54,866 nt of DNA from an uncultured Gemmatimonadales bacterium (GTDB taxonomy: Bacteria; Gemmatimonadota; Gemmatimonadetes; JACCXV01; JAHWKZ01). The stretch lies in assembly GCA_947259315.1 (NCBI GenBank), contig CAMYLR010000022.1, positions 1-54,866 of the forward strand, in the 5' to 3' direction. The number at the start of each line of letters is the position of its first letter. The stretch's first letter is position 1. Positions 1 to 54,866 of the stretch are shown here, piece by piece. The notes below the pieces were generated by a model that made no database searches, was not told where the DNA came from, and saw nothing but the letters and a program-made list of their open reading frames with translations. Both the position numbers and the translations under genes were made by a program.

Positions 1-1
1 G

Positions 2-2155
2 GCGATGGGCGCGACGTTGCCCGCGATGGATCGTTTGTTCTCGCGGCTCCGGCACGAGGGTCGTTCGATCGGCGGGATCTACGGCGTCAACACGCTGGGC
101 GCGGTCGTCGGCACGTTGGGTTCGACGTTCGTGATCATCCCGGCGCTCGGGTTTCGCGCGACCGCACTTTCGCTCGCGGTCCTTAACCTCGTTGTCGGCA
201 TCGTCGTGCTGCTCGGCTTCTCGCGCCACGAGGAAGCCCGCCCACCGATCCACCAACCGATCGGCGAGATCGGCGCTCGCCGATTGGGACTCACCGTGTT
301 CGCGACCGGCGCGCTCGGTATCGGGTACGAGGTCCTCGGCGTGCGCGTCATGTCCCAGGTGCTAGAGAACACGGTCTACAGCTTCGCCGCAGCGCTAGCT
401 GTCTACCTGTTTGGCACCGCTATCGGCGCGTCCATCTATCAGCGCTTCATCGTCAGTGGGTTTGGTCCGCAGGCGAGCGACTCCGTTGCGCGTCGCACGC
501 TGTCACGGCTCGTCATCGCCACGTCGATCACGTGTCTTCTCGGTGTGCAGGTCCTTTCGCGGTCCGACGCCATTTACGAAACCGCGCACAATCGCCTGGG
601 CGGCGGGTTCACCGGGTCGGTCAGCGCAGAGTTAGTGGTGGCGATGGCGGTCTTCTTCCTGCCGAGCCTGCTGATGGGCGCGACCTTCAGCCACCTGGCG
701 CAATCCGCCCGGCAGACGGCCAGCGGCGTGGGCCGCGCGCTGGGGCTCAACACGTTGGGCGCCACGTTGGCACCGTTCGTATTCGGTGTTCTCTTGCTAC
801 CGGCCATTGGCTCCAAATCGTCGCTGATCCTGGTCGCGCTAGCCTATCTGCTCCTGATCCCGCGGCTGGAACCGAGGCAGCTGCTGGTCGCAGCGGTGCC
901 GATCGCGGCGCTGATCTCGGTTCCCACCAATCTCATGCTCGTCAAGCCCGCGCCGGGAGGAGAGATCCTTGTCAGCGATGAGGGGACGATGGCGGTCATT
1001 TCAGTCGTCACCGATCAACGTGACAACCGCTTCCTCAAGGTCAACGACCGCTTCTACATGGGCGGCACCAACGCAGCCTTCCCACAATGGCGGCAAGCGC
1101 ACATCCCGCTCGCTCTCCATCCAAACCCGGAGAGCGTCCTGTTTCTGGGTATCGGCACCGGCATCACGATGGGCGCCGCCACCGCTCACCCGGACCTCGA
1201 GACCGACGGCGCCGAGCTCGTGCCGGAGGTGCTCGACGTCCTGCCCTACTTCGCCGAGTACAACGGTGACCTCGCGACCGGTGACGACACGCGGCTGATC
1301 GTGGCTGACGCGCGTCGCTACGTGCGCAGCGCTGACCGACGGTACGACGTCATCGTCGGGGATCTCTTCCACCCCGGTCGCGATGGCGCCGGATCGCTCT
1401 ACACGGTCGAGCACTTCGAGACGGTTCGCGACCGGCTCGCGCCTGGTGGCCTTTTCTGTCAGTGGTTGCCGCTCTACCAGCTCGATGGGGACGTGCTGAA
1501 GATCATTATCCGCAGCTATCTCGAGGTGTTTCCCGATGCGGTCGCGTTTCTGGCTCACTTCAACGCCGAGTCGCCGACTTTCGGGTTAGCGGGCTCTCGG
1601 GAGCGTCTGCGCTACGACGCGGACTGGATCGAGCGACGCTTCCCGGAGCCATTCCGGACCGAGGAGCTGAGAGCCGTCGACCTCGCGAACACGATGTCGT
1701 TGTTGGGGAGCTTCGTTGCCGGAACCGAGGAGCTGGCCGCCTTCGCCGGGGACGGCCCGCTCAACACCGACGATCTGCCGCTGGTCACGTTCCGGGCGCC
1801 CGACTTCATCTACACGGCCGATCCCAAGACGTACTCGACGTTGATTCAGCTCCTCGAATCGACGACGACCAGAGCAGCCGACATTCTGCAAGACCCTGAC
1901 TCCACGAGCGAGTTCGCCACGCGCCTCGACCGCTATCTCTCCGCCCGGGCCATCTATCTCGCGGCCGACGTCGAGCGCGTCGAGGGCCGTTACCGGTTCG
2001 CGATCGAAGGGTACCTCGCCAGCGTTCGCGAGAGTGGTGACTTCGGACCCGGCCGCGACATGACCAGGGCGATGGCGGGATCGATCGCAGCGACCGACCC
2101 AGAGCAGGCGCGGGAGATCATGTCCCGCTTGCAGGCGCTGAACTCGACGCCATAG
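2..2155 (+). CDS. Spermidine-synthase-like fused membrane protein (5' truncated)
   Basis: The left window edge cuts the N-terminus: the frame is open from base 2 and the first visible residues (A-M-G-A-T-L-P) match an internal motif of the family, so the ATG at 5 is probably not the start. Residues about 20-300 hold roughly eight hydrophobic helices, with a second copy of the MGAT motif near residue 220. Residues about 310-560 form a spermidine-synthase-type Rossmann domain with G-I-G-T-G near 380, an acidic residue after the next strand, V-A-D-A-R and a G-D-L-F-H motif before Y-T-V-E-H-F. Family knowledge: polytopic proteins with such a domain are annotated as fused MFS/spermidine synthase, but few have proven polyamine activity. 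The C-terminal 100 residues look helical. No partner polyamine genes are present. Aminopropyltransferase activity is an inference; another SAM- or dcSAM-dependent transfer at the membrane is possible. Confidence 0.85.
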   Translation, partial: AMGATLPAMDRLFSRLRHEGRSIGGIYGVNTLGAVVGTLGSTFVIIPALGFRATALSLAVLNLVVGIVVLLGFSRHEEARPPIHQPIGEIGARRLGLTVFATGALGIGYEVLGVRVMSQVLENTVYSFAAALAVYLFGTAIGASIYQRFIVSGFGPQASDSVARRTLSRLVIATSITCLLGVQVLSRSDAIYETAHNRLGGGFTGSVSAELVVAMAVFFLPSLLMGATFSHLAQSARQTASGVGRALGLNTLGATLAPFVFGVLLLPAIGSKSSLILVALAYLLLIPRLEPRQLLVAAVPIAALISVPTNLMLVKPAPGGEILVSDEGTMAVISVVTDQRDNRFLKVNDRFYMGGTNAAFPQWRQAHIPLALHPNPESVLFLGIGTGITMGAATAHPDLETDGAELVPEVLDVLPYFAEYNGDLATGDDTRLIVADARRYVRSADRRYDVIVGDLFHPGRDGAGSLYTVEHFETVRDRLAPGGLFCQWLPLYQLDGDVLKIIIRSYLEVFPDAVAFLAHFNAESPTFGLAGSRERLRYDADWIERRFPEPFRTEELRAVDLANTMSLLGSFVAGTEELAAFAGDGPLNTDDLPLVTFRAPDFIYTADPKTYSTLIQLLESTTTRAADILQDPDSTSEFATRLDRYLSARAIYLAADVERVEGRYRFAIEGYLASVRESGDFGPGRDMTRAMAGSIAATDPEQAREIMSRLQALNSTP

Positions 2156-2173
2156 ACTGTCGCCACGGTCAAC

Positions 2174-2860
2174 ATGTCGATCCTGCTCGAAATCCTACGC
2201 AGCTTCCTCGGGACGCTCGTCCGGCAGTGGCCGGAGCTGGTCAGCACGTTTTACGGCGTGCTGCTGGGCGGGCTGGCGGCGCTGGCGGTCGTCAAGTGGC
2301 AGCTCGGCGAAGAGCGCAAGACCCGCGAGGGCCACGACAAAGAGTTCCTGACCTTCCTGGTCGAGCACGTCAACCGCGAGATCACCAAGAACACACGCAC
2401 GCTAGAAGACCTGATCGACGCGTGTCAGCAGTCGGTCGAAGCGCGGATTGAGATCTGGGATTGGGCGGCGACGATCGTCGGCGCGTTCACCACCGAGGCG
2501 CACAACGATCTGTACCGGACAGGACTACAGCGTTACCTGCCGGGCTCGTTCGAAGAGCGGATCCGGCGTGGCAACACGATCGCGATCGACATCGGAAATC
2601 AAGTCCGGCAAGCGCGCGCGCAACACATCTTCAACGATCGCTACCGCGACGACGGGCAGGCGCTAAACGACACGCTGTTCGCCGGTGTCAAAGCGACCCT
2701 ACCGAGCGCCAGGGCGGCGCTGATCGAGTGCGACAACGTGGTGTCGCCCGCCAACCTGCCGTGGACCCAGCGCGTGTTGACCCACAAGCAGCTTCGCCGC
2801 CGCGCCACGTGGCGCCGGCGACTCACCAGGCTACGTCCAAGTCGCAAGAAAAAGGACTAG
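2174..2860 (+). CDS. Hypothetical membrane-anchored protein
   Basis: A 228-residue protein starting 18 bases after the preceding stop, so probably co-transcribed with the spermidine-synthase-like gene. One hydrophobic segment (about residues 24-42, F-Y-G-V-L-L-G-G-L-A-A-L-A-V-V) anchors the N-terminus; the rest is soluble, helical and charged, ending in a strongly basic tail rich in Arg and Lys (about residues 195-228) that would lie in the cytoplasm or on nucleic acid or phospholipid. I do not recognise a family. Its stop overlaps the stop of the convergent YjbQ gene by about three bases. Coding status is supported by length, neighbour spacing and codon use like the adjacent gene; function is unknown. 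Confidence 0.7.
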   Translation: MSILLEILRSFLGTLVRQWPELVSTFYGVLLGGLAALAVVKWQLGEERKTREGHDKEFLTFLVEHVNREITKNTRTLEDLIDACQQSVEARIEIWDWAATIVGAFTTEAHNDLYRTGLQRYLPGSFEERIRRGNTIAIDIGNQVRQARAQHIFNDRYRDDGQALNDTLFAGVKATLPSARAALIECDNVVSPANLPWTQRVLTHKQLRRRATWRRRLTRLRPSRKKKD

Positions 2861-3243
2861 ACCGGCCAGAGCCACACCTTCCGCGACCGCGGGCCATCGA
2901 ACTCGCAGAAGAACACCGACTGCCAGGTGCCGAGCCTGAGATCGCCGCGCTCGACGGGAAGAGCGACCGACGATCCGGCGATGCACGAAAGAACGTGCGC
3001 CGGAGAGTTCCCCTCGGCGTGCTGATATGGTAGGTCGTCCGGGACCAACCGCTCCCAAACCATCAGTATGTCGCGCGCCACGGCGGGGTCGGCGCCCTCG
3101 TTGATCGTGATACCGGCCGTCGTGTGTGGGACATAAGCCACCCAGGAGCGTTCGCCGCCGTGCTCGCGGATCGCGGCGCTGACCTCGGCCGTGATGTCGA
3201 GCAGAACCCTGCGCTCGTGGGTGCGGACCGGGAGCTCGATCAT
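2857..3243 (-). CDS. YjbQ/UPF0047 family protein
   Basis: A 128-residue protein that is the usual full length for the YjbQ (UPF0047) family. Diagnostic motifs are H-T-T-A-G-I-T-I-N-E near residue 42, D-P-A-V-A-R-D, H-A-E-G-N-S-P-A-H near residue 78 and L-G-T-W-Q-S followed by E-F-D-G-P-R near the C-terminus. The conserved His residues form the presumed active site. Family knowledge: E. coli YjbQ has weak thiamin-phosphate synthase activity and the fold is a small beta-rich trimer, but its true role is not settled. The start lies 6 bases after the stop of the E1 gene on the same strand, so it is likely the last gene of that transcript. No other thiamin biosynthesis genes are nearby, although the E1 enzymes upstream use thiamin diphosphate. 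Confidence 0.92.
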   Translation of the reverse strand: MIELPVRTHERRVLLDITAEVSAAIREHGGERSWVAYVPHTTAGITINEGADPAVARDILMVWERLVPDDLPYQHAEGNSPAHVLSCIAGSSVALPVERGDLRLGTWQSVFFCEFDGPRSRKVWLWPV

Positions 3244-3249
3244 CGGTTG

Positions 3250-4449
3250 CTAGTAGCGCGCCAGCTCGAGGATGGCGCGGTGGATGTCCTCGACTTGAGG
3301 CAGGATCGCGTCTTCGAGCTGCGGCGCGTAGCCGACTTGTGAGTCCAGCGCGGCAACGCGTCGAACCGGACCATCCAGGTACTCGAACAGCTCGTCGGCG
3401 ATGCGGGTCGCGATCTCCGCGCCGTAACCCCACGAAACCGGGTCCTCGTACACGAGCAGCGCCTTATTAGTGCGCCGGATCGAAGCCTCGACAGCCGACC
3501 AGTCGTAGGGCGACAGCGTTCTCAGATCTAAGACGTCGGCCTCGATCCCTTCTTTGGCCGCCTCCTTGGCCGCCGTCAAAGATCGCTGCACGGTGGCGCC
3601 ATACGTCACGATCGTCAGGTCACCGCCGCCACGCACGGTAGCCGCCTTGCCGAAAGGGATCATGTAATCGTCCCCCGGATAGCGACCCTTGTTGTACGTC
3701 TGGCGGTAGAGGTGCTTGTGCTCGAGGAAGATCACCGGGTCGTCGCACCGGATGGCGGTCCGCAAGAGCCCGTTGGCGTCCTCGGCGGTGGCCGGCATGA
3801 CGACGCGCAGACCCGGATTGGCGGTGAAGAGCACGGCGCCCGACTGCGAGTGGTAGATCGCGCCGCCCTTCAAGTACCCGCCGCACGGCACGCGTATCAC
3901 GAGCGGTGCGGAGAAGTCATCGTTCGAGCGCCACCTGAGAAGCGCCAGCTCGTTTCGGATCTGGTGGTACGCCGGCCAGACATAATCGAAGAACTGGATC
4001 TCGACGACCGGCTTGAGACCCCGGGTCGCCAACCCGATCGCCCGACCCACGATGTTCGCCTCGGCGAGCGGCGAATTGAACACGCGCACGCCACCAAAGC
4101 GGCGCTGGATGTTGGCGGTGACCTTGAAGACCCCGCCCTTGCCTTTGACCTCCTCCAACACCTCCTCGCGGCTGGCGTCGGCGATGTCTTCCCCAAAAAC
4201 GAGGATCCTCGGGTCGCGCTTCATCTCGTCACTGAGGCAGTGGTTCAACAGGTCGACCATCGTCGTCGGATCGCCCTCGAACTCAGGTCGCGACGAGAAC
4301 GACTCGTCGGTCGGATCGACGTGCGGTGAATAGACGTAATCGAGCGCCGTCGCAGGCTCGGGTTGCGCTGCCTCCAGCGCGCGATCGGATCTCCCCGTCG
4401 ATCTCGTTGCGCATCGCCTCGAGCTCATCGCCGCTAGCGATACCCTCAC
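3250..4449 (-). CDS. 2-oxoacid dehydrogenase E1, beta part (probably 3' half of a frameshifted alpha-beta fusion)
   Basis: From about residue 60 onward this is a typical E1 beta (transketolase pyrimidine and C-terminal domains): [28 protein letters not shown] and H-K-H-L-Y-R-Q. The first 20 or so residues after the ATG at 4449 are not E1-like and are read from bases that encode the C-terminal E1 alpha region in another frame. Between them, [16 protein letters not shown] resembles the linker of single-chain alpha-beta E1 proteins. Removing one C of the pair at 4387-4388 joins the alpha frame (E-I) directly to D-R-A-L-E-A. I read this as the second half of one roughly 700-residue E1, broken by a one-base insertion or a sequence error. 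If translated alone, an internal start near M-V-D-L-L-N is possible. It decarboxylates a 2-oxoacid, branched-chain or pyruvate. Confidence 0.88.
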
Positions 4450-5365
4450 GCTCCAACATTATCGGGAACGTCCGGATCGGGTCGCGTCCCGCCTCCTCCT
4501 CGCGCTGGGCATCGGGCTTGTACATCCGCTCGTCGTCCGACAGCGAATGCGAGTACGGCCGGATGACGTGGGCGTGAACAAACGCCGGTCCGCGACCCGC
4601 ACGACAGTGATCGATCGCCGTTTCCAGCACTCGGTACGACGCCACCGGGTCGCAGCCGTCGACCTCCCGGACGTGCAGGTTCGGGAACGACCGCACCAGC
4701 GCCGAGATCGAGCCGCCCGCGGTCTGCACCTCGACCGGCACACTGATCGCGTATTGATTGTCCTCGATCAGATAGAGTACCGGCAGCTCGAGGTTGCATG
4801 CGGTGTTGAGCGATTCCCAGAACTCGCCCTGACTCGTCGTCCCATCCCCAGCGCAGACCAAGACGACCTCGTCGTCGTGAAAACCACCATCCGTATCGCG
4901 TAGTCGCCCGGCCAGTTCGGGTATGCGCGCCATCCGGTAGCCGGCTTCGGCACAGCCGACAGCCTGAAGGAATTGCGTGCCGGTCGGGCTCGAGCTCGAC
5001 ACGATATTGAGCTCGATCGCGCCCCAGTGGGACGGCATCTGCCGCCCGCCCGACTGTGGATCGTCCGCTGCCCCCACCGCCTGCAGCAACATCGCGTCGA
5101 TCGACATACCGAGCGCCAAGCAAAGCGCCCGGTCGCGATAGTACGGATAGAACCAGTCGTAGCCGGGCCGCATCAGCTTCCCGGCAGCCGCCAGCACCGC
5201 CTCGTGACCGGCACCCGAGATCTGGAAGAAGATCTTGTTCTGCCGCTTGAGCTGGATCTCCTTGTCGTCGAGCCGGCGGGACGCGTACATGTGCCGGTAT
5301 AGCTCGATCAGTGTGTCGCGGTCGAGACCGAGCGCGGTAGCGGGTGTTTCGGCAGGCGGCTCCAT
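4283..5365 (-). CDS. 2-oxoacid dehydrogenase E1, alpha part (probably 5' half of a frameshifted alpha-beta fusion)
   Basis: Thiamin-diphosphate-binding E1 alpha. The ThDP motif is clear: [16 protein letters not shown] near residue 172 and [10 protein letters not shown]. Other family features are Q-I-S-G-A-G-H-E-A near 48, the Y-P-Y-Y-R-D-R-A segment and [11 protein letters not shown] before the C-terminal helices. Homology ends near E-I-D-G-E-I, at about residue 327; the last 32 residues (rich in Arg, ending V-V-L-V-A-T) look like out-of-frame translation of the beta linker. The alpha frame then stops at 4283 inside the beta reading frame, an overlap of 167 bases that is unnatural for two independent genes and fits a frameshift in a fused gene. 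A second, unfused E1 pair lies 6 kb away. The partner E2 is probably the one at 7308-8768, but this is not proven. Confidence 0.9.
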
Positions 5366-5475
5366 CGAGAGGCGATTCTAAGACCGGGCTGGAGGCCTAG
5401 CAAGCCGCGAAGGTGTATATTCTGCTGCCTGGTAATCGCAGGGAACCTCACCTCATCCATCAGTAGGGACTCTTT
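5366..5475. promoter_or_regulatory. Divergent promoter region between E1 and the HD-domain gene
   Basis: 110 bases separate two divergent starts. On the plus strand TATATT at 5416-5421 is a plausible -10 for the HD gene, with a 55-base leader; no convincing -35 is seen 16-18 bases upstream. The purine run just before the ATG at 5476 (TAGGGA) can serve as ribosome binding site. No distinct promoter is evident for the E1 gene on the other strand. Confidence 0.35.
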
Positions 5476-6066
5476 ATGCCGGTAAATGGGAAGACACGCG
5501 CAGACGCCTGGGCCCTGGTCGTCGAGCACACCGACAGCGAGAACCTCCGGGCGCACATGTTGGCCGTCGAGGCCGCTATGAGTGGCTACGCCGAACAGTT
5601 CGGCGAGGACCCCGAGCTTTGGGGGATGGTGGGCTTGCTCCACGACTTCGATTACGAGAAGAACCAGGGACCCAACGGACATCCCTTCGTGGGCGTCCAG
5701 ATCCTCGACAAGCTGGGCTATCCCAGAGAGTTCCGACGTGCCATCCTGTCGCATGCCGACTATACGGGAGTGCCACGCGAGTCGAAGATGGAGAAGGCGC
5801 TGTTCGCGGTAGACGATCTCTCCGGCTTTCTGATCGGTTGCGCGCTCGTCCGACCGAGCCGATCGTTCAGCGACCTCAAGATCAGCTCGGTAAAAAAGAA
5901 GATGAAGGACAAAGCTTTTTGCGCCGCCATCGACCGCGAGGAGCTCAAGCGCGGTGCCAAGGAGCTGGGGGTCCCGTTCGACAAGCACGTAACGAGCGTG
6001 ATCGCGTTCTTGGAGCCGATCGAGGCGAACCTGGGGCTCGGTACGGCCGCAGCCAAGTCGGCCTAG
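5476..6066 (+). CDS. HD-domain putative phosphohydrolase
   Basis: A 196-residue soluble protein of the HD superfamily. Metal-ligand candidates appear in order: H near residue 27 (L-R-A-H-M-L-A-V-E), the H-D pair in L-L-H-D-F-D-Y-E near 56, H-P-F-V-G near 69 and S-H-A-D-Y-T-G near 95. The size and motifs match small stand-alone HDIG-type hydrolases found in many bacteria, whose substrates are usually unknown (nucleotides or phosphorylated metabolites). A Lys-rich segment (S-S-V-K-K-K-M-K-D-K) follows the core. The gene is monocistronic and converges on the PuuD gene, with no intergenic bases between the stops. Substrate cannot be inferred from context. Confidence 0.85.
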   Translation: MPVNGKTRADAWALVVEHTDSENLRAHMLAVEAAMSGYAEQFGEDPELWGMVGLLHDFDYEKNQGPNGHPFVGVQILDKLGYPREFRRAILSHADYTGVPRESKMEKALFAVDDLSGFLIGCALVRPSRSFSDLKISSVKKKMKDKAFCAAIDREELKRGAKELGVPFDKHVTSVIAFLEPIEANLGLGTAAAKSA

Positions 6067-7269
6067 CTACTCGCTAGCTGCACCCTCGTTCACCCAGCGA
6101 ACCACCAGGTCACGTTCTTCCTGGGTCATTCCCGTCAGATTGGCGAGCGGCATGATGCCGCTCTCGACGGCGCGCGCGATCCGCTCGGCGTGCGTCACGG
6201 CCTGCTGAGCGGTATCGAGCTCGACCCCTAACGGTGCCGCACCCCCAACGGTCGGGTGGGTCGGAGTGGCCGAGTGACAGGTGACGCATCGCTGCTCCAA
6301 GATCGCCCGAACGACCGGGTAGGCGGCGCGCTCGTCGCGACTGCCGACGAACGACTGATCGCGCAGCGACGTGTCAGGCAAAGTCGCGAGGGCGAGTCCC
6401 ACGACTCCGAGCGCCGCTGCCGGTAGCAGCCACGCCACGTGTCGGCCCCGATGCCGCAGGTTGTAGTAGTGCCGAGCGATTACGCCGATCAAGAACATCG
6501 CCGCCAGGATCAACCACCCGCGAGGGTGAGCGTACGTCACCGGATAGTGATTGCTCACCATGATGTACAGGACCGGCAGTGTGAGGTAGTTGTTGTGGAG
6601 CGAGCGGAGCGCGGCCTGCTTCCCTTTCTCGGTGTCGGGAGCAACGCCCTCGGCCATCGCGCGCACCATCGCGCGCTGCGACGGGATGATCACGTCGGAC
6701 ACATTGGCCGCCATCCACGTGCCGAGCATCGCGCCGACGTGCATGTAAGAAGCCCGCGGGCTCAACGTCTTCGACAACGCATATGCCACCAGGACCGTGA
6801 ACGCGAACAAAACCGCCGCCAGCCAGACCGGTCGCTTCCCGAGCGGCGATCGACACAACGCGTTGTACACCACCCAGCCGCCAAACAGCGTCACCAAGCC
6901 AACGACTATCGCGGCGCCACGACCGATCTGTGACACCCTCGGATCCAAGAGAAACGCACCCGACCCCAAGTAGTAGATCATCACCAGCAGCAGGAAGCCA
7001 GTGATCCACGTGAAGTACGCTTCCCACTTGAACCAGTGGAGCTTCTCCGGCAACCGCTCCGGGGCGACGTCGTACTTGGAGACCCGGTAAAAACCGCCAC
7101 CGTGCACCGACCACAACTCGCCCGACACTCCGGATTGTGTCTCGGACGACGGCCGGAGACTGTCGTTTAGCCAGTTGAAGTAGAAGGATGTTCCGATCCA
7201 AGCCGCTCCGGCGATGACGTGCAGCCAGCGAGTAGCCAGCTGTAGCCACTGGAGGAGGTGGGCTTCCAC
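6067..7269 (-). CDS. puuD: PuuD-type membrane haem protein (urate hydroxylase family) with C-terminal cytochrome c domain
   Basis: A 400-residue protein with the layout of PuuD. The N-terminal helices begin Q-W-L-Q-L-A-T-R-W-L-H-V-I-A-G and A-A-W-I-G-T-S-F-Y-F-N-W-L-N. Further helices carry conserved His (H-V-G-A-M-L-G-T-W-M-A-A-N-V, S-N-H-Y-P) and S-L-H-N-N-Y-L-T-L-P-V-L. Residues about 310-400 form a periplasmic c-type domain with C-V-T-C-H near 328 and a likely distal Met in G-I-M-P-L-A-N. Family knowledge: PuuD of some bacteria oxidises urate to 5-hydroxyisourate and passes electrons to its cytochrome domain. No other purine-catabolism gene is in the window, so urate as substrate is by homology only. 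It is the last gene of the ctlX-to-E2 run, 38 bases after the E2 stop. A quinol- or cytochrome-linked role with another substrate remains possible. Confidence 0.85.
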   Translation of the reverse strand: MEAHLLQWLQLATRWLHVIAGAAWIGTSFYFNWLNDSLRPSSETQSGVSGELWSVHGGGFYRVSKYDVAPERLPEKLHWFKWEAYFTWITGFLLLVMIYYLGSGAFLLDPRVSQIGRGAAIVVGLVTLFGGWVVYNALCRSPLGKRPVWLAAVLFAFTVLVAYALSKTLSPRASYMHVGAMLGTWMAANVSDVIIPSQRAMVRAMAEGVAPDTEKGKQAALRSLHNNYLTLPVLYIMVSNHYPVTYAHPRGWLILAAMFLIGVIARHYYNLRHRGRHVAWLLPAAALGVVGLALATLPDTSLRDQSFVGSRDERAAYPVVRAILEQRCVTCHSATPTHPTVGGAAPLGVELDTAQQAVTHAERIARAVESGIMPLANLTGMTQEERDLVVRWVNEGAASE

Positions 7270-7307
7270 CCCGCGCTCGGTCTAGCGGCCGGTAGGAGAG
7301 CTGGGGC

Positions 7308-8768
7308 TCATTCCTTCAGCGACGGGTCGCTGAAGTTCTCGAGCTTGTCCTTCATCACGGTCATGAAGTGATCGGCGGTCGCGCCGTCGACCACCCGGTG
7401 ATCGTATGATATCGAGAAGTACGCGCACGTCCTGACTCCGATCGAGTCGCCCGGACCGATGACCTTGACCCGCTTCTCGATCGTTCCGACCCCGAGGATC
7501 GCGACCTGCGGCTGGTTGATGATCGGTGTTCCCGACAACGAGCCAAAGACGCCCGGATTTGTGATCGTGATCGTGCCGCCCTGAACCTCTTCCGGACTCA
7601 ACCGCTTGGTACGAGCGCGCTCGGCCAGATCGTTCGCCGCCCGCGCCAACCCCACCAGCGATAGCTCGTCGGCGTGTCGGATGACAGGAACGAGAAGACC
7701 AAAGCTCCCTTCCTGCGGCAGCGCGACGGCGATCCCGACGTTGACGTCCTTCTTGAGAACGATCTTGTCGCCCCACACCGAGGCGTTCACGATCGGCCAC
7801 TCCTTCACGCCCGCGATCAGCGCGCTGATGATGAACGGCATGTAGGTCAGCTTGACGCCGGAATCCTCGAGGAAACGCTCTTTGTTGCGGGCTCTGATCT
7901 CCGCCACCCGTGTCATGTCGAACTCGAAGAACGACGTGACGTGTGCCGACGTGCGCCGGGAGTCGGTCATGTGCTCAGCGATCTTTTGCCGCATGATCGA
8001 CATCGGTACGATTTCGACGCGGTCAGCGTCGGTGAACGGTTGGCCGGGAACGACTTCGGCGGTCACGCCGACCGGCGGGCGCGACGGCGGTGCTACGGGC
8101 GCGGCCGGGGTCACCGGCTCCGGTGGTACGACCGGCTCGACCGCTACCTCGGGCTCGGCAGCAGGCAGCGGGGCAGGCGCCGATTCAACGCCTTCTACGA
8201 ATGCGAGTATGTCGCGCTTTGTGACGCGGCCAGATAGACCGGTGCCGGTCACCTGCGTCAGATCGATCCCGTGCTCGGCGGCGATGTTGCGCACCAGTGG
8301 CGACGACCGCGTGCGGCGGAGCTGTTCCTTGGTCACCAATTGGCCATCGCCAGCAGACCGTTCGGGCTGCGGCGACGGTACGGACACCGCCTCGGCCGCG
8401 ACCGGCTCGGGGACCGGAGGCGGTGGCGGCTCAGGTGATGGCGGCGGTTCGAACACCGCTGGCTCTGGCGTCACCTCGGGCTCCGGCTCCGGTGCGGCTT
8501 CGGGCTCGGCTCCGACATCCGCCACTTCGCCCGCTTGCAGGATCGTCGCCACGACCGTCCCCACCTCGACCGTCTCTCCCTCGTTGACCAGGATCTTGCC
8601 CAACGTCCCCTCCGCCGGGGACGGGATCTCGGCGTCGACTTTGTCGGTCGATATCTCGAACAGGTTCTCGTCGCGCTCGATGTGGTCCCCCTCCTTCTTA
8701 TACCAAACCGTCAGGGTCCCCTCGGCGATCGATTCCCCCATCTGGGGCATTATGACATCTATCGGCAT
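7308..8768 (-). CDS. 2-oxoacid dehydrogenase E2 (dihydrolipoamide acyltransferase)
   Basis: A 486-residue E2 with one lipoyl domain (residues 1-78, lipoylated Lys43 in T-D-K-V-D-A-E). A long Pro/Glu/Ala-rich linker (about 80-145) follows, then a peripheral-subunit-binding domain (about 148-185, S-S-P-L-V-R-N-I-A-A-E-H-G-I and G-R-V-T-K-R-D-I), a second Pro/Val linker and the acyltransferase core (about 250-486) with the catalytic S-Y-D-H-R-V-V-D-G-A near residue 456. It moves the acyl group made by E1 to CoA through lipoyl-Lys43. It starts 12 bases after the preceding stop, with GGAGAC as ribosome binding site. Two E1 systems lie within 9 kb on either side and one dihydrolipoyl dehydrogenase is at 18288-19703, so this single E2 may serve both. 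The core resembles branched-chain or generic E2s; substrate is not certain. Confidence 0.93.
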   Translation of the reverse strand: MPIDVIMPQMGESIAEGTLTVWYKKEGDHIERDENLFEISTDKVDAEIPSPAEGTLGKILVNEGETVEVGTVVATILQAGEVADVGAEPEAAPEPEPEVTPEPAVFEPPPSPEPPPPPVPEPVAAEAVSVPSPQPERSAGDGQLVTKEQLRRTRSSPLVRNIAAEHGIDLTQVTGTGLSGRVTKRDILAFVEGVESAPAPLPAAEPEVAVEPVVPPEPVTPAAPVAPPSRPPVGVTAEVVPGQPFTDADRVEIVPMSIMRQKIAEHMTDSRRTSAHVTSFFEFDMTRVAEIRARNKERFLEDSGVKLTYMPFIISALIAGVKEWPIVNASVWGDKIVLKKDVNVGIAVALPQEGSFGLLVPVIRHADELSLVGLARAANDLAERARTKRLSPEEVQGGTITITNPGVFGSLSGTPIINQPQVAILGVGTIEKRVKVIGPGDSIGVRTCAYFSISYDHRVVDGATADHFMTVMKDKLENFSDPSLKE

Positions 8769-8780
8769 GCGGCTGTCTCC

Positions 8781-10196
8781 TTAGCGTGCTTCTCGGTCAT
8801 ACGGCTCGTCTTCTACGGTAATCGACGAAATCGGTGATGGCGAGCCTCCCCAATCTACCACCTCCTCGGCCCCATCAGGTCCGCTATAGCAACGCGTCGC
8901 CGCTGGGACCCCGCTCTCGGGTGGTCGGGTCAACCCGAGATACGGATAGACCTCCTCCGCCGATAGCCATTCGGGGGTCCGGTCGACGTTCGACGCTAGA
9001 AAACCGACCGACGAGGTGTAGCGGGCCGAACCGTGCGTACCCTGGATGTTGACGATCCCATCAAAAAAGCGGCTGCCGTAGTGATAGCCGTCGTCCAGGC
9101 TCACCAACACGCTGGCCGGACGCTGGGTGTGGTTGGTAAGCGCCTGGTGCACGCGCTCGACGAGGTTCGGGTACTCGTCGCTTGGGCGGTCTCGGAGTGT
9201 TGTGTCTCCATCAGCATCGACCGCACGCATCGTGTCGCCCTCCAGCCACACCGCGAAATCGGCTCCCGAGTATTTTGCGACCGCCCGCGCCACCGCCTCC
9301 TCGCTACCGCACCACGTGTAAAGTTGAATCGAACCCACCAAGCCGTAGGCAGGCGCAACGACATCCTTTGGGCTCTCTATTCGATCCCGCAGGTTGAAAC
9401 CACCATCTTCGAGCGCGTTATCGAGATCGAACATTCGACTCGGCGCGTCGCTCATCCCGTGATCGGAAAACAGCACTACCCGCCGTGCACCCCCACCGGC
9501 TGCCAAGTACGCTTCCAGCACGCGATCGACATGCCGCAAATACTTCTCCAAACCTGTTCTGCCGCGCATGTGTCCCAGCGGGTCGGGCGATCCCAGATAC
9601 AGCACGAGCTCCGGATCATCGCGTGAGTCGAGCTGACGTTCGAACTCCAGTAGCTCGGCCCACGAGACTCGCTCGGGCACGAAGTACGCCGCGCCTCCCC
9701 AAAGGTGTGGCTCCTCCCAATCGAACACCGAATGAAAATCGGCGAACTCCTTGTACCGGCTCGTGAGTCGATCCATCATCCCGCCCCCGATCCGATTCTC
9801 GACCGGGTCGTAGAAACGGTCTTCGTAGGCCGCCGAAGGGCGGGTCTTGAGGAGGGCTGTGAAACTGACGTTGGTTAGTGACGGGAAGGGCGCCACCATC
9901 CGCGACGCCGGGAAGAAAGAGTTGAACAACCCTTCACGCTGGAGGTCGGCGAAGATCTCGTACCGCACGGCATCGATCGCGACGACGAGCACCTGATCGG
10001 GATCCGAATCCGGAAGCGGCGCCTCGATCAACCGCTCTAGGCTGCCGTCGGAAGCCAGCACCTCGAACCGGTCGGTCCGACCGTCGCCGTCGACGTCCAC
10101 TTGGCGGACGATCGAACTCGTCGCCGAGGTCGTCCGACACGCCAGCGATACGAGCAGTGGCGCGACAAGCCAAACGCCGCGCAGACGCAGTTTCAC
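8781..10196 (-). CDS. Lipoprotein phosphodiesterase / nucleotide pyrophosphatase (alkaline phosphatase superfamily)
   Basis: A 471-residue protein starting at GTG 10196, which overlaps the SNF stop as GTGA. A longer open frame upstream is only the antisense-free shadow of the SNF gene. A lipoprotein signal ends in L-V-S-L-A-C (Cys about residue 20). Just after it, V-D-V-D-G-D-G-R-T-D-R-F looks like a calcium-binding D-x-D-G-D-G loop. The catalytic domain starts at V-V-A-I-D-A-V-R (metal Asp); the nucleophile is probably the Thr or Ser in F-P-S-L-T-N-V-S-F. Later ligands are D-P-L-G-H-M and F-S-D-H-G-M-S, with G-T-H-G-S near the C-terminus. This is the type I phosphodiesterase/nucleotide pyrophosphatase fold, on the outer side of a membrane. 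The substrate (nucleotide, phospholipid or other diester) cannot be told. It lies inside an amino-acid and 2-oxoacid oxidation run, with no obvious link. Confidence 0.88.
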   Translation of the reverse strand: MKLRLRGVWLVAPLLVSLACRTTSATSSIVRQVDVDGDGRTDRFEVLASDGSLERLIEAPLPDSDPDQVLVVAIDAVRYEIFADLQREGLFNSFFPASRMVAPFPSLTNVSFTALLKTRPSAAYEDRFYDPVENRIGGGMMDRLTSRYKEFADFHSVFDWEEPHLWGGAAYFVPERVSWAELLEFERQLDSRDDPELVLYLGSPDPLGHMRGRTGLEKYLRHVDRVLEAYLAAGGGARRVVLFSDHGMSDAPSRMFDLDNALEDGGFNLRDRIESPKDVVAPAYGLVGSIQLYTWCGSEEAVARAVAKYSGADFAVWLEGDTMRAVDADGDTTLRDRPSDEYPNLVERVHQALTNHTQRPASVLVSLDDGYHYGSRFFDGIVNIQGTHGSARYTSSVGFLASNVDRTPEWLSAEEVYPYLGLTRPPESGVPAATRCYSGPDGAEEVVDWGGSPSPISSITVEDEPYDREAR

Positions 10197-11587
10197 CCGA
10201 TCAACGAGTAGATGAGCTGGCCCAGAATCAACACGATCGCAACCGGACATACGAACCGTATCAAGAACGCCCACGTGCGGCCCAACGGAAACTTGCCATC
10301 GTTGACGCGCACTTCTTCGCCGGCCGCACTTATGCCCCACACCCAACCGACGAACAAGCTTATGAAGAGCGCCCCGATGACCAACGCATACTGGCCAAAG
10401 ATCGTGAACAAGAAGGTCAAGAAATCGAGCCCGACGACTGGGAGCGAAGAGAGCCATCCGACGGCGCCGTTGGCCAGCGCGCTCGGGACCGCGATCAGAA
10501 ACGCGAGGCCGCCCAGCATGATCGCCGCTCGGTGGCGTGGCACTTTGCGCTCGTCGGTCAACCAGGCCACGGTGACCTCGAGCAGCGAAACGCTCGACGT
10601 CAGCGCTGCGATAGCGAGCAACAGGAAGAAACCGGTCCCAAAGATCACCCCGCCGTAAGGCTCGGGCGGGATCGATCCAAACAGCGATGTCAGGACGACA
10701 AAGACCATCCCCGCGCCGCCGACGCCTGGTTCGAGCCCAGCGTAAAAGAGCGTCGGGAAGATGATCAGGCCAGCCAGGATAGCGATCGACGTATCGAACG
10801 CCGTCACCCACGCTGCCGACGATACCAAATCGTCCTTCTTCGACACGTAGGAGCCGTAGGTGATCATCGCCCCCATGCCGAGGCTCAGGCTGAAGAACGC
10901 CTGGCCGATGGCAGCCAGCACGACCCCGCCCGTGACCTTGCTGAAGTCGGGCTTGAAGTAGAACTCGAGACCGGCGCCGGCTCCCGGAAGGGTGACCGCG
11001 CGGATCGCCAATAGGACGAGTAGCACCGCGAGCAGCGGCATGAGCACCTTTGTCCAACGCTCGATGCCATCCCGTACACCGCCGAAGACGACCGCGATCG
11101 TGATGATCATAAACGCCAGGTGCCACCCGATGGCGGCCACCGGGTTGCCAGCGACATCGGCGAAGATCGCCGCTGTATCGGCCCCGGCACCAAATGTTCC
11201 GGTGATCGTCTTCAAGATGTACGCCAGCGTCCAACCCGCGATCACCGTGTAGAAGCTCAGGATCACGACGCCGGTCAAGACGCCCAATCCGCCCACCATC
11301 ACCCACGCCGACCGTGGCGCCAACGCCTTGAACGCTCCCACCGGATTGCGCAATGTCCGGCGCCCCAGGATCAACTCGGCCAGCATCACCGGCGCACCGA
11401 TAAACGCCACACCGCCCAAGTAAACGAGCAGGAACGCGGCTCCGCCGTTTTGCCCTGCAACCGTCGGAAACCCCCAGATGTTCCCGAGCCCAACCGCACT
11501 TCCGGCGGCGGCGAGGATAAACGCGATTTTGGAACCCCAAGTAGCGCGGCCAGCTTGTGTCCTTGAACCGCCGACGTCAGTAGCCAA
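10193..11587 (-). CDS. SNF-family sodium-dependent transporter (NSS)
   Basis: A 464-residue neurotransmitter:sodium symporter family protein. I place the start at TTG 11587: AAGGAGG lies four bases upstream, the N-terminal family signature (W-G-S-K-I-A-F-I-L-A-A-A-G-S-A-V-G-L-G-N, at residues 16-35) follows at the right distance, and the ORF extension to 11809 reads through the E1 beta 3' end in a non-coding frame. The start overlaps the E1 beta stop by 11 bases. About 11-12 helices are visible, with G-N-I-W-G-F-P in the unwound part of helix 1 as in LeuT-type Na+/leucine sites. Bacterial members import amino acids with Na+. Its position between PDH E1 beta and the phosphodiesterase suggests it supplies an amino acid to the pathway; which one is unknown. 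Confidence 0.92.
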   Translation of the reverse strand: MATDVGGSRTQAGRATWGSKIAFILAAAGSAVGLGNIWGFPTVAGQNGGAAFLLVYLGGVAFIGAPVMLAELILGRRTLRNPVGAFKALAPRSAWVMVGGLGVLTGVVILSFYTVIAGWTLAYILKTITGTFGAGADTAAIFADVAGNPVAAIGWHLAFMIITIAVVFGGVRDGIERWTKVLMPLLAVLLVLLAIRAVTLPGAGAGLEFYFKPDFSKVTGGVVLAAIGQAFFSLSLGMGAMITYGSYVSKKDDLVSSAAWVTAFDTSIAILAGLIIFPTLFYAGLEPGVGGAGMVFVVLTSLFGSIPPEPYGGVIFGTGFFLLLAIAALTSSVSLLEVTVAWLTDERKVPRHRAAIMLGGLAFLIAVPSALANGAVGWLSSLPVVGLDFLTFLFTIFGQYALVIGALFISLFVGWVWGISAAGEEVRVNDGKFPLGRTWAFLIRFVCPVAIVLILGQLIYSLIG

Positions 11588-12569
11588 GAAGCCTCCTTGT
11601 GATCTCGAGCACGTCGCTCTTTCCGGGCAGATAATGATCTTCCAACGGCGGACTGTAGGGCACCGGGGTATCCGGCGCAGTGACACGAACGATCGGCGCC
11701 TCCAGGTATTCAAACGCTTTCTCGGCGATCGTGGCCGCGATCTCAGCGCCAAAGCCACCCGTCCGCGGTGCCTCGTGGAGGACGATCGCTTTCCCGGTGC
11801 GTGCCACACTCGTTAGCACCGTCTCTTCGTCGAACGGCACCAAACTCCGAAGGTCCACCACTTCGACCTCAGCCCCGTCCGCGGCCAACTCTTCGGCCGC
11901 CTCGAGCGCAACGTGAACCATCGCCGCGTACGTCACGATGCTCAGGTCGCGTCCCGGACGAGCGATTCGCGCGCTTCCGAGCGGGACCACGAAATCTTCG
12001 TCGGGTAGATCTTCCTTGATCCTACGATAGAGATACTTGTGCTCTTGGTAGATAACGGGGTCGTCGTCCCGGATCGCGGCCTTGATCAACCCCTTGGCGT
12101 CATACGCGGTTGCCGGGCAGACGACCTTGAGGCCGGCGGTGTGAGCGTAGTACGACTCGGCTTGGCCCGAGTGAAAAGGCCCGCCGCGAACGCCGCCCCC
12201 AGCCGGACCGCGAACCACGATCGGAACCGCTGCGCCCCACCGATAGCGGTTCTTGGCCGCGACGTTGGTCAGCATATCGAACCCGCAGCTCATGAAGTCG
12301 ATGAACTGCATCTCAGCCACCGGTCGCATCCCCATCAAGGCAGCACCGACCGCGGCACCGATGATGGCGCCTTCGGAAATCGGGGTGTCGATGATCCGGT
12401 GCTCGCCAAAGCGGTCGAGAAATCCGTCGGTGACCTTGAATGCGCCACCGTACAGCCCGATGTCCTCGCCGAGCATGAAGACCGAATCATCAGCCTGCAT
12501 CTCCTCCCACAAGCCCTGCCGAATCGCCTCCAGGTACGTCGTCTCGCCGCCACGCTCGGGTGCGCTCAT
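11577..12569 (-). CDS. Pyruvate/2-oxoacid dehydrogenase E1 beta subunit
   Basis: A 330-residue E1 beta. I choose ATG 12569 (M-S-A-P-E-R) because it overlaps the upstream stop as ATGA; a longer in-frame ATG lies 18 bases upstream. Motifs: T-Y-L-E-A-I-R-Q-G-L-W-E-E-M, L-G-E-D-I-G-L-Y-G-G-A-F-K-V-T, I-D-T-P-I-S-E, E-M-Q-F-I-D-F-M and Q-E-H-K-Y-L-Y-R-R. The length and unfused arrangement match alpha2-beta2 E1 enzymes. It pairs with the E1 alpha at 12925-14001, but a lipoprotein gene lies between the two subunit genes. It is clearly distinct in sequence from the beta half at 3250-4449 (V-F-N-S-P-L-A-E there, I-D-T-P-I-S-E here), so the cell has two E1 systems. Confidence 0.95.
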   Translation of the reverse strand: MSAPERGGETTYLEAIRQGLWEEMQADDSVFMLGEDIGLYGGAFKVTDGFLDRFGEHRIIDTPISEGAIIGAAVGAALMGMRPVAEMQFIDFMSCGFDMLTNVAAKNRYRWGAAVPIVVRGPAGGGVRGGPFHSGQAESYYAHTAGLKVVCPATAYDAKGLIKAAIRDDDPVIYQEHKYLYRRIKEDLPDEDFVVPLGSARIARPGRDLSIVTYAAMVHVALEAAEELAADGAEVEVVDLRSLVPFDEETVLTSVARTGKAIVLHEAPRTGGFGAEIAATIAEKAFEYLEAPIVRVTAPDTPVPYSPPLEDHYLPGKSDVLEITRRLLGY

Positions 12570-12916
12570 GGACGCCACTGCCCCCACTCGCGGCGGATTT
12601 CGATCACGACGCCGTCGTCACCTTGCATCGAGACGAGCTTTACCCGGTAAGGTCTGACCTTGGCCTCGGCGCCGGCGAGACTCACCTGATATTCTCCCGC
12701 CTCATCGTGTGACACCAGGGACAGCGTGGCTTCGTTCGTGCCGACACCAACCAATATCACTTCGAGCCCCCGCCCATCGACGTGAGCCGCCTCGCCAACG
12801 CGAAGCTCGACCTCTGTCTTCCAGATCTCTTCGCCGGGCAGGTTCGATACACCACTCTCCCCAACGGTGACCGTACACGCCGTGGCAACGAGACCCGTCA
12901 TCGAGGCCAGATTCAC
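12566..12916 (-). CDS. Small lipoprotein, paralogue of the one at 14011-14379
   Basis: About 116 residues from GTG 12916 (9 bases after the E1 alpha stop) or 111 from ATG 12901. Either start gives a short signal ending at the likely lipidated Cys in V-A-T-A-C. Starts further upstream would lie inside E1 alpha. The mature part has W-K-T-E-V-E-L-R-V-G-E-A-A-H-V-D, a strand-rich middle and P-Y-R-V-K-L-V near the end. The second lipoprotein in this operon shows the same order: W-Q-E-E-V-F-L-R-V-G-D-S-A-E-V-D, then A-P-Y-V-V-R-V. They therefore look like diverged duplicates, probably with a small beta-sandwich. I know no named family for them. The stop overlaps the E1 beta start (ATGA), so translation is coupled. 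A role near the envelope, such as assisting the transporters, is conjecture. Confidence 0.78.
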   Translation of the reverse strand: MNLASMTGLVATACTVTVGESGVSNLPGEEIWKTEVELRVGEAAHVDGRGLEVILVGVGTNEATLSLVSHDEAGEYQVSLAGAEAKVRPYRVKLVSMQGDDGVVIEIRREWGQWRP

Positions 12917-12924
12917 GAGCCGAT

Positions 12925-14001
12925 TCAGTGCCCGATCTCCTGCGAGAAGTCGTGGAAGTTGGGGTGCGGGTGCGGCCATCGGGGCGTTGACCAAACACCT
13001 TCCAAGACACTCTTCGGATCGGGCATCGGGGCGGCTTCCGCCTCGGCCACAGCCTCATCCAACTGAGCCCCGACCTTGGCCTCGATCATCTCGACCTGCT
13101 CGGCCGTCACGATGCCGGCCGACAATACGTAGCGGTGGTATCGATCGATCGGATCGAGCGCCTCCCACTGTTCGATCTCGCCCTCCGGCACGTACCGCTG
13201 ATCGTCGTGCTCGGCGTGACCTTTGCGCCGGTACGTCTTGACTTCGATCAATGTCGGTCCGCCACCACCGCGGGCCCGATCAACGGCGCGACGTGCGGCT
13301 GCGTACGACTGCAGCACATCATTGCCATCGACCTGTTCTCCCGCACAACCGTAACCCGGTGCCCGATCGACCATGTCGCGATTGCCCATTTGTATCGGCG
13401 TCGGGGTCGAGTACGCGTAGCAGTTATCCTCGGCGACGAGGATCACCGGAAGCTGTTGTGCGCATATCAGATTCCACCCCTCGTGCGCGGCGCCGGTAGA
13501 GAACCCGCCGTCGCCGATATACGTCATGCACACGAGGTCTTCGCTTCGGATCCGAGCTGCCAGCGCGACACCGGCGATCACCGAGATCATGTCGCCAAGC
13601 ATCGAAACCGGTCCGATAAAGTCGTGTTCGAGGTCGCCAAAGTGGACATTGAGATCCTTGCCACCCGAGGGTCCCGTCCCTTTGGCCATGTACTGTTTCA
13701 GGATGTCGACCGGCTCCACGCCTTTGACCAGGATCGATCCCAGATTGCGTATCAGCGGTGACATATAATCACCGTCGCGGAGCGCGTAGGCGGTGCCGAC
13801 CGACTCCGCCTCTTGGCCCAATGAGCGATAGACGCCGCCAACCACCCGACCTTGGCGGTACAGGTTGACGAGCCGCTCCTCCAACCGACGGTTGAGAAGC
13901 ATGTACCAGTAGAGATCTAAGTGCTCAGTTCGCTCGATCACGAGATCATCGGGAACGACGATCTCCGGAGTTCCGCTGGCAACGGCGCTCGAGTCAGGCA
14001 C
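12925..14001 (-). CDS. Pyruvate/2-oxoacid dehydrogenase E1 alpha subunit
   Basis: A 358-residue E1 alpha of normal length. The ThDP motif is I-G-D-G-G-F-S-T-G-A-A-H-E-G-W-N-L ending in A-E-D-N-C-Y-A-Y-S-T. Other features are Y-R-S-L-G-Q-E-A near residue 58, G-P-S-G-G-K-D-L-N-V-H-F near 110, and T-Y-R-R-K-G-H-A-E-H-D-D, the phosphorylation-loop region with the catalytic His. The C-terminus is helical and ends in H-P-H-P-N-F-H-D-F. It starts 9 bases after the upstream lipoprotein stop. With the E1 beta it decarboxylates pyruvate or a related 2-oxoacid and acylates the E2 lipoyl group. Context with amino-acid symporters and an arginine-deiminase-like enzyme suggests use in amino-acid oxidation; sequence alone does not separate pyruvate from branched-chain substrates. 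Confidence 0.95.
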   Translation of the reverse strand: MPDSSAVASGTPEIVVPDDLVIERTEHLDLYWYMLLNRRLEERLVNLYRQGRVVGGVYRSLGQEAESVGTAYALRDGDYMSPLIRNLGSILVKGVEPVDILKQYMAKGTGPSGGKDLNVHFGDLEHDFIGPVSMLGDMISVIAGVALAARIRSEDLVCMTYIGDGGFSTGAAHEGWNLICAQQLPVILVAEDNCYAYSTPTPIQMGNRDMVDRAPGYGCAGEQVDGNDVLQSYAAARRAVDRARGGGGPTLIEVKTYRRKGHAEHDDQRYVPEGEIEQWEALDPIDRYHRYVLSAGIVTAEQVEMIEAKVGAQLDEAVAEAEAAPMPDPKSVLEGVWSTPRWPHPHPNFHDFSQEIGH

Positions 14002-14010
14002 GTGGCGGCG

Positions 14011-14379
14011 CTACTCCCGGTACACCAGGAACCGAGCCGAGTCCGCTCCAGGGAACCCGATCACGCGGACGACGTAGGGTGCGAGTCGGACCGCTTTGGA
14101 CAGATCCGTCTGCCGGACGACCTTGATTCGGTCGCGTGCCTCCTCGCCGCTGGCGTTTTTCAGCTCGATCGTAACGAACGCAACTCGATCGCCAGGCTCG
14201 TAGACCGGCATCGCCACCAGCAGGCTACCGCTATCGACCTCAGCGCTGTCCCCGACGCGGAGAAAAACCTCCTCCTGCCACTCCTCGGCGTCGGGACGAC
14301 GATCCTCTTGCGACCGCGGGCAGGCCGCCCCGATCATCACTACCGCGAGTAATCCTGCCGCAAGGCTTCGCAATATCAT
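14011..14379 (-). CDS. Small lipoprotein, paralogue of the one at 12566-12916
   Basis: 122 residues from ATG 14379, which overlaps the AGCS stop as ATGA; a longer frame upstream runs into the symporter gene and is not needed. A clear lipoprotein signal (M-I-L-R-S-L-A-A-G-L-L-A-V-V then I-G-A-A-C) gives a lipidated Cys near residue 20. The mature region begins with a charged linker and has E-W-Q-E-E-V-F-L-R-V-G-D-S-A-E-V-D, then predicted strands with D-R-V-A-F-V-T-I-E-L and ends A-P-Y-V-V-R-V-I-G-F. The same pattern occurs in the lipoprotein on the other side of E1 alpha. No database family comes to mind. Conserved placement in the operon suggests a shared, envelope-located role. Confidence 0.82.
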   Translation of the reverse strand: MILRSLAAGLLAVVMIGAACPRSQEDRRPDAEEWQEEVFLRVGDSAEVDSGSLLVAMPVYEPGDRVAFVTIELKNASGEEARDRIKVVRQTDLSKAVRLAPYVVRVIGFPGADSARFLVYRE

Positions 14380-16118
14380 CGCTTCGCCTTTTTCTCTTCG
14401 CGTAGACGTTTGTGTACCTCGTAATTCTCGCGCCACGGTTCGCGCTCGAAATAGCTTCGCGTCGCCGCACGGACCCGGGGCGACAGCAAGAAGATCCCGA
14501 GCAAGTTCGGGAGAATCACGATCCCCAGGAAAACGTCGCCCATCGCCCAGATAGCGGCAAGCGGGGCGACCGCGCCTACGAAGTGCATCGTCACGAACGC
14601 CATCTTGTATGGCAAGACGGCTTTGGAGCCGAACAGGTAGAAAGCACAGCGATCACCGTAGTAGCTCCAGCTTATCGCCGTCGAGATCGCGAAAAGCAAC
14701 ACGCTGACGAGCACGATCAGCCCGCCCCAAGATCCGGGCAGCCCACGCTCGAAGCCAAGCTGAGTGAGCGGTGCCGCGCTCTCAACCGCCGGCCCGTGAA
14801 GCGACGAGTACGTCGAGCCGTCCTGGGCGGTTGCGGTTGCCGAGCTGGGGTCGACGCGACCCGTAAACGGACGGGTCATTTCCGGGTCGGTGAAGAGCTC
14901 CAATACCGCCACTTCGTGCCACGCGATCATCGCCTGACCCGTCGTGGCGATCGGCTCACCGTTTTCGACCAGGATCTCGGCCGGCGAGCCGACGCTCTCG
15001 AAACCACCGTCTTCGTTCTGGGTTACGTACGATAGATCTCCACCCGAGAGCGTGATCTCGGTGGGCACGGCCTCATTCCAAACCCCGGTCGTGATGATGA
15101 CCAGCGCGGTCATCGTGCAGATCACGATCGTATCGATGAACGGTTCGAGGAGTGCCACCACACCTTCTGATACCGGCTCATCGGTCTTGGCGGCGGCGTG
15201 AGCGATCGGGGCCGACCCCTGACCGGCCTCGTTGCTGAACAGACCCCGGCGAACACCCCACATCATCGTGACCAGGAATGCGCCCACTCCGGTCCCGGCA
15301 ACGCCGGCTGTCGGGTTGAACGCCTCGGTCAGAATCAGCTTGATGCTGGGCAGTATCGCACCCGCGTTGGTGAGCAGGATGAATAGTGCCCCGGTCACGT
15401 AAATCGCCGCCATCACGGGAGCCATAACTCCGGTCACTTTTCCGATCCGCGTGATCCCACCCAAGATTACCAACGCAACGACAGTTGCGGTCACAAAACC
15501 GGTGATCCAAACGGGGATGCCGTACGTCGTGAGCATCGTATCGGCAACCGTGTTGGCCTGAATGGCGTTACCGGTAAAGAACGCCGTTATCCCCAGAATG
15601 AACGCGAAAAACACCGCCAACGGCTTCCACTTCGAGCCCAATCCGCGCTCGATGTAGTACATCGGACCGCCGGCAACCGTGCCCTCCCACTTATGAGCGT
15701 CGAGATCCGGCGCCGTGACCGACCGGAACTGCTGAGCCAGGGTCACCTCGGTGTATTTGGTCGCCATGCCCAGGAACGCCGTAACCCACATCCAGAAAAC
15801 CGCTCCCGGCCCACCGAAGTGGATCGCGATCGCCACGCCGGCGATGTTGCCTATCCCGACGGTGGCCGATAGCGCGGTGGTGAGCGCCTGGAAGTGCGAT
15901 ACGTCACCGGGTTCGTTTGGATCGTCGTACCGACCGCTGGTCACAGCGAACCCGTGACCAAGTCGCCGAACCTGCAGGAACCCCATATAGATCGTCAGGT
16001 AGATCCCAACGCCGAGAAGTGCGATAACGACGAACGGTATCTTCTCGCCCTGAACCGGGATCCCCGATTCCCAAACGATGCCTCCCAGTACGTCGACCAT
16101 ACGTTGAAAGAATTCCAT
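14376..16118 (-). CDS. AGCS-family sodium:alanine/glycine symporter with an inserted loop domain
   Basis: A 580-residue AGCS (Na+:alanine or glycine) symporter. Family hallmarks are H-F-Q-A-L-T-T-A-L-S-A-T-V-G-I-G-N-I-A-G-V near residue 75, F-W-M-W-V-T-A-F-L-G-M-A-T-K-Y, G-G-P-M-Y-Y-I and R-R-G-L-F-S-N-E-A-G-Q-G-S-A near 305. About ten or eleven helices are visible. Most members are 440-500 residues; the excess here is a stretch of about 100 residues (roughly 355-465) rich in Asp, Glu, Ser and Thr between two helices, probably outside the membrane. It follows ctlX by 12 bases, with AGGAG before the ATG. It should import small amino acids with Na+. The last codons overlap the next start (ATGA). 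Confidence 0.93.
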   Translation of the reverse strand: MEFFQRMVDVLGGIVWESGIPVQGEKIPFVVIALLGVGIYLTIYMGFLQVRRLGHGFAVTSGRYDDPNEPGDVSHFQALTTALSATVGIGNIAGVAIAIHFGGPGAVFWMWVTAFLGMATKYTEVTLAQQFRSVTAPDLDAHKWEGTVAGGPMYYIERGLGSKWKPLAVFFAFILGITAFFTGNAIQANTVADTMLTTYGIPVWITGFVTATVVALVILGGITRIGKVTGVMAPVMAAIYVTGALFILLTNAGAILPSIKLILTEAFNPTAGVAGTGVGAFLVTMMWGVRRGLFSNEAGQGSAPIAHAAAKTDEPVSEGVVALLEPFIDTIVICTMTALVIITTGVWNEAVPTEITLSGGDLSYVTQNEDGGFESVGSPAEILVENGEPIATTGQAMIAWHEVAVLELFTDPEMTRPFTGRVDPSSATATAQDGSTYSSLHGPAVESAAPLTQLGFERGLPGSWGGLIVLVSVLLFAISTAISWSYYGDRCAFYLFGSKAVLPYKMAFVTMHFVGAVAPLAAIWAMGDVFLGIVILPNLLGIFLLSPRVRAATRSYFEREPWRENYEVHKRLREEKKAKR

Positions 16119-16130
16119 CTACGCTCCTGG

Positions 16131-17024
16131 TCAGTTGAGTTCAGCCAGCATGCAGCGAGCGCTGCCGCCACCATGCTTTTCGATCGTATCCAGCGAAACC
16201 GAAACAAAATAGGCGGATTTCTGAATCGCGGACCGTTGCTCATCGGTGAACGCCCGAGCGGCACGGCTGGAGCCAACCAACAATCGATCACCGCTGGCGT
16301 TCTCGAGCTCCAGCACGTTACCGCAGAATTCATGCATCTGATCGATCGTAATATCGATCACCTCACGCCCTGACTGCTCGAGTCGCGCGTGTACGTCGTC
16401 CCGACTCGACGGTTCCACCGCCTCGAGGCACACGACGGCGAAGTCCGAGCCGAGGCTCAGCACGACGTTGGTGTGATACACCACCCTTCCCTCCCTGTCG
16501 TGACTGGTAAACAAAACCGGCGTGACATCGAATAGCCGGCACCACTCGTGCACCAGGTCGCTATGCGTGCGCGATGACTCGCTGGCGTATACGACTCGCT
16601 CTCGATCATCGATTACGAGGCTCCCCGTTCCCTCGAGAAACTGGCCTCGCTCCTCGGCCGCTGAAAGATCGATGACTTCATCGTATCGGTCGTTCAAATA
16701 AGCCACGATCTCCGGTCTTCTTTCGCGCCGGCGATTCTCGGCCTTCAAGGGGTAGACGACGACACGCCCGTCTCGATGTGTGCTGAACCAGTTGTTGGGA
16801 AAAGTCGCGTCGGGAGAGCCCTCTCGTTGAGCCGCAAAAGTGACCACTTCCACGTTTCGCTCCAACAGGGTGTCTCGAAACTCTCGGAACTCCGCTCTGG
16901 CGCTGGTCTCGACGCTCTCGCGCCAACCTTCGGTCGCGGCGAGTTGAAATGCGTTATCCCGTTGCGTCTCGGGATTTGATCCGAAACCGATCGGTTCGAC
17001 CATGAGAACGCCACGCGCCGCCAT
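16131..17024 (-). CDS. ctlX: CtlX-type amidinotransferase-superfamily hydrolase
   Basis: A 297-residue guanidine-modifying-superfamily enzyme. Motifs in order: M-V-E-P-I-G-F-G-S-N-P-E-T near the N-terminus, F-P-N-N-W-F-S-T-H near residue 78, E-G-T-G-S-L near 133, V-Y-H-T-N-V-V-L-S near 183 (catalytic His) and G-G-G-S-A-R-C-M-L-A-E at the C-terminus with the nucleophilic Cys. This set matches the arginine-deiminase-related group named citrulline utilization hydrolase (CtlX), which is thought to hydrolyse citrulline or a related ureido or guanidino amino acid. It is the first gene of the ten-gene minus-strand run, with GGAG before the ATG. Its pairing with two Na+:amino-acid symporters and PDH supports amino-acid catabolism. 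The exact substrate is an inference from the family name. Confidence 0.87.
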   Translation of the reverse strand: MAARGVLMVEPIGFGSNPETQRDNAFQLAATEGWRESVETSARAEFREFRDTLLERNVEVVTFAAQREGSPDATFPNNWFSTHRDGRVVVYPLKAENRRRERRPEIVAYLNDRYDEVIDLSAAEERGQFLEGTGSLVIDDRERVVYASESSRTHSDLVHEWCRLFDVTPVLFTSHDREGRVVYHTNVVLSLGSDFAVVCLEAVEPSSRDDVHARLEQSGREVIDITIDQMHEFCGNVLELENASGDRLLVGSSRAARAFTDEQRSAIQKSAYFVSVSLDTIEKHGGGSARCMLAELN

Positions 17025-17188
17025 GCGGGTCTCCGTCAGTCAGGGGGCTTACGTCTGTCAGCCGGGCGGGCGCCAAGATAACCCATCCAGGGCCTGATAA
17101 CAGGTGGCACGAACCCAAAGCTGCGAGATATCATTCACCCCTCACCAAACATGCCATGCGGAGAATCGTTTAGTGGATAGGAGGTTCG
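17025..17188. promoter_or_regulatory. Divergent intergenic region, ctlX operon and DUF302 lipoprotein
   Basis: 164 bases without a gene, between divergent starts. It must hold the promoter of the ten-gene ctlX run and that of the DUF302 gene. On the plus side a strong ribosome binding site (AGGAGG, 17180-17185) precedes the ATG at 17189. I could not pick out convincing -35/-10 pairs on either strand, and I see no strong dyad. Confidence 0.4.
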
Positions 17189-17743
17189 ATGCGAAGAGCG
17201 CTTCGATGTCTCATAGTTGCAGCACCGATCGTCGCCGGTGGTTGTTCCGAAGCAGTTGATGATATGCGTGAAGCCCCGCCATCAGCAACGGATTCGACCG
17301 CCGTCGCGTCGGCAAGCCCCACCGCTTTCGGTGAAGACGTCGGTCTTCGTGTGCTGCTCAGCGCCAACTCGTTCGAGAAGACGGTGACCCGCGCCGAGGC
17401 CGCAGTTGCCGATGAGGGACTGACGATGATCGCGCGGGTGGATCATGCCGAAGCTGCGCGCGAGGCCGGGCTTGAGCTAGCGCCGAGCACGGTGCTGATC
17501 TTCGGGCGGGCAGAGGCCGGAACACCGTTGATCGACGCCGCACCAACCGCGGCCATCGACCTGCCGGCCAAGCTGCTTATCTGGCAGGAAAAGAGCGACG
17601 GTACTGAGGGTGTGGTGCGAGTCGCATTCAACCAATCAGCATATCTGGCTTGGCGACACGAGGTCCCAGCCGACACCGAGTCACTGGACAACATCAGTGC
17701 AACGGTCGCACGGATCGCGAATCAGGCGATCAAGCCTCGGTAG
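17189..17743 (+). CDS. DUF302-domain lipoprotein
   Basis: A 184-residue lipoprotein. The signal peptide ends at the lipobox V-A-G-G-C (Cys19). A Ser/Ala/Thr-rich linker covers about residues 25-45. The DUF302 domain follows: S-F-E-K-T-V-T-R-A-E-A-A-V near 60, G-L-T-M-I-A-R-V-D-H-A near 77, L-A-P-S-T-V-L-I-F-G-R near 98, G-T-P-L-I and A-I-D-L-P-A-K-L-L-I-W near 125. Stand-alone DUF302 proteins are small alpha-beta dimers of unknown biochemical role, often in respiratory or redox-stress neighbourhoods. It is monocistronic and its 3' end overlaps the convergent cyclophilin gene by 14 bases. Confidence 0.88.
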   Translation: MRRALRCLIVAAPIVAGGCSEAVDDMREAPPSATDSTAVASASPTAFGEDVGLRVLLSANSFEKTVTRAEAAVADEGLTMIARVDHAEAAREAGLELAPSTVLIFGRAEAGTPLIDAAPTAAIDLPAKLLIWQEKSDGTEGVVRVAFNQSAYLAWRHEVPADTESLDNISATVARIANQAIKPR

Positions 17744-18284
17744 GTTCTAAGATTCGCGCGCTGAGTATGTAGTCGAGCTTGGGAAACTCCCGCTCCAGAT
17801 AATCGTTGCCCTCGGCATGGATTCGATCCTGCCGAGGGCCGCTGCCCTGTGGTGCCCCTTCGCCGTAGCCCGCGTACAGCTGATCGACAACGTCCATCCC
17901 GGCAACGACTTTGCCGAGGGGTGCGAAGCCGAGCTCGTCGAGCTGCGAATTGTCACGGTAGTTAATGAACAGCTGCGTGGTACGCGTGCCCGGTCCCGCG
18001 TTGGCAAAGGTCAGCGAACCGCGACTGTTGCTGGTCGCTACCGGATCGTCGGGGATTCGGGCCGTTCGCCACTTATCGCCGACCTTCGGGTCCACCGCGA
18101 TCCCAAACTGAGCCATAAAACCATCGATGACCCTGAAGAATCGCACTCCATCAAAGAACCGCGCTACGACGAGCTCGTACAGTCGATCAGCCCCCACCGG
18201 AGCGAGCTCGCGGCGAACCTCGACCGTAAACGAACCCTTCGTGGTCTCGAATTGAATCGAGTAAGTCTGCGCCGAGTCTGGCAT
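17730..18284 (-). CDS. Cyclophilin-type peptidyl-prolyl isomerase
   Basis: A 184-residue cyclophilin. Motifs: T-T-K-G-S-F-T-V-E-V near the N-terminus, F-F-D-G-V-R-F-F-R-V-I-D-G-F-M-A-Q-F-G with the catalytic Arg and the substrate-binding F-M-Q, R-G-S-L-T-F-A-N-A-G-P-G-T-R-T-T-Q-L-F-I-N, and L-D-E-L-G-F-A-P-L-G-K-V. No signal peptide is seen from the ATG at 18284, so it is probably cytoplasmic. It lies 3 bases after the lpd stop and closes the pyrR-to-ppi run. The usual second G of Q-G-G-D is replaced (Q-F-G-I-A), as in some bacterial cyclophilins; activity is still likely. Confidence 0.92.
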   Translation of the reverse strand: MPDSAQTYSIQFETTKGSFTVEVRRELAPVGADRLYELVVARFFDGVRFFRVIDGFMAQFGIAVDPKVGDKWRTARIPDDPVATSNSRGSLTFANAGPGTRTTQLFINYRDNSQLDELGFAPLGKVVAGMDVVDQLYAGYGEGAPQGSGPRQDRIHAEGNDYLEREFPKLDYILSARILEPTEA

Positions 18285-18287
18285 AAA

Positions 18288-19703
18288 TCAGTAGTGGATC
18301 GCCTCTCCGTAGACGGCGTGCGCAGCCTCGTGAACGCTCTCGGACAGCGTAGGATGAGCGTGGATCGTGTGAATGAGCTCGGCCACCGTGCCCTCCAACC
18401 GGAGAACAGCGGAAGCTTCCGCGATTAGCTCGGTCGCCTTGTGGCCGATGATATGAACGCCCAAGACTTCGTCGTAACGATCTTCGGCGACGATCTTGAC
18501 GAAGCCGGCGGTGTGACCAGCTATCTGGGCTCGCCCACTGGCCAGAAACGGAAAGCTGCCGACGCGAACTGCGTAACCCTGGTCGATCGCTTCCTGCTCG
18601 GTGAGCCCAACGCTGGCGACCTCCGGCTCGCAGTAGGTGCAGTTCGGCGTCTCGCCGTACGGCACCGGCTGCACATCGTGTCCGGCGATCCGCTCGACGA
18701 CCATCACCCCCTCCATCGAAGCCACGTGCGCCAACCATGGCGTAGGGATGACGTCACCGATAGCGTAGACGCCGGGTTCCCCGGTCTCGCAGTACTCATC
18801 GATGACGATATACCCATCGTTCGTTTCGACTCGGAGGTTCTCGAGCCCGACACCCTCCGTCACCGGCGCTCTCCCGATCGCGATCAGGACGAGGTCGGCG
18901 GTCAACGACTCGCTTCCCAGCGTGACCTCGACGCCACCCTCCACCGGACTCGCGCCCATCAGCGGGGTATCCGTCCGGGCGTCTATCCCCTGGCGACGGA
19001 ACGCTCGGGCTAGCTCGGCCGATACGTCGTGATCCTCGATCGGCAACAATCGGGGCAGCGCCTCGACCAACGTGACCCGGGTTCCAAAACGATGGAAGAT
19101 CGAGGCGAACTCGACGCCCACCGCCCCGGCGCCGACGATGACCATCGACTCAGGAAGCGTCTCGAGCTCGAGGACATGATCGGAGCTGATGATCCGCCGA
19201 CCGTCAAACGGCACCGATCCGATCTCGCGCGGCACCGACCCAGTGGCCAACACGATATGATCGGCCGAGATCGTGCGTACCGGTCCTTTATCGAGGCCGA
19301 TCCTGCCATAGTCGGTCTTCTCGTAGATCCCCACGTTGCGAGGGCTCATGACCCGTCCCCACCCGGTGATCACCTCCACCTTCTGTTTCTTGAGCAAGCC
19401 GGAGACGCCGCCGGAGAGCTGCCGGACGACACCTTCCTTCCGGGCTTGAATGCGAGACCAATCGATCTCGACGTCGCCGATCGACAAGCCGAAATCCGAG
19501 GCCTCGAGGAGATCCCGGTAGCGACTCGCATTCTCGAGCAGCGCCTTGGTTGGGATACAACCCCGATGCAGGCAGGTGCCGCCCTGGAACGGGTCTTTCT
19601 CTATCAACGCAGTCTTGAGGCCCAGCTGTCCAGCGCGGATCGCGGCCACGTACCCGCCGGGTCCGCTTCCAACGATCACGATGTCGAAGCGATCTGTTGT
19701 CAC
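18288..19703 (-). CDS. lpdA: Dihydrolipoyl dehydrogenase (E3)
   Basis: 471 residues from GTG 19703, which overlaps the msrB stop by one base (TAGTG); a longer frame upstream is within msrB and not used. FAD site G-S-G-P-G-G-Y-V-A-A near residue 12. The redox disulfide is in G-G-T-C-L-H-R-G-C-I-P-T-K near 41. The NAD site is V-G-A-G-A-V-G-V-E-F near 190, and the second FAD contact is Y-A-I-G-D-V near 325. The C-terminal catalytic H-A-H-P-T-L-S-E is near 450. It reoxidises dihydrolipoyl groups of the E2 complexes and is the only E3 in the window, placed far from the E1/E2 genes. Its neighbour MsrB and the ArsC-like selenoprotein give this operon a thiol-redox theme. Confidence 0.96.
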   Translation of the reverse strand: MTTDRFDIVIVGSGPGGYVAAIRAGQLGLKTALIEKDPFQGGTCLHRGCIPTKALLENASRYRDLLEASDFGLSIGDVEIDWSRIQARKEGVVRQLSGGVSGLLKKQKVEVITGWGRVMSPRNVGIYEKTDYGRIGLDKGPVRTISADHIVLATGSVPREIGSVPFDGRRIISSDHVLELETLPESMVIVGAGAVGVEFASIFHRFGTRVTLVEALPRLLPIEDHDVSAELARAFRRQGIDARTDTPLMGASPVEGGVEVTLGSESLTADLVLIAIGRAPVTEGVGLENLRVETNDGYIVIDEYCETGEPGVYAIGDVIPTPWLAHVASMEGVMVVERIAGHDVQPVPYGETPNCTYCEPEVASVGLTEQEAIDQGYAVRVGSFPFLASGRAQIAGHTAGFVKIVAEDRYDEVLGVHIIGHKATELIAEASAVLRLEGTVAELIHTIHAHPTLSESVHEAAHAVYGEAIHY

Positions 19704-20107
19704 TACTCTTCTTCGTCCGGCCGGGGCTTGAAGTCGAGTGCCGCAGAGTTGATGCAGTAGCGTTGTCCGGTCGGCTGCGGACCATCGTCGAACACGTGCC
19801 CCAAGTGGGCTTCGCAGTTCGCGCACAGGACCTCGGTCCGGCGCATGAACAGGCTGTCATCGGGCGCCGTTGAGACGTTTTCCCCATTGGGCCGCGTGAA
19901 GCTCGGCCACCCGCTGCCAGAGTCATACTTGTCGTTAGAGTCAAACAACCGCGCCCCGCAACAAACGCAGGCGTAGACACCGTCCCCCTTGTGGTCGTTG
20001 TACTCACCGGTGAACGCTCGCTCGGTTCCCTTCTCGCGAGTGACGTGGTACTGCTCGGGGGTCAGCTTCTGGCGCCAATCTTGGTCTGTCTTTTCACCCT
20101 CGCCCAT
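19703..20107 (-). CDS. msrB: Peptide-methionine (R)-S-oxide reductase
   Basis: A 134-residue MsrB. The two zinc CxxC pairs are V-C-C-G (C-V-C-C) near residue 47 and C-A-N-C near 95. Substrate motifs are [10 protein letters not shown] and H-L-G-H-V-F-D-D-G. The catalytic Cys sits in Q-R-Y-C-I-N near 117, so this is the ordinary Cys form, not the selenocysteine form. It reduces the R-sulfoxide of methionine in proteins and is cytoplasmic (no signal). It starts 42 bases after the ArsC-like selenoprotein gene and overlaps the lpd start by one base. The short N-terminal extension is highly charged. Confidence 0.96.
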
Positions 20108-20149
20108 TCTTCCTGTCCTGTATAAGTGGTTATTCGTCAGTCTGATACG

Positions 20150-20491
20150 CTACGCAAGCTCAAGCAGTCTCTCGGGTGGTCGCCCGATGACCGCGCGTTC
20201 TGCCGCAACCCCGATCGGCCGTGCCAGCAAAGTCGGGTTTGCGGCCATGAGCCGGACCAGCTCAGCGTCCGACTCCTCCCCCGTGAGCCCCAAGCGCCGG
20301 TACGCCGGATCCCGCTTTCGCAATACGTCGACCGGCGTCAGGTTCAGCTTCTCGATTACCGCGCGGATCTCCTCCGCGCTCAACGGCTCTTCGGTGTACT
20401 CCCGATATCGATACCCGACTCCGTGCTCTCCCAGCAAGGCGACCGCCTTGCGACAGGTGGATCACGTCTTGCGACAGATCAGCTCAATCAT
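20150..20491 (-). CDS. ArsC-like thioredoxin-fold selenoprotein (UGA = Sec10)
   Basis: Read from ATG 20491, the frame is M-I-E-L-I-C-R-K-T, then UGA (20464-20462), then S-T-C-R-K-A-V-A-L-L and on to a stop at 20150: 113 residues. In the ArsC/YffB/Spx-like family the aligned motif is K-x-C-S-T-C-R-K-A, so UGA replaces the catalytic N-terminal Cys, giving U-S-T-C. The rest is typical (R-K-R-D-P-A-Y-R-R-L-G, then L-L-A-R-P-I-G-V, where the family has L-x-R-P-I). A perfect 7-bp hairpin with a GGUC loop starts 10 bases after the UGA, as expected for a bacterial SECIS. The start overlaps the DUF6174 stop by eight bases. Without readthrough, an ORF from 20437 would lack the active site. It probably acts as a thiol oxidoreductase; arsenate reduction is unproven. 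A pseudogene or sequence error is the alternative. No sel genes are in the window. Confidence 0.85.
20434..20451 (-). promoter_or_regulatory. Candidate bacterial SECIS hairpin
   Basis: Within the ArsC-like coding sequence, GCAAGGC (20451-20445), loop GGUC (20444-20441) and GCCUUGC (20440-20434) form a perfect 7-bp stem. The apical loop begins 17 bases after the UGA codon. Known bacterial SECIS elements put a small loop with an early G about 16-37 bases downstream of UGA, and the E. coli fdhF element has the same GGUC loop that SelB recognises. The stem also codes for R-K-A-V-A-L, so it is constrained by both roles. Confidence 0.78.
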
Positions 20492-20945
20492 CGGACAACT
20501 CCACGACCGTGATCGTGAGCTCGTCGTCGACGGCAGCCTCGATGCTGTCGATGAAGATCTCAGCCGGCGCACCGGTGTTTGAATCGTATGTGACCGTCAT
20601 GCGATCTGCATCGGACTCGATCGACTCCAGGATTATGTCGAACAAGCCATCGACGTTGGGAAAGAACACCGCGTGTTGTTCGGGTACCGGCATGCCGGTC
20701 TCGGTATACGTCTGGGACACGATCTCTCCGTTCCGCACGCGCACGGTAACCGGTCCGATCGATTCGATCGGGCAAAAGCAGCCCCTGAGCAAAGTCAGCT
20801 CGTAATCTGTCAGACCGAGATCGACCCAGCGCTCTCGATTCGCCTCGAGCTCGACCAGCAGCGGATTCTCAGGCTCTTGAGGCGAGCAGACCGCGGTCGG
20901 CACGATGATCAGCACGATCCACAACGAGGGCATTGCGCTTTTCAT
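20484..20945 (-). CDS. DUF6174-type exported protein
   Basis: A 153-residue protein with an N-terminal signal (M-K-S-A-M-P-S-L-W-I-V-L-I-I-V) and a Cys at residue 20 in T-A-V-C that could be lipidated, although the lipobox is not classical. The mature part has L-T-D-Y-E-L-T-L-L-R-G-C-F-C-P, V-T-V-R-V-R-N-G-E-I-V, then G-L-F-D-I-I-L-E-S-I and V-T-Y-D-S-N-T-G-A-P-A-E-I-F-I-D. This pattern (Y-x-x-x-x-x-R-x-C-x-C, then a beta hairpin and a Y-D-x-x-x-G-x-P strand) is that of DUF6174, whose function is unknown. The two close Cys (C-F-C) may form a disulfide. It is the first gene of the redox sub-operon, just upstream of the selenoprotein, which it overlaps. Confidence 0.8.
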   Translation of the reverse strand: MKSAMPSLWIVLIIVPTAVCSPQEPENPLLVELEANRERWVDLGLTDYELTLLRGCFCPIESIGPVTVRVRNGEIVSQTYTETGMPVPEQHAVFFPNVDGLFDIILESIESDADRMTVTYDSNTGAPAEIFIDSIEAAVDDELTITVVELSDD

Positions 20946-20953
20946 GGAGTGTC

Positions 20954-20959
20954 AATATA
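20954..20959 (-). promoter_or_regulatory. Possible -10 of a leaderless transcript for the DUF6174/selenoprotein operon
   Basis: TATATT on the minus strand ends eight bases before the ATG at 20945, and no Shine-Dalgarno sequence precedes that ATG. This geometry would start transcription at or next to the A of ATG, giving a leaderless mRNA. No good -35 is visible, and the 36-base gap after yhaM could equally be crossed by readthrough from pyrR. Confidence 0.3.
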
Positions 20960-20981
20960 AGCTGGCAGGGAACCCCGCGGC

Positions 20982-21956
20982 CTAGCGTTCTTGGGCGTCC
21001 CGAGGCCGACGAAAGAGGGAGCGCTGAAGCGAACGGATGTACCCCGTACGGCTAGTAGTGGCGTCATCGAGGTGGGCACGAGCCGCGGTGACCTTCGAGT
21101 CGAGGTTGTCGAGATGATGAAGAACGATCGCTTCCAGCGTCTGCGGCTTGACTGGGCTGCCCCACTCGAGCTCGCCCTGATGACTCAACACTAAGTGTGC
21201 GACATCCGTCGCCAGCTCCGGCGGGAACCCATCGATCGCCGCGATCCGCTCACGCACATACGCGTACCCCAGCGCGATATGGCCGAGCAAGGAGCCGGCT
21301 TCTGTGTACGGGAACCCGGGCTCGACGGCCAGCTCGTCGATCTTGCCGAGATCGTGTAGAAAAGCGCCGGCCAGCAACAAGTCGCGATCGAGATCTGGGT
21401 AGTGTCCCGCTGCCAGCTCGCACAGCTCCATGACCGACCGGGTGTGCTCCGCCAAGCCGCCGACGTAGGCGTGGTGGTTGACCTTGGCCGCGGGCGCGAC
21501 CGAAAAGCGCTCGACAAACTGTGGATCGTCGAGCAGCCCTACGACCAACTGTCTGAGGAAGGGCTCGGTGATCGACTCCGCCAACCGCCGGATGCCGGCC
21601 ACCGACTCGCTCCCGGAAACGAGTGCACGCGGCAGGTACTCGCCGGGATCAACCGGTGGCGCGGGCTCCGCGGCCTCGACCTGAATCTGGGGCTCGCCAC
21701 GGTAGTCAGTCACCATGCCGCGGACACGCACGAACGCACCCTCGACCAACGTTGCCGCGAGCGCGTCGGCGTTGTCCCAGGCGACACCCGGTACCCGGCC
21801 TGATCGATCGGCGAACTCGAGTGACAGGAACGGCCCGCTACGCCCGACTTTCCTGCTCACGCGGGTGACACAAAAAACCTCATCGACCTGCTCACCAGAA
21901 TCGAGATCGGCGCAAAACACGCGCTTCCGATAGGGCTCGAACAAATCAGCGACCAT
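20982..21956 (-). CDS. YhaM-type 3'-5' exoribonuclease (OB-fold plus HD domain)
   Basis: A 324-residue protein with an OB-fold nucleic-acid-binding domain at about residues 18-95 (V-D-E-V-F-C-V-T, P-F-L-S-L-E-F-A-D-R-S-G, G-A-F-V-R-V-R-G) and an HD domain at about 165-300 (A-K-V-N-H-H-A-Y-V-G-G-L-A-E-H-T, F-L-H-D-L-G-K near 200, G-H-I-A-L-G near 225, L-S-H-Q-G near 258). This order is that of YhaM/CbfA-type 3'-5' exoribonucleases. The start ATG overlaps the pyrC end by 11 bases, so it is in the pyrimidine operon, and RNA turnover could be linked to nucleotide supply (inference). The Arg-rich C-terminus may add RNA affinity. Confidence 0.9.
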   Translation of the reverse strand: MVADLFEPYRKRVFCADLDSGEQVDEVFCVTRVSRKVGRSGPFLSLEFADRSGRVPGVAWDNADALAATLVEGAFVRVRGMVTDYRGEPQIQVEAAEPAPPVDPGEYLPRALVSGSESVAGIRRLAESITEPFLRQLVVGLLDDPQFVERFSVAPAAKVNHHAYVGGLAEHTRSVMELCELAAGHYPDLDRDLLLAGAFLHDLGKIDELAVEPGFPYTEAGSLLGHIALGYAYVRERIAAIDGFPPELATDVAHLVLSHQGELEWGSPVKPQTLEAIVLHHLDNLDSKVTAARAHLDDATTSRTGYIRSLQRSLFRRPRDAQER

Positions 21957-23241
21957 CGAACACGACCTCCCCGGCGACCATCGTCAACGTCGGTCGACCG
22001 CGAAGCTTCGCTCCAGACCACGGCGTGTTGCGGGCCTTGGACCGAAATCGCTCCGGCTCGACCTCCCACTCCTGATCCAGATCAAAGACCGCCACGTCGG
22101 CGGGCACCCCGACTTCGAGCCGACCACGCGCGATGCCGAAAGCGCGCGCCGGATCCACCGTCATCCGTGCGAGCAGAGTTCTCAGGCTGACATCGCCTCT
22201 CACGACGAGCTCGGTGTAGACGACACCGAACGCCGTTTCGAGACCGATGACACCAAACGGCGCTTCCCCCAGGGAGCGCGTTTTTTCGGCGTTCGTGTGC
22301 GGCGCGTGATCCGTGGCCACGCAATCGATCGTGCCGTCGGCCAACGCTTCGATCAACGCTGCACGATCCTCGGACTGAGCCAGCGGTGGGTTCATCTTTG
22401 CGATCGATCCCTCGCTCTCGACGCAGTCAACGGTCAACGTCAAATGGTGGGGGCACGCTTCAGCGGTGACGGGAAGCCCAGCCTGTTTGGCTTCGCGGAC
22501 TAGTCGTACGGACTCGGCGGTCGAGATGTGACACAGGTGAAGCCGCCCGCCAACACGCGCCAAGACCTCGAGGTCGCGCTCCACGGCCGCGCTCTCGGCC
22601 TCGGGCGGAATGCCACCGACACCGAGCCGATCGGCGACATCGCCGGCGAAGATCGCGCCCCCACGGGACAGGCCGAGATCTTCACAGTGATCGGCGACGA
22701 CCAGCCCAGCGCGTTCCGCGCCACCCAGCACGCGCGCCAACAACTCGGCGGTGGCGATCGGCTGACCGTCGTCCGAGAGGGCGACCGCACCCGCCGCCGC
22801 CAGCGACTTTGCGTCTGTTGGTATTTCGCCCGCTGATGCCACGGTCGCAGCCCCGATCGGCAACACCCGCGCCATCCCCACCGATCGTCCGCGTTCGACT
22901 ACATCGCGGACACGCTCGGGCGTATCGATCACCGGTTGGGTGTTCGGCATCGCGCAAATCGTCGTGAATCCGCCAGCCACGGCAGCCGACGCACCGGTGG
23001 CTATCGTCTCCTTCGCCTCCTGGCCCGGCTCACGCAGATGCACGTGCGGATCGACCAGTCCGGGCGTCACCAGCATCCCCTCGAGCTCGACAACGTGATC
23101 GCCGGAAGTGGGTTCGACACGCTTATCGATCGCGGTAACGATGCCACCCGCCATCCGAACGTCGGCCAGCTCGTCACGCCCGGTGCCAGGGTCGAGCACC
23201 CGTCCCCCGCGCAGCACGATACCGACCCGCGCACGGCTCAA
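21946..23241 (-). CDS. pyrC: Dihydroorotase
   Basis: 431 residues from TTG 23241, which overlaps the pyrB stop as TTGA; a GTG eight codons later is the alternative. Longer frames run inside pyrB and lack homology. Zinc-site and family motifs: D-P-H-V-H-L-R-E-P-G near residue 67, T-T-I-C-A-M-P-N-T-Q-P near 100, D-H-C-E-D near 190, L-C-H-I-S-T-A near 238 and A-T-D-H-A-P-H near 310. This is a class I dihydroorotase (about 430 residues). It closes carbamoyl-aspartate to dihydroorotate in de novo pyrimidine synthesis. It is followed by yhaM, which it overlaps. Confidence 0.95.
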   Translation of the reverse strand: MSRARVGIVLRGGRVLDPGTGRDELADVRMAGGIVTAIDKRVEPTSGDHVVELEGMLVTPGLVDPHVHLREPGQEAKETIATGASAAVAGGFTTICAMPNTQPVIDTPERVRDVVERGRSVGMARVLPIGAATVASAGEIPTDAKSLAAAGAVALSDDGQPIATAELLARVLGGAERAGLVVADHCEDLGLSRGGAIFAGDVADRLGVGGIPPEAESAAVERDLEVLARVGGRLHLCHISTAESVRLVREAKQAGLPVTAEACPHHLTLTVDCVESEGSIAKMNPPLAQSEDRAALIEALADGTIDCVATDHAPHTNAEKTRSLGEAPFGVIGLETAFGVVYTELVVRGDVSLRTLLARMTVDPARAFGIARGRLEVGVPADVAVFDLDQEWEVEPERFRSKARNTPWSGAKLRGRPTLTMVAGEVVFDGR

Positions 23242-24176
23242 GGTGCCGCCAGCCCGAGCTCGCGGCGGACCTCGGACAGCCGAACCAGTAGCGCCATCCG
23301 TATCGCCACACCCGCGGTTACCTGGGACCATATCAGGGTACGGTCTGAGTCGGCGACGGCGCTATCGACCTCGACATCGCGATTGAAGGGCCCCGGATGC
23401 AGAATCGGGACGTCGCTTCGCAACCGCGTGACCCGATCGACCGTCAGCCCGTACTGTCGTCTGAAAGTCTCACCGTCCGGACACACTTCATCGTGCGCCA
23501 ACCGTTCGCGCTGTATGCGCAGCGCCATAACGGCATCACAGCGCTCGAGGGCCGCATCCAAGTCCGAGCTGATCTTCGCCTCGGGGAACTCATCCGGCAA
23601 AGGCAGGAGCGACTCCGGACCGCAGAACATTACCGATCCCCCCAACGTCGTCAGACCGTGATAATTCGAACGCGCGACGCGGCTGTGCACGATGTCACCG
23701 ACGATCAGCACCGTTCGTCCCTCGATCGAGCCCCAATACCGGCGCAAGGTCAAGAGGTCGAGCAACCCTTGTGTCGGGTGTTCACCGGCTCCGTCACCAG
23801 CGTTCACCACGTGTGCACCCCCCATGGCCGAGGCGAGACGCTCCGGCGCACCCACGTCCGGGTGTCTCAGTACGAATGTGTTCACGCCCATGGCGGCCAG
23901 CGTCCGCGCGGTGTCGGTCAGCGTCTCGCCCTTGATGATGCTCGACCCCTCGATGATCGTCAGGTGCTCGACCTGCAACCGCTGTTCGGCCAGCTCGAAC
24001 GAGCAGCGGGTCCGGCTCGAAGGTTCCAGGATGAGGTTGGCTACAGACAGGCCGGGGGCGGTCTGATCGCGGGAAACTGCGGAGTTCAATATCCGCTCAC
24101 CACGATCGAGAAGGTCGGTGATCTCCTCGGCCGTAAGGCCGGCCAGGCCGAGCAGGTCCTTGCGGCGAAACGTCAG
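23238..24176 (-). CDS. pyrB: Aspartate carbamoyltransferase catalytic subunit
   Basis: 312 residues if translation begins at CTG 24176, which overlaps the pyrR stop as CTGA. The N-terminal L-T-F-R-R-K-D-L-L-G-L aligns with the usual beginning of the enzyme, and no ATG, GTG or TTG occurs in frame for at least 25 codons upstream or before residue 26, so a CTG start seems required. A purine-rich AAGGGAAGAGG precedes it. Motifs: E-P-S-S-R-T-R-C-S-F-E (carbamoyl-phosphate loop, near 52), G-D-G-A-G-E-H-P-T-Q-G-L-L-D near 125, G-D-I-V-H-S-R-V-A-R-S and H-P-G-P-F-N-R. It condenses carbamoyl phosphate with aspartate. The regulatory pyrI subunit is absent, as expected in a PyrR-controlled pyrRBC arrangement. 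Confidence 0.95.
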   Translation of the reverse strand: MTFRRKDLLGLAGLTAEEITDLLDRGERILNSAVSRDQTAPGLSVANLILEPSSRTRCSFELAEQRLQVEHLTIIEGSSIIKGETLTDTARTLAAMGVNTFVLRHPDVGAPERLASAMGGAHVVNAGDGAGEHPTQGLLDLLTLRRYWGSIEGRTVLIVGDIVHSRVARSNYHGLTTLGGSVMFCGPESLLPLPDEFPEAKISSDLDAALERCDAVMALRIQRERLAHDEVCPDGETFRRQYGLTVDRVTRLRSDVPILHPGPFNRDVEVDSAVADSDRTLIWSQVTAGVAIRMALLVRLSEVRRELGLAAP

Positions 24177-24718
24177 CTCTCGGCCTCTTCCCTTTCTACC
24201 AAGTCTACCGCTCGCGTCCCGTCGAGCTCCTGGACCTTGACCTTGATCTGCTGGCTCTGGGACGTCGGCACGTTCTTCCCAACAAAGTCGGCTCGAATCG
24301 GGATCTCGCGGTGACCACGATCGACCAAGACGGCGAGCATCACGCGACGCGGGCGACCAAAATCCATGATCTCGTTGAGCGCGGCTCGAACAGTCCGTCC
24401 GGTGTAGAGGACATCGTCGACGAGCACGATGACCTTGCCTTCGACCTTGAAGGGGATCTCGGTCCGCTCGACGACGGCTTGATCGCCAATCGCCTTCAGG
24501 TCGTCGCGATAGAGGGTGATGTCCATCACACCCTTCAACGGTGGCGATCCCTCGGTGCGCTCGATCTCGGCTGCGATGTGCTCTGCAAGCTGTACACCGC
24601 GACGCTGAATGCCGACGATCGCCAGATCTCCTACACCACCGGTCTCCTCCACGATCTCGTGGGCGATCCGCGTCAGCGCGCGGTCGATCGCCTGCGCGTC
24701 CATGATCACGGTACCCAA
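24173..24718 (-). CDS. pyrR: Bifunctional pyr operon regulator / uracil phosphoribosyltransferase
   Basis: 181 residues from TTG 24718, supported by AGGAGG five bases upstream; an internal ATG (M-D-A-Q-A-I-D) five codons later is possible. PRPP loop V-I-L-V-D-D-V-L-Y-T-G-R-T near residue 97. Other motifs are D-L-A-I-V-G-I-Q-R-R-G near 31, D-I-T-L-Y-R-D-D-L near 70 and V-D-R-G-H-R-E-I-P-I-R-A-D near 130. PyrR binds pyr mRNA in a UMP-dependent way and attenuates the operon, and has weak UPRTase activity. It heads pyrR-pyrB-pyrC, with a strong promoter upstream. The leader from that promoter has only one short hairpin (CTCTG-CCTTT-CAGAG) just before the ribosome binding site, so control may be on translation; this is an inference. 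Confidence 0.95.
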   Translation of the reverse strand: MGTVIMDAQAIDRALTRIAHEIVEETGGVGDLAIVGIQRRGVQLAEHIAAEIERTEGSPPLKGVMDITLYRDDLKAIGDQAVVERTEIPFKVEGKVIVLVDDVLYTGRTVRAALNEIMDFGRPRRVMLAVLVDRGHREIPIRADFVGKNVPTSQSQQIKVKVQELDGTRAVDLVEREEAES

Positions 24719-24778
24719 CCGCGCCTCCTGTGAGTGGTTTTGTCGGTCCGTTCGCGGCCCCTCTGAAAGGCAGAGCCG

Positions 24779-24808
24779 AACCTACGATCGGAGACGCCGG
24801 GGTGTCAA
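24779..24808 (-). promoter_or_regulatory. Sigma-70-type promoter for pyrR operon
   Basis: On the minus strand, TTGACA (24808-24803), an 18-base spacer and TAGGTT (24784-24779) form a good promoter about 60 bases upstream of the pyrR start. A perfect 10-bp inverted repeat (GTGGTTTTGT at 24734-24743, its complement at 24808-24817) brackets the promoter, with one arm touching the -35 box and the other in the leader; it may be an operator pair. The rest of the 171-base divergent region (24719-24889) shows no other clear signal apart from GGAG before the nhaC start. Confidence 0.65.
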
Positions 24809-24889
24809 CAAAACCACCGGCGGGGCTTTCCTGGACGCCTCTCGCGGTTAGTTTGGAGGAATCCCTCGATCCTCCAGACGGAGACCGTT

Positions 24890-26806
24890 TTGGCAAGACC
24901 GGTTCTCGCGATCGCGATCGGCTTGGCCTGTACCGCTTCTACAGTGCTGGCCCAAGATCGACCCACCACCGATCAGGCACGGTTAGAACTGCCGAGAGTC
25001 GTCATGAAAGGGGTCCCGTTCGAAGGCTGGGTGGTAGCCGAAGGTATCTCCCGCGGAGACAGCCTCTCGTACACCGTCACATTGCCCGGCGCGGCTCAAC
25101 CGATCAGCCGCGGTTGGGTAGCCGGCGGCGATTCAGTCAAAGTCACAGGGCTCTCACTGGAGCGCCCCGGGCTCGCGGTGACGCTCGAGACCCCAGTAGG
25201 GTCAACCACCACCCAGACACGCGTACTGCCGGGCTGGCTGTCGCTCTTGCCTTCGATTGTCGCGATCACGTTCGCGCTGCTTTTTCGCCACGTTGTAATC
25301 TCGCTTTTGGCGGGTGTCTGGCTCGGAGCGCTGTTCGTCTACGATTGGAACCCGTTGACCGCGATAGCGCGCACCGTCGACACATACATCGTCGGGGCGA
25401 TCACCGATCCCAGCAACGCTCAGATCCTGATATTCACCTTCCTGCTAGGAGGTATGGTCGGCATCATCAGCCGCAACGGCGGCACTCACGGTGTCGTCGA
25501 CTCGATTACGCGGCATGCGGTGGGTCCAATTCGCGGGCAGCTGGCCGCGTACGTCATGGGGCTGGTGATCTTCTTTGACGACTACTCGAACACCCTGATC
25601 GTCGGTAGCACGATGCGCCCGGTGACCGACGGCTTGAGGATCAGCCGGGAAAAACTCGCCTATATCGTCGACTCGACCGCCGCACCGGTGGCATCGATCG
25701 CCCTGATTGGTGGCTGGATCGGCTTCGAGGTCGGGTTGATCGACGGTGCGCTCGAGCCACTCGATCTCGGCATCGAGCCGTACGTCTTGTTTGTCCAGAG
25801 CATTCCGTACCGGTTTTACCCGATCCTGGCGCTGGCTTTTGTGTTCATAGTGATCGTAACCAATCGTGACTATGGTCCCATGCTCGCGGCCGAGCGGCGC
25901 GCTCACCGGGATGGAGAGGTCCTCCGCGAAGGCGCCAACCCGGCGAGTGATTTTGACTCCGAGGTCTTGAATCCCATCGAGGGCAGGCCACGCCGTTGGT
26001 GGAACGCGCTCGTACCGATCGGCGTGGTGGCTGCGGTCACGTTGACTGGCATGTATACGACAGGTCGCGGGGCGGTGCTGGCAGCGGGCGATCCCGATCT
26101 CGGCCTTCAGAACGTCATCGCCAACGGAGACTCGTTCGCGGCGCTCGTCTGGGGCTCGTTTGCGGCCTGCGTCGTTGCGGCTGTCATGTCGCTCTTGCAG
26201 CGGATTCTTAGCCTCGAGGAAACGATGGCCGCGTGGGTCGCCGGACTAAAGGCGATGCTGTTCGCGTGCATCGTCCTGACGCTCGCCTGGTCGATCGGCT
26301 TGATTACCGTGGAGATTCACACCGCCGGCTACGTCGTCAACCTACTGACGGGCAACCTCGATCCGCGGTTGCTCCCGGTGCTGGTGTTCATCATGTGCGC
26401 CTTTGTCTCTTTCGCCACCGGGACATCGTGGGGAACGATGGCGATCATGATGCCGGTCGTGGTACCCCTCGCGGTGGCGCTAGCGGTGGATGCAGGGTTG
26501 GCCGCCTCGGCTGCGCACACGGTTCTCGTCGGCGCCGTGTCAGGCGTATTGGCAGGGGCGGTCTGGGGCGATCACTGCTCGCCGATCTCCGATACCACGA
26601 TCCTCTCGAGCATGGCCACTAGCTCGGATCACATCGACCACGTTCGGACTCAGATCCCGTACGCGTTGGCGGTCGGTATCGTAGGCATGTTGGTCGGTGA
26701 CATTCCTACCGCGTACGGTTTCTCACCGTGGATCTCGATCGTTCTCGGGACGGGGATCCTGCTAGGGTTGATCTACGCAGTGGGGCGACGGACAGACAGC
26801 CCTTAG
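24890..26806 (+). CDS. NhaC-family Na+/H+ antiporter with signal peptide and extra N-terminal domain
   Basis: 638 residues from TTG 24890 (GGAG six bases upstream). Residues 1-22 look like a cleavable signal peptide (A-I-A-I-G-L-A-C-T-A-S-T-V-L-A then Q). A beta-rich segment of about 90 residues (about 25-112), probably outside, then precedes 11-12 helices. NhaC-family motifs: F-T-F-L-L-G-G-M-V-G-I-I-S-R-N-G-G near 187, F-F-D-D-Y-S-N-T-L-I-V-G near 227, S-F-A-T-G-T-S-W-G-T-M near 507, and G-D-H-C-S-P-I-S-D-T-T-I near 560. It should exchange Na+ (or another cation or carboxylate) for protons. The signal peptide plus exported domain is unusual; most NhaC proteins are 450-520 residues and lack it. 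It is monocistronic and its stop overlaps the next convergent stop. Confidence 0.9.
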   Translation: MARPVLAIAIGLACTASTVLAQDRPTTDQARLELPRVVMKGVPFEGWVVAEGISRGDSLSYTVTLPGAAQPISRGWVAGGDSVKVTGLSLERPGLAVTLETPVGSTTTQTRVLPGWLSLLPSIVAITFALLFRHVVISLLAGVWLGALFVYDWNPLTAIARTVDTYIVGAITDPSNAQILIFTFLLGGMVGIISRNGGTHGVVDSITRHAVGPIRGQLAAYVMGLVIFFDDYSNTLIVGSTMRPVTDGLRISREKLAYIVDSTAAPVASIALIGGWIGFEVGLIDGALEPLDLGIEPYVLFVQSIPYRFYPILALAFVFIVIVTNRDYGPMLAAERRAHRDGEVLREGANPASDFDSEVLNPIEGRPRRWWNALVPIGVVAAVTLTGMYTTGRGAVLAAGDPDLGLQNVIANGDSFAALVWGSFAACVVAAVMSLLQRILSLEETMAAWVAGLKAMLFACIVLTLAWSIGLITVEIHTAGYVVNLLTGNLDPRLLPVLVFIMCAFVSFATGTSWGTMAIMMPVVVPLAVALAVDAGLAASAAHTVLVGAVSGVLAGAVWGDHCSPISDTTILSSMATSSDHIDHVRTQIPYALAVGIVGMLVGDIPTAYGFSPWISIVLGTGILLGLIYAVGRRTDSP

Positions 26807-28164
26807 GGACCTCCTGCCACCGAGCTCGGCTCGGCTGCGCCTGGGTCGTCCTGCGCTGCCTGGCTTCCGGGTTTGGATATGACAAACGGAATCTTGCCGT
26901 TCTCACCTGCGGGTATAGAATCGACAAGCGAGAGTTCGATGACCATTTCGTCCCCGATCATGCCCCGCAACCTGGCCTCCACCCTATCCAGATCCTCAGC
27001 AACGAAATCTTCGGCCTTCACGATCTTGACCTCGATCCCCGCAGTGGTCTCCTGAACGATCTGACTCATCTGTACGCCTGGAGCATCAAAGAAAGCGTGC
27101 TCGAGGGAAGCGAGGTAGCGCCCGTCTGGCGCAACGATCATGTCCTGGAGCCGACCATCGATTCGCCCCACCGTGCGATACGTACGCTCACACTCGCATG
27201 GAGTGCCGTCGCCGGGTGTCACGAGGTCACCCGTTTGATATCGAATCAAGGGCATCGCCAGGTTGTGAAAGGTCGTGGTGACTGCTTCCATACTCCCGCC
27301 CGGCGCCGACCGGCCTACCTCTTTGCTAGGGGATTCGACGAACGAGTACTCTTCGTGAACATGATACCGACCCCACTCACAGGTGCTGATCAGTGCCGCC
27401 CGCTCATTCTGCGCATAGAAATCGTAGACCGGACATCGCATGACTTTCTCGATTGTCGCCCGATGATGATCACGCAGCGTCTCGGCACAACAGACGACTC
27501 GTTTCACCTGCAGGTCGTCTAGGCCGAGTTCTTTCATCCAGTGACACACCAGGTTCAGCGTCGTGGGGTAGGTCTTGATCAGGGCCGGCCTGAAAGCTCT
27601 GATCGCTCGAACGTAGAGCAACACATTGTCTCTCTTGAGATGCTCTACAGGAAAGACCAGGCAGTTCTGACGCGCATCGTAGGTTGCTGGAATGCGCTTG
27701 TCAGGATCCGCTTTGAAATCCACGAAACGGTTGCCGAATCTGTAGCCCACCCAGTTTAAAACTCGCCACATCGAAGCGAACTGGTGCAGATTCGATTCTC
27801 GATCCATCAGAAAACGAGTCGGTGTGCCGGTGGTGCCGCTCGTGCGCACCGTGTTCTTCTCGGTATTACTGGTTCCTTCCGCACACAGCTCGTCGAAGTG
27901 CACTCTCACATCCTGCTTTGAGAGCGTTGGCAGCTCGCTCAAGTCAAGCCGATCGATCATCTCATTGAATCTGGATTCGTACGGCCCGAGCGTTCGCCGA
28001 TAGTAAGGAACGTTCTTCACCGCGTGCCGAAGAGTCCGCTCCAGACGCTCCTGGACCCACTCCCGTCGCTGTGCTGGCGCCCAGTACTGAGACTTGAGGA
28101 GTTCATCGTGGAGACGTTTGATCGCCAGGGGATGGGTGGCATAGTCAGAAAGACGAAACTTCAT
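26803..28164 (-). CDS. PaaK/CapK-like adenylate-forming ligase (second copy)
   Basis: A 453-residue member of the phenylacetate-CoA-ligase-like (PaaK/CapK) branch of the adenylate-forming superfamily. The ATP loop is R-T-S-G-T-T-G-T-P-T-R-F near residue 108. Other features are V-P-Y-Y-R-R near 52, Y-D-F-Y-A-Q-N-E near 253, P-L-I-R-Y-Q-T-G-D-L near 313, and N-G-K-I-P-F-V-I-S-K near 430, where the hinge or catalytic Lys would lie. It is closely related in layout to the product of 29060-30400. Such proteins occur in polysaccharide and natural-product loci and probably activate a carboxylate as AMP ester, though the acceptor is rarely known. It is the last gene of the GT2-ligase-epimerase-ligase group, overlapping the epimerase stop (ATGA). 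Confidence 0.85.
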   Translation of the reverse strand: MKFRLSDYATHPLAIKRLHDELLKSQYWAPAQRREWVQERLERTLRHAVKNVPYYRRTLGPYESRFNEMIDRLDLSELPTLSKQDVRVHFDELCAEGTSNTEKNTVRTSGTTGTPTRFLMDRESNLHQFASMWRVLNWVGYRFGNRFVDFKADPDKRIPATYDARQNCLVFPVEHLKRDNVLLYVRAIRAFRPALIKTYPTTLNLVCHWMKELGLDDLQVKRVVCCAETLRDHHRATIEKVMRCPVYDFYAQNERAALISTCEWGRYHVHEEYSFVESPSKEVGRSAPGGSMEAVTTTFHNLAMPLIRYQTGDLVTPGDGTPCECERTYRTVGRIDGRLQDMIVAPDGRYLASLEHAFFDAPGVQMSQIVQETTAGIEVKIVKAEDFVAEDLDRVEARLRGMIGDEMVIELSLVDSIPAGENGKIPFVISKPGSQAAQDDPGAAEPSSVAGGP

Positions 28165-29063
28165 GCTCCCCGCACCTGCTCGATCGGCCAGATGTCCTGC
28201 AAACCGGCGTGGATCCCGATCGGCTCATATCCCAGATCTCGAGTCGCATTGGAGTGATCAAGGTTGGCGTCTTGAATGATGCCCGCGATCACGTTCCAGG
28301 TCAGCGGCGGTTTCTCCATCACCGTCGCCATGCCTCTAGCCAACACCTTGCACGCCCACACCGGAATCGGGACGAACGGGCGTTTCTTGCCGCGATGTTT
28401 CAACATCAGCTTGGCGAGATCCCAGATCGAGATCGCCTCCCCGCCGCTGAAGTTGTACGTCTGGTCGTGGGCTTTGGGGTTGCCCGCGACGGCGAGAAAG
28501 CCCTCCAGTAGATCGTCGACATGGACCGGGTTCTTCAGCGCCTTCCCGGTTCCGATGAACGGTACCACCGGGAAACGCTCGAGGTAGTCGAGGAACATCC
28601 TGAACTCGAGCCCGCCATACTCGTTGTAGGCAAGGGTGGGGCGAGTGATTGTGTACTTCATGGCCGTTTGTGAGCTGACGATGCGCTCGCACTCGCGTTT
28701 TGATTCCGAGTACGGAGTCGTAAACGGATACAGCACCGACGCCGACGACACGAACACAAAGTGTTTGACACCAGCTGCGATCGCTCCCTCGACCATGTTG
28801 CGTGTCCCCCCAACATTGACAATTTGAAACACCTCCGGGTCGTGGGCGATGATCACCGCGGCCAAGTGGTACACCGTATCTACGCCGTCGAAAGCTCCCT
28901 CGAGCGTTTTCGGATCGCTGACGTCACCGTAACGCAGCTCGACATCGACCCCTTCGATCGAAGTTCCAGGACGATCCAGCACGCGGACCTCAAACCCCCG
29001 TTCGATCAATCCCTTGACGAGCTCCGTCCCCATAACGCCCGCACCTCCAGTAACCAGGATCAT
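28161..29063 (-). CDS. NAD-dependent epimerase/dehydratase (extended SDR)
   Basis: A 300-residue extended SDR protein. NAD site T-G-G-A-G-V-M-G-T-E-L near residue 5; Y-H-L-A-A-V-I near 67; S-S-A-S-V-L-Y near 105; and the catalytic pair in Y-S-E-S-K near 118. A substrate-domain motif (N-P-V-H-V-D-D-L-L-E-G-F) follows at about 168. The family acts on nucleotide-sugars, steroids or flavonoid-like alcohols; here the neighbours (a GT2 and two CapK-like ligases) favour sugar modification for a glycan, but the exact reaction is unknown. It overlaps both flanking ligase genes by 4 bases, so the four-gene set is one tightly coupled operon. Confidence 0.88.
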   Translation of the reverse strand: MILVTGGAGVMGTELVKGLIERGFEVRVLDRPGTSIEGVDVELRYGDVSDPKTLEGAFDGVDTVYHLAAVIIAHDPEVFQIVNVGGTRNMVEGAIAAGVKHFVFVSSASVLYPFTTPYSESKRECERIVSSQTAMKYTITRPTLAYNEYGGLEFRMFLDYLERFPVVPFIGTGKALKNPVHVDDLLEGFLAVAGNPKAHDQTYNFSGGEAISIWDLAKLMLKHRGKKRPFVPIPVWACKVLARGMATVMEKPPLTWNVIAGIIQDANLDHSNATRDLGYEPIGIHAGLQDIWPIEQVRGA

Positions 29064-30400
29064 CCGTTCCTGCCCTCCATTCGATCGAGTGCCACATGTC
29101 TCCCTGGTTTTGACACGATGAACGGAATTTTTCCGTTCCGTTCGGGCCGTATCGCATCAACAAAACGAAAATAAATGTCGATCTCCGACAACCCGAACAC
29201 TTCCCTCATCTGGGCCTCAAGTCGATTCAGCTCGCGAGGGTCGAATCCGTCACGGCGCACGAGTAGGACCTCGATCGCGTCGACGTCCTCCTGACGAATC
29301 TGACTGGCAACGATTCCCTCCACTGCAGCGAACAGAATCCCGAGCATACTGTGGATCGCTCCATCCGACGTGACGATCACGTCCTGGAAACGACCGATGA
29401 TTCGCTCGATCGTCGGAAGCGTGCGACCGCACGCACATCGATCCCCCGTGCCAAAGACGATATCGTCTTGAGTCTGGTACCGGATCAGCGGCATCACGTC
29501 GTTGTGAAGCGTCGTCGCAACGACCTCGCCGACGTCCTGGCATACACCGTCCGTGTAGGGTACAAACTCTAGTTGAGAGTACTCCTCGTGGACGTGATAG
29601 CGTCCTTGCTCACACGTGCTGATCATGCCAGCCCGTTCGTTGTGCGAATAGAAATCGAAGATCGGGGCTTGGAACACCGACTCGATTCGCTCCCGCTGTT
29701 CCTCGAAGAACATCTCCGCGCAGACTAGGATACGCCTCGGCTGGTGACGCGGCTCCAATCCCAGCTCTTCCATCCACTGACACAGAAAGAACAGCGCGGA
29801 CGGATACGTCTTCAGCAGCGACGGTCGGAATCGATCCAGCCGTTTGAGAACCTTCTCTGCGTTTCCACGACGCATGCGGAACACTGAGACCAATTGGCAA
29901 TTCATCCTCGGGTCGTATCGCAGGAGAGGGTCGTCGATGTCGATCGTACGCAGGTCGGCGAATCGATCGCCGAACCGATAGCCAGTCCAGTTGAGGGCCC
30001 GCCATACAGCCGCGAATTGACATACCGCAGACCTGCGATCGACAACAAACGTCGTCGGCATGCCAGTCGACCCGCTCGTGGTAACCTCGCGCGTGTGTCG
30101 CCGGTACCCATTCTCAGCGATCAGCTCATCGAAATGTTCCTGAATCGTCCGCTTCGACACGAAGGGAAGCGGGGTGAGATCGAGTCGATCGATCATGTCC
30201 GGAAATTCGCTCTTGTATGGACCGAGCGTGCGTCGATAGTAGGGAACGTGTCGAGTCGCTACTTCGAGCGTCCGCTCAAGCCGCTCCTGAACCCAGGCGC
30301 GACGGCGTTCCGGCGCCCACTTTTCGGTCTCCGCGAGCGTGCGTCGAAAGCGCCAGATTGCACCAGCACGAAAGGCGTACTCCCCTAACTCGAACTTCAC
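29060..30400 (-). CDS. PaaK/CapK-like adenylate-forming ligase (first copy)
   Basis: 446 residues from GTG 30400, overlapping the GT2 stop as GTGA; the longer frame to 30559 is out-of-frame GT2 sequence. ATP loop T-T-S-G-S-T-G-M-P-T-T-F near residue 105, then Y-D-F-Y or F-D-F-Y-S-H-N-E-R near 255, P-L-I-R-Y-Q-T-Q-D-D near 310, a Cys-rich G-D-R-C-A-C-G-R-T that could bind metal, and N-G-K-I-P-F-I-V-S-K at the end. It shares most landmarks with the ligase at 26803-28164 (V-P-Y-Y-R-R-T-L-G-P-Y, C-E-x-G-R-Y-H-V-H-E-E-Y), so the two are paralogues, but they differ enough to have different substrates. The activity is probably carboxylate activation; acceptor unknown. Confidence 0.85.
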   Translation of the reverse strand: MKFELGEYAFRAGAIWRFRRTLAETEKWAPERRRAWVQERLERTLEVATRHVPYYRRTLGPYKSEFPDMIDRLDLTPLPFVSKRTIQEHFDELIAENGYRRHTREVTTSGSTGMPTTFVVDRRSAVCQFAAVWRALNWTGYRFGDRFADLRTIDIDDPLLRYDPRMNCQLVSVFRMRRGNAEKVLKRLDRFRPSLLKTYPSALFFLCQWMEELGLEPRHQPRRILVCAEMFFEEQRERIESVFQAPIFDFYSHNERAGMISTCEQGRYHVHEEYSQLEFVPYTDGVCQDVGEVVATTLHNDVMPLIRYQTQDDIVFGTGDRCACGRTLPTIERIIGRFQDVIVTSDGAIHSMLGILFAAVEGIVASQIRQEDVDAIEVLLVRRDGFDPRELNRLEAQMREVFGLSEIDIYFRFVDAIRPERNGKIPFIVSKPGRHVALDRMEGRNG

Positions 30401-31098
30401 GTTACGGCCCCCCGCGACTCCCGGTGTGCTCGGAGTAACGATCGGTAATGGCCCGTGAGGTGACATTTGATCATGCGCAAGACGTTCAACCCGTATGGGA
30501 TCGGCGACAGGCTCGAGCTCTCTTCGTCGTAACGAGTGGGAATCGCGATCTCGGCGCACCGCATCCCCGCCAGGTGAGCCATCAAGATCATCTCGGCGTC
30601 GAAATTGTAGTTGTTCTGAAGCTTCTCGTATGGGACGCGTTCAAGTAGATGACGCGAGTAGATCATGTATCCGCTGTGGAATTCCCTCATCCGAGTACCG
30701 AACGCAACGTTTTCGATGGTTGTCAGCACGCGATTCGGAATGTATCGGGTGAGGGGCATGCCGCCCCCCCGTGCACCGCCGCCTAGCAATCGCGATCCCT
30801 GAACGATGTACGCCTCTTCGTGCAAGACGGGGGCCAGGAGGTCCAGCACTTTTTCGGGCGCATACTGCCCATCAGAGTGAACGACGGCGATGGCGTCAGC
30901 ACCTCGATTCAGCGCCACCTTGAGCCCACTCTTCAGAGCTCCTCCGTAACCCCGATTCTCGGTATGGTCCACGACCGCTATCCGCGGATTCTCGGCGGCT
31001 AACTCTCGGGCGACCTGCCCGGTTCCATCCAGGCTGGCATCGTTCACAATGATGACCGACCCGTTCTCCCAAAACGTATCCGGTATGCGCTCGATCAC
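30397..31098 (-). CDS. GT2 glycosyltransferase (DPM1-like), true start probably upstream
   Basis: A family 2 glycosyltransferase of the dolichyl-phosphate-mannose-synthase type. V-I-I-V-N-D-A-S-L-D-G-T near the N-terminus, N-R-G-Y-G-G-A-L-K-S-G-L near 48, and the H-S-D-G-Q-Y metal motif near 73 are present; the C-terminal part has Y-N-F-D-A-E-M-I-L and ends without membrane helices. From GTG 31098 the first strand is missing, but the same frame upstream reads I-V-I-P-A-Y-G-A-E-S-T-L-A-S, the expected GT2 beginning. That frame is open to 31182 with no ATG, GTG or TTG, and an AAAGGCGG lies five bases before an ATC at 31170. The gene thus seems to use a rare start, or the start was damaged. It begins directly after tRNA-Ser(GGA) and leads the ligase-epimerase operon. 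Confidence 0.88.
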   Translation of the reverse strand: MIERIPDTFWENGSVIIVNDASLDGTGQVARELAAENPRIAVVDHTENRGYGGALKSGLKVALNRGADAIAVVHSDGQYAPEKVLDLLAPVLHEEAYIVQGSRLLGGGARGGGMPLTRYIPNRVLTTIENVAFGTRMREFHSGYMIYSRHLLERVPYEKLQNNYNFDAEMILMAHLAGMRCAEIAIPTRYDEESSSLSPIPYGLNVLRMIKCHLTGHYRSLLRAHRESRGAVT

Positions 31099-31188
31099 GC
31101 TGGCAAGCGTCGATTCCGCACCGTAGGCCGGGATTACGATCGCTGGTATACACTGATTCTCAGTACTGATGAAGACCCGCCTTTAGGA

Positions 31189-31279
31189 TGGCGGAGAGGG
31201 CGGGATTCGAACCCGCGAGACGCTGTTAACGTCTACGCGATTTCCAGTCGCGCTCCTTCGACCACTCGGACACCTCTCC
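31189..31279 (-). tRNA. tRNA-Ser (anticodon GGA)
   Basis: Minus strand. Acceptor GGAGAGG (31279-31273) pairs with CCTCTCC, discriminator G, CCA encoded (31191-31189). The anticodon loop CTGGAAA gives GGA (reads UCC/UCU). A long variable arm identifies the serine class II form, and the T arm has GGTTCGAATCC. The gene body is 88 bases without CCA. It is followed at once by the GT2 frame. Confidence 0.97.
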
Positions 31280-31331
31280 GCACGTACGCCGAGAAGATAT
31301 CCCCGGAAGAGCGTTCGGTCAGCACCATCAT

Positions 31332-34300
31332 CTAGCCCAGGATGACCTCGACCGTGTGCGTCGCCCCGTCATCGACCAGCTCGATTCTCGCGCCGGCCCC
31401 GGGCCGAGCGCGCTGCGTCGTCGGTGAATGGATGCGCTCGTGATCCAGCTCTAGATCGCGACCGTCGAGCCGTACCTCCCGGACCCCGTGCATGACGCCG
31501 CTAGGGTTCTTCACGATTACCTCGTACCGTGCCGAGTGATACCTGAACGACAGCTCGAAATCAGGCCAATCCCGCGGAATACACGGATCGAGGTATAGCG
31601 TCTCTCCGCGCAAGCGAAAACCGAGGATCCACTCTACCCCGGCTCGATACATCCACCCGGCGGAGCCCGTGTACCACGTCCAACCGCCGCGACCGACGTG
31701 AGGCGGCTCGGCGTATACGTCGGCCACGGCGACGTAGGGCTCGACCTTGTAACGGTGAATCCCGGCTCGCGTGCTGGCGTGGTTAATTGGGTTGAGGATC
31801 GAGAAGAGTTCAGCCGCCTTGTCTCCGTCGCCCAACTCGGCAAAGGCCAACACCGACCAGATGGCGGCGTGGGTATACTGCCCACCGTTTTCTCGCACGC
31901 CTGGCAGGTACCCCTTGATATAGCCAGGGTCGCTGGGTGTCTTATCGAACGGTGGGGTAAACAGCAGTACCAGTCCATCGCCTCGCTTGACCAAGTGTTG
32001 CTCCACTGCCTTCATCGCTCGCTCCGCTCGATCGCCACGGGCGGCACCCGATAGTACCGCCCACGATTGTGCGATCGAGTCGATCCGACACTCCTCATTG
32101 GCCGCGGAACCAAGCGGTGCTCCATCGTCAAAGTAGGCACGCCGGTACCAGTCACCGTCCCAACCGTGCTCTGCGATCGCCGGTTTGAGTGCATCGAGAA
32201 ACGCTTTCCACCGTGTCACCCGTTCGCCATCGCCCCGGTTCTCTGCGATCGGGATGAACCCGTCGATCGCGAGGTGAAGGAACCAAGCCAACCAAACGCT
32301 TTCCCCTCGTCCCTGATCTCCGACTCGATTCATGCCGTCGTTCCAGTCCCCGGAACCGATTAGCGGCAGCCCATGTGCGCCAACCCCGAGACTGACGTCA
32401 AGAGCTCGAGCGCAGTGCTCGTACAACGAGGCGCTGGCGTCAGCCGGCCCGGGCTGGAAATACTTTTCGACTTCGTCTTCCGGCAGCAATTCGCCATCCA
32501 GAAACGATATGCTCTCGTCGAGGATCGATGTGTCGCCGGTGATGTTGAGGTAGTGGGCAAGAGCCAGCGGCAACCAGACCCGGTCATCGGAGATTCGAGT
32601 CCGTACTCCCCGACCCGATGGCGGGTGCCACCAATGTTGGACATCGCCCTCGGGAAACTGACGTTCGGCGGCCCTGAGCAAATGCTCTCGTGGGATCTCC
32701 CGCCCCGCGACCACAAGCGCCATCACGTCCTGGAGTTGGTCTCTGAACCCGTAAGCCCCGCCCGACTGATAGAACGCGGACCGGGCCCAGATACGGCACG
32801 ACAGCGCCTGGTACAGCAGCCACTGATTGAGCATGATCGACATCGAGTAATCAGGGGTCCGGACCTGCAACGCGCCGAGGATGTCCTCCCAGCGCTTCAC
32901 CACCGCATCCAATACATCGTCGAGATCGGTGATCCGGTACTCGGTCACAAGCGCCCGAGCCTCGTCGGTGTCGACTCCCTGTCCGAGCAGGAAAACGACC
33001 TCGATGCTCGCTCCCGGTTCGAGCACGAGGTGCCGTCGCAGCGCCGCACACGGGTCAAGCGCCGAGCCAACCCGTCCCGATAGGCGCGATCCTGGCACCA
33101 TCCCAGCCGGCTCGCGCAGCGTGCCATGGCGCCCCACGAACTCGCCCCGATCCCCGGTCCACTCGTCCTGTTGACCGCACAGATCGGCGAACGCCACGCG
33201 GCCAGCGAACTCGCCACTCCACCAGTTCTGGGCGAACAGCGCCTGCGTTTCCGCATCGAGAGTGGTCACGATCGAAGCCGCATTCTGGTCTCGTTCGACG
33301 CCGAGCACCCACTCGACGTACGAGGTGACCGAGAGTTTGCGCGTATGACCCGACAGGTTTCTGACGACCAAGCGCGAGATCTTTATCGGATCGTCGACCG
33401 CAACGTACTGGGTGAGCTCGGTCGCGATCTCGTGACACTGGAGCTCGAACCGCGTCCATCCCTGCCCATGGCGTACTTCGTACGGCGACGATTGGCGTAT
33501 AGGCAACGGAGTCGGCGTCCAGGTCTCGCCGGTTTCCTCATCGCGCAAGTAGATCACCTCGCCGGGTGGATCGGTCACAGAATCGTTGGACCAGGGTGTG
33601 AGTCGGTTCTCGCGGCTGTTTGACGCCCACGTGTAGCCGGACCCAGTCTCCGATACCTGGAAGCCGAAACTCGGATTGGCGATGACGTTGATCCAGGGTG
33701 CTGGCGTCCACTGACCCTCGCCGAGAATCGTCACGTACTCTCGACCACCCTCGGCGAAACCGCCCAGACCGTTGAAGAACGCGAGTCGCGGCCTGGGTGG
33801 CGGAACCTCGGGAGCCGCAGGCGGTTTCTTCCACGTCGTCCCGAAAACCGCCTCCGGTCGATGCTCGACGGCGCTCTCGAGTTGCTCGCTCAACGAGCCG
33901 TGGTGGCTCAGAAGCACGACTCGGGCTGCAACACGCAACAGGTCACGGTCCTCCTCCGGCATCTGATCGACGCGCAAGATGTGGACTTCGCCGTGTCCTC
34001 GGTGAGCCTCATGCAAGCCCCGCGACTGGCTAAGCCGGAGACTCCGCTCGAGCCACTCCTGAAGCTCCTCGGCGTACGAGACAGGGTGCTCATTAGCCAC
34101 GACGAGGTCGACTCCCAGTCCCTTCCAACCCCAGTACTCGTGAGCGCGAATGAGCTGCCGCACTATTTCCCGGTCGCGCATCTGGTCAATTCGCACGAGA
34201 ACGATCGGTAGATCGCCCGAGATCCCGTAGGACCAGAGCTTCGATTGACCGAGTTGATTGCGAGCCAAAACCGCAGATGGCGGTCGCAGAACGGGGCTCG

Positions 34301-37300
34301 AGTACAAGATGTAGCCGGCCAACCGTTGAAACAGATGAGCCTCGTCGGGCTCAATGCCGAGGTGCTGTAGCTGAACCTGGGCCTGTGTCCACGCCAGCTG
34401 AGACGCGCGCTCGAACGTCGTCGTCTCGCGGTACTTGTCGACCAGCGCCAACACCGACTCCCGTGACCCGGCCACCAGCGTCGAGAACGTGACACGAGCC
34501 GTTTCGCCGGGACCCAGCCGCACCGTGCGCCGCAAGCTCAGGATGGGATCAAGAACGGCGCCGGTTGTGTTCGATAACGGTCGTCCCTCGGTGACACTGG
34601 TGGGTCTCCGAACCCCATGCCCGCGATCGAGAAATCTCGCCCGATCAGTCTCATACTGCAGCCCGCCAACGGTGTCACCCTCGACCGTCATGACATGCGC
34701 AGCCCATACTTCTGATTCTTCCTCCGATCGTGGCCGCCGGCTCGCAAGGAGCGCTTCGAAGGCCGGGAGAAACTCGGTCTGAACGAATAGCTTCTGGAAC
34801 GCCGGGTGGGCGATGTCGGCTTCAGGGGTCGTCAAGACCACTTCGGCGTAACTGGTGAGCTCGATCTCCTTCGTTCCACCGCCGAGGTTCTTGATCGTGA
34901 CCCTGCGCAACTCGCCATCATCTTCGGGTGACACGATCACTTCCATCGACGTCCATATCGCACCATCCCGACGCTGGAACTCGGCCCGGTCCTCTGAGAA
35001 GCCAGCTTCGTAGTGATCGGGTTCGGCAGCGGTCGGCTGATAACCGCCCGACCACATGTCATCGGTGGCGACGTCCCGGACATACACGAACGCGCCCCAC
35101 CAATCGCGGGTCGGATCTTCGCGCCATCGCGTGACCGCGATGTCGTTCCACCGGCTGTATCCAGAACCAGCGTGGGTGATCATTACGCTGTATCGACCAT
35201 TCGACAGTAAGTGCGTGCGTGGCGAGCTCGTATGCGGTGTTTCGAAGCGACGCACGACGGGTGGGACGATCTCGCGGATGTGACGGGCTGCCCTGACCTC
35301 CTCTCGCCGAGGGCGGGCCACCGAGACGTCACGCGGGATCCTCTCCTGCAAGAGCAGCTCACTCGCGCTGATCATCGGCACGGAATGAAATCGGCGTCGC
35401 ATGAGACCGTCATTCAGCGCGTTGTGAATGGCAACGATCGTCATCCCCTGATGGTGGGCCATGTATGCTCGAACCGGCGCCACCGACCGGCCCTTGGGAA
35501 CCCGCTCGGGTGTGAAGTCGAGCGCTTCGTAGAACCCAAGCACGCCTAGTCCACCGTGCTCCGCCAATCGTCCGAAGTTGTGGGCGGCGGCGTTGGGATC
35601 GACCATGACCGCCAAAGCGGTCGCGTAGGGCGCGACCACGAGGTCTTCGCTCAATCCCCGAGTCAAGCCCAGGCCTGGGATCCCGAAATGTGAGTACTGA
35701 TAGTTGAGGTTCAGATCGCGCGCATTGTAGGCTGATTCCGACACACCCCACGGCACGCCACGAGTCCGGCCATACCGAATCTGACGATCGACGACGAGAC
35801 GGTGAGTGCGATCGAGCAGTGTACCCGGGGCCACATCGACGACGAGGTTCGGCATCAGGTACTCGAACATCGACCCCGACCACGACAAGAGTGCCGAGCC
35901 CCGCCCCGTCGGCGTTACGGGGCGGCCAAGATGGAACCAGTGTTCTACCGGAACATCTCTCTTGGCGATCGCGAATAGGCTCGCCAGCCGTGCCTCCGAG
36001 GCCAGCAGATCGTAGTAGCCGCTGTCGTGACGACCCTCGGACATCCGATAGCCGATCGGGAAAAGGTGTCTGGTCTCATCGTATAGGAAGTCGAACTCCA
36101 TCTCGTTGGCGAGCTGATCCGCTCGCTTCGCAATCGCTTTCAGATCGCGCGTTAGCTCGAGAGCGCGCTCACATCCCGTATCGACGGCTCGCTCGAGCCG
36201 GCTCAGCCAACCACCCGCATCACCGTTGCCGGCAGCAGACTCCAGTCGCGTTGCGAGCTCACCAATCGCCGCACGCACGTCCCGATACAGATCCTGCGAC
36301 TCTGTAACGACCGGGATCGCGGAAAGCGTCCGCTCGATCCTTTCCCACTCCTGCGCCACCTCCGGGTCTGAGGACAACTCCTCTGGCACCTTTCCGGCCA
36401 GCATCCGTCCCCAAGGCACGAGCTGATCGAAGTCGCTGCGATGACTGCGGATCGAGGCTTGGTTGGCGCGGGCCCACACTAACAGATCCCTGGGCGCTGA
36501 CTCGTCGCTCTCAGCCACTAGCGCCTCAGCCACGTCGACCAGCTCATCGGCGGCGGCATCCAGTGCCGCCAACTTCTCCGACCAGTCAGCAGATGTCTCT
36601 GCGATCCCGGCCAGACCCTCGGCGAGCGCCTCCAACGCCAGCTCGAGGTCGTGCCGCAGAACGGTTTGCGATCGATCGATGGGGCCCAATGCGAGTGCCG
36701 CCTCGTCGACCAGCCCAACCGCGTCCGCCACGCCCTCGAGCGCAACCGGTCGAACCGCGGGCTCAGAAACGATCTCACGGCAGGCTGCTGCCGCAGTGAG
36801 CAGGTGACCTGCGAGGTTTCCGCTGTCGACGGTCGAGATGTACCGTGGCTCGAGCGGCAACAGGGTCTGTGTGTCATACCAGTTGTAGTAGTGGCCTTTG
36901 AACCGCTCCAACTTCTCGAGGGCCGTAATCGTCTGTCGCAGTCGTTCCTCGAGCTCGAGCAGCCCGATCCAGCCAAAGTCCCGGGCCGCCACCGTCGACA
37001 GCGTGTACATGCCGATGTTGGTGGGCGATGTGCGGCGCGCGATCAGCGGCTCCGGGTCCTCCTGGAAGTTGTCGGGTGGCAGCCAGTTATCATCAGCGCT
37101 AACGATCGTTTCGAAAAACCGCCACGTGCGCCGTGCTACCGTTCGCAGGGTGTGCGCCTCCGACCTACCGATCGTTTCGACCTTCTTCTTCTGACGGGGT
37201 TGGCTCAGACGCAACGCGATTGCGGGCGACAAGACCCACAGCAGAATGACAGGCAAAGCCAGCTGCAGGGCCATCGGCCGCACCAGCCCCAGTACGATCG

Positions 37301-40244
37301 CTGCGACAACGACGAGCGCGACCGGTCTCCACATCGCGCGATAAATCTCCGTCCGCGTTGTCGCTACCCCGTGCCCGGCTTGCGCGGCGGTCACCCATTC
37401 GAGCAAACGGCGGCGCGTTGCCAGTCGAAACAACGTGCGGACGATCGCGTCGACCATGACGACTGCACGATTGGCGACAAAAACAACCGCCAATCCCACT
37501 CGAGCCGCTGCCATCACCGCATCGCTCATGATGCCCCGAACATGTGACCGTTTCGCGATTCCGCGCCGTCGCGGCAACAACCCGCTCACCACTGGTACTG
37601 CCTGTGGCATACCGATCGCGGCCACGACAACACCAGTCCAAAGCAGCGGCGAAAGTGGAAGCAGCGCCCATCCCACGAACAAGAGCGCGAGCGTCGATGG
37701 CGCGGATAGCGTCCGGCGCAAGTTGTCGACCATCTTCCACCGATTGATGACGGGCATGGAAAGGTCTCGCCGCTGACCATTCACGGTCGGATGCCGCCCC
37801 ATGATCCATGGCAGTAGCTGCCAGTCGCCTCTTGCCCACCGGTGCGCACGACTGACGTTGGTTTCGTAGTGGGTCGGGAAGTCATCGAACAACTCGATGT
37901 CGCTGACCAGCCCAGTGCGAGCCAGTGAGCCCTCGAACAAATCGTGAGACAGCAAAGAGTTCTCGGGAACCCGCTCCGTCAACGCAGCCTCGAAAGCATC
38001 GACATCGTAGATGCCCTTGCCGACGTAGGATGCTTCGTTGAAGAGATCTTGATACACGTCTGAAACGGCTGCCGAATACGGATCGATCCCGGTCGGCCCG
38101 GAGAAGATCCGATGGTACCAGGAAACCTCCCCGGCGCCCGGGAGGATAGGCGTGATCCGTGGCTGGAGAATTCCATACCCGGCCTCGACGCGCCCGGTAG
38201 TGGCATCAAAACGGGGTCGGTTGAGTGGGTGCGCCATCGCGCCGATCAACCGCTGCGCAGAGCCCGGGGGGAGCCTCGTATCGGAGTCCAGCGTGATCAC
38301 GAACTTGACGTTCTCGGGTACGTCGGTGAGCCCGTCGCGTCGTTCGATGAACGTGGTGTCGCGCGCCGCGCGTAGGAAACGATTCAGCTCGTGGATTTTG
38401 CCACGCTTGCGTTCCCACCCCATCCACCGATTCTCGCCGGGATTCCATACCCGTTTCCGGTGGAGGAGCAAGAACCTCGGTCCACCATCCGGCCGGGGGC
38501 CGTACTTGGTGTTCAGCTCGGTGATCTCTGCAGCGGCGGCGGCCAATACCAGATCGTCGTCACGCAGCGTTTCTTCCTCGGCGTCGCGCCAATCCGACAG
38601 CAGCGCGAACCCGACGTGGCCAGGTGGACTTACCAGGTAGTGGCGCTCGAGCTGCTCGACCTCTTTGTAAGCATCAGACTCGCTTGACAGCATAGTCGGA
38701 ACTACGATCAGCGAGCTGAACTGCTCCGGAATGCCGGAGCGGAAGTTCAGTTTTGGCAACCGCCTGGGAGTCAAGAATTCGCTTATGTCACGGTGCAGAA
38801 CCGCAACAGCGAGATCACTCGCTGGGATCGCCGACAACGCGGCCAACAAAGCCAATGCTACCGTGCTGACACCAAGCTGCATCCCGTACACGACCAGCAG
38901 CGATATCAACAACCCGGTGACGATCGTCACGATGCCGAGGTAAGCTGGCGTCGCGAACCTTATAAACAGACGCCTCAACCACCGCGTGATAGGAGCTCGA
39001 AAACCGAGTTCCTCCTCGAAGTCGCCCCGCCCACCGCGTATCAAGTGGTAACCCAAATAGCGATCCACGCCTCCGTCTTCGGTCGGTGACTGCGACCCAC
39101 GGAGGTTTGCGCGATTCGCTCTTTCGAGCACCCGCTCGGCCACCGTCAGCTCGTTCAAATTGCTGCCTCGTGCGAGCTCTTCGACCGCGTGCCGATACGT
39201 ATCACGGGTCGCGAAGTCCATTTGTGGATAGATCCGGGCAGGGTCCCGTCGGAGGATGCTCTCGACCGGGCTCACACGCTCGAAAAACTCGTTCCAATCG
39301 TGGGCTGCGATCCGTCGCATCGACGTAATCAGGTTTACCGTCGTCGCGTGAGCGGCGAGTTGTTTCAGGTGCTCCTGGCGCACAACGTCGTCAGGCGTGA
39401 GGCCCTTCTTGCCGAGCCGCTCCTCCAGCCACCCCAGGACCGGCATCACTGCCGGGTCGCTGTCGCGAAGGCGCTGCACGAGAGCCACGGCAAACGGTGC
39501 ATCGAGAGGCTCCCGTTCGTGGCGGCGCAAGACTGCGGTCAATTCGTCCGCACTTCGATCCGCTGCCACCAGCAGTTGATCGGCTAACCGGTTGGCCCGC
39601 GTTCTCGCGCGCCTCGAACCCACGATCTGTTCCGAGATTCGTCGCAGGTTCTCGATCAGCACCAACCGCAGCATGATCGGTATCGCCCACAACTCACCCA
39701 TCGTCAACGGAGATTGGCGCTGGTAGCCGCGCGTCGAGCATTCGAGCAAGTGTGGATCGAACCGACTATCGGTATGGGCCACGAAGAACTGTACCAGCCC
39801 GTAGCTGCGTGGATGACCCCGAAGGTCCCCGGAAGCCAGCTTGGGCAGCTGCCGGTAATAACCCCCGGGCAGAGCGTCACGAATGACGCGGACCTGCTCG
39901 TCGACGATGAAGAAATTGTCGATCAACCACTCGGCAGCGGGCGAGATCGCTTGATCCCGCTGAACGGCGTCGGTTAGGAGAGCGTATGTAGAACGGAGCG
40001 TCTTGAAGTTCGCGTCAAGCCGCGCCAGTAAAGGATAACCCCGGCGGAAGCCACGCCTGACATCGTGCAGGGCAGCCAGTGACATCGCCTTCTGTTCCAG
40101 ACGCTCGACGCCCAGGATCTCGTCACGGATCGGATCAAGATCTTCGCCGGCGGAACCATCGCGGTGCAGTAATCCAGAGATCAAGCCTGACAAACCGTCC
40201 TCTCGCAGGGGGGTCTCCTCCCCACTGTGGACGAACGTGCGCAT
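31332..40244 (-). CDS. Cyclic beta-1,2-glucan synthase (GT84 / GH94 multidomain)
   Basis: A 2970-residue protein with the layout of cyclic beta-1,2-glucan synthases (NdvB/Cgs, about 2800-2900 residues). Residues 1-420 are a soluble N-terminal region; helices at about 425-490; a GT84 domain at about 510-800 with D-S-D-T-R-L-P-P-G near 650; more helices at about 845-1020; a glycoamylase-like region near 1380-1470; and two GH94-type modules. The first sugar-binding module is near 1680, the second near 2150, with G-D-W-N-D-G-M-N-R-V-G near 2635 in the phosphorylase core. Family role: polymerise glucose from UDP-glucose onto itself, set chain length by phosphorolysis and cyclise it. ATG 40244 directly follows the CCA of tRNA-Ser(CGA). 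A CTG at 40208 with GGAGGAG six bases upstream, or a TTG at 40193, are alternative starts. Confidence 0.93.
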   Translation of the reverse strand: MRTFVHSGEETPLREDGLSGLISGLLHRDGSAGEDLDPIRDEILGVERLEQKAMSLAALHDVRRGFRRGYPLLARLDANFKTLRSTYALLTDAVQRDQAISPAAEWLIDNFFIVDEQVRVIRDALPGGYYRQLPKLASGDLRGHPRSYGLVQFFVAHTDSRFDPHLLECSTRGYQRQSPLTMGELWAIPIMLRLVLIENLRRISEQIVGSRRARTRANRLADQLLVAADRSADELTAVLRRHEREPLDAPFAVALVQRLRDSDPAVMPVLGWLEERLGKKGLTPDDVVRQEHLKQLAAHATTVNLITSMRRIAAHDWNEFFERVSPVESILRRDPARIYPQMDFATRDTYRHAVEELARGSNLNELTVAERVLERANRANLRGSQSPTEDGGVDRYLGYHLIRGGRGDFEEELGFRAPITRWLRRLFIRFATPAYLGIVTIVTGLLISLLVVYGMQLGVSTVALALLAALSAIPASDLAVAVLHRDISEFLTPRRLPKLNFRSGIPEQFSSLIVVPTMLSSESDAYKEVEQLERHYLVSPPGHVGFALLSDWRDAEEETLRDDDLVLAAAAAEITELNTKYGPRPDGGPRFLLLHRKRVWNPGENRWMGWERKRGKIHELNRFLRAARDTTFIERRDGLTDVPENVKFVITLDSDTRLPPGSAQRLIGAMAHPLNRPRFDATTGRVEAGYGILQPRITPILPGAGEVSWYHRIFSGPTGIDPYSAAVSDVYQDLFNEASYVGKGIYDVDAFEAALTERVPENSLLSHDLFEGSLARTGLVSDIELFDDFPTHYETNVSRAHRWARGDWQLLPWIMGRHPTVNGQRRDLSMPVINRWKMVDNLRRTLSAPSTLALLFVGWALLPLSPLLWTGVVVAAIGMPQAVPVVSGLLPRRRGIAKRSHVRGIMSDAVMAAARVGLAVVFVANRAVVMVDAIVRTLFRLATRRRLLEWVTAAQAGHGVATTRTEIYRAMWRPVALVVVAAIVLGLVRPMALQLALPVILLWVLSPAIALRLSQPRQKKKVETIGRSEAHTLRTVARRTWRFFETIVSADDNWLPPDNFQEDPEPLIARRTSPTNIGMYTLSTVAARDFGWIGLLELEERLRQTITALEKLERFKGHYYNWYDTQTLLPLEPRYISTVDSGNLAGHLLTAAAACREIVSEPAVRPVALEGVADAVGLVDEAALALGPIDRSQTVLRHDLELALEALAEGLAGIAETSADWSEKLAALDAAADELVDVAEALVAESDESAPRDLLVWARANQASIRSHRSDFDQLVPWGRMLAGKVPEELSSDPEVAQEWERIERTLSAIPVVTESQDLYRDVRAAIGELATRLESAAGNGDAGGWLSRLERAVDTGCERALELTRDLKAIAKRADQLANEMEFDFLYDETRHLFPIGYRMSEGRHDSGYYDLLASEARLASLFAIAKRDVPVEHWFHLGRPVTPTGRGSALLSWSGSMFEYLMPNLVVDVAPGTLLDRTHRLVVDRQIRYGRTRGVPWGVSESAYNARDLNLNYQYSHFGIPGLGLTRGLSEDLVVAPYATALAVMVDPNAAAHNFGRLAEHGGLGVLGFYEALDFTPERVPKGRSVAPVRAYMAHHQGMTIVAIHNALNDGLMRRRFHSVPMISASELLLQERIPRDVSVARPRREEVRAARHIREIVPPVVRRFETPHTSSPRTHLLSNGRYSVMITHAGSGYSRWNDIAVTRWREDPTRDWWGAFVYVRDVATDDMWSGGYQPTAAEPDHYEAGFSEDRAEFQRRDGAIWTSMEVIVSPEDDGELRRVTIKNLGGGTKEIELTSYAEVVLTTPEADIAHPAFQKLFVQTEFLPAFEALLASRRPRSEEESEVWAAHVMTVEGDTVGGLQYETDRARFLDRGHGVRRPTSVTEGRPLSNTTGAVLDPILSLRRTVRLGPGETARVTFSTLVAGSRESVLALVDKYRETTTFERASQLAWTQAQVQLQHLGIEPDEAHLFQRLAGYILYSSPVLRPPSAVLARNQLGQSKLWSYGISGDLPIVLVRIDQMRDREIVRQLIRAHEYWGWKGLGVDLVVANEHPVSYAEELQEWLERSLRLSQSRGLHEAHRGHGEVHILRVDQMPEEDRDLLRVAARVVLLSHHGSLSEQLESAVEHRPEAVFGTTWKKPPAAPEVPPPRPRLAFFNGLGGFAEGGREYVTILGEGQWTPAPWINVIANPSFGFQVSETGSGYTWASNSRENRLTPWSNDSVTDPPGEVIYLRDEETGETWTPTPLPIRQSSPYEVRHGQGWTRFELQCHEIATELTQYVAVDDPIKISRLVVRNLSGHTRKLSVTSYVEWVLGVERDQNAASIVTTLDAETQALFAQNWWSGEFAGRVAFADLCGQQDEWTGDRGEFVGRHGTLREPAGMVPGSRLSGRVGSALDPCAALRRHLVLEPGASIEVVFLLGQGVDTDEARALVTEYRITDLDDVLDAVVKRWEDILGALQVRTPDYSMSIMLNQWLLYQALSCRIWARSAFYQSGGAYGFRDQLQDVMALVVAGREIPREHLLRAAERQFPEGDVQHWWHPPSGRGVRTRISDDRVWLPLALAHYLNITGDTSILDESISFLDGELLPEDEVEKYFQPGPADASASLYEHCARALDVSLGVGAHGLPLIGSGDWNDGMNRVGDQGRGESVWLAWFLHLAIDGFIPIAENRGDGERVTRWKAFLDALKPAIAEHGWDGDWYRRAYFDDGAPLGSAANEECRIDSIAQSWAVLSGAARGDRAERAMKAVEQHLVKRGDGLVLLFTPPFDKTPSDPGYIKGYLPGVRENGGQYTHAAIWSVLAFAELGDGDKAAELFSILNPINHASTRAGIHRYKVEPYVAVADVYAEPPHVGRGGWTWYTGSAGWMYRAGVEWILGFRLRGETLYLDPCIPRDWPDFELSFRYHSARYEVIVKNPSGVMHGVREVRLDGRDLELDHERIHSPTTQRARPGAGARIELVDDGATHTVEVILG

Positions 40245-40335
40245 TGGCGGAGGGGGTGGGATTCGAACCCACGATACGCTATGAACGTATACCGGTTTTC
40301 GAGACCGGCGCCTTCAACCACTCGGCCACCCCTCC
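40245..40335 (-). tRNA. tRNA-Ser (anticodon CGA)
   Basis: Minus strand. Acceptor GGAGGGG (40335-40329) pairs with CCCCTCC (forward 40249-40255), discriminator G, encoded CCA (40247-40245). The anticodon loop CTCGAAA gives CGA (reads UCG). A long variable arm is present and the T arm has GGTTCGAATCC. The CCA ends exactly one base before the ATG used for the cyclic glucan synthase gene, so no spacer exists for a separate ribosome binding site. Confidence 0.97.
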
Positions 40336-40420
40336 CACAGCGCTCGAAACCTCGCACCCGGGAAGCTGGATTTCAACCACACCGTTGCATTACCAAGGCG
40401 CTCGTTTCAGCTTCCAGGAC

Positions 40421-40567
40421 GTGCTGTGGACCACCCTTCTCGTGCTGGCGATCCTCTACCTGATCGGGCTCATGCTGTCGGTGGGCGGGGGGTGGATCCA
40501 CGCCCTCCCGGTAGCGATGGGGCTGCTGGTTTTCTACCGTCTGACTGGGATCACGCGCCGCCGTTAG
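40421..40567 (+). CDS. Lmo0937/DUF5670-type small membrane protein
   Basis: A 48-residue protein from GTG 40421: L-W-T-T-L-L-V-L-A-I-L-Y-L-I-G-L-M, then G-G-G-W-I-H-A-L-P-V-A-M-G-L-L-V-F-Y-R, ending T-G-I-T-R-R-R. Two short helices joined by a G-G-x-I-H turn and a basic tail match the lmo0937 (DUF5670) family of about 50-residue membrane proteins, of unknown function. A longer frame to 40079 runs across tRNA-Ser and cgs antisense and is not used. It lies between tRNA-Ser(CGA) and convergent tadA. Confidence 0.78.
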   Translation: MLWTTLLVLAILYLIGLMLSVGGGWIHALPVAMGLLVFYRLTGITRRR

Positions 40568-40580
40568 GTGGCTCCCGGGG

Positions 40581-41033
40581 CTATCGACGACCTCGGAAGA
40601 ACGTTTTCAGAAGCTCCCCACATTCGGCTGATCGCACGTTCCGTACGATCTCGATCCGGTGATTGAGTCGGGGATCATGGGCCAGGTTCGCCAAGCTTCC
40701 ACACATCCCGGCCTTCGGATCGTCAACCCCGAAAACCAACCGATCGATCCTCGCCAGCACCGCGGCCCCGGCGCACATCGCGCAGGGCTCGAGGGTCACG
40801 TACAAAGTGGCGCCAGATAGCCGCCAAGAACCCAATTGAGCGGCAGCCGCACGCAACGCCAGCATCTCGGCGTGGGCGGTTGGGTCCTGTAGCTCTTCGG
40901 TCCTGTTACCTCCCTCGCTGACCACTCGATCGTCGTGCACAACCACCGCACCGACGGGCACCTCACCGCGCTCGCCAGCGTCACGCGCCACCGCCAGCGC
41001 CAACCCCATCCATGTGTCGTGTGCGTCATCCAT
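40581..41033 (-). CDS. tadA: tRNA-specific adenosine deaminase
   Basis: A 150-residue TadA. Catalytic and zinc motifs are T-A-H-A-E-M near residue 52 and E-P-C-A-M-C near 83. The flanking strands D-R-L-V-F-G-V-D-D-P-K-A-G and the C-terminal L-L-K-T-F-F-R helix are family features. TadA converts A34 to inosine in tRNA-Arg(ACG), letting it read CGU, CGC and CGA. The gene for exactly that tRNA is 30 bases upstream on the same strand, so the editor and its substrate are probably co-transcribed. The C-terminal part is shorter than in E. coli (about 167 residues) but complete. Confidence 0.96.
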   Translation of the reverse strand: MDDAHDTWMGLALAVARDAGERGEVPVGAVVVHDDRVVSEGGNRTEELQDPTAHAEMLALRAAAAQLGSWRLSGATLYVTLEPCAMCAGAAVLARIDRLVFGVDDPKAGMCGSLANLAHDPRLNHRIEIVRNVRSAECGELLKTFFRGRR

Positions 41034-41062
41034 TCTCTTGATTGGTCCGGAATCGGACAGAA

Positions 41063-41139
41063 TGGTGCGCCCTGGAGGAGTCGAACCCCCAACCTCCAGA
41101 TCCGTAGTCTGGCGCTCTATCCAGTTGAGCTAAGGGCGC
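41063..41139 (-). tRNA. tRNA-Arg (anticodon ACG)
   Basis: Minus strand. Acceptor GCGCCCT (41139-41133) pairs with AGGGCGC, discriminator A, encoded CCA (41065-41063). The anticodon loop CTACGGA gives ACG, the substrate of TadA. The D arm (TAGCTCAACTGGATAGAGC) and T arm (GGTTCGACTCC) are standard. The body is 74 bases without CCA. tadA follows 29 bases downstream. Confidence 0.97.
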
Positions 41140-41170
41140 ACCCGGCGGGTGACGCGAATATACCCGATTC

Positions 41171-41326
41171 TCACGCTTCCGGATCGGGCCAACCGCTGTG
41201 GAGATGGCGCTTGATGCGACGAATCGTGCGCTGGAGCTCACCCGACTGTCGCCCCAGTCGGAAGAGGAAGCCGAACAGAACCGCCCACAGGGCGGCGTAG
41301 ATCACTGCGAATACCGGTTCACTCAT
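41171..41326 (-). CDS. Small CcmD-like single-helix protein
   Basis: A 51-residue frame starting at ATG 41326, 7 bases after the DUF420 stop: M-S-E-P-V-F-A-V-I-Y-A-A-L-W-A-V-L-F-G-F-L-F, one membrane helix, then a basic amphipathic tail (R-L-G-R-Q-S-G-E-L-Q-R-T-I-R-R-I-K-R-H-L). Size, one helix near the N-terminus and a Lys/Arg/Glu helix after it resemble CcmD or other small respiratory-assembly proteins. It is the last protein of the act-cta operon. Identity as CcmD is only a resemblance, as no other ccm gene except the ABC pair is nearby. Confidence 0.6.
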   Translation of the reverse strand: MSEPVFAVIYAALWAVLFGFLFRLGRQSGELQRTIRRIKRHLHSGWPDPEA

Positions 41327-41333
41327 CTCGATA

Positions 41334-41771
41334 TCACTTCAACTGTGAGGATGGAAACCATTGATAAAGCATCATATACACCAGCACCCCTGTTGCCGAA
41401 ACATAGAGCCAAACCGGCACCGTCCAACGCGCTAATCGGACGTGCGCCGCAAACCGTCCGCGAACCGCCCGTGCAGCGGTAATCAAAGCCATCGGAACGA
41501 TCGCTGCCGCCAGCGGAATGTGCGTTACCAGAATCGCATAGTATACCCATCGTGGCCACCCCTGGGCGGTAAACGGTACCGATCCGGCGCTCCAATGGTA
41601 AGTGGTGTAGGATGCCAGGAACAGTGTCGACACGATCAGCGCCCCGACCATGCATGCCCGATGCACGGCGACCCAACGTCGGCGGATCGATACGTAACCC
41701 GTCGCAACGAGCGTCGCAGCGGTCGCGTTGAGCATGGCGTTAACGAGCGGCAGTTGGTGAGCGTCGATCAT
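41334..41771 (-). CDS. DUF420 (YozB/CtaM-like) membrane protein
   Basis: 145 residues from ATG 41771, overlapping the ABC permease stop (ATGA); the longer frame has no homology. Four helices: L-N-A-T-A-A-T-L-V-A-T-G-Y, A-C-M-V-G-A-L-I-V-S-T-L-F-L-A-S-Y-T-T-Y-H, Y-Y-A-I-L-V-T-H-I-P-L-A-A-A-I-V and Y-V-S-A-T-G-V-L-V-Y-M-M-L-Y-Q-W. The paired motif T-Y-H and the T-H-I-P together with A-R-W-T-x-P-V-W-L-Y fit DUF420, a family near cytochrome oxidase genes; the Bacillus member is linked to oxidase assembly. The gene lies in the same operon as haem A synthesis, consistent with that role. Confidence 0.88.
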   Translation of the reverse strand: MIDAHQLPLVNAMLNATAATLVATGYVSIRRRWVAVHRACMVGALIVSTLFLASYTTYHWSAGSVPFTAQGWPRWVYYAILVTHIPLAAAIVPMALITAARAVRGRFAAHVRLARWTVPVWLYVSATGVLVYMMLYQWFPSSQLK

Positions 41772-42532
41772 CGCCCAATGGAGCGTGTCGCGATCGTGAA
41801 CATCACGACAGCGAACGCGATCGTGAGCAGCCAAGCGAGACCGGGTCCGACCCACTCGACGGTCGAGGTCCCGTAGAGCGCGTTACGAAACGAGACCAGG
41901 CCGTATGCGACCGGATTCAACCGCATGATCGTCTGAAGCCAACCAACCGCCCCGGCGATCGGAAATATGGCACCAGACAGAAACCACATCGGCATGAGGA
42001 TCAAGTTGACTATGCCGTGAAACCCGTGAATCGACTCCATGCGCCACGCCAGCACGAACCCCAGCGAAGTGAGCGCGAACGCGAGGCAGAAGAGCGCTGC
42101 CAAGGCGAGCGCCACGCCACCTACCGTGATGGGAATGCCAACGATCAGCGCTAACGGTAGAACCAGGGCGCCCTGAAACAGCGCGACGGTCGAGCCGCCG
42201 AGCACCTTCCCCAACACGATCGCCACCCGCGACACGGGCGCCACGAGGACCCCCTGCAAAAAACCCGCCCGCCGATCCTCGATCAGCGAGAACGTGCTCA
42301 CGATCGCGGTCAGCAGAACCACGAAAATGACCGTTCCCGGGAAGAGGTATTCCACCGCGCCGACATCGATCGGCATGCCGGCCGGAGCGAACGATCCGCG
42401 CAGACCGAACCCGATCAGCGTCCAAAACACTAGCGCCGTGGCGATCGTACTAAGCGCCCGGGAGCGATCGCGAGTGAACCGGACGCACTCCCGCCACCAC
42501 AAAGTCGTCGTCGGCAGAACGAGGCTAGTCAT
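41768..42532 (-). CDS. ABC-2 type transporter permease
   Basis: 254 residues from ATG 42532, overlapping the ATPase stop by 8 bases; upstream extension is not coding. Six helices, an early amphipathic segment (L-W-W-R-E-C-V-R-F-T-R-D-R-S-R), then E-D-R-R-A-G-F-L-Q-G-V-L-V-A-P-V-S-R, the coupling-helix motif of ABC-2 permeases, and P-M-W-F-L-S-G-A-I-F-P near the C-terminus. With the ATPase it forms an exporter. Position in the act-cta operon suggests a haem or cofactor step or copper homeostasis for oxidase maturation, but the substrate is unknown. Confidence 0.9.
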   Translation of the reverse strand: MTSLVLPTTTLWWRECVRFTRDRSRALSTIATALVFWTLIGFGLRGSFAPAGMPIDVGAVEYLFPGTVIFVVLLTAIVSTFSLIEDRRAGFLQGVLVAPVSRVAIVLGKVLGGSTVALFQGALVLPLALIVGIPITVGGVALALAALFCLAFALTSLGFVLAWRMESIHGFHGIVNLILMPMWFLSGAIFPIAGAVGWLQTIMRLNPVAYGLVSFRNALYGTSTVEWVGPGLAWLLTIAFAVVMFTIATRSIGR

Positions 42533-43472
42533 CGTGCTTGTCCACGAATTGGCGACCGGTGCGGTGCACAAATACGTCCTCGAGGGTCGGCTTACCGACG
42601 GTGATCGACCGGATACGGCCGGGGAACGCTTCGGCGAGTCGGGGCACAAACGCTGCCCCGTCGGGGCGCTCGATCCTCACCCGACCATCGACTACGGTCG
42701 CTGCGGCTTTAAATCTTTCGGTAACGGTCGTCGCCAGCCAACCAGCGTCGTCAGTCTCCAGCGTGATCACATCGCCCTGGATTTCGGCGCGTAACTGATC
42801 GGGAGCGCCCAACGCGACCAGCCGTCCGCGGTCCACGATCGCGATGCGATCACAACCCTCCGCTTCGGCCATCAAGTGCGTGGCGACGACGACCGTCACA
42901 TCGTGCGTGGCTCTGAGCCTTCTCAGGTGACCCCAAAACTCGCGTCGCCCACCGGGATCGAGCCCCACTGTCGGCTCATCGAGAAGCAGCACCGAGGGCT
43001 GGTGGAGCAATCCCTTTGCCAGCTCGACCCGTCGCTTCAAACCACCGGACAGGATCCGAACCAGATCCTCGGCTCGATCAGCGACGCCAACCAGCGACAA
43101 TTCATGGTCAATCCGCTCGCCCAGCAGCCGACCGGTGAGACCGTGCAGGTGACCCTGATGGCGCAGGTTCTCGCGTGATGTCAATTGTTCGTCGAGACTC
43201 GGGTGCTGAAACACCACACCGATCTGGCACCGCGCGCGGGCTGGGTCGGCAAGCACATCGACACCTGCTATGCGGGCGTCACCGGCGGACGGCTGGATGA
43301 GCGTCGACAACACCTTGAGCAGCGTCGTCTTGCCACCACCGTTGGGGCCAACGAGGCCGAAGAGCTCGCCGCGTTCGACACTGAGTGATATGTCGGCGAT
43401 TGCGACTTTGGAGCCAAAGCGATGTCCGAGACCCGCGACCTCAACCGCAGCGGGCAGCGATTCGGCTCTCAT
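42525..43472 (-). CDS. ABC transporter ATP-binding protein
   Basis: A 315-residue ATPase. Walker A G-P-N-G-G-G-K-T-T near residue 41, signature L-S-G-G-L-K-R-R near 142 (the usual Q is L-K), Walker B V-L-L-L-D-E-P near 162, and a switch His in V-V-A-T-H-L near 200. The C-terminal extension of about 80 residues is typical of exporters with ABC-2 permeases (NodI/DrrA-like). It starts as ATGA over the ctaB stop. Partner permease follows at once. This may be a haem-handling or drug-type exporter used in respiratory assembly; no substrate evidence in the sequence. Confidence 0.92.
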   Translation of the reverse strand: MRAESLPAAVEVAGLGHRFGSKVAIADISLSVERGELFGLVGPNGGGKTTLLKVLSTLIQPSAGDARIAGVDVLADPARARCQIGVVFQHPSLDEQLTSRENLRHQGHLHGLTGRLLGERIDHELSLVGVADRAEDLVRILSGGLKRRVELAKGLLHQPSVLLLDEPTVGLDPGGRREFWGHLRRLRATHDVTVVVATHLMAEAEGCDRIAIVDRGRLVALGAPDQLRAEIQGDVITLETDDAGWLATTVTERFKAAATVVDGRVRIERPDGAAFVPRLAEAFPGRIRSITVGKPTLEDVFVHRTGRQFVDKHDD

Positions 43473-44323
43473 CGTCCACCCGCCCGATCGACAAGCAGCA
43501 GCACCAGCAGAATCGGCAGATACGTGATCGAAGCCAACAAGAGCCGTCGCGCCGAGGCCCGCCCACGGTTGACCGTCATCGCCAAACCAAAGCCGAGAAA
43601 GACGAGGCCCGCGACGAGCGCACCGAAGAAATAGACCGATCCGGCCAACCCCAAGACCGTCGGAATCAGGCTCACCGGGAGAAGGGCCAGCGAGTACAGC
43701 GCCACCTGACGTCCGGTCGAACCGCCGTTCGGGTCGACCACCGGCAACATCGGCAGTCGCGCCCGGGCGTAGTCATCGCGGTACATCCACGCGATCGCCA
43801 AAAAGTGCGGAAATTGCCACAAGTAGAGAATGCCAAACAGCGCCCACGCCGCGACGTCGATCCTGCCGGTGACCGCCGTCCACCCCATCACGGGTGGGAT
43901 CGCTCCGGGTACCGCTCCGACGAGCGTGTTGAGCGGCGTGCGTGTCTTGAGCGGTGTGTACACCGCCAGATAGAGCAGGCTCGACGCCAGCGCGAGCAAA
44001 CCGGTCAGCGGGTTGATCCTGACGACGAGCCAGATCACGCCAACGACAGACAACAGAACACCGACCGCGAACACGTGGCCGCGCTCCATGCGACCAGCCG
44101 GCAGCGGACGTGACTCCGTGCGTCGCATCCGGGCGTCGATTTCGTGCTCGAGGTACTGGTTCAAGGCAGCTGAACCGCCGGTCGCGAGAGCCACCCCGAC
44201 CAGCAGAACCGCCAGCCGACCCAAATCGACGCTCTGCGATGAAGCCAGCACGAACCCCACCGTGGTGGTGACCAGAACGAGCCCGGTGATGCGTGCTTTG
44301 GTGAGGATCAGATAGTCGTTCAC
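43469..44323 (-). CDS. ctaB: Protohaem IX farnesyltransferase (haem O synthase)
   Basis: 284 residues from GTG 44323, overlapping the ctaA stop as GTGA; the 544-residue frame that extends upstream is non-homologous. UbiA-type prenyltransferase: Y-L-I-L-T-K-A-R-I-T-G-L-V at the start, N-Q-Y-L-E-H-E-I-D-A-R-M-R-R-T-E-S-R-P-L-P near residue 62 (Asp-rich farnesyl-diphosphate motif), Y-T-P-L-K-T-R-T-P-L-N near 127, and L-W-Q-F-P-H-F-L-A-I-A-W near 175. It converts haem B to haem O. It is coupled to ctaA, so the cell makes haem A for an aa3-type oxidase not in this window. Confidence 0.96.
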   Translation of the reverse strand: MNDYLILTKARITGLVLVTTTVGFVLASSQSVDLGRLAVLLVGVALATGGSAALNQYLEHEIDARMRRTESRPLPAGRMERGHVFAVGVLLSVVGVIWLVVRINPLTGLLALASSLLYLAVYTPLKTRTPLNTLVGAVPGAIPPVMGWTAVTGRIDVAAWALFGILYLWQFPHFLAIAWMYRDDYARARLPMLPVVDPNGGSTGRQVALYSLALLPVSLIPTVLGLAGSVYFFGALVAGLVFLGFGLAMTVNRGRASARRLLLASITYLPILLVLLLVDRAGGR

Positions 44324-45240
44324 ACGCGTCTGGCCCGCATCGCCAGTACGACCGCAGTAGCCCACAGCAATGCCCCGACTCCGAGGTGGGCGGTGGCCAC
44401 ACCGGCCGCCTTGAGCGACAGGACGGTCCAGCCGCCGAGCGCGATCTGGGTACCGACGAGCACGAGCATGGCGATCGTCGGACGGGTGAGATACGACGCG
44501 GCCGGATTCGATCGGAAGATCCGAAAAGCGGTCCAAACGACCGCTGCGGTCACGACCAGCGCTCCCACACGGTGTGCGAAGTGGAGGGCTACGGGGTGAG
44601 AGCCGAGCGGCGGCACGAGCTGACCATAGGCGAGCGGGAAGTCGGGGATCGCCAGACCAGCGCCGGTGTGTCGCACCGCAGCGCCGAGCGCGATCTGAAC
44701 CAGGACCAGACCAGCCGTGATCGACGCAAGCTTGCGAATCGCTCTTACCGAACGGTCGGGTAGCTGTTCTTCCCCCGGGGTGCGTTCCCACCCGGCCGAA
44801 CACGCTACCGCGATCGCCACGGTGAGCCCAAACACCAGCTCGGCGACGACAGCATGACCGATCGACACCAAGTCCGGTAGCCGCAGCAGCACCGTCAACC
44901 CACCCAACAGCCCCTGGAAGACGACCCCCACCAAGGCGATCGCGCCCAGACGCTTCACCCATCGGCGCGGCTCGGACCGCCACAGCCAGACCGCCTCGAT
45001 CACGATCAGTAGCCCCACGAAAGTGGCTACCATCCGGTGGCCATGCTCGTACAGAACTCCACCCTGCATCGGGGGCATCAGGCGTCCGAAGCTGAGCGGC
45101 CAATCGGGCACCGCGAGACCCGAACCGGTGCTCGTCACCATCCCGCCAGCCAGCAACAGCACAAACGTGGCCGCAGCCACGAATTTGGTATAGCGACGCA
45201 GTTGAACGTTTGACATGGTTGTGAATCTAGCCTCGGCCAT
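44320..45240 (-). CDS. ctaA: Haem A synthase
   Basis: 306 residues from ATG 45240 (GTG 45243 just before); an internal ATG at 45216 (M-S-N-V-Q-L-R-R) would give 298 and matches the usual N-terminal start of the family slightly better. Eight helices are expected. Conserved motifs: G-G-M-V-T-S-T-G-S-G-L-A-V-P-D-W-P near residue 33, Y-E-H-G-H-R-M-V-A near 65, I-G-H-A-V-V-A near 128, A-A-V-R-H-T-G-A-G-L-A-I-P-D-F-P in the second half, and H-F-A-H-R-V-G-A near 230; these His are haem ligands. It converts haem O to haem A. It follows actF by about 28 bases. Confidence 0.93.
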   Translation of the reverse strand: MAEARFTTMSNVQLRRYTKFVAAATFVLLLAGGMVTSTGSGLAVPDWPLSFGRLMPPMQGGVLYEHGHRMVATFVGLLIVIEAVWLWRSEPRRWVKRLGAIALVGVVFQGLLGGLTVLLRLPDLVSIGHAVVAELVFGLTVAIAVACSAGWERTPGEEQLPDRSVRAIRKLASITAGLVLVQIALGAAVRHTGAGLAIPDFPLAYGQLVPPLGSHPVALHFAHRVGALVVTAAVVWTAFRIFRSNPAASYLTRPTIAMLVLVGTQIALGGWTVLSLKAAGVATAHLGVGALLWATAVVLAMRARRV

Positions 45241-45268
45241 CACCGCGGCCGAACCGAGTAGCCCGGTC

Positions 45269-46561
45269 TCAGTGGTGGTGTGGCTCGGTCAGCTCGGCCA
45301 GCTTCTCGGTCTCGGGGTCGGGTGGGAGACCTGCGGCGATCGCGATGCTCGGGATGGCGCGGAAGAACGTCATCGTAGTCAGCATGAATGCGCCCAGCAC
45401 ACCCACCGCTACCGCCAATTCGATGGGTCCCAGCGCGACCGCATCGGGGAGCACGCCAGGGCCGATGATCAATAGATGGAAAAACCAGATCCCGATCAGG
45501 CTTATCGTGGCGAAGGTCCGTAACAAGGCCGGAGTTCGCTTGGGTTTGACGCCGAGGAGGCCGATGAACGGGATTAAGAACACACCCGCGAGCACGATGA
45601 TCGCGATCGGTTGATAGACGGTCCACAACCGCTGTTCGATAAAGTGAGTCTCCTCTGGCAGCCGGCCGTACCAGATCACCAGATACTGGGCGAAGAACAG
45701 GTACGTCCAGAAGATCGTGAACGCGAACAGCATCTTACCGATGTCGTGGAGTGATCTACGATCGATGATGTCCACAAACGAACGGTAACGGCGGACGAAA
45801 GTCGCCAGCACCGCTGTAACACCGATCGCCGCCAGGAAGTACGTCATGAAGATCCATGCACCGAACAACGTCGAGAACCAATGCGGATCGATCGACATCA
45901 ACCAATCCCACGCCCAGACCGTCCAGCCGGCAGCCCACACGAGCACCACCGCCGGAGCCAACCGCTCACGCTTGTAGATCGAGCGTTCGAGCTCGATGTC
46001 CAAACCCTGCCAGTTTCTCGTCAGTCGATCGTACAGACCACGCCGCCAACCTCCGACGCGCTCCTTCAGCCGACCCAGATCGGGGCGCAGGGACCAGTAC
46101 ACCAGCAACAGACTCAATGCGTAGACAGCGCCGACGGCGACTACTTGACGCAGAACGAAGAACCCCGGATTCAAGTACGCCGCCTTCGCCTCCGGCGGGT
46201 GCTCGACCCACGAGTAGACGTGTCCCAAGCCGAAAAACAGCACGATCATGATCACATACGAAACCGGCATGAATGCGGTCAGCGACTCGGCCAACCGCCG
46301 CAACGACCGAATCCAGTGACCGCTGGCGATCGTCGACGCGGCCACCAGGATCGCTCCACCCGTCGAGACGCCGCTCCACAGCGCCCAGTTCCACACCAGC
46401 GCCGCCCACGCGCGCGACGGATCGCTCATCACCCCGACGATGAACCCGACCACGCCGACCACCGTGAGCCCGACAGCCAACGGGTACAGGCGTCCCCCGG
46501 GACGCTCGACCATCCGGTCGAGCAGGTCCTGCACGTTGATGAACTTCTGCCCGTGGCTCAC
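45269..46561 (-). CDS. actF: Alternative complex III subunit ActF (quinol-binding, NrfD-like)
   Basis: 430 residues from GTG 46561, overlapping the actE stop (GTGA). Ten helices, with the R-L-Y-P-L-A-V-G-L-T start, W-I-R-S-L-R-R-L-A-E, F-G-L-G-H-V-Y-S-W-V-E-H, G-W-T-V-W-A-W-D-W-L-M-S near residue 245 and Q-Y-L-V-I-W-Y-G-R-L-P-E-E near 320. Together with ActC it makes the membrane part of alternative complex III; ActF of this type is the second quinone-binding-like subunit. The C-terminus ends in a short His run. Confidence 0.93.
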   Translation of the reverse strand: MSHGQKFINVQDLLDRMVERPGGRLYPLAVGLTVVGVVGFIVGVMSDPSRAWAALVWNWALWSGVSTGGAILVAASTIASGHWIRSLRRLAESLTAFMPVSYVIMIVLFFGLGHVYSWVEHPPEAKAAYLNPGFFVLRQVVAVGAVYALSLLLVYWSLRPDLGRLKERVGGWRRGLYDRLTRNWQGLDIELERSIYKRERLAPAVVLVWAAGWTVWAWDWLMSIDPHWFSTLFGAWIFMTYFLAAIGVTAVLATFVRRYRSFVDIIDRRSLHDIGKMLFAFTIFWTYLFFAQYLVIWYGRLPEETHFIEQRLWTVYQPIAIIVLAGVFLIPFIGLLGVKPKRTPALLRTFATISLIGIWFFHLLIIGPGVLPDAVALGPIELAVAVGVLGAFMLTTMTFFRAIPSIAIAAGLPPDPETEKLAELTEPHHH

Positions 46562-47073
46562 GATCCCCCTGTTTGCTCCGCTGGCGCTCCGGACGCCGCG
46601 GCTTGGATCGGCAGCGACCGCAGGTAGTTGACGAGGTCCCAACGCGTCCGTTGTTCGATCCTGCTGTAGCCTGGCATCAGCCCTCGACCTTGAGTGATGA
46701 GGGCGAACAGGTAGCCATCCGAGAAGTCATTCAGCCGTCCTGTAGTGAGCGTCGGGATCGCCGGATACTGATCTTCGATCGGTCCACCACCTCGGCCCCC
46801 CTCGCCATGGCACACGATGCAAAAATCCCTAAATGCCGCTTCGCCGTTTCCAGTCGACGCCACAGTTGACGGAGCCGGGTTCACGAGATCGTCAGCGGTG
46901 GCGAGGTTGAACTCGCCCATCCCGTCCAGCGCTACCGATCGCTCTGGTGGTGGAAGTGGTTCAGCCTCGTACGGTTGTATCGAGGGCGTCCGGCTCATGG
47001 TGCTGAACCAATCACAGCCCGTCAGCGCGACGACCGACAAGAACAGCGCGACTCTACAACCGCTACGTGACAC
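46558..47073 (-). CDS. actE: Alternative complex III cytochrome c subunit ActE
   Basis: 171 residues from GTG 47073 (the start lies within the actD end, 11-base overlap). A lipoprotein signal ends in V-V-A-L-T-G-C (Cys near residue 18). One haem-binding site C-I-V-C-H near 80 sits in F-R-D-F-C-I-V-C-H-G-E-G-G, and the distal Met is likely in G-L-M-P-G-Y near 130. It is a mono-haem c-type subunit of the complex, outside the membrane, and probably passes electrons towards a soluble carrier or oxidase. The C-terminus is Ala/Gly-rich. Confidence 0.92.
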   Translation of the reverse strand: MSRSGCRVALFLSVVALTGCDWFSTMSRTPSIQPYEAEPLPPPERSVALDGMGEFNLATADDLVNPAPSTVASTGNGEAAFRDFCIVCHGEGGRGGGPIEDQYPAIPTLTTGRLNDFSDGYLFALITQGRGLMPGYSRIEQRTRWDLVNYLRSLPIQAAASGAPAEQTGGS

Positions 47074-47590
47074 TCTCGATCGCCTCCGCCCCGACGCGGT
47101 CGAGGATCGCGCGCGCTCGTTGCACCGCGCTGTCATCTTCGGTGTGCACAAACACTCCGAACAGATCATTCGAGAACCGTGGATGGTATCCCGGCTTGGT
47201 ACTCATGGCGGGGATGCGACTGAAGATGAAAACACCCGCCAGCGTAAACAGGCCGCCCAGCAAGACCGTGAGCTCGAACATGATTATGACCGTTACTGGC
47301 AACGAAGCGATCGACTTTCCGCCTACTTGTAATCCCCACGCGAAGAATGTCCAGAGCGTCAGGGTGAAACCGGTCAACGTTCCCATGAGCCCGCCGATCA
47401 GAGTCATGAGCCGAACCGGGCTAACCGGACGATCGATCGCATCCTCGAGATGTGGTGTGGGGATCGGCGAGTAGACGGTGATGTCATCGGCCGCGACGCC
47501 CTCGTTCTCGAGCGTGTTGACGGCATCTGCAACCTCATCCAAGGTCAGGAAGACCCCGCGCACCCCGCCTTCCAGCAGCTCGGCGCTCAT
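47063..47590 (-). CDS. actD: Alternative complex III subunit ActD (DUF3341)
   Basis: 175 residues from ATG 47590 (ATGA over the actC stop); the longer frame is a shadow of actC. An N-terminal alpha-beta domain (V-R-G-V-F-L-T-L-D-E-V-A-D-A-V, then D-I-T-V-Y-S-P-I-P) is followed by two helices near residues 60-85 and 98-125 (M-T-L-I-G-G-L-M-G-T-L-T-G-F and V-I-I-M-F-E-L-T-V-L-L-G-G-L) and a soluble ferredoxin-like C-terminus with F-G-V-F-V. This is the DUF3341 layout of ActD. Confidence 0.94.
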   Translation of the reverse strand: MSAELLEGGVRGVFLTLDEVADAVNTLENEGVAADDITVYSPIPTPHLEDAIDRPVSPVRLMTLIGGLMGTLTGFTLTLWTFFAWGLQVGGKSIASLPVTVIIMFELTVLLGGLFTLAGVFIFSRIPAMSTKPGYHPRFSNDLFGVFVHTEDDSAVQRARAILDRVGAEAIESVT

Positions 47591-48975
47591 GAGGCCCTCT
47601 CCAGTTCTTCCTGCTGATGCCTGAGCTTCGGCGGCAACAGCTCCTTCAACTCGGCGATCGCCATCGATGGGAGGAACTTCACAAACAACAGGAACCACAT
47701 GAAGAACCACGCAAACGAACCCGCAGTGATCGACCACTCGACCCAGCTCGCGCTGTAGTAATCCCACTGGTACGGCATGAACTCGCGTGCCAGCGACTGG
47801 ATGATGATCGAGAAGCGCTCGAACCACATCCCGATGTTGACGAAGATCGATACGACGAACATCCAGAACCACGACGTGCGGATGCGCTTCGACCACAACG
47901 ACATCGGTATGAAGCAGTTGCAGATGTACATGATCCAGCACGCCCACGCGTACTTGCCGGTCAACCGATCCCAGAAGATCGCCTTCTCGAACTCGGAGCC
48001 TGAGTACCACGCGATGAAAAACTCCACCAAGTACGCGTAGAACACGATGAGCGACGTCAACAGGAGGAGCTTGGCGAGATTGTTCAGGTGGTACTCCTCG
48101 ATGTAGTCCTCGAGGTGGAACGCCTTTCTCAACGGCACCACCAACGTGATCACCATCGCCACTCCGCTGAAGATGGCGCCGGCCACGAAGTAGGGTGCGA
48201 AGATCGTCGAGTGCCAACCCGGCACGATCGCCATCGCGAAGTCCCACGACACGACCGAGTGCACGGAAAGCACGAGTGGCGTGGCCAAACCAGCCATGAA
48301 CAGATAGGCGCGGTTGTAGTGACGCCACTGGCTGTCGGTCCCCTGCCACCCCAGCGAGAGGAGCGAGTAGAGCCGGTGGCGAAAGGACCGGGGCTCGGCC
48401 CGGTCGCGAGCCGCCGCGATATCGGGAATGAGGCCCAGGTAAAGGAATAGCGAGCTGATCGTGAAGTACGTCGAGATGGCGAAAAAGTCCCACAGCAACG
48501 GGCTCCTGAAGTTGGGCCATAAGAGCCGCTCGTTGGGATAAGGGATCAGGTAGTAGAAATACCAAACTCGACCCAAATGAATGAGCGGAAAGAGCCCGGC
48601 CGTCATCACCGCGAAGACGGTCATCGTTTCCGAGACGCGGTAGACCGCGGTTCGGAACTGCGCCCGGAACAGGAACAGAATGGCAGAGATCAGGGTGCCC
48701 GAGTGGGCGATACCGACCCAGAACACGAAGTCCGTGATGTACACACCCCACATGACCGGAGGCACGTAGCCGGCCACGCCGAGGCCGGTCTTGATCTGGT
48801 ACACCCAGGCGGCGATCGCCACCCCGAGGACCGTCAACACGACCGCCATGAGCGCCGCCCACCCGACACCGGGTCGCTGCAACGTCGCCAGCACGTCGTC
48901 GTTGACGCGCCGAAAAACGGTCGCCTGGGCGAGACCCGAAGCGCGGCGGTTCACGGTGGAGGTCGACTCCGACAT
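47587..48975 (-). CDS. actC: Alternative complex III subunit ActC (quinol-binding, NrfD-like)
   Basis: A 462-residue NrfD-type membrane protein with about ten helices. Landmarks are V-Y-I-T-D-F-V-F-W-V-G-I-A-H-S-G-T-L-I near residue 80, the P-L-I-H-L-G-R-V-W-Y-F-Y-Y near 133, L-S-V-H-S-V-V-S-W-D-F-A near 243 and the P-G-W-H-S-T-I-F near 258. Family structures place the menaquinol site at this end of ActC with conserved His and Asp. It is preceded by actB (3-base gap) and overlaps actD. It should reduce the complex by oxidising menaquinol. Confidence 0.95.
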   Translation of the reverse strand: MSESTSTVNRRASGLAQATVFRRVNDDVLATLQRPGVGWAALMAVVLTVLGVAIAAWVYQIKTGLGVAGYVPPVMWGVYITDFVFWVGIAHSGTLISAILFLFRAQFRTAVYRVSETMTVFAVMTAGLFPLIHLGRVWYFYYLIPYPNERLLWPNFRSPLLWDFFAISTYFTISSLFLYLGLIPDIAAARDRAEPRSFRHRLYSLLSLGWQGTDSQWRHYNRAYLFMAGLATPLVLSVHSVVSWDFAMAIVPGWHSTIFAPYFVAGAIFSGVAMVITLVVPLRKAFHLEDYIEEYHLNNLAKLLLLTSLIVFYAYLVEFFIAWYSGSEFEKAIFWDRLTGKYAWACWIMYICNCFIPMSLWSKRIRTSWFWMFVVSIFVNIGMWFERFSIIIQSLAREFMPYQWDYYSASWVEWSITAGSFAWFFMWFLLFVKFLPSMAIAELKELLPPKLRHQQEELERAS

Positions 48976-48978
48976 CCT

Positions 48979-51930
48979 CTACACCTCTGTCCCCAACCCA
49001 GCGGCCTCTAGCGCTACCTCGCTGGACGTGCGGTTGGTCACCTTCTTCAAATAGAAGTTTGCCGGTCGTGTGTTCAGCTCTTCGAGCACGCTGTAGGCGA
49101 GCGGCCCCCGAGAGAGCTTCGACACCTGGCTGTCGGGATCCTTCAGATTGCCAAACACGATCGCCTCGGTGGGACACGTCTGCTGACACGCGGTCTGGAA
49201 GAACCCGTCCGGCACGACCGCTTCTAGATCCTCGTCACGGACCGTGTTCTTGGCGGCGTTGATGCGCTGCACGCAGTACGTGCACTTCTCCATCACGCCT
49301 TTCTCGCGCAGCGTGACGTCGGGATTGAGGGCCCAGCTCATCGGCTCTGGCCATTCGTAGGTGAAGTAGTTGAAGTATCGGACCTTGTACGGGCAGTTGT
49401 TCGAACAGTAGCGGGTCCCGACGCATCGATTGTATACCTGAACATTGAGCCCTTCGTCGTTGTGATAGGCCGCATACACGGGGCACACCGGCTCGCACGG
49501 AGCAGCGCCACAGTGCTGACACATCATCGGTATGTGACGGGTCTTCACGTGTCCGCTCTCTTCGTGCTCCAAGAACCGTTCGATCCGAATCCACGACATC
49601 TGCCGGCTCTTCGCGACTCGCTCCGGCCCGACGAACGGGATGTTGTTCTCGGCCGCACACGCCGCCACGCAGGCGTTGCACCCGGTGCAAGCATCCAGGC
49701 TGATCGCCATGCCCCAGCGGTACGGGCTGTCGTCTCCGGAGTCCTCGGCGGCACGGGCTACGGTAAGGGGTTCACCGTGTCCGTTGCCGTGGTGACCCGG
49801 CTCGGCGTGGAGCGCCTCGGCCATCGGTATCGCCTGAGCGATCTCGCGATCGTGCTGGGTATCCGACCCCTGGTGCTTGAGCGGCGGCACCCACGCACCG
49901 GTGGGTGTCAGCGTAACCTGAACACCCTGGTAAATCGGCCCACCGCCGTTTGGTTCGACATCGGCCGGCAGCAGCTCGACCGGATTGACGCCACCCTTCG
50001 CAAAACGACCCATCGCCGTGTGACCGCGGCCGAGCGGCATCGAGACCGTATCGCGCCGGATGCCGGCGTACGTGATCACCGGTGCGGTGACGCTGCCGTG
50101 GGGCGAGGTGACGGTCACCACGTCACCGTCCTTGACACCCAAACCGGTGGCTACATCCGGATGCACTTCGATCCACGTCTGCCAACAGCTCGTCGTGACG
50201 GGATCCGCCAGCTCTTGAAGCGTCGGGCTGTTGGCCGACCGACCGTCGTACATCGCCAGTTGCGGCTGCACGACGAGGTCGAACGCGCCATCGTCTTGGG
50301 GGCCGTCAAAGGAGACCGGGCCAAAATCGAGTCCGTCGTCAGCAGCGGCCGGTGTTGTCACCGTCGGCACGGTCGTCGCGGCCTGCCACACGCCGCCGGC
50401 CCTGAGCGCTTCGGCCCACGCCTGCTCGCTGCCGGCGACATCGCTCCACGCCGACCGCAGGTAGTCGTACCAGGTCTCGGCCTCGATCGTCGGGGTTCCC
50501 TCGTCCCCCACCATCACGCGTCCGACATCGAGCATGACATCGGGCGTTGGGCGGGTATCGAAAACTGGACGCATCGCCGGCTGAATCAGGCTCATGACAC
50601 CGTCCTCGGGCACCCAGTCGCCCCACGACTCGAGCGGTGTGTGATCGGGCAACAGCAGATGACAGTGGGATGCGGTCTCGTCGAGCCCCGAGCTGAACGA
50701 TACCCGGAAAGGCACCTCGTCCAAGGCGTCTTCGAACCCGACGCCCGGTGGCAACGAGTACACTGGGTTGGTGTGGGCCACTAGGAGCGCCTTCACCTGG
50801 CCGCCACTCATGCGCTCGGTGAGCTCGATCATCGATCGGTATGCACCAGAAACGCCACCGGTGATCGCGGTGTCTACCTGAACGGTGTCGCCCACTGCGC
50901 CGCCGGCCTGGTTCAGTAGGTTGACGGCCACCGCAGCCGCGGTCGCCCCGCGGTGCGCAGCGCCGATTCCACCCGGCAGGGCCAGGCTGCGCTTCGCCTC
51001 GAAGATCTCGGCCAGGTGTTCGATCGTACCGGCGTCTACGCCACTCACCTCCGCCGCCCGTGCCGGAGTCCAGCCAGCGGCGGGGCCATTCGCGCCAAGC
51101 GCATTGGCCATCGCCAGCGCCACCACGTGCTCGGTACCGGGTCGCGCGGCTACCCACTCATCGGCGTTCGAAGCGGTCATCGACAGCCGCGGCTCGACCG
51201 CTACAAAGACGCCCTCGCCGTCGGGTCGCACGGATTCCACGCCACGGAATGCGTGCATTTCGGACCACGCTCGCCCGTACCGAACCGGCGACACCCAAGT
51301 GCCCAGGAAATCGGCGCCGAAGGAGATCACGAACTCGGCGCCTGCGATGTCATAATCGGGCACGGCTGCGCGGCCAAACACGCGGCGGTTGGCCTCCAAC
51401 ACGGCTTCGTGCGCAAACGGCTCGTAGACCACACGGGTCGCACCGACGGCCGTCGCCCACTCATCGTAGAACCGGTCACGGGTGCCCGTCTCGAGACCGG
51501 TCAGGAGAACGATCGATCCCGGCTCGGCTCCCGCACCGCGGAGCCCTTCGGCCAGCTGCTCGATCCCCGCAGCCCAATCGACCTCGGCCTGCTCCCCGTT
51601 CTCGATCCGGCGCGGCCCGCGCAGCCGATCGGGATCGTAGAGCCGCTGCGTCGCCATCTGACCGCGGGCGCACAGCTTGCCTTCGTTGACCGGGTTGTCG
51701 GGGTTGCCCTCGAGCTTTATGACGCGACCGTCACGAGTCTTGACGTGCACTCCACAACCCGCCGGGCACTCGCGACATGTCGACGCGTACCACGTCGGTA
51801 TTCCGGGCGTGACGTCCTCGGGCGGCACCAAGTACGGGATCAGGGCCTGCGGTCCGACCTTCTGATCGCAGGCGGTCATCGTTCCCGCCCCGGTGACTCC
51901 GACCAGCTTTAGAAACTCGCGTCGTTCCAC
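48979..51930 (-). CDS. actB: Alternative complex III iron-sulfur subunit ActB
   Basis: 983 residues. A twin-arginine-like start (M-E-R-R-E-F-L-K-L-V-G) fits export. The N-terminal two thirds resemble a molybdopterin oxidoreductase and include C-R-E-C-P-A-G-C-G, then K-L-C-A-R-G, a classical first-cluster motif; ActB lacks the Mo cofactor, and whether this cluster is present here is unclear. The C-terminal third (from about residue 730) is ferredoxin-like with C-T-G-C-N-A-C-V-A-A-C, C-Q-H-C-G-A-A-P-C-E-P-V-C, C-V-G-T-R-Y-C-S-N-N-C-P and C-T-Y-C with C-Q-Q-T-C-P-T-E, holding the four-cluster chain typical of ActB2. It carries electrons between ActC and the cytochromes. Confidence 0.95.
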   Translation of the reverse strand: MERREFLKLVGVTGAGTMTACDQKVGPQALIPYLVPPEDVTPGIPTWYASTCRECPAGCGVHVKTRDGRVIKLEGNPDNPVNEGKLCARGQMATQRLYDPDRLRGPRRIENGEQAEVDWAAGIEQLAEGLRGAGAEPGSIVLLTGLETGTRDRFYDEWATAVGATRVVYEPFAHEAVLEANRRVFGRAAVPDYDIAGAEFVISFGADFLGTWVSPVRYGRAWSEMHAFRGVESVRPDGEGVFVAVEPRLSMTASNADEWVAARPGTEHVVALAMANALGANGPAAGWTPARAAEVSGVDAGTIEHLAEIFEAKRSLALPGGIGAAHRGATAAAVAVNLLNQAGGAVGDTVQVDTAITGGVSGAYRSMIELTERMSGGQVKALLVAHTNPVYSLPPGVGFEDALDEVPFRVSFSSGLDETASHCHLLLPDHTPLESWGDWVPEDGVMSLIQPAMRPVFDTRPTPDVMLDVGRVMVGDEGTPTIEAETWYDYLRSAWSDVAGSEQAWAEALRAGGVWQAATTVPTVTTPAAADDGLDFGPVSFDGPQDDGAFDLVVQPQLAMYDGRSANSPTLQELADPVTTSCWQTWIEVHPDVATGLGVKDGDVVTVTSPHGSVTAPVITYAGIRRDTVSMPLGRGHTAMGRFAKGGVNPVELLPADVEPNGGGPIYQGVQVTLTPTGAWVPPLKHQGSDTQHDREIAQAIPMAEALHAEPGHHGNGHGEPLTVARAAEDSGDDSPYRWGMAISLDACTGCNACVAACAAENNIPFVGPERVAKSRQMSWIRIERFLEHEESGHVKTRHIPMMCQHCGAAPCEPVCPVYAAYHNDEGLNVQVYNRCVGTRYCSNNCPYKVRYFNYFTYEWPEPMSWALNPDVTLREKGVMEKCTYCVQRINAAKNTVRDEDLEAVVPDGFFQTACQQTCPTEAIVFGNLKDPDSQVSKLSRGPLAYSVLEELNTRPANFYLKKVTNRTSSEVALEAAGLGTEV

Positions 51931-51951
51931 GCGCCGCCTACTGTCTTGCGT

Positions 51952-52458
51952 CTAATAGTGACAAACCGCACAATCGTCCTCGGCTTCTTCATCGCGATGA
52001 CACTCCAGGCACCACCCCATCGACAACGACTCGACCTGTCTCACCTGCTCCATCGTTTCCACCTCGCCGTGGCACTCGACACACTCCACCTCGGCTCGGG
52101 TGTGTGGTTTGTGGCTGAACTGCACGAACTCCGGCACGCTGTGGACCCGCACCCAAGGGATCGGCAGCGAGTCGGTCCAGAAGCCCTGCAGAAGCTGGAT
52201 CTGCTCTTGATACTCGGGCGTCGAGCCGCGGATGAAACGGTGACAACCCATGCACGTCTCGGTCGATGGGATGCCCGCCTCTTCTGATCGATCGACCGTG
52301 AAATGGCAATACACGCACTCCATCTCGTTGTCCGTGACGTGGACGTCGTGCATGAACTCGATTGGTTGGGTGGGGCCTTCGGCTTGTGCCCGACCACAAG
52401 CGGAGAGGACGGCGAGCACCGGGAGCGCAAGGAGGATTCGGATCGCGGCTGTTTGCAC
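51952..52458 (-). CDS. actA: Alternative complex III pentahaem cytochrome c ActA
   Basis: 168 residues from GTG 52458. A lipoprotein signal ends in L-S-A-C (Cys near residue 21). Five CxxCH motifs: C-V-Y-C-H, C-M-G-C-H, C-V-E-C-H, C-L-E-C-H and C-A-V-C-H at the end, matching the five haems of ActA. Early H-D-V-H-V and the late S-H-K-P-H supply axial His. It is the first gene of the act operon, with a good promoter about 110 bases upstream. Length is somewhat below the usual 200-230, so the N-terminal membrane region may be replaced by the lipid anchor. Confidence 0.95.
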   Translation of the reverse strand: MQTAAIRILLALPVLAVLSACGRAQAEGPTQPIEFMHDVHVTDNEMECVYCHFTVDRSEEAGIPSTETCMGCHRFIRGSTPEYQEQIQLLQGFWTDSLPIPWVRVHSVPEFVQFSHKPHTRAEVECVECHGEVETMEQVRQVESLSMGWCLECHRDEEAEDDCAVCHY

Positions 52459-52565
52459 GGAGTCCCTGAGCTCCCGGTCAGGGGTTCAACGACGTCGCGA
52501 AAAATCGATGGTAACGATGCGTCGAGAGCTGCCGACGCAAATAGCCCTAGGGGTCAAAACTTGCG

Positions 52566-52595
52566 CAAATATGCGCAGTCGCCCCGCAGTGTCAA
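52566..52595 (-). promoter_or_regulatory. Sigma-70-type promoter of the act operon, with a dyad over the -10
   Basis: On the minus strand TTGACA (52595-52590), an 18-base spacer and TATTTG (52571-52566). A 16-base dyad TGCGCAAATATGCGCA (52562-52577 on the plus strand) covers the -10 box and could be an operator. Transcription would leave a leader of about 100 bases before actA. In the 166-base gap (52459-52624) I also see a CCCTAGGG palindrome near 52545, and nothing else. Confidence 0.6.
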
Positions 52596-52624
52596 GGGAG
52601 GCGTCTCGCGATCCGCAGGCGGTC

Positions 52625-53095
52625 TCAGAGCGATTCCGAGAATTCCGCCTTATTTGGCTCGACGAGTCGCTCGTAGTCGGCGTACGAAATCTGAATCGTG
52701 TCCTGATGCGAGCCCGCGTTGAACGTGATCTGCTCGTCTTCCGTGAGCGAGTGATCGACGTACACTGGGAGATCGTACAGGTTGCCAAAAGGCGCCATCG
52801 CCCCGGTCTCGCAATTCGGGAACAGTCCCTTGAACTCCTCTTCGGTCGCCAGCCTCAACTTGTCGTTGCCGACGATCTTCTTGAAGCTGGAGAGGTCGAT
52901 CTTGCGAGTCGCCGGGAGCACGGCCATGACGAACTCGTCGCCGTCGGTGAGCATCACCGTCTTGGCGAACTCACGTCCTGGAACGTGCTCGGCGCCAGCC
53001 ACCTCTTGCGCCGTGTACGCTGGCGCGTGGGTGTGATGGGTGTAACCCACCTTCTGCTCGTCGAGCAGCTGTTTCACTCGATTGGAAACACTCAC
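52625..53095 (-). CDS. YbaK/EbsC-family aminoacyl-tRNA deacylase
   Basis: A 156-residue YbaK/ProX-like editing domain. The catalytic Lys is in G-R-E-F-A-K-T-V-M-L near residue 45. Other motifs are H-T-H-A-P-A-Y-T-A-Q-E-V-A near 22, V-M-A-V-L-P-A-T-R-K-I-D near 57, and C-E-T-G-A-M-A-P-F-G near 96. The length of a stand-alone deacylase that clears mischarged tRNA (Cys-tRNA-Pro or Ala-tRNA-Pro); which it uses cannot be told. It follows the diheme lipoprotein by about 22 bases and is followed by the act promoter. Confidence 0.92.
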   Translation of the reverse strand: MSVSNRVKQLLDEQKVGYTHHTHAPAYTAQEVAGAEHVPGREFAKTVMLTDGDEFVMAVLPATRKIDLSSFKKIVGNDKLRLATEEEFKGLFPNCETGAMAPFGNLYDLPVYVDHSLTEDEQITFNAGSHQDTIQISYADYERLVEPNKAEFSESL

Positions 53096-53117
53096 GTGAA
53101 CCTCCTGGGCGTGGGCT

Positions 53118-53849
53118 TCATTCGTTTGAAACCTGGCTTCTCAGGTAAGCGGCGATCTCCTCCGCCTGCTCATCGGTCAGCGGCTCGGCGCCCATGGGTT
53201 CCATGTGGGCCTGCATCCGGACGACGACGCCGTTCCACTCAGCGGCGGTGTGAACCGCGGGCGACGGCGTGTCGTGACAGAACGAGCACTGCTCGATAAA
53301 CAGGTCGCGGCCGGGCGCATCTGTCAGCTCGCCCGGAGAGGCGGCCCGAATCGAATGTCGCTGCATGTAGGCCAGCAGCGTATCGGCATCTTGTGGAGAC
53401 GGAAGCTGGGTCGAGGTCATCCCGTCCAACAAGATCTCGCCCACCAGTCCCTCCGTGAGCGGGCCGCCCATCCGATTCTCCAGCGTCCGAGCGCGCATCA
53501 GCATGCCGCGCACCAGGACCGGCCACTCGGCTGCCGTGTGCATCTGCGGCACCGGGATCCAGTGGCACTGAACGCAGTAAGCCTTGACGAGCTGGGCGCC
53601 CCGCGAGTTCGGTTCGGGAAGGTTCTCCGGCTTAAAGCTCGACGGTGGCAGGCCCGTTCCGATCGAGCTGATCATTCGCCACCGCTGTCCGCGGCCGAGA
53701 TCGGCGGTCGGCGTCCCCCCGAGCTCACTCAACAAGCTGTCCACGAGCGCCAGATCCAACGACGGTTCCGAAGGTTCTGGCGGCGAACAACCGCCGGAGA
53801 CGAGCATCACCAACAACAACGCCCACGCCACTCGCGCAACACTCGTCAT
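53118..53849 (-). CDS. Diheme c-type lipoprotein with internal duplication
   Basis: 243 residues. A lipoprotein signal ends L-V-S-G-G-C (Cys near 21). Two haem sites: C-V-Q-C-H near residue 93 and C-S-F-C-H near 187. Each is followed by similar sequence (P-x-M/V-H-T-A-A-E-W-P/N-x-V-V/L-R-G/M-M), so the protein is two copies of one cytochrome-like unit. The first is C-H-W-I-P-V-P-Q-M-H-T-A-A-E-W, the second C-H-D-T-P-S-P-A-V-H-T-A-A-E-W. It ends in an L-T-D-E-Q-A-E-E-I-A-A-Y-L-R helix typical of class I cytochromes. A strong ribosome binding site (GAGGAGGAAG) precedes the ATG. It is probably a periplasmic electron carrier; its partner may be alternative complex III next door. Confidence 0.85.
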   Translation of the reverse strand: MTSVARVAWALLLVMLVSGGCSPPEPSEPSLDLALVDSLLSELGGTPTADLGRGQRWRMISSIGTGLPPSSFKPENLPEPNSRGAQLVKAYCVQCHWIPVPQMHTAAEWPVLVRGMLMRARTLENRMGGPLTEGLVGEILLDGMTSTQLPSPQDADTLLAYMQRHSIRAASPGELTDAPGRDLFIEQCSFCHDTPSPAVHTAAEWNGVVVRMQAHMEPMGAEPLTDEQAEEIAAYLRSQVSNE

Positions 53850-53977
53850 CGCTTCCTCCTCGAAGGGGACACAAATCGTAGTTCCGCCTGTCCCCAGTCT
53901 ATCGCGTTCACAGCGGTTTGTGTAGTTCCGAATGTGGGGAGATTCTGGAATTCGCGTGTAGGAAAGAACGGAAGTCG
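53850..53977. promoter_or_regulatory. Upstream region of the diheme lipoprotein
   Basis: About 130 bases without a gene. It holds the ribosome binding site of the lipoprotein gene, a GGGGACA/TGTCCCC inverted pair spaced 17 bases apart (about 53857-53887), and two copies of GTAGTTCCG about 50 bases apart. These may be regulator sites, but no clear promoter is seen. Confidence 0.3.
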
Positions 53978-54011
53978 GGTTGGCCCGGCGCGCCTGGCGC
54001 CGGGCCCAACC
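53978..54011 (-). terminator. GC-rich hairpin after the coiled-coil gene
   Basis: GGTTGGCCCGGCGC and GCGCCGGGCCCAACC form a long, nearly perfect stem with one bulged base and a short loop. It begins two bases after the minus-strand stop at 54013 and fits a transcription terminator for that gene; the U-run after it is weak (TTCCGTTCTTTCC). Confidence 0.6.
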
Positions 54012-54012
54012 G

Positions 54013-54866
54013 CTAGGATCCTTCTTCTGAATCTCGCTCGAGCTCCTGCAACTGCTGCCGCAGCCGTTCGACCTCCTGTTCGAGCATCTCCAAGCGATCC
54101 CTCAGGTGCTCTTCCGCGTGTTCGAGCTCACGCTCGATGCGCGGCTCCATCTCGCGCAGTTTTTCGTCGAGCTCACGACGGTGGTCATCGAGTCGGCGAC
54201 GATGGATCTCGATTCGCTTCTCGATCTCTTTCCGATCCGGACCCCGGATCTCGAAATCGTGCTCGATCCGCTCGTCGTCCCCATCGTAGCGACGGATCCG
54301 TATCCTGCCGGGTACGGCACGATGCTCGGCCTTTTCGACCATCTCGACGATTTCGGCCAGCCATTCGCGCCCCGCATCGTCGAACGCGTGCGGCTCATCA
54401 TCGACCTCGTACTCGTAAACCAGCTCGCTTTCACGGGTCGCGGTCACCTCGATCCGGCGCTTGATCTCGCCGCGATCGTCTTCGACCTCGAAACGACCCT
54501 CGGGTGAGATCGACTTGACCTGCCCGTCTTCGAACTCGACGTCGCCTTGGATCTTGATCCGGAGGTGCTTGCCGAGACCGGAGAAGACTTGCAGCGCTCC
54601 ACCGCCCGGCGCCCGGAACGCGAAGCCAAGCTCCTTGAGCTCCTCGAGACCCTCCATGATCTCGATGTCCGGCATCTGGAAATCTTCCATCTCGAGCGGT
54701 TTGAGTTCCTCCACCCACTCCTCGAGCCCCTCCAACTGCTCCGCTAGATGCTCAAACGGCGGAACAACGACATCGAACTCAAATGTTGGTTCGTCACCGG
54801 GGCCGATCCAGACGTACTCACGCTTGCGCTGGGAGCGCTCGACTTTCTCACCGTCGCCCTCCTCCA
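54013..54866 (-). CDS. Coiled-coil acidic protein (5' end beyond window)
   Basis: The frame is open to the right edge, so the N-terminus is missing; the TTG at 54735 is not a needed start. About 284 residues are visible. The first part has W-I-G-P-G-D-E-P and V-P-P-F-E-H-L, then repeated L-E-E patterns. A middle beta-rich section contains V-E-F-E-D-G-Q-V-K-S-I-S-P-E-G-R-F-E-V and D-D-R-G-E-I-K-R-R-I-E-V. The last 90 residues are a long charged coiled coil (E-I-E-K-R-I-E-I-H-R-R-R-L, then L-R-E-M-E-P-R-I-E-R-E-L-E and E-V-E-R-L-R-Q-Q-L-Q-E-L). I do not recognise a family. A GC-rich hairpin lies just after its stop. Confidence 0.75.
   Translation of the reverse strand, partial: EEGDGEKVERSQRKREYVWIGPGDEPTFEFDVVVPPFEHLAEQLEGLEEWVEELKPLEMEDFQMPDIEIMEGLEELKELGFAFRAPGGGALQVFSGLGKHLRIKIQGDVEFEDGQVKSISPEGRFEVEDDRGEIKRRIEVTATRESELVYEYEVDDEPHAFDDAGREWLAEIVEMVEKAEHRAVPGRIRIRRYDGDDERIEHDFEIRGPDRKEIEKRIEIHRRRLDDHRRELDEKLREMEPRIERELEHAEEHLRDRLEMLEQEVERLRQQLQELERDSEEGS

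Follow-up and report, generated by a model that had tools for sequence, protein, structure and literature searches.

Gene content of the locus

The window is the whole stretch of DNA that was analysed, 54,866 nucleotides of contig CAMYLR010000022.1 from the draft assembly of an uncultured Gemmatimonadales bacterium (GCA_947259315.1; 2.4 Mb, 33 contigs, 96% complete), referred to below as the host genome. Three genes on the minus strand are considered here: a gene for a DUF6174 protein (20484-20945; PF19671, E=5e-34), an ArsC-family gene predicted to encode a selenoprotein of 113 amino acids when TGA is translated as U (20150-20491; PF03960), and msrB (19703-20107; TIGR00357, 192.7 bits, over cut-off), which lies downstream of arsC across a 42-bp gap. 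The arsC reading frame starts with ATG at 20491-20489, and its first nine codons (MIELICRKT) are followed by TGA as codon 10 at 20464-20462 and then by STCRKAVALL; the frame after the TGA (STCRKAVALLGEHG...) is open to 20150. Cys6 (20474-20476) and Cys13 (20453-20455), both on the minus strand, flank the predicted Sec10 in a Cys-x3-Sec-x2-Cys arrangement, and Cys13 is a possible resolving cysteine in the UxxC motif. A hairpin predicted to be a bacterial selenocysteine insertion sequence (SECIS) element occupies 20434-20451 of the same strand.

The DUF6174 protein carries a signal-like N-terminus and is not part of the selenocysteine function. Its gene ends 8 bp inside arsC (ATGATTGA), and because of this overlap with the arsC start, translational coupling of the two genes is suggested. 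An earlier note, made from the sequence of the window without database searches, had described the upstream part of arsC as overlapping the previous gene; the overlap exists and amounts to just 8 bp (20484-20491). The same note had presented the product as a UxxC redox protein next to MsrB. Both the motif and the downstream msrB are present in the window, but their adjacency is not conserved in relatives: none of 21 related loci showed an MsrB in the flanks examined, and when eight window proteins were compared by tblastn with these flanks, some of which are short, ArsC alone matched. Long antisense ORFs, present in this GC-rich DNA, confounded a clustering of the neighbouring ORFs. No recognised ars gene adjoins arsC in the window.

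The in-frame UGA and the downstream hairpin

With the UGA translated as selenocysteine, the product matched the Pfam ArsC family PF03960 at 55.7 bits (cut-off 24; E=6e-15), and the UGA aligned with the catalytic cysteine of the ArsC fold. On the minus strand, the hairpin is formed by a 5' arm GCAAGGC (20451-20445), a GGUC loop (20444-20441) and a 3' arm GCCUUGC (20440-20434). The stem is a perfect 7 bp, the 5' arm begins after a spacing of 10 nt from the UGA and the loop after 17 nt. The published bacterial SECIS model (PMC13188914) places the loop 16-37 nt away, with 3-9 nt in the loop, a G in loop positions 1-2, a stem of 4-16 bp and a minimum free energy of at most -7.5 kcal/mol. With its 17-nt distance, GGUC loop, 7-bp stem and -15.5 kcal/mol (36 nt after the UGA), the element lies within all of these limits, as the earlier note had proposed for its stem, loop and distance.

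Across both strands of the window, 2 of 1543 TGAs, that of arsC among them, are followed at the right distance by a stem of 7 Watson-Crick pairs capped by a GG/GU loop of 4 nt, and none of the other UGA-plus-hairpin sites in the window, inspected by eye, joins a recognisable protein. Minimum free energy was dropped as evidence for the hairpin because it was not significant: the folding energy is ordinary both against shuffled sequences (z = -0.06) and against synonymous recodings (p = 0.55). The hairpin matched no Rfam family, and its DNA pattern had no match in the viral contigs searched.

Conservation of the UGA and the hairpin across homologues

Homologues were collected from genomes of the window's class and from GTDB contigs, yielding 22 members of one subfamily with the motif LICxxT[U/C]xTCRKAVALL. 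TGA stands at exactly codon 10 in 21 of them (the window and 20 further loci), and the remaining member, L039, has TGC (Cys). Both Sec and Cys homologues were recovered, with Cys also in more distant homologues, and together with the profile match, their alignment bore out the earlier reading of the UGA as occupying the catalytic Cys position of an ArsC-like family. The UGA forms come from Myxococcota, Acidobacteriota and Planctomycetota (one planctomycete) as well as from the window's own class, and most share 55-70% protein identity with the window's protein. Cys6 and Cys13 are invariant in the subfamily alignment, and the nine codons upstream of the UGA are conserved as MxELICxxT.

Codon identity was calculated over the 21 UGA members as the share of pairs with the same amino acid that use the same codon. 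At positions U+4 to U+9, it reached 97% (1182/1221). Outside the hairpin, it was 53% upstream of the UGA, 56% at U+1 to U+3, 33% at U+10, 48% (1724/3587) at U+11 to U+49 and 42% beyond U+49, such that the synonymous constraint stops at the stem edge. U+9 is UUG, one of six leucine codons, in nearly all UGA members. The hairpin sequence is almost unchanged across four or more bacterial lineages, and this DNA identity is not an artefact of the search, since the named loci were found by peptide patterns outside the hairpin.

Pairing was likewise maintained, with 98.9% of stem cells in the UGA members paired and one compensatory change, the replacement of A-U by G-C in L055. In L045, an A-U pair has become G-U, several other members have G-U at the outermost pair, and L057 has lost the second stem pair. 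Covariation alone is thin evidence, as 49 of 500 pair shuffles reached the observed score; the case is carried by synonymous conservation. In L039 (5001-5336; a Polyangiaceae genome), UGC replaces UGA and the peptide RKAVALL is identical, yet its codons include GCC GTG GCC CTG and the seven-pair stem is broken. L039 is nested within the Sec clade on the tree and is, by this placement, a predicted Sec-to-Cys revertant. These comparisons provide strong evidence for the predicted decoding as selenocysteine. With synonymous sites frozen in the Sec forms and the stem broken in the Cys revertant, the subfamily offers a clean comparative demonstration of a SECIS element.

Selenocysteine machinery and alternative readings of the UGA

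Genes for SelA, SelB (372 bits), SelD (366 bits) and a tRNA-Sec with anticodon UCA are all present in the host genome, so that the absence of machinery, which the earlier note had named as an observation that would count against its proposal, was not encountered. The SelD gene (L016:1501-2424, minus strand) itself contains an in-frame UGA in the active-site loop (CAGUASK), and SelD is probably likewise a selenoprotein. Within the class, SelB scored over its cut-off in 10 of 12 genomes that carry the window's UGA form. No SelB over the cut-off was found in G310 and G358, UGA genomes that are 81-82% complete.

Two readings of the locus dispense with selenocysteine. Under one, the UGA would be a misread TGC or TGT, or the mark of a pseudogene, and the hairpin a chance product of encoding the RKAVALL peptide. 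The reliance on a draft assembly and the unremarkable hairpin energy are compatible with this, but the same UGA recurs in 21 assemblies and in 14 members of a sister group (see below), which refutes an error in practice; synonymous sites are frozen in the hairpin alone, L039 retains the peptide although its stem is broken, and selABCD are present. This reading is extremely improbable. Only marginally less so is a true stop at the UGA, with a shorter protein initiating downstream. The ORF finder does return a 95-amino-acid ORF in the same frame from a TTG at 20437, but strand 1, the catalytic residue and Cys13 would all be missing from such a protein. Nor would this reading account for the conservation of the nine upstream codons or for synonymous sites being frozen near the proposed TTG start, a codon that also forms the UUG in the hairpin 3' arm. 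Codon 10 is thus almost certainly decoded as selenocysteine, and as judged from these comparisons, the gene is a real selenoprotein gene in which Sec is predicted to replace the catalytic cysteine of a small arsenate-reductase-like enzyme.

Family assignment and substrate

TIGR00014 (arsC) was the top family for the product, ahead of the Spx models, with a score of 84.3 bits (relatives, 83-96 bits) that lies below the equivalog cut-off of 106.05; the Spx regulator model TIGR01617 gave 57.4 bits, below its cut-off of 75.05. The AlphaFold model of the product (pLDDT 94.4) matched the arsenate reductase 3rdw best among PDB structures (TM 0.92), and it matched the E. coli R773 ArsC, a Cys12 enzyme (1I9D, 1JZW), with TM 0.90-0.91; Spx structures were also among the matches. 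Through alignment of L027 to 1jzw/1i9d, R58, R91 and R104, which are invariant in the subfamily, were found to correspond to Arg60, Arg94 and Arg107 of R773 ArsC, and all three residues of the R773-type anion site are therefore present. The window's protein differs from R773 ArsC in having Sec for Cys12, Cys6 for His8 and Cys13 for Ser15, lacks the C-terminal extension and shares 26-27% identity with it. In R773 ArsC, His8 lowers the pKa of Cys12. Cys6 occupies what we take to be the place of this histidine.

The window's gene encodes the sole PF03960 protein of the host genome. An arsR-acr3 pair lies on another host contig (L094:1084-2583) with no arsC adjacent; since the genome has this pair and a single PF03960 protein, arsenate reduction feeding Acr3 is plausible for the predicted enzyme. 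A search for a second host arsenate reductase returned an LMWP-family match that was rejected, as it looks like a tyrosine phosphatase (27.7 bits against a thioredoxin-type arsC cut-off of 174.3), and a second, partial LMWP match lies at L096.

The main competitor to an arsenate reductase accepts the selenoprotein and assigns it another role, as a thiol-disulfide or selenenyl-sulfide redox protein or a Spx/YffB-like protein whose arginines bind another anion or glutathione. The sub-cut-off TIGR00014 score and the Spx structures among the matches are in keeping with such a role, as are UxxC in place of CxxS, the additional invariant Cys6 at the His8 position, the lack of linkage to ars genes, the unconserved neighbourhood and the msrB downstream in the window. 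Against it stand the conservation of all three R773-type arginines, the ranking of TIGR00014 ahead of the Spx models, the arsenate reductases at the top of the structural matches, and the genome's arsR-acr3 pair without an arsC. We regard this competitor as a serious one that falls somewhat short of an even chance, and consider the odds to be balanced on whether arsenate is the main physiological substrate. For the reading as a whole, an ArsC-family selenoprotein with Sec10 at the catalytic position that most likely reduces arsenate, the substrate being judged from residues and fold, we estimate a probability of roughly 0.9.

Relation to known ArsC-type selenoproteins

ArsC-type selenoproteins have been described before, as the earlier note had said of marine metagenomes: a 2005 Sargasso Sea study reported 14 UxxS ArsC selenoprotein sequences, and the 2008 Global Ocean Sampling (GOS) study reported 77 UxxS ('ArsC 1') and 42 UxxC ('Arsenate reductase 2', cd03032) sequences. 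A 2006 report (Zhang) lists two sequences of a likewise bacterial, ArsC-like selenoprotein, from Desulfotalea and Desulfuromonas. ArsC-type selenoproteins are listed in 2022 and 2026 reviews, the latter placing the UxxS form under TIGR00014. In the literature searched, we found no report of experiments on a naturally occurring ArsC with selenocysteine.

The window's protein shares with the UxxS form the ArsC family, Sec at the catalytic cysteine, a bacterial SECIS and TIGR00014 as best family, whereas it has UxxC (Cys13 for Ser) and Cys6 and scores below the TIGR00014 cut-off. With the known UxxC form (NF041106, ArsC_rel_Se_1), it shares the ArsC family and the UxxC motif; the host genome had no NF041106 match at E<=10, and subfamily members scored 16-22 bits against its cut-off of 85. 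By its predicted residues, the subfamily joins UxxC to R773-type arginines, and it has no selenoprotein model in the NCBIfam library. On motif and NCBIfam models, the CxxxUxxC subfamily would be set apart from the GOS forms.

Sister group and distribution

A sister ArsC group with the motif YEKPT[U/C] occurs in the same class, with 14 U forms (L026, L027, L029-L032, L058, L060-L062, L064, L067, L073 and L074) and 6 C forms. The two forms are interspersed on the tree, which suggests repeated Sec/Cys exchange in this group. Many of its members carry a different SECIS-like hairpin (GAAGCU-CGUGA-AGCUUC). SelB scored over the cut-off in 14 of 14 class genomes carrying the group's UGA form and in 3 of the 6 carrying the group's Cys form, and four sister-group members tested against NF041106 were below the cut-off or gave no match.

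The earlier suggestion that the Sec form might be new in this lineage was not supported, as the gene is also present in other genomes of the class, in Myxococcota, in Acidobacteriota and in one planctomycete. The nearest sampled relatives (G001-G005; same genus, family and order) have SelB and lack the window's ArsC gene. Since the closest relatives are without the gene while distant phyla carry it, gene loss or transfer has taken place. Plasmid relatives, among the matches listed, were confined to Cys arsenate reductases or unannotated places of less than 60% identity.

Proposed mechanism and implications

In the proposed mechanism, SelB carrying Sec-tRNA-Sec would bind the GGUC hairpin 17 nt downstream of the UGA, and Sec would be inserted at codon 10. 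Sec10 would then replace the catalytic Cys12 where the first helix of a thioredoxin-like fold begins, and its selenolate, presumably without need of pKa help of the His8 type, may attack arsenate. Cys13 or Cys6 could resolve the intermediate as a selenenyl sulfide, recycling might proceed through thioredoxin, glutaredoxin or a low-molecular-weight thiol, and the arsenite product would be exported by Acr3. A bolder proposal, which we hold tentatively and think somewhat less probable than its negation, is that the Cys-x3-Sec-x2-Cys proteins make up a separate subfamily of Sec arsenate reductases that no model yet covers, in which Sec replaces the need for His8, the resolving cysteine permits recycling free of glutaredoxin and glutathione, and the SECIS is fixed tightly enough to dictate the RKAVALL peptide across several phyla.

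Ordinary gene callers, for which UGA is a stop, would truncate this gene and drop its active site, and therefore such genomes would seem to lack ArsC. The subfamily is a well-defined candidate for asking what benefit selenium may bring to arsenate reduction.
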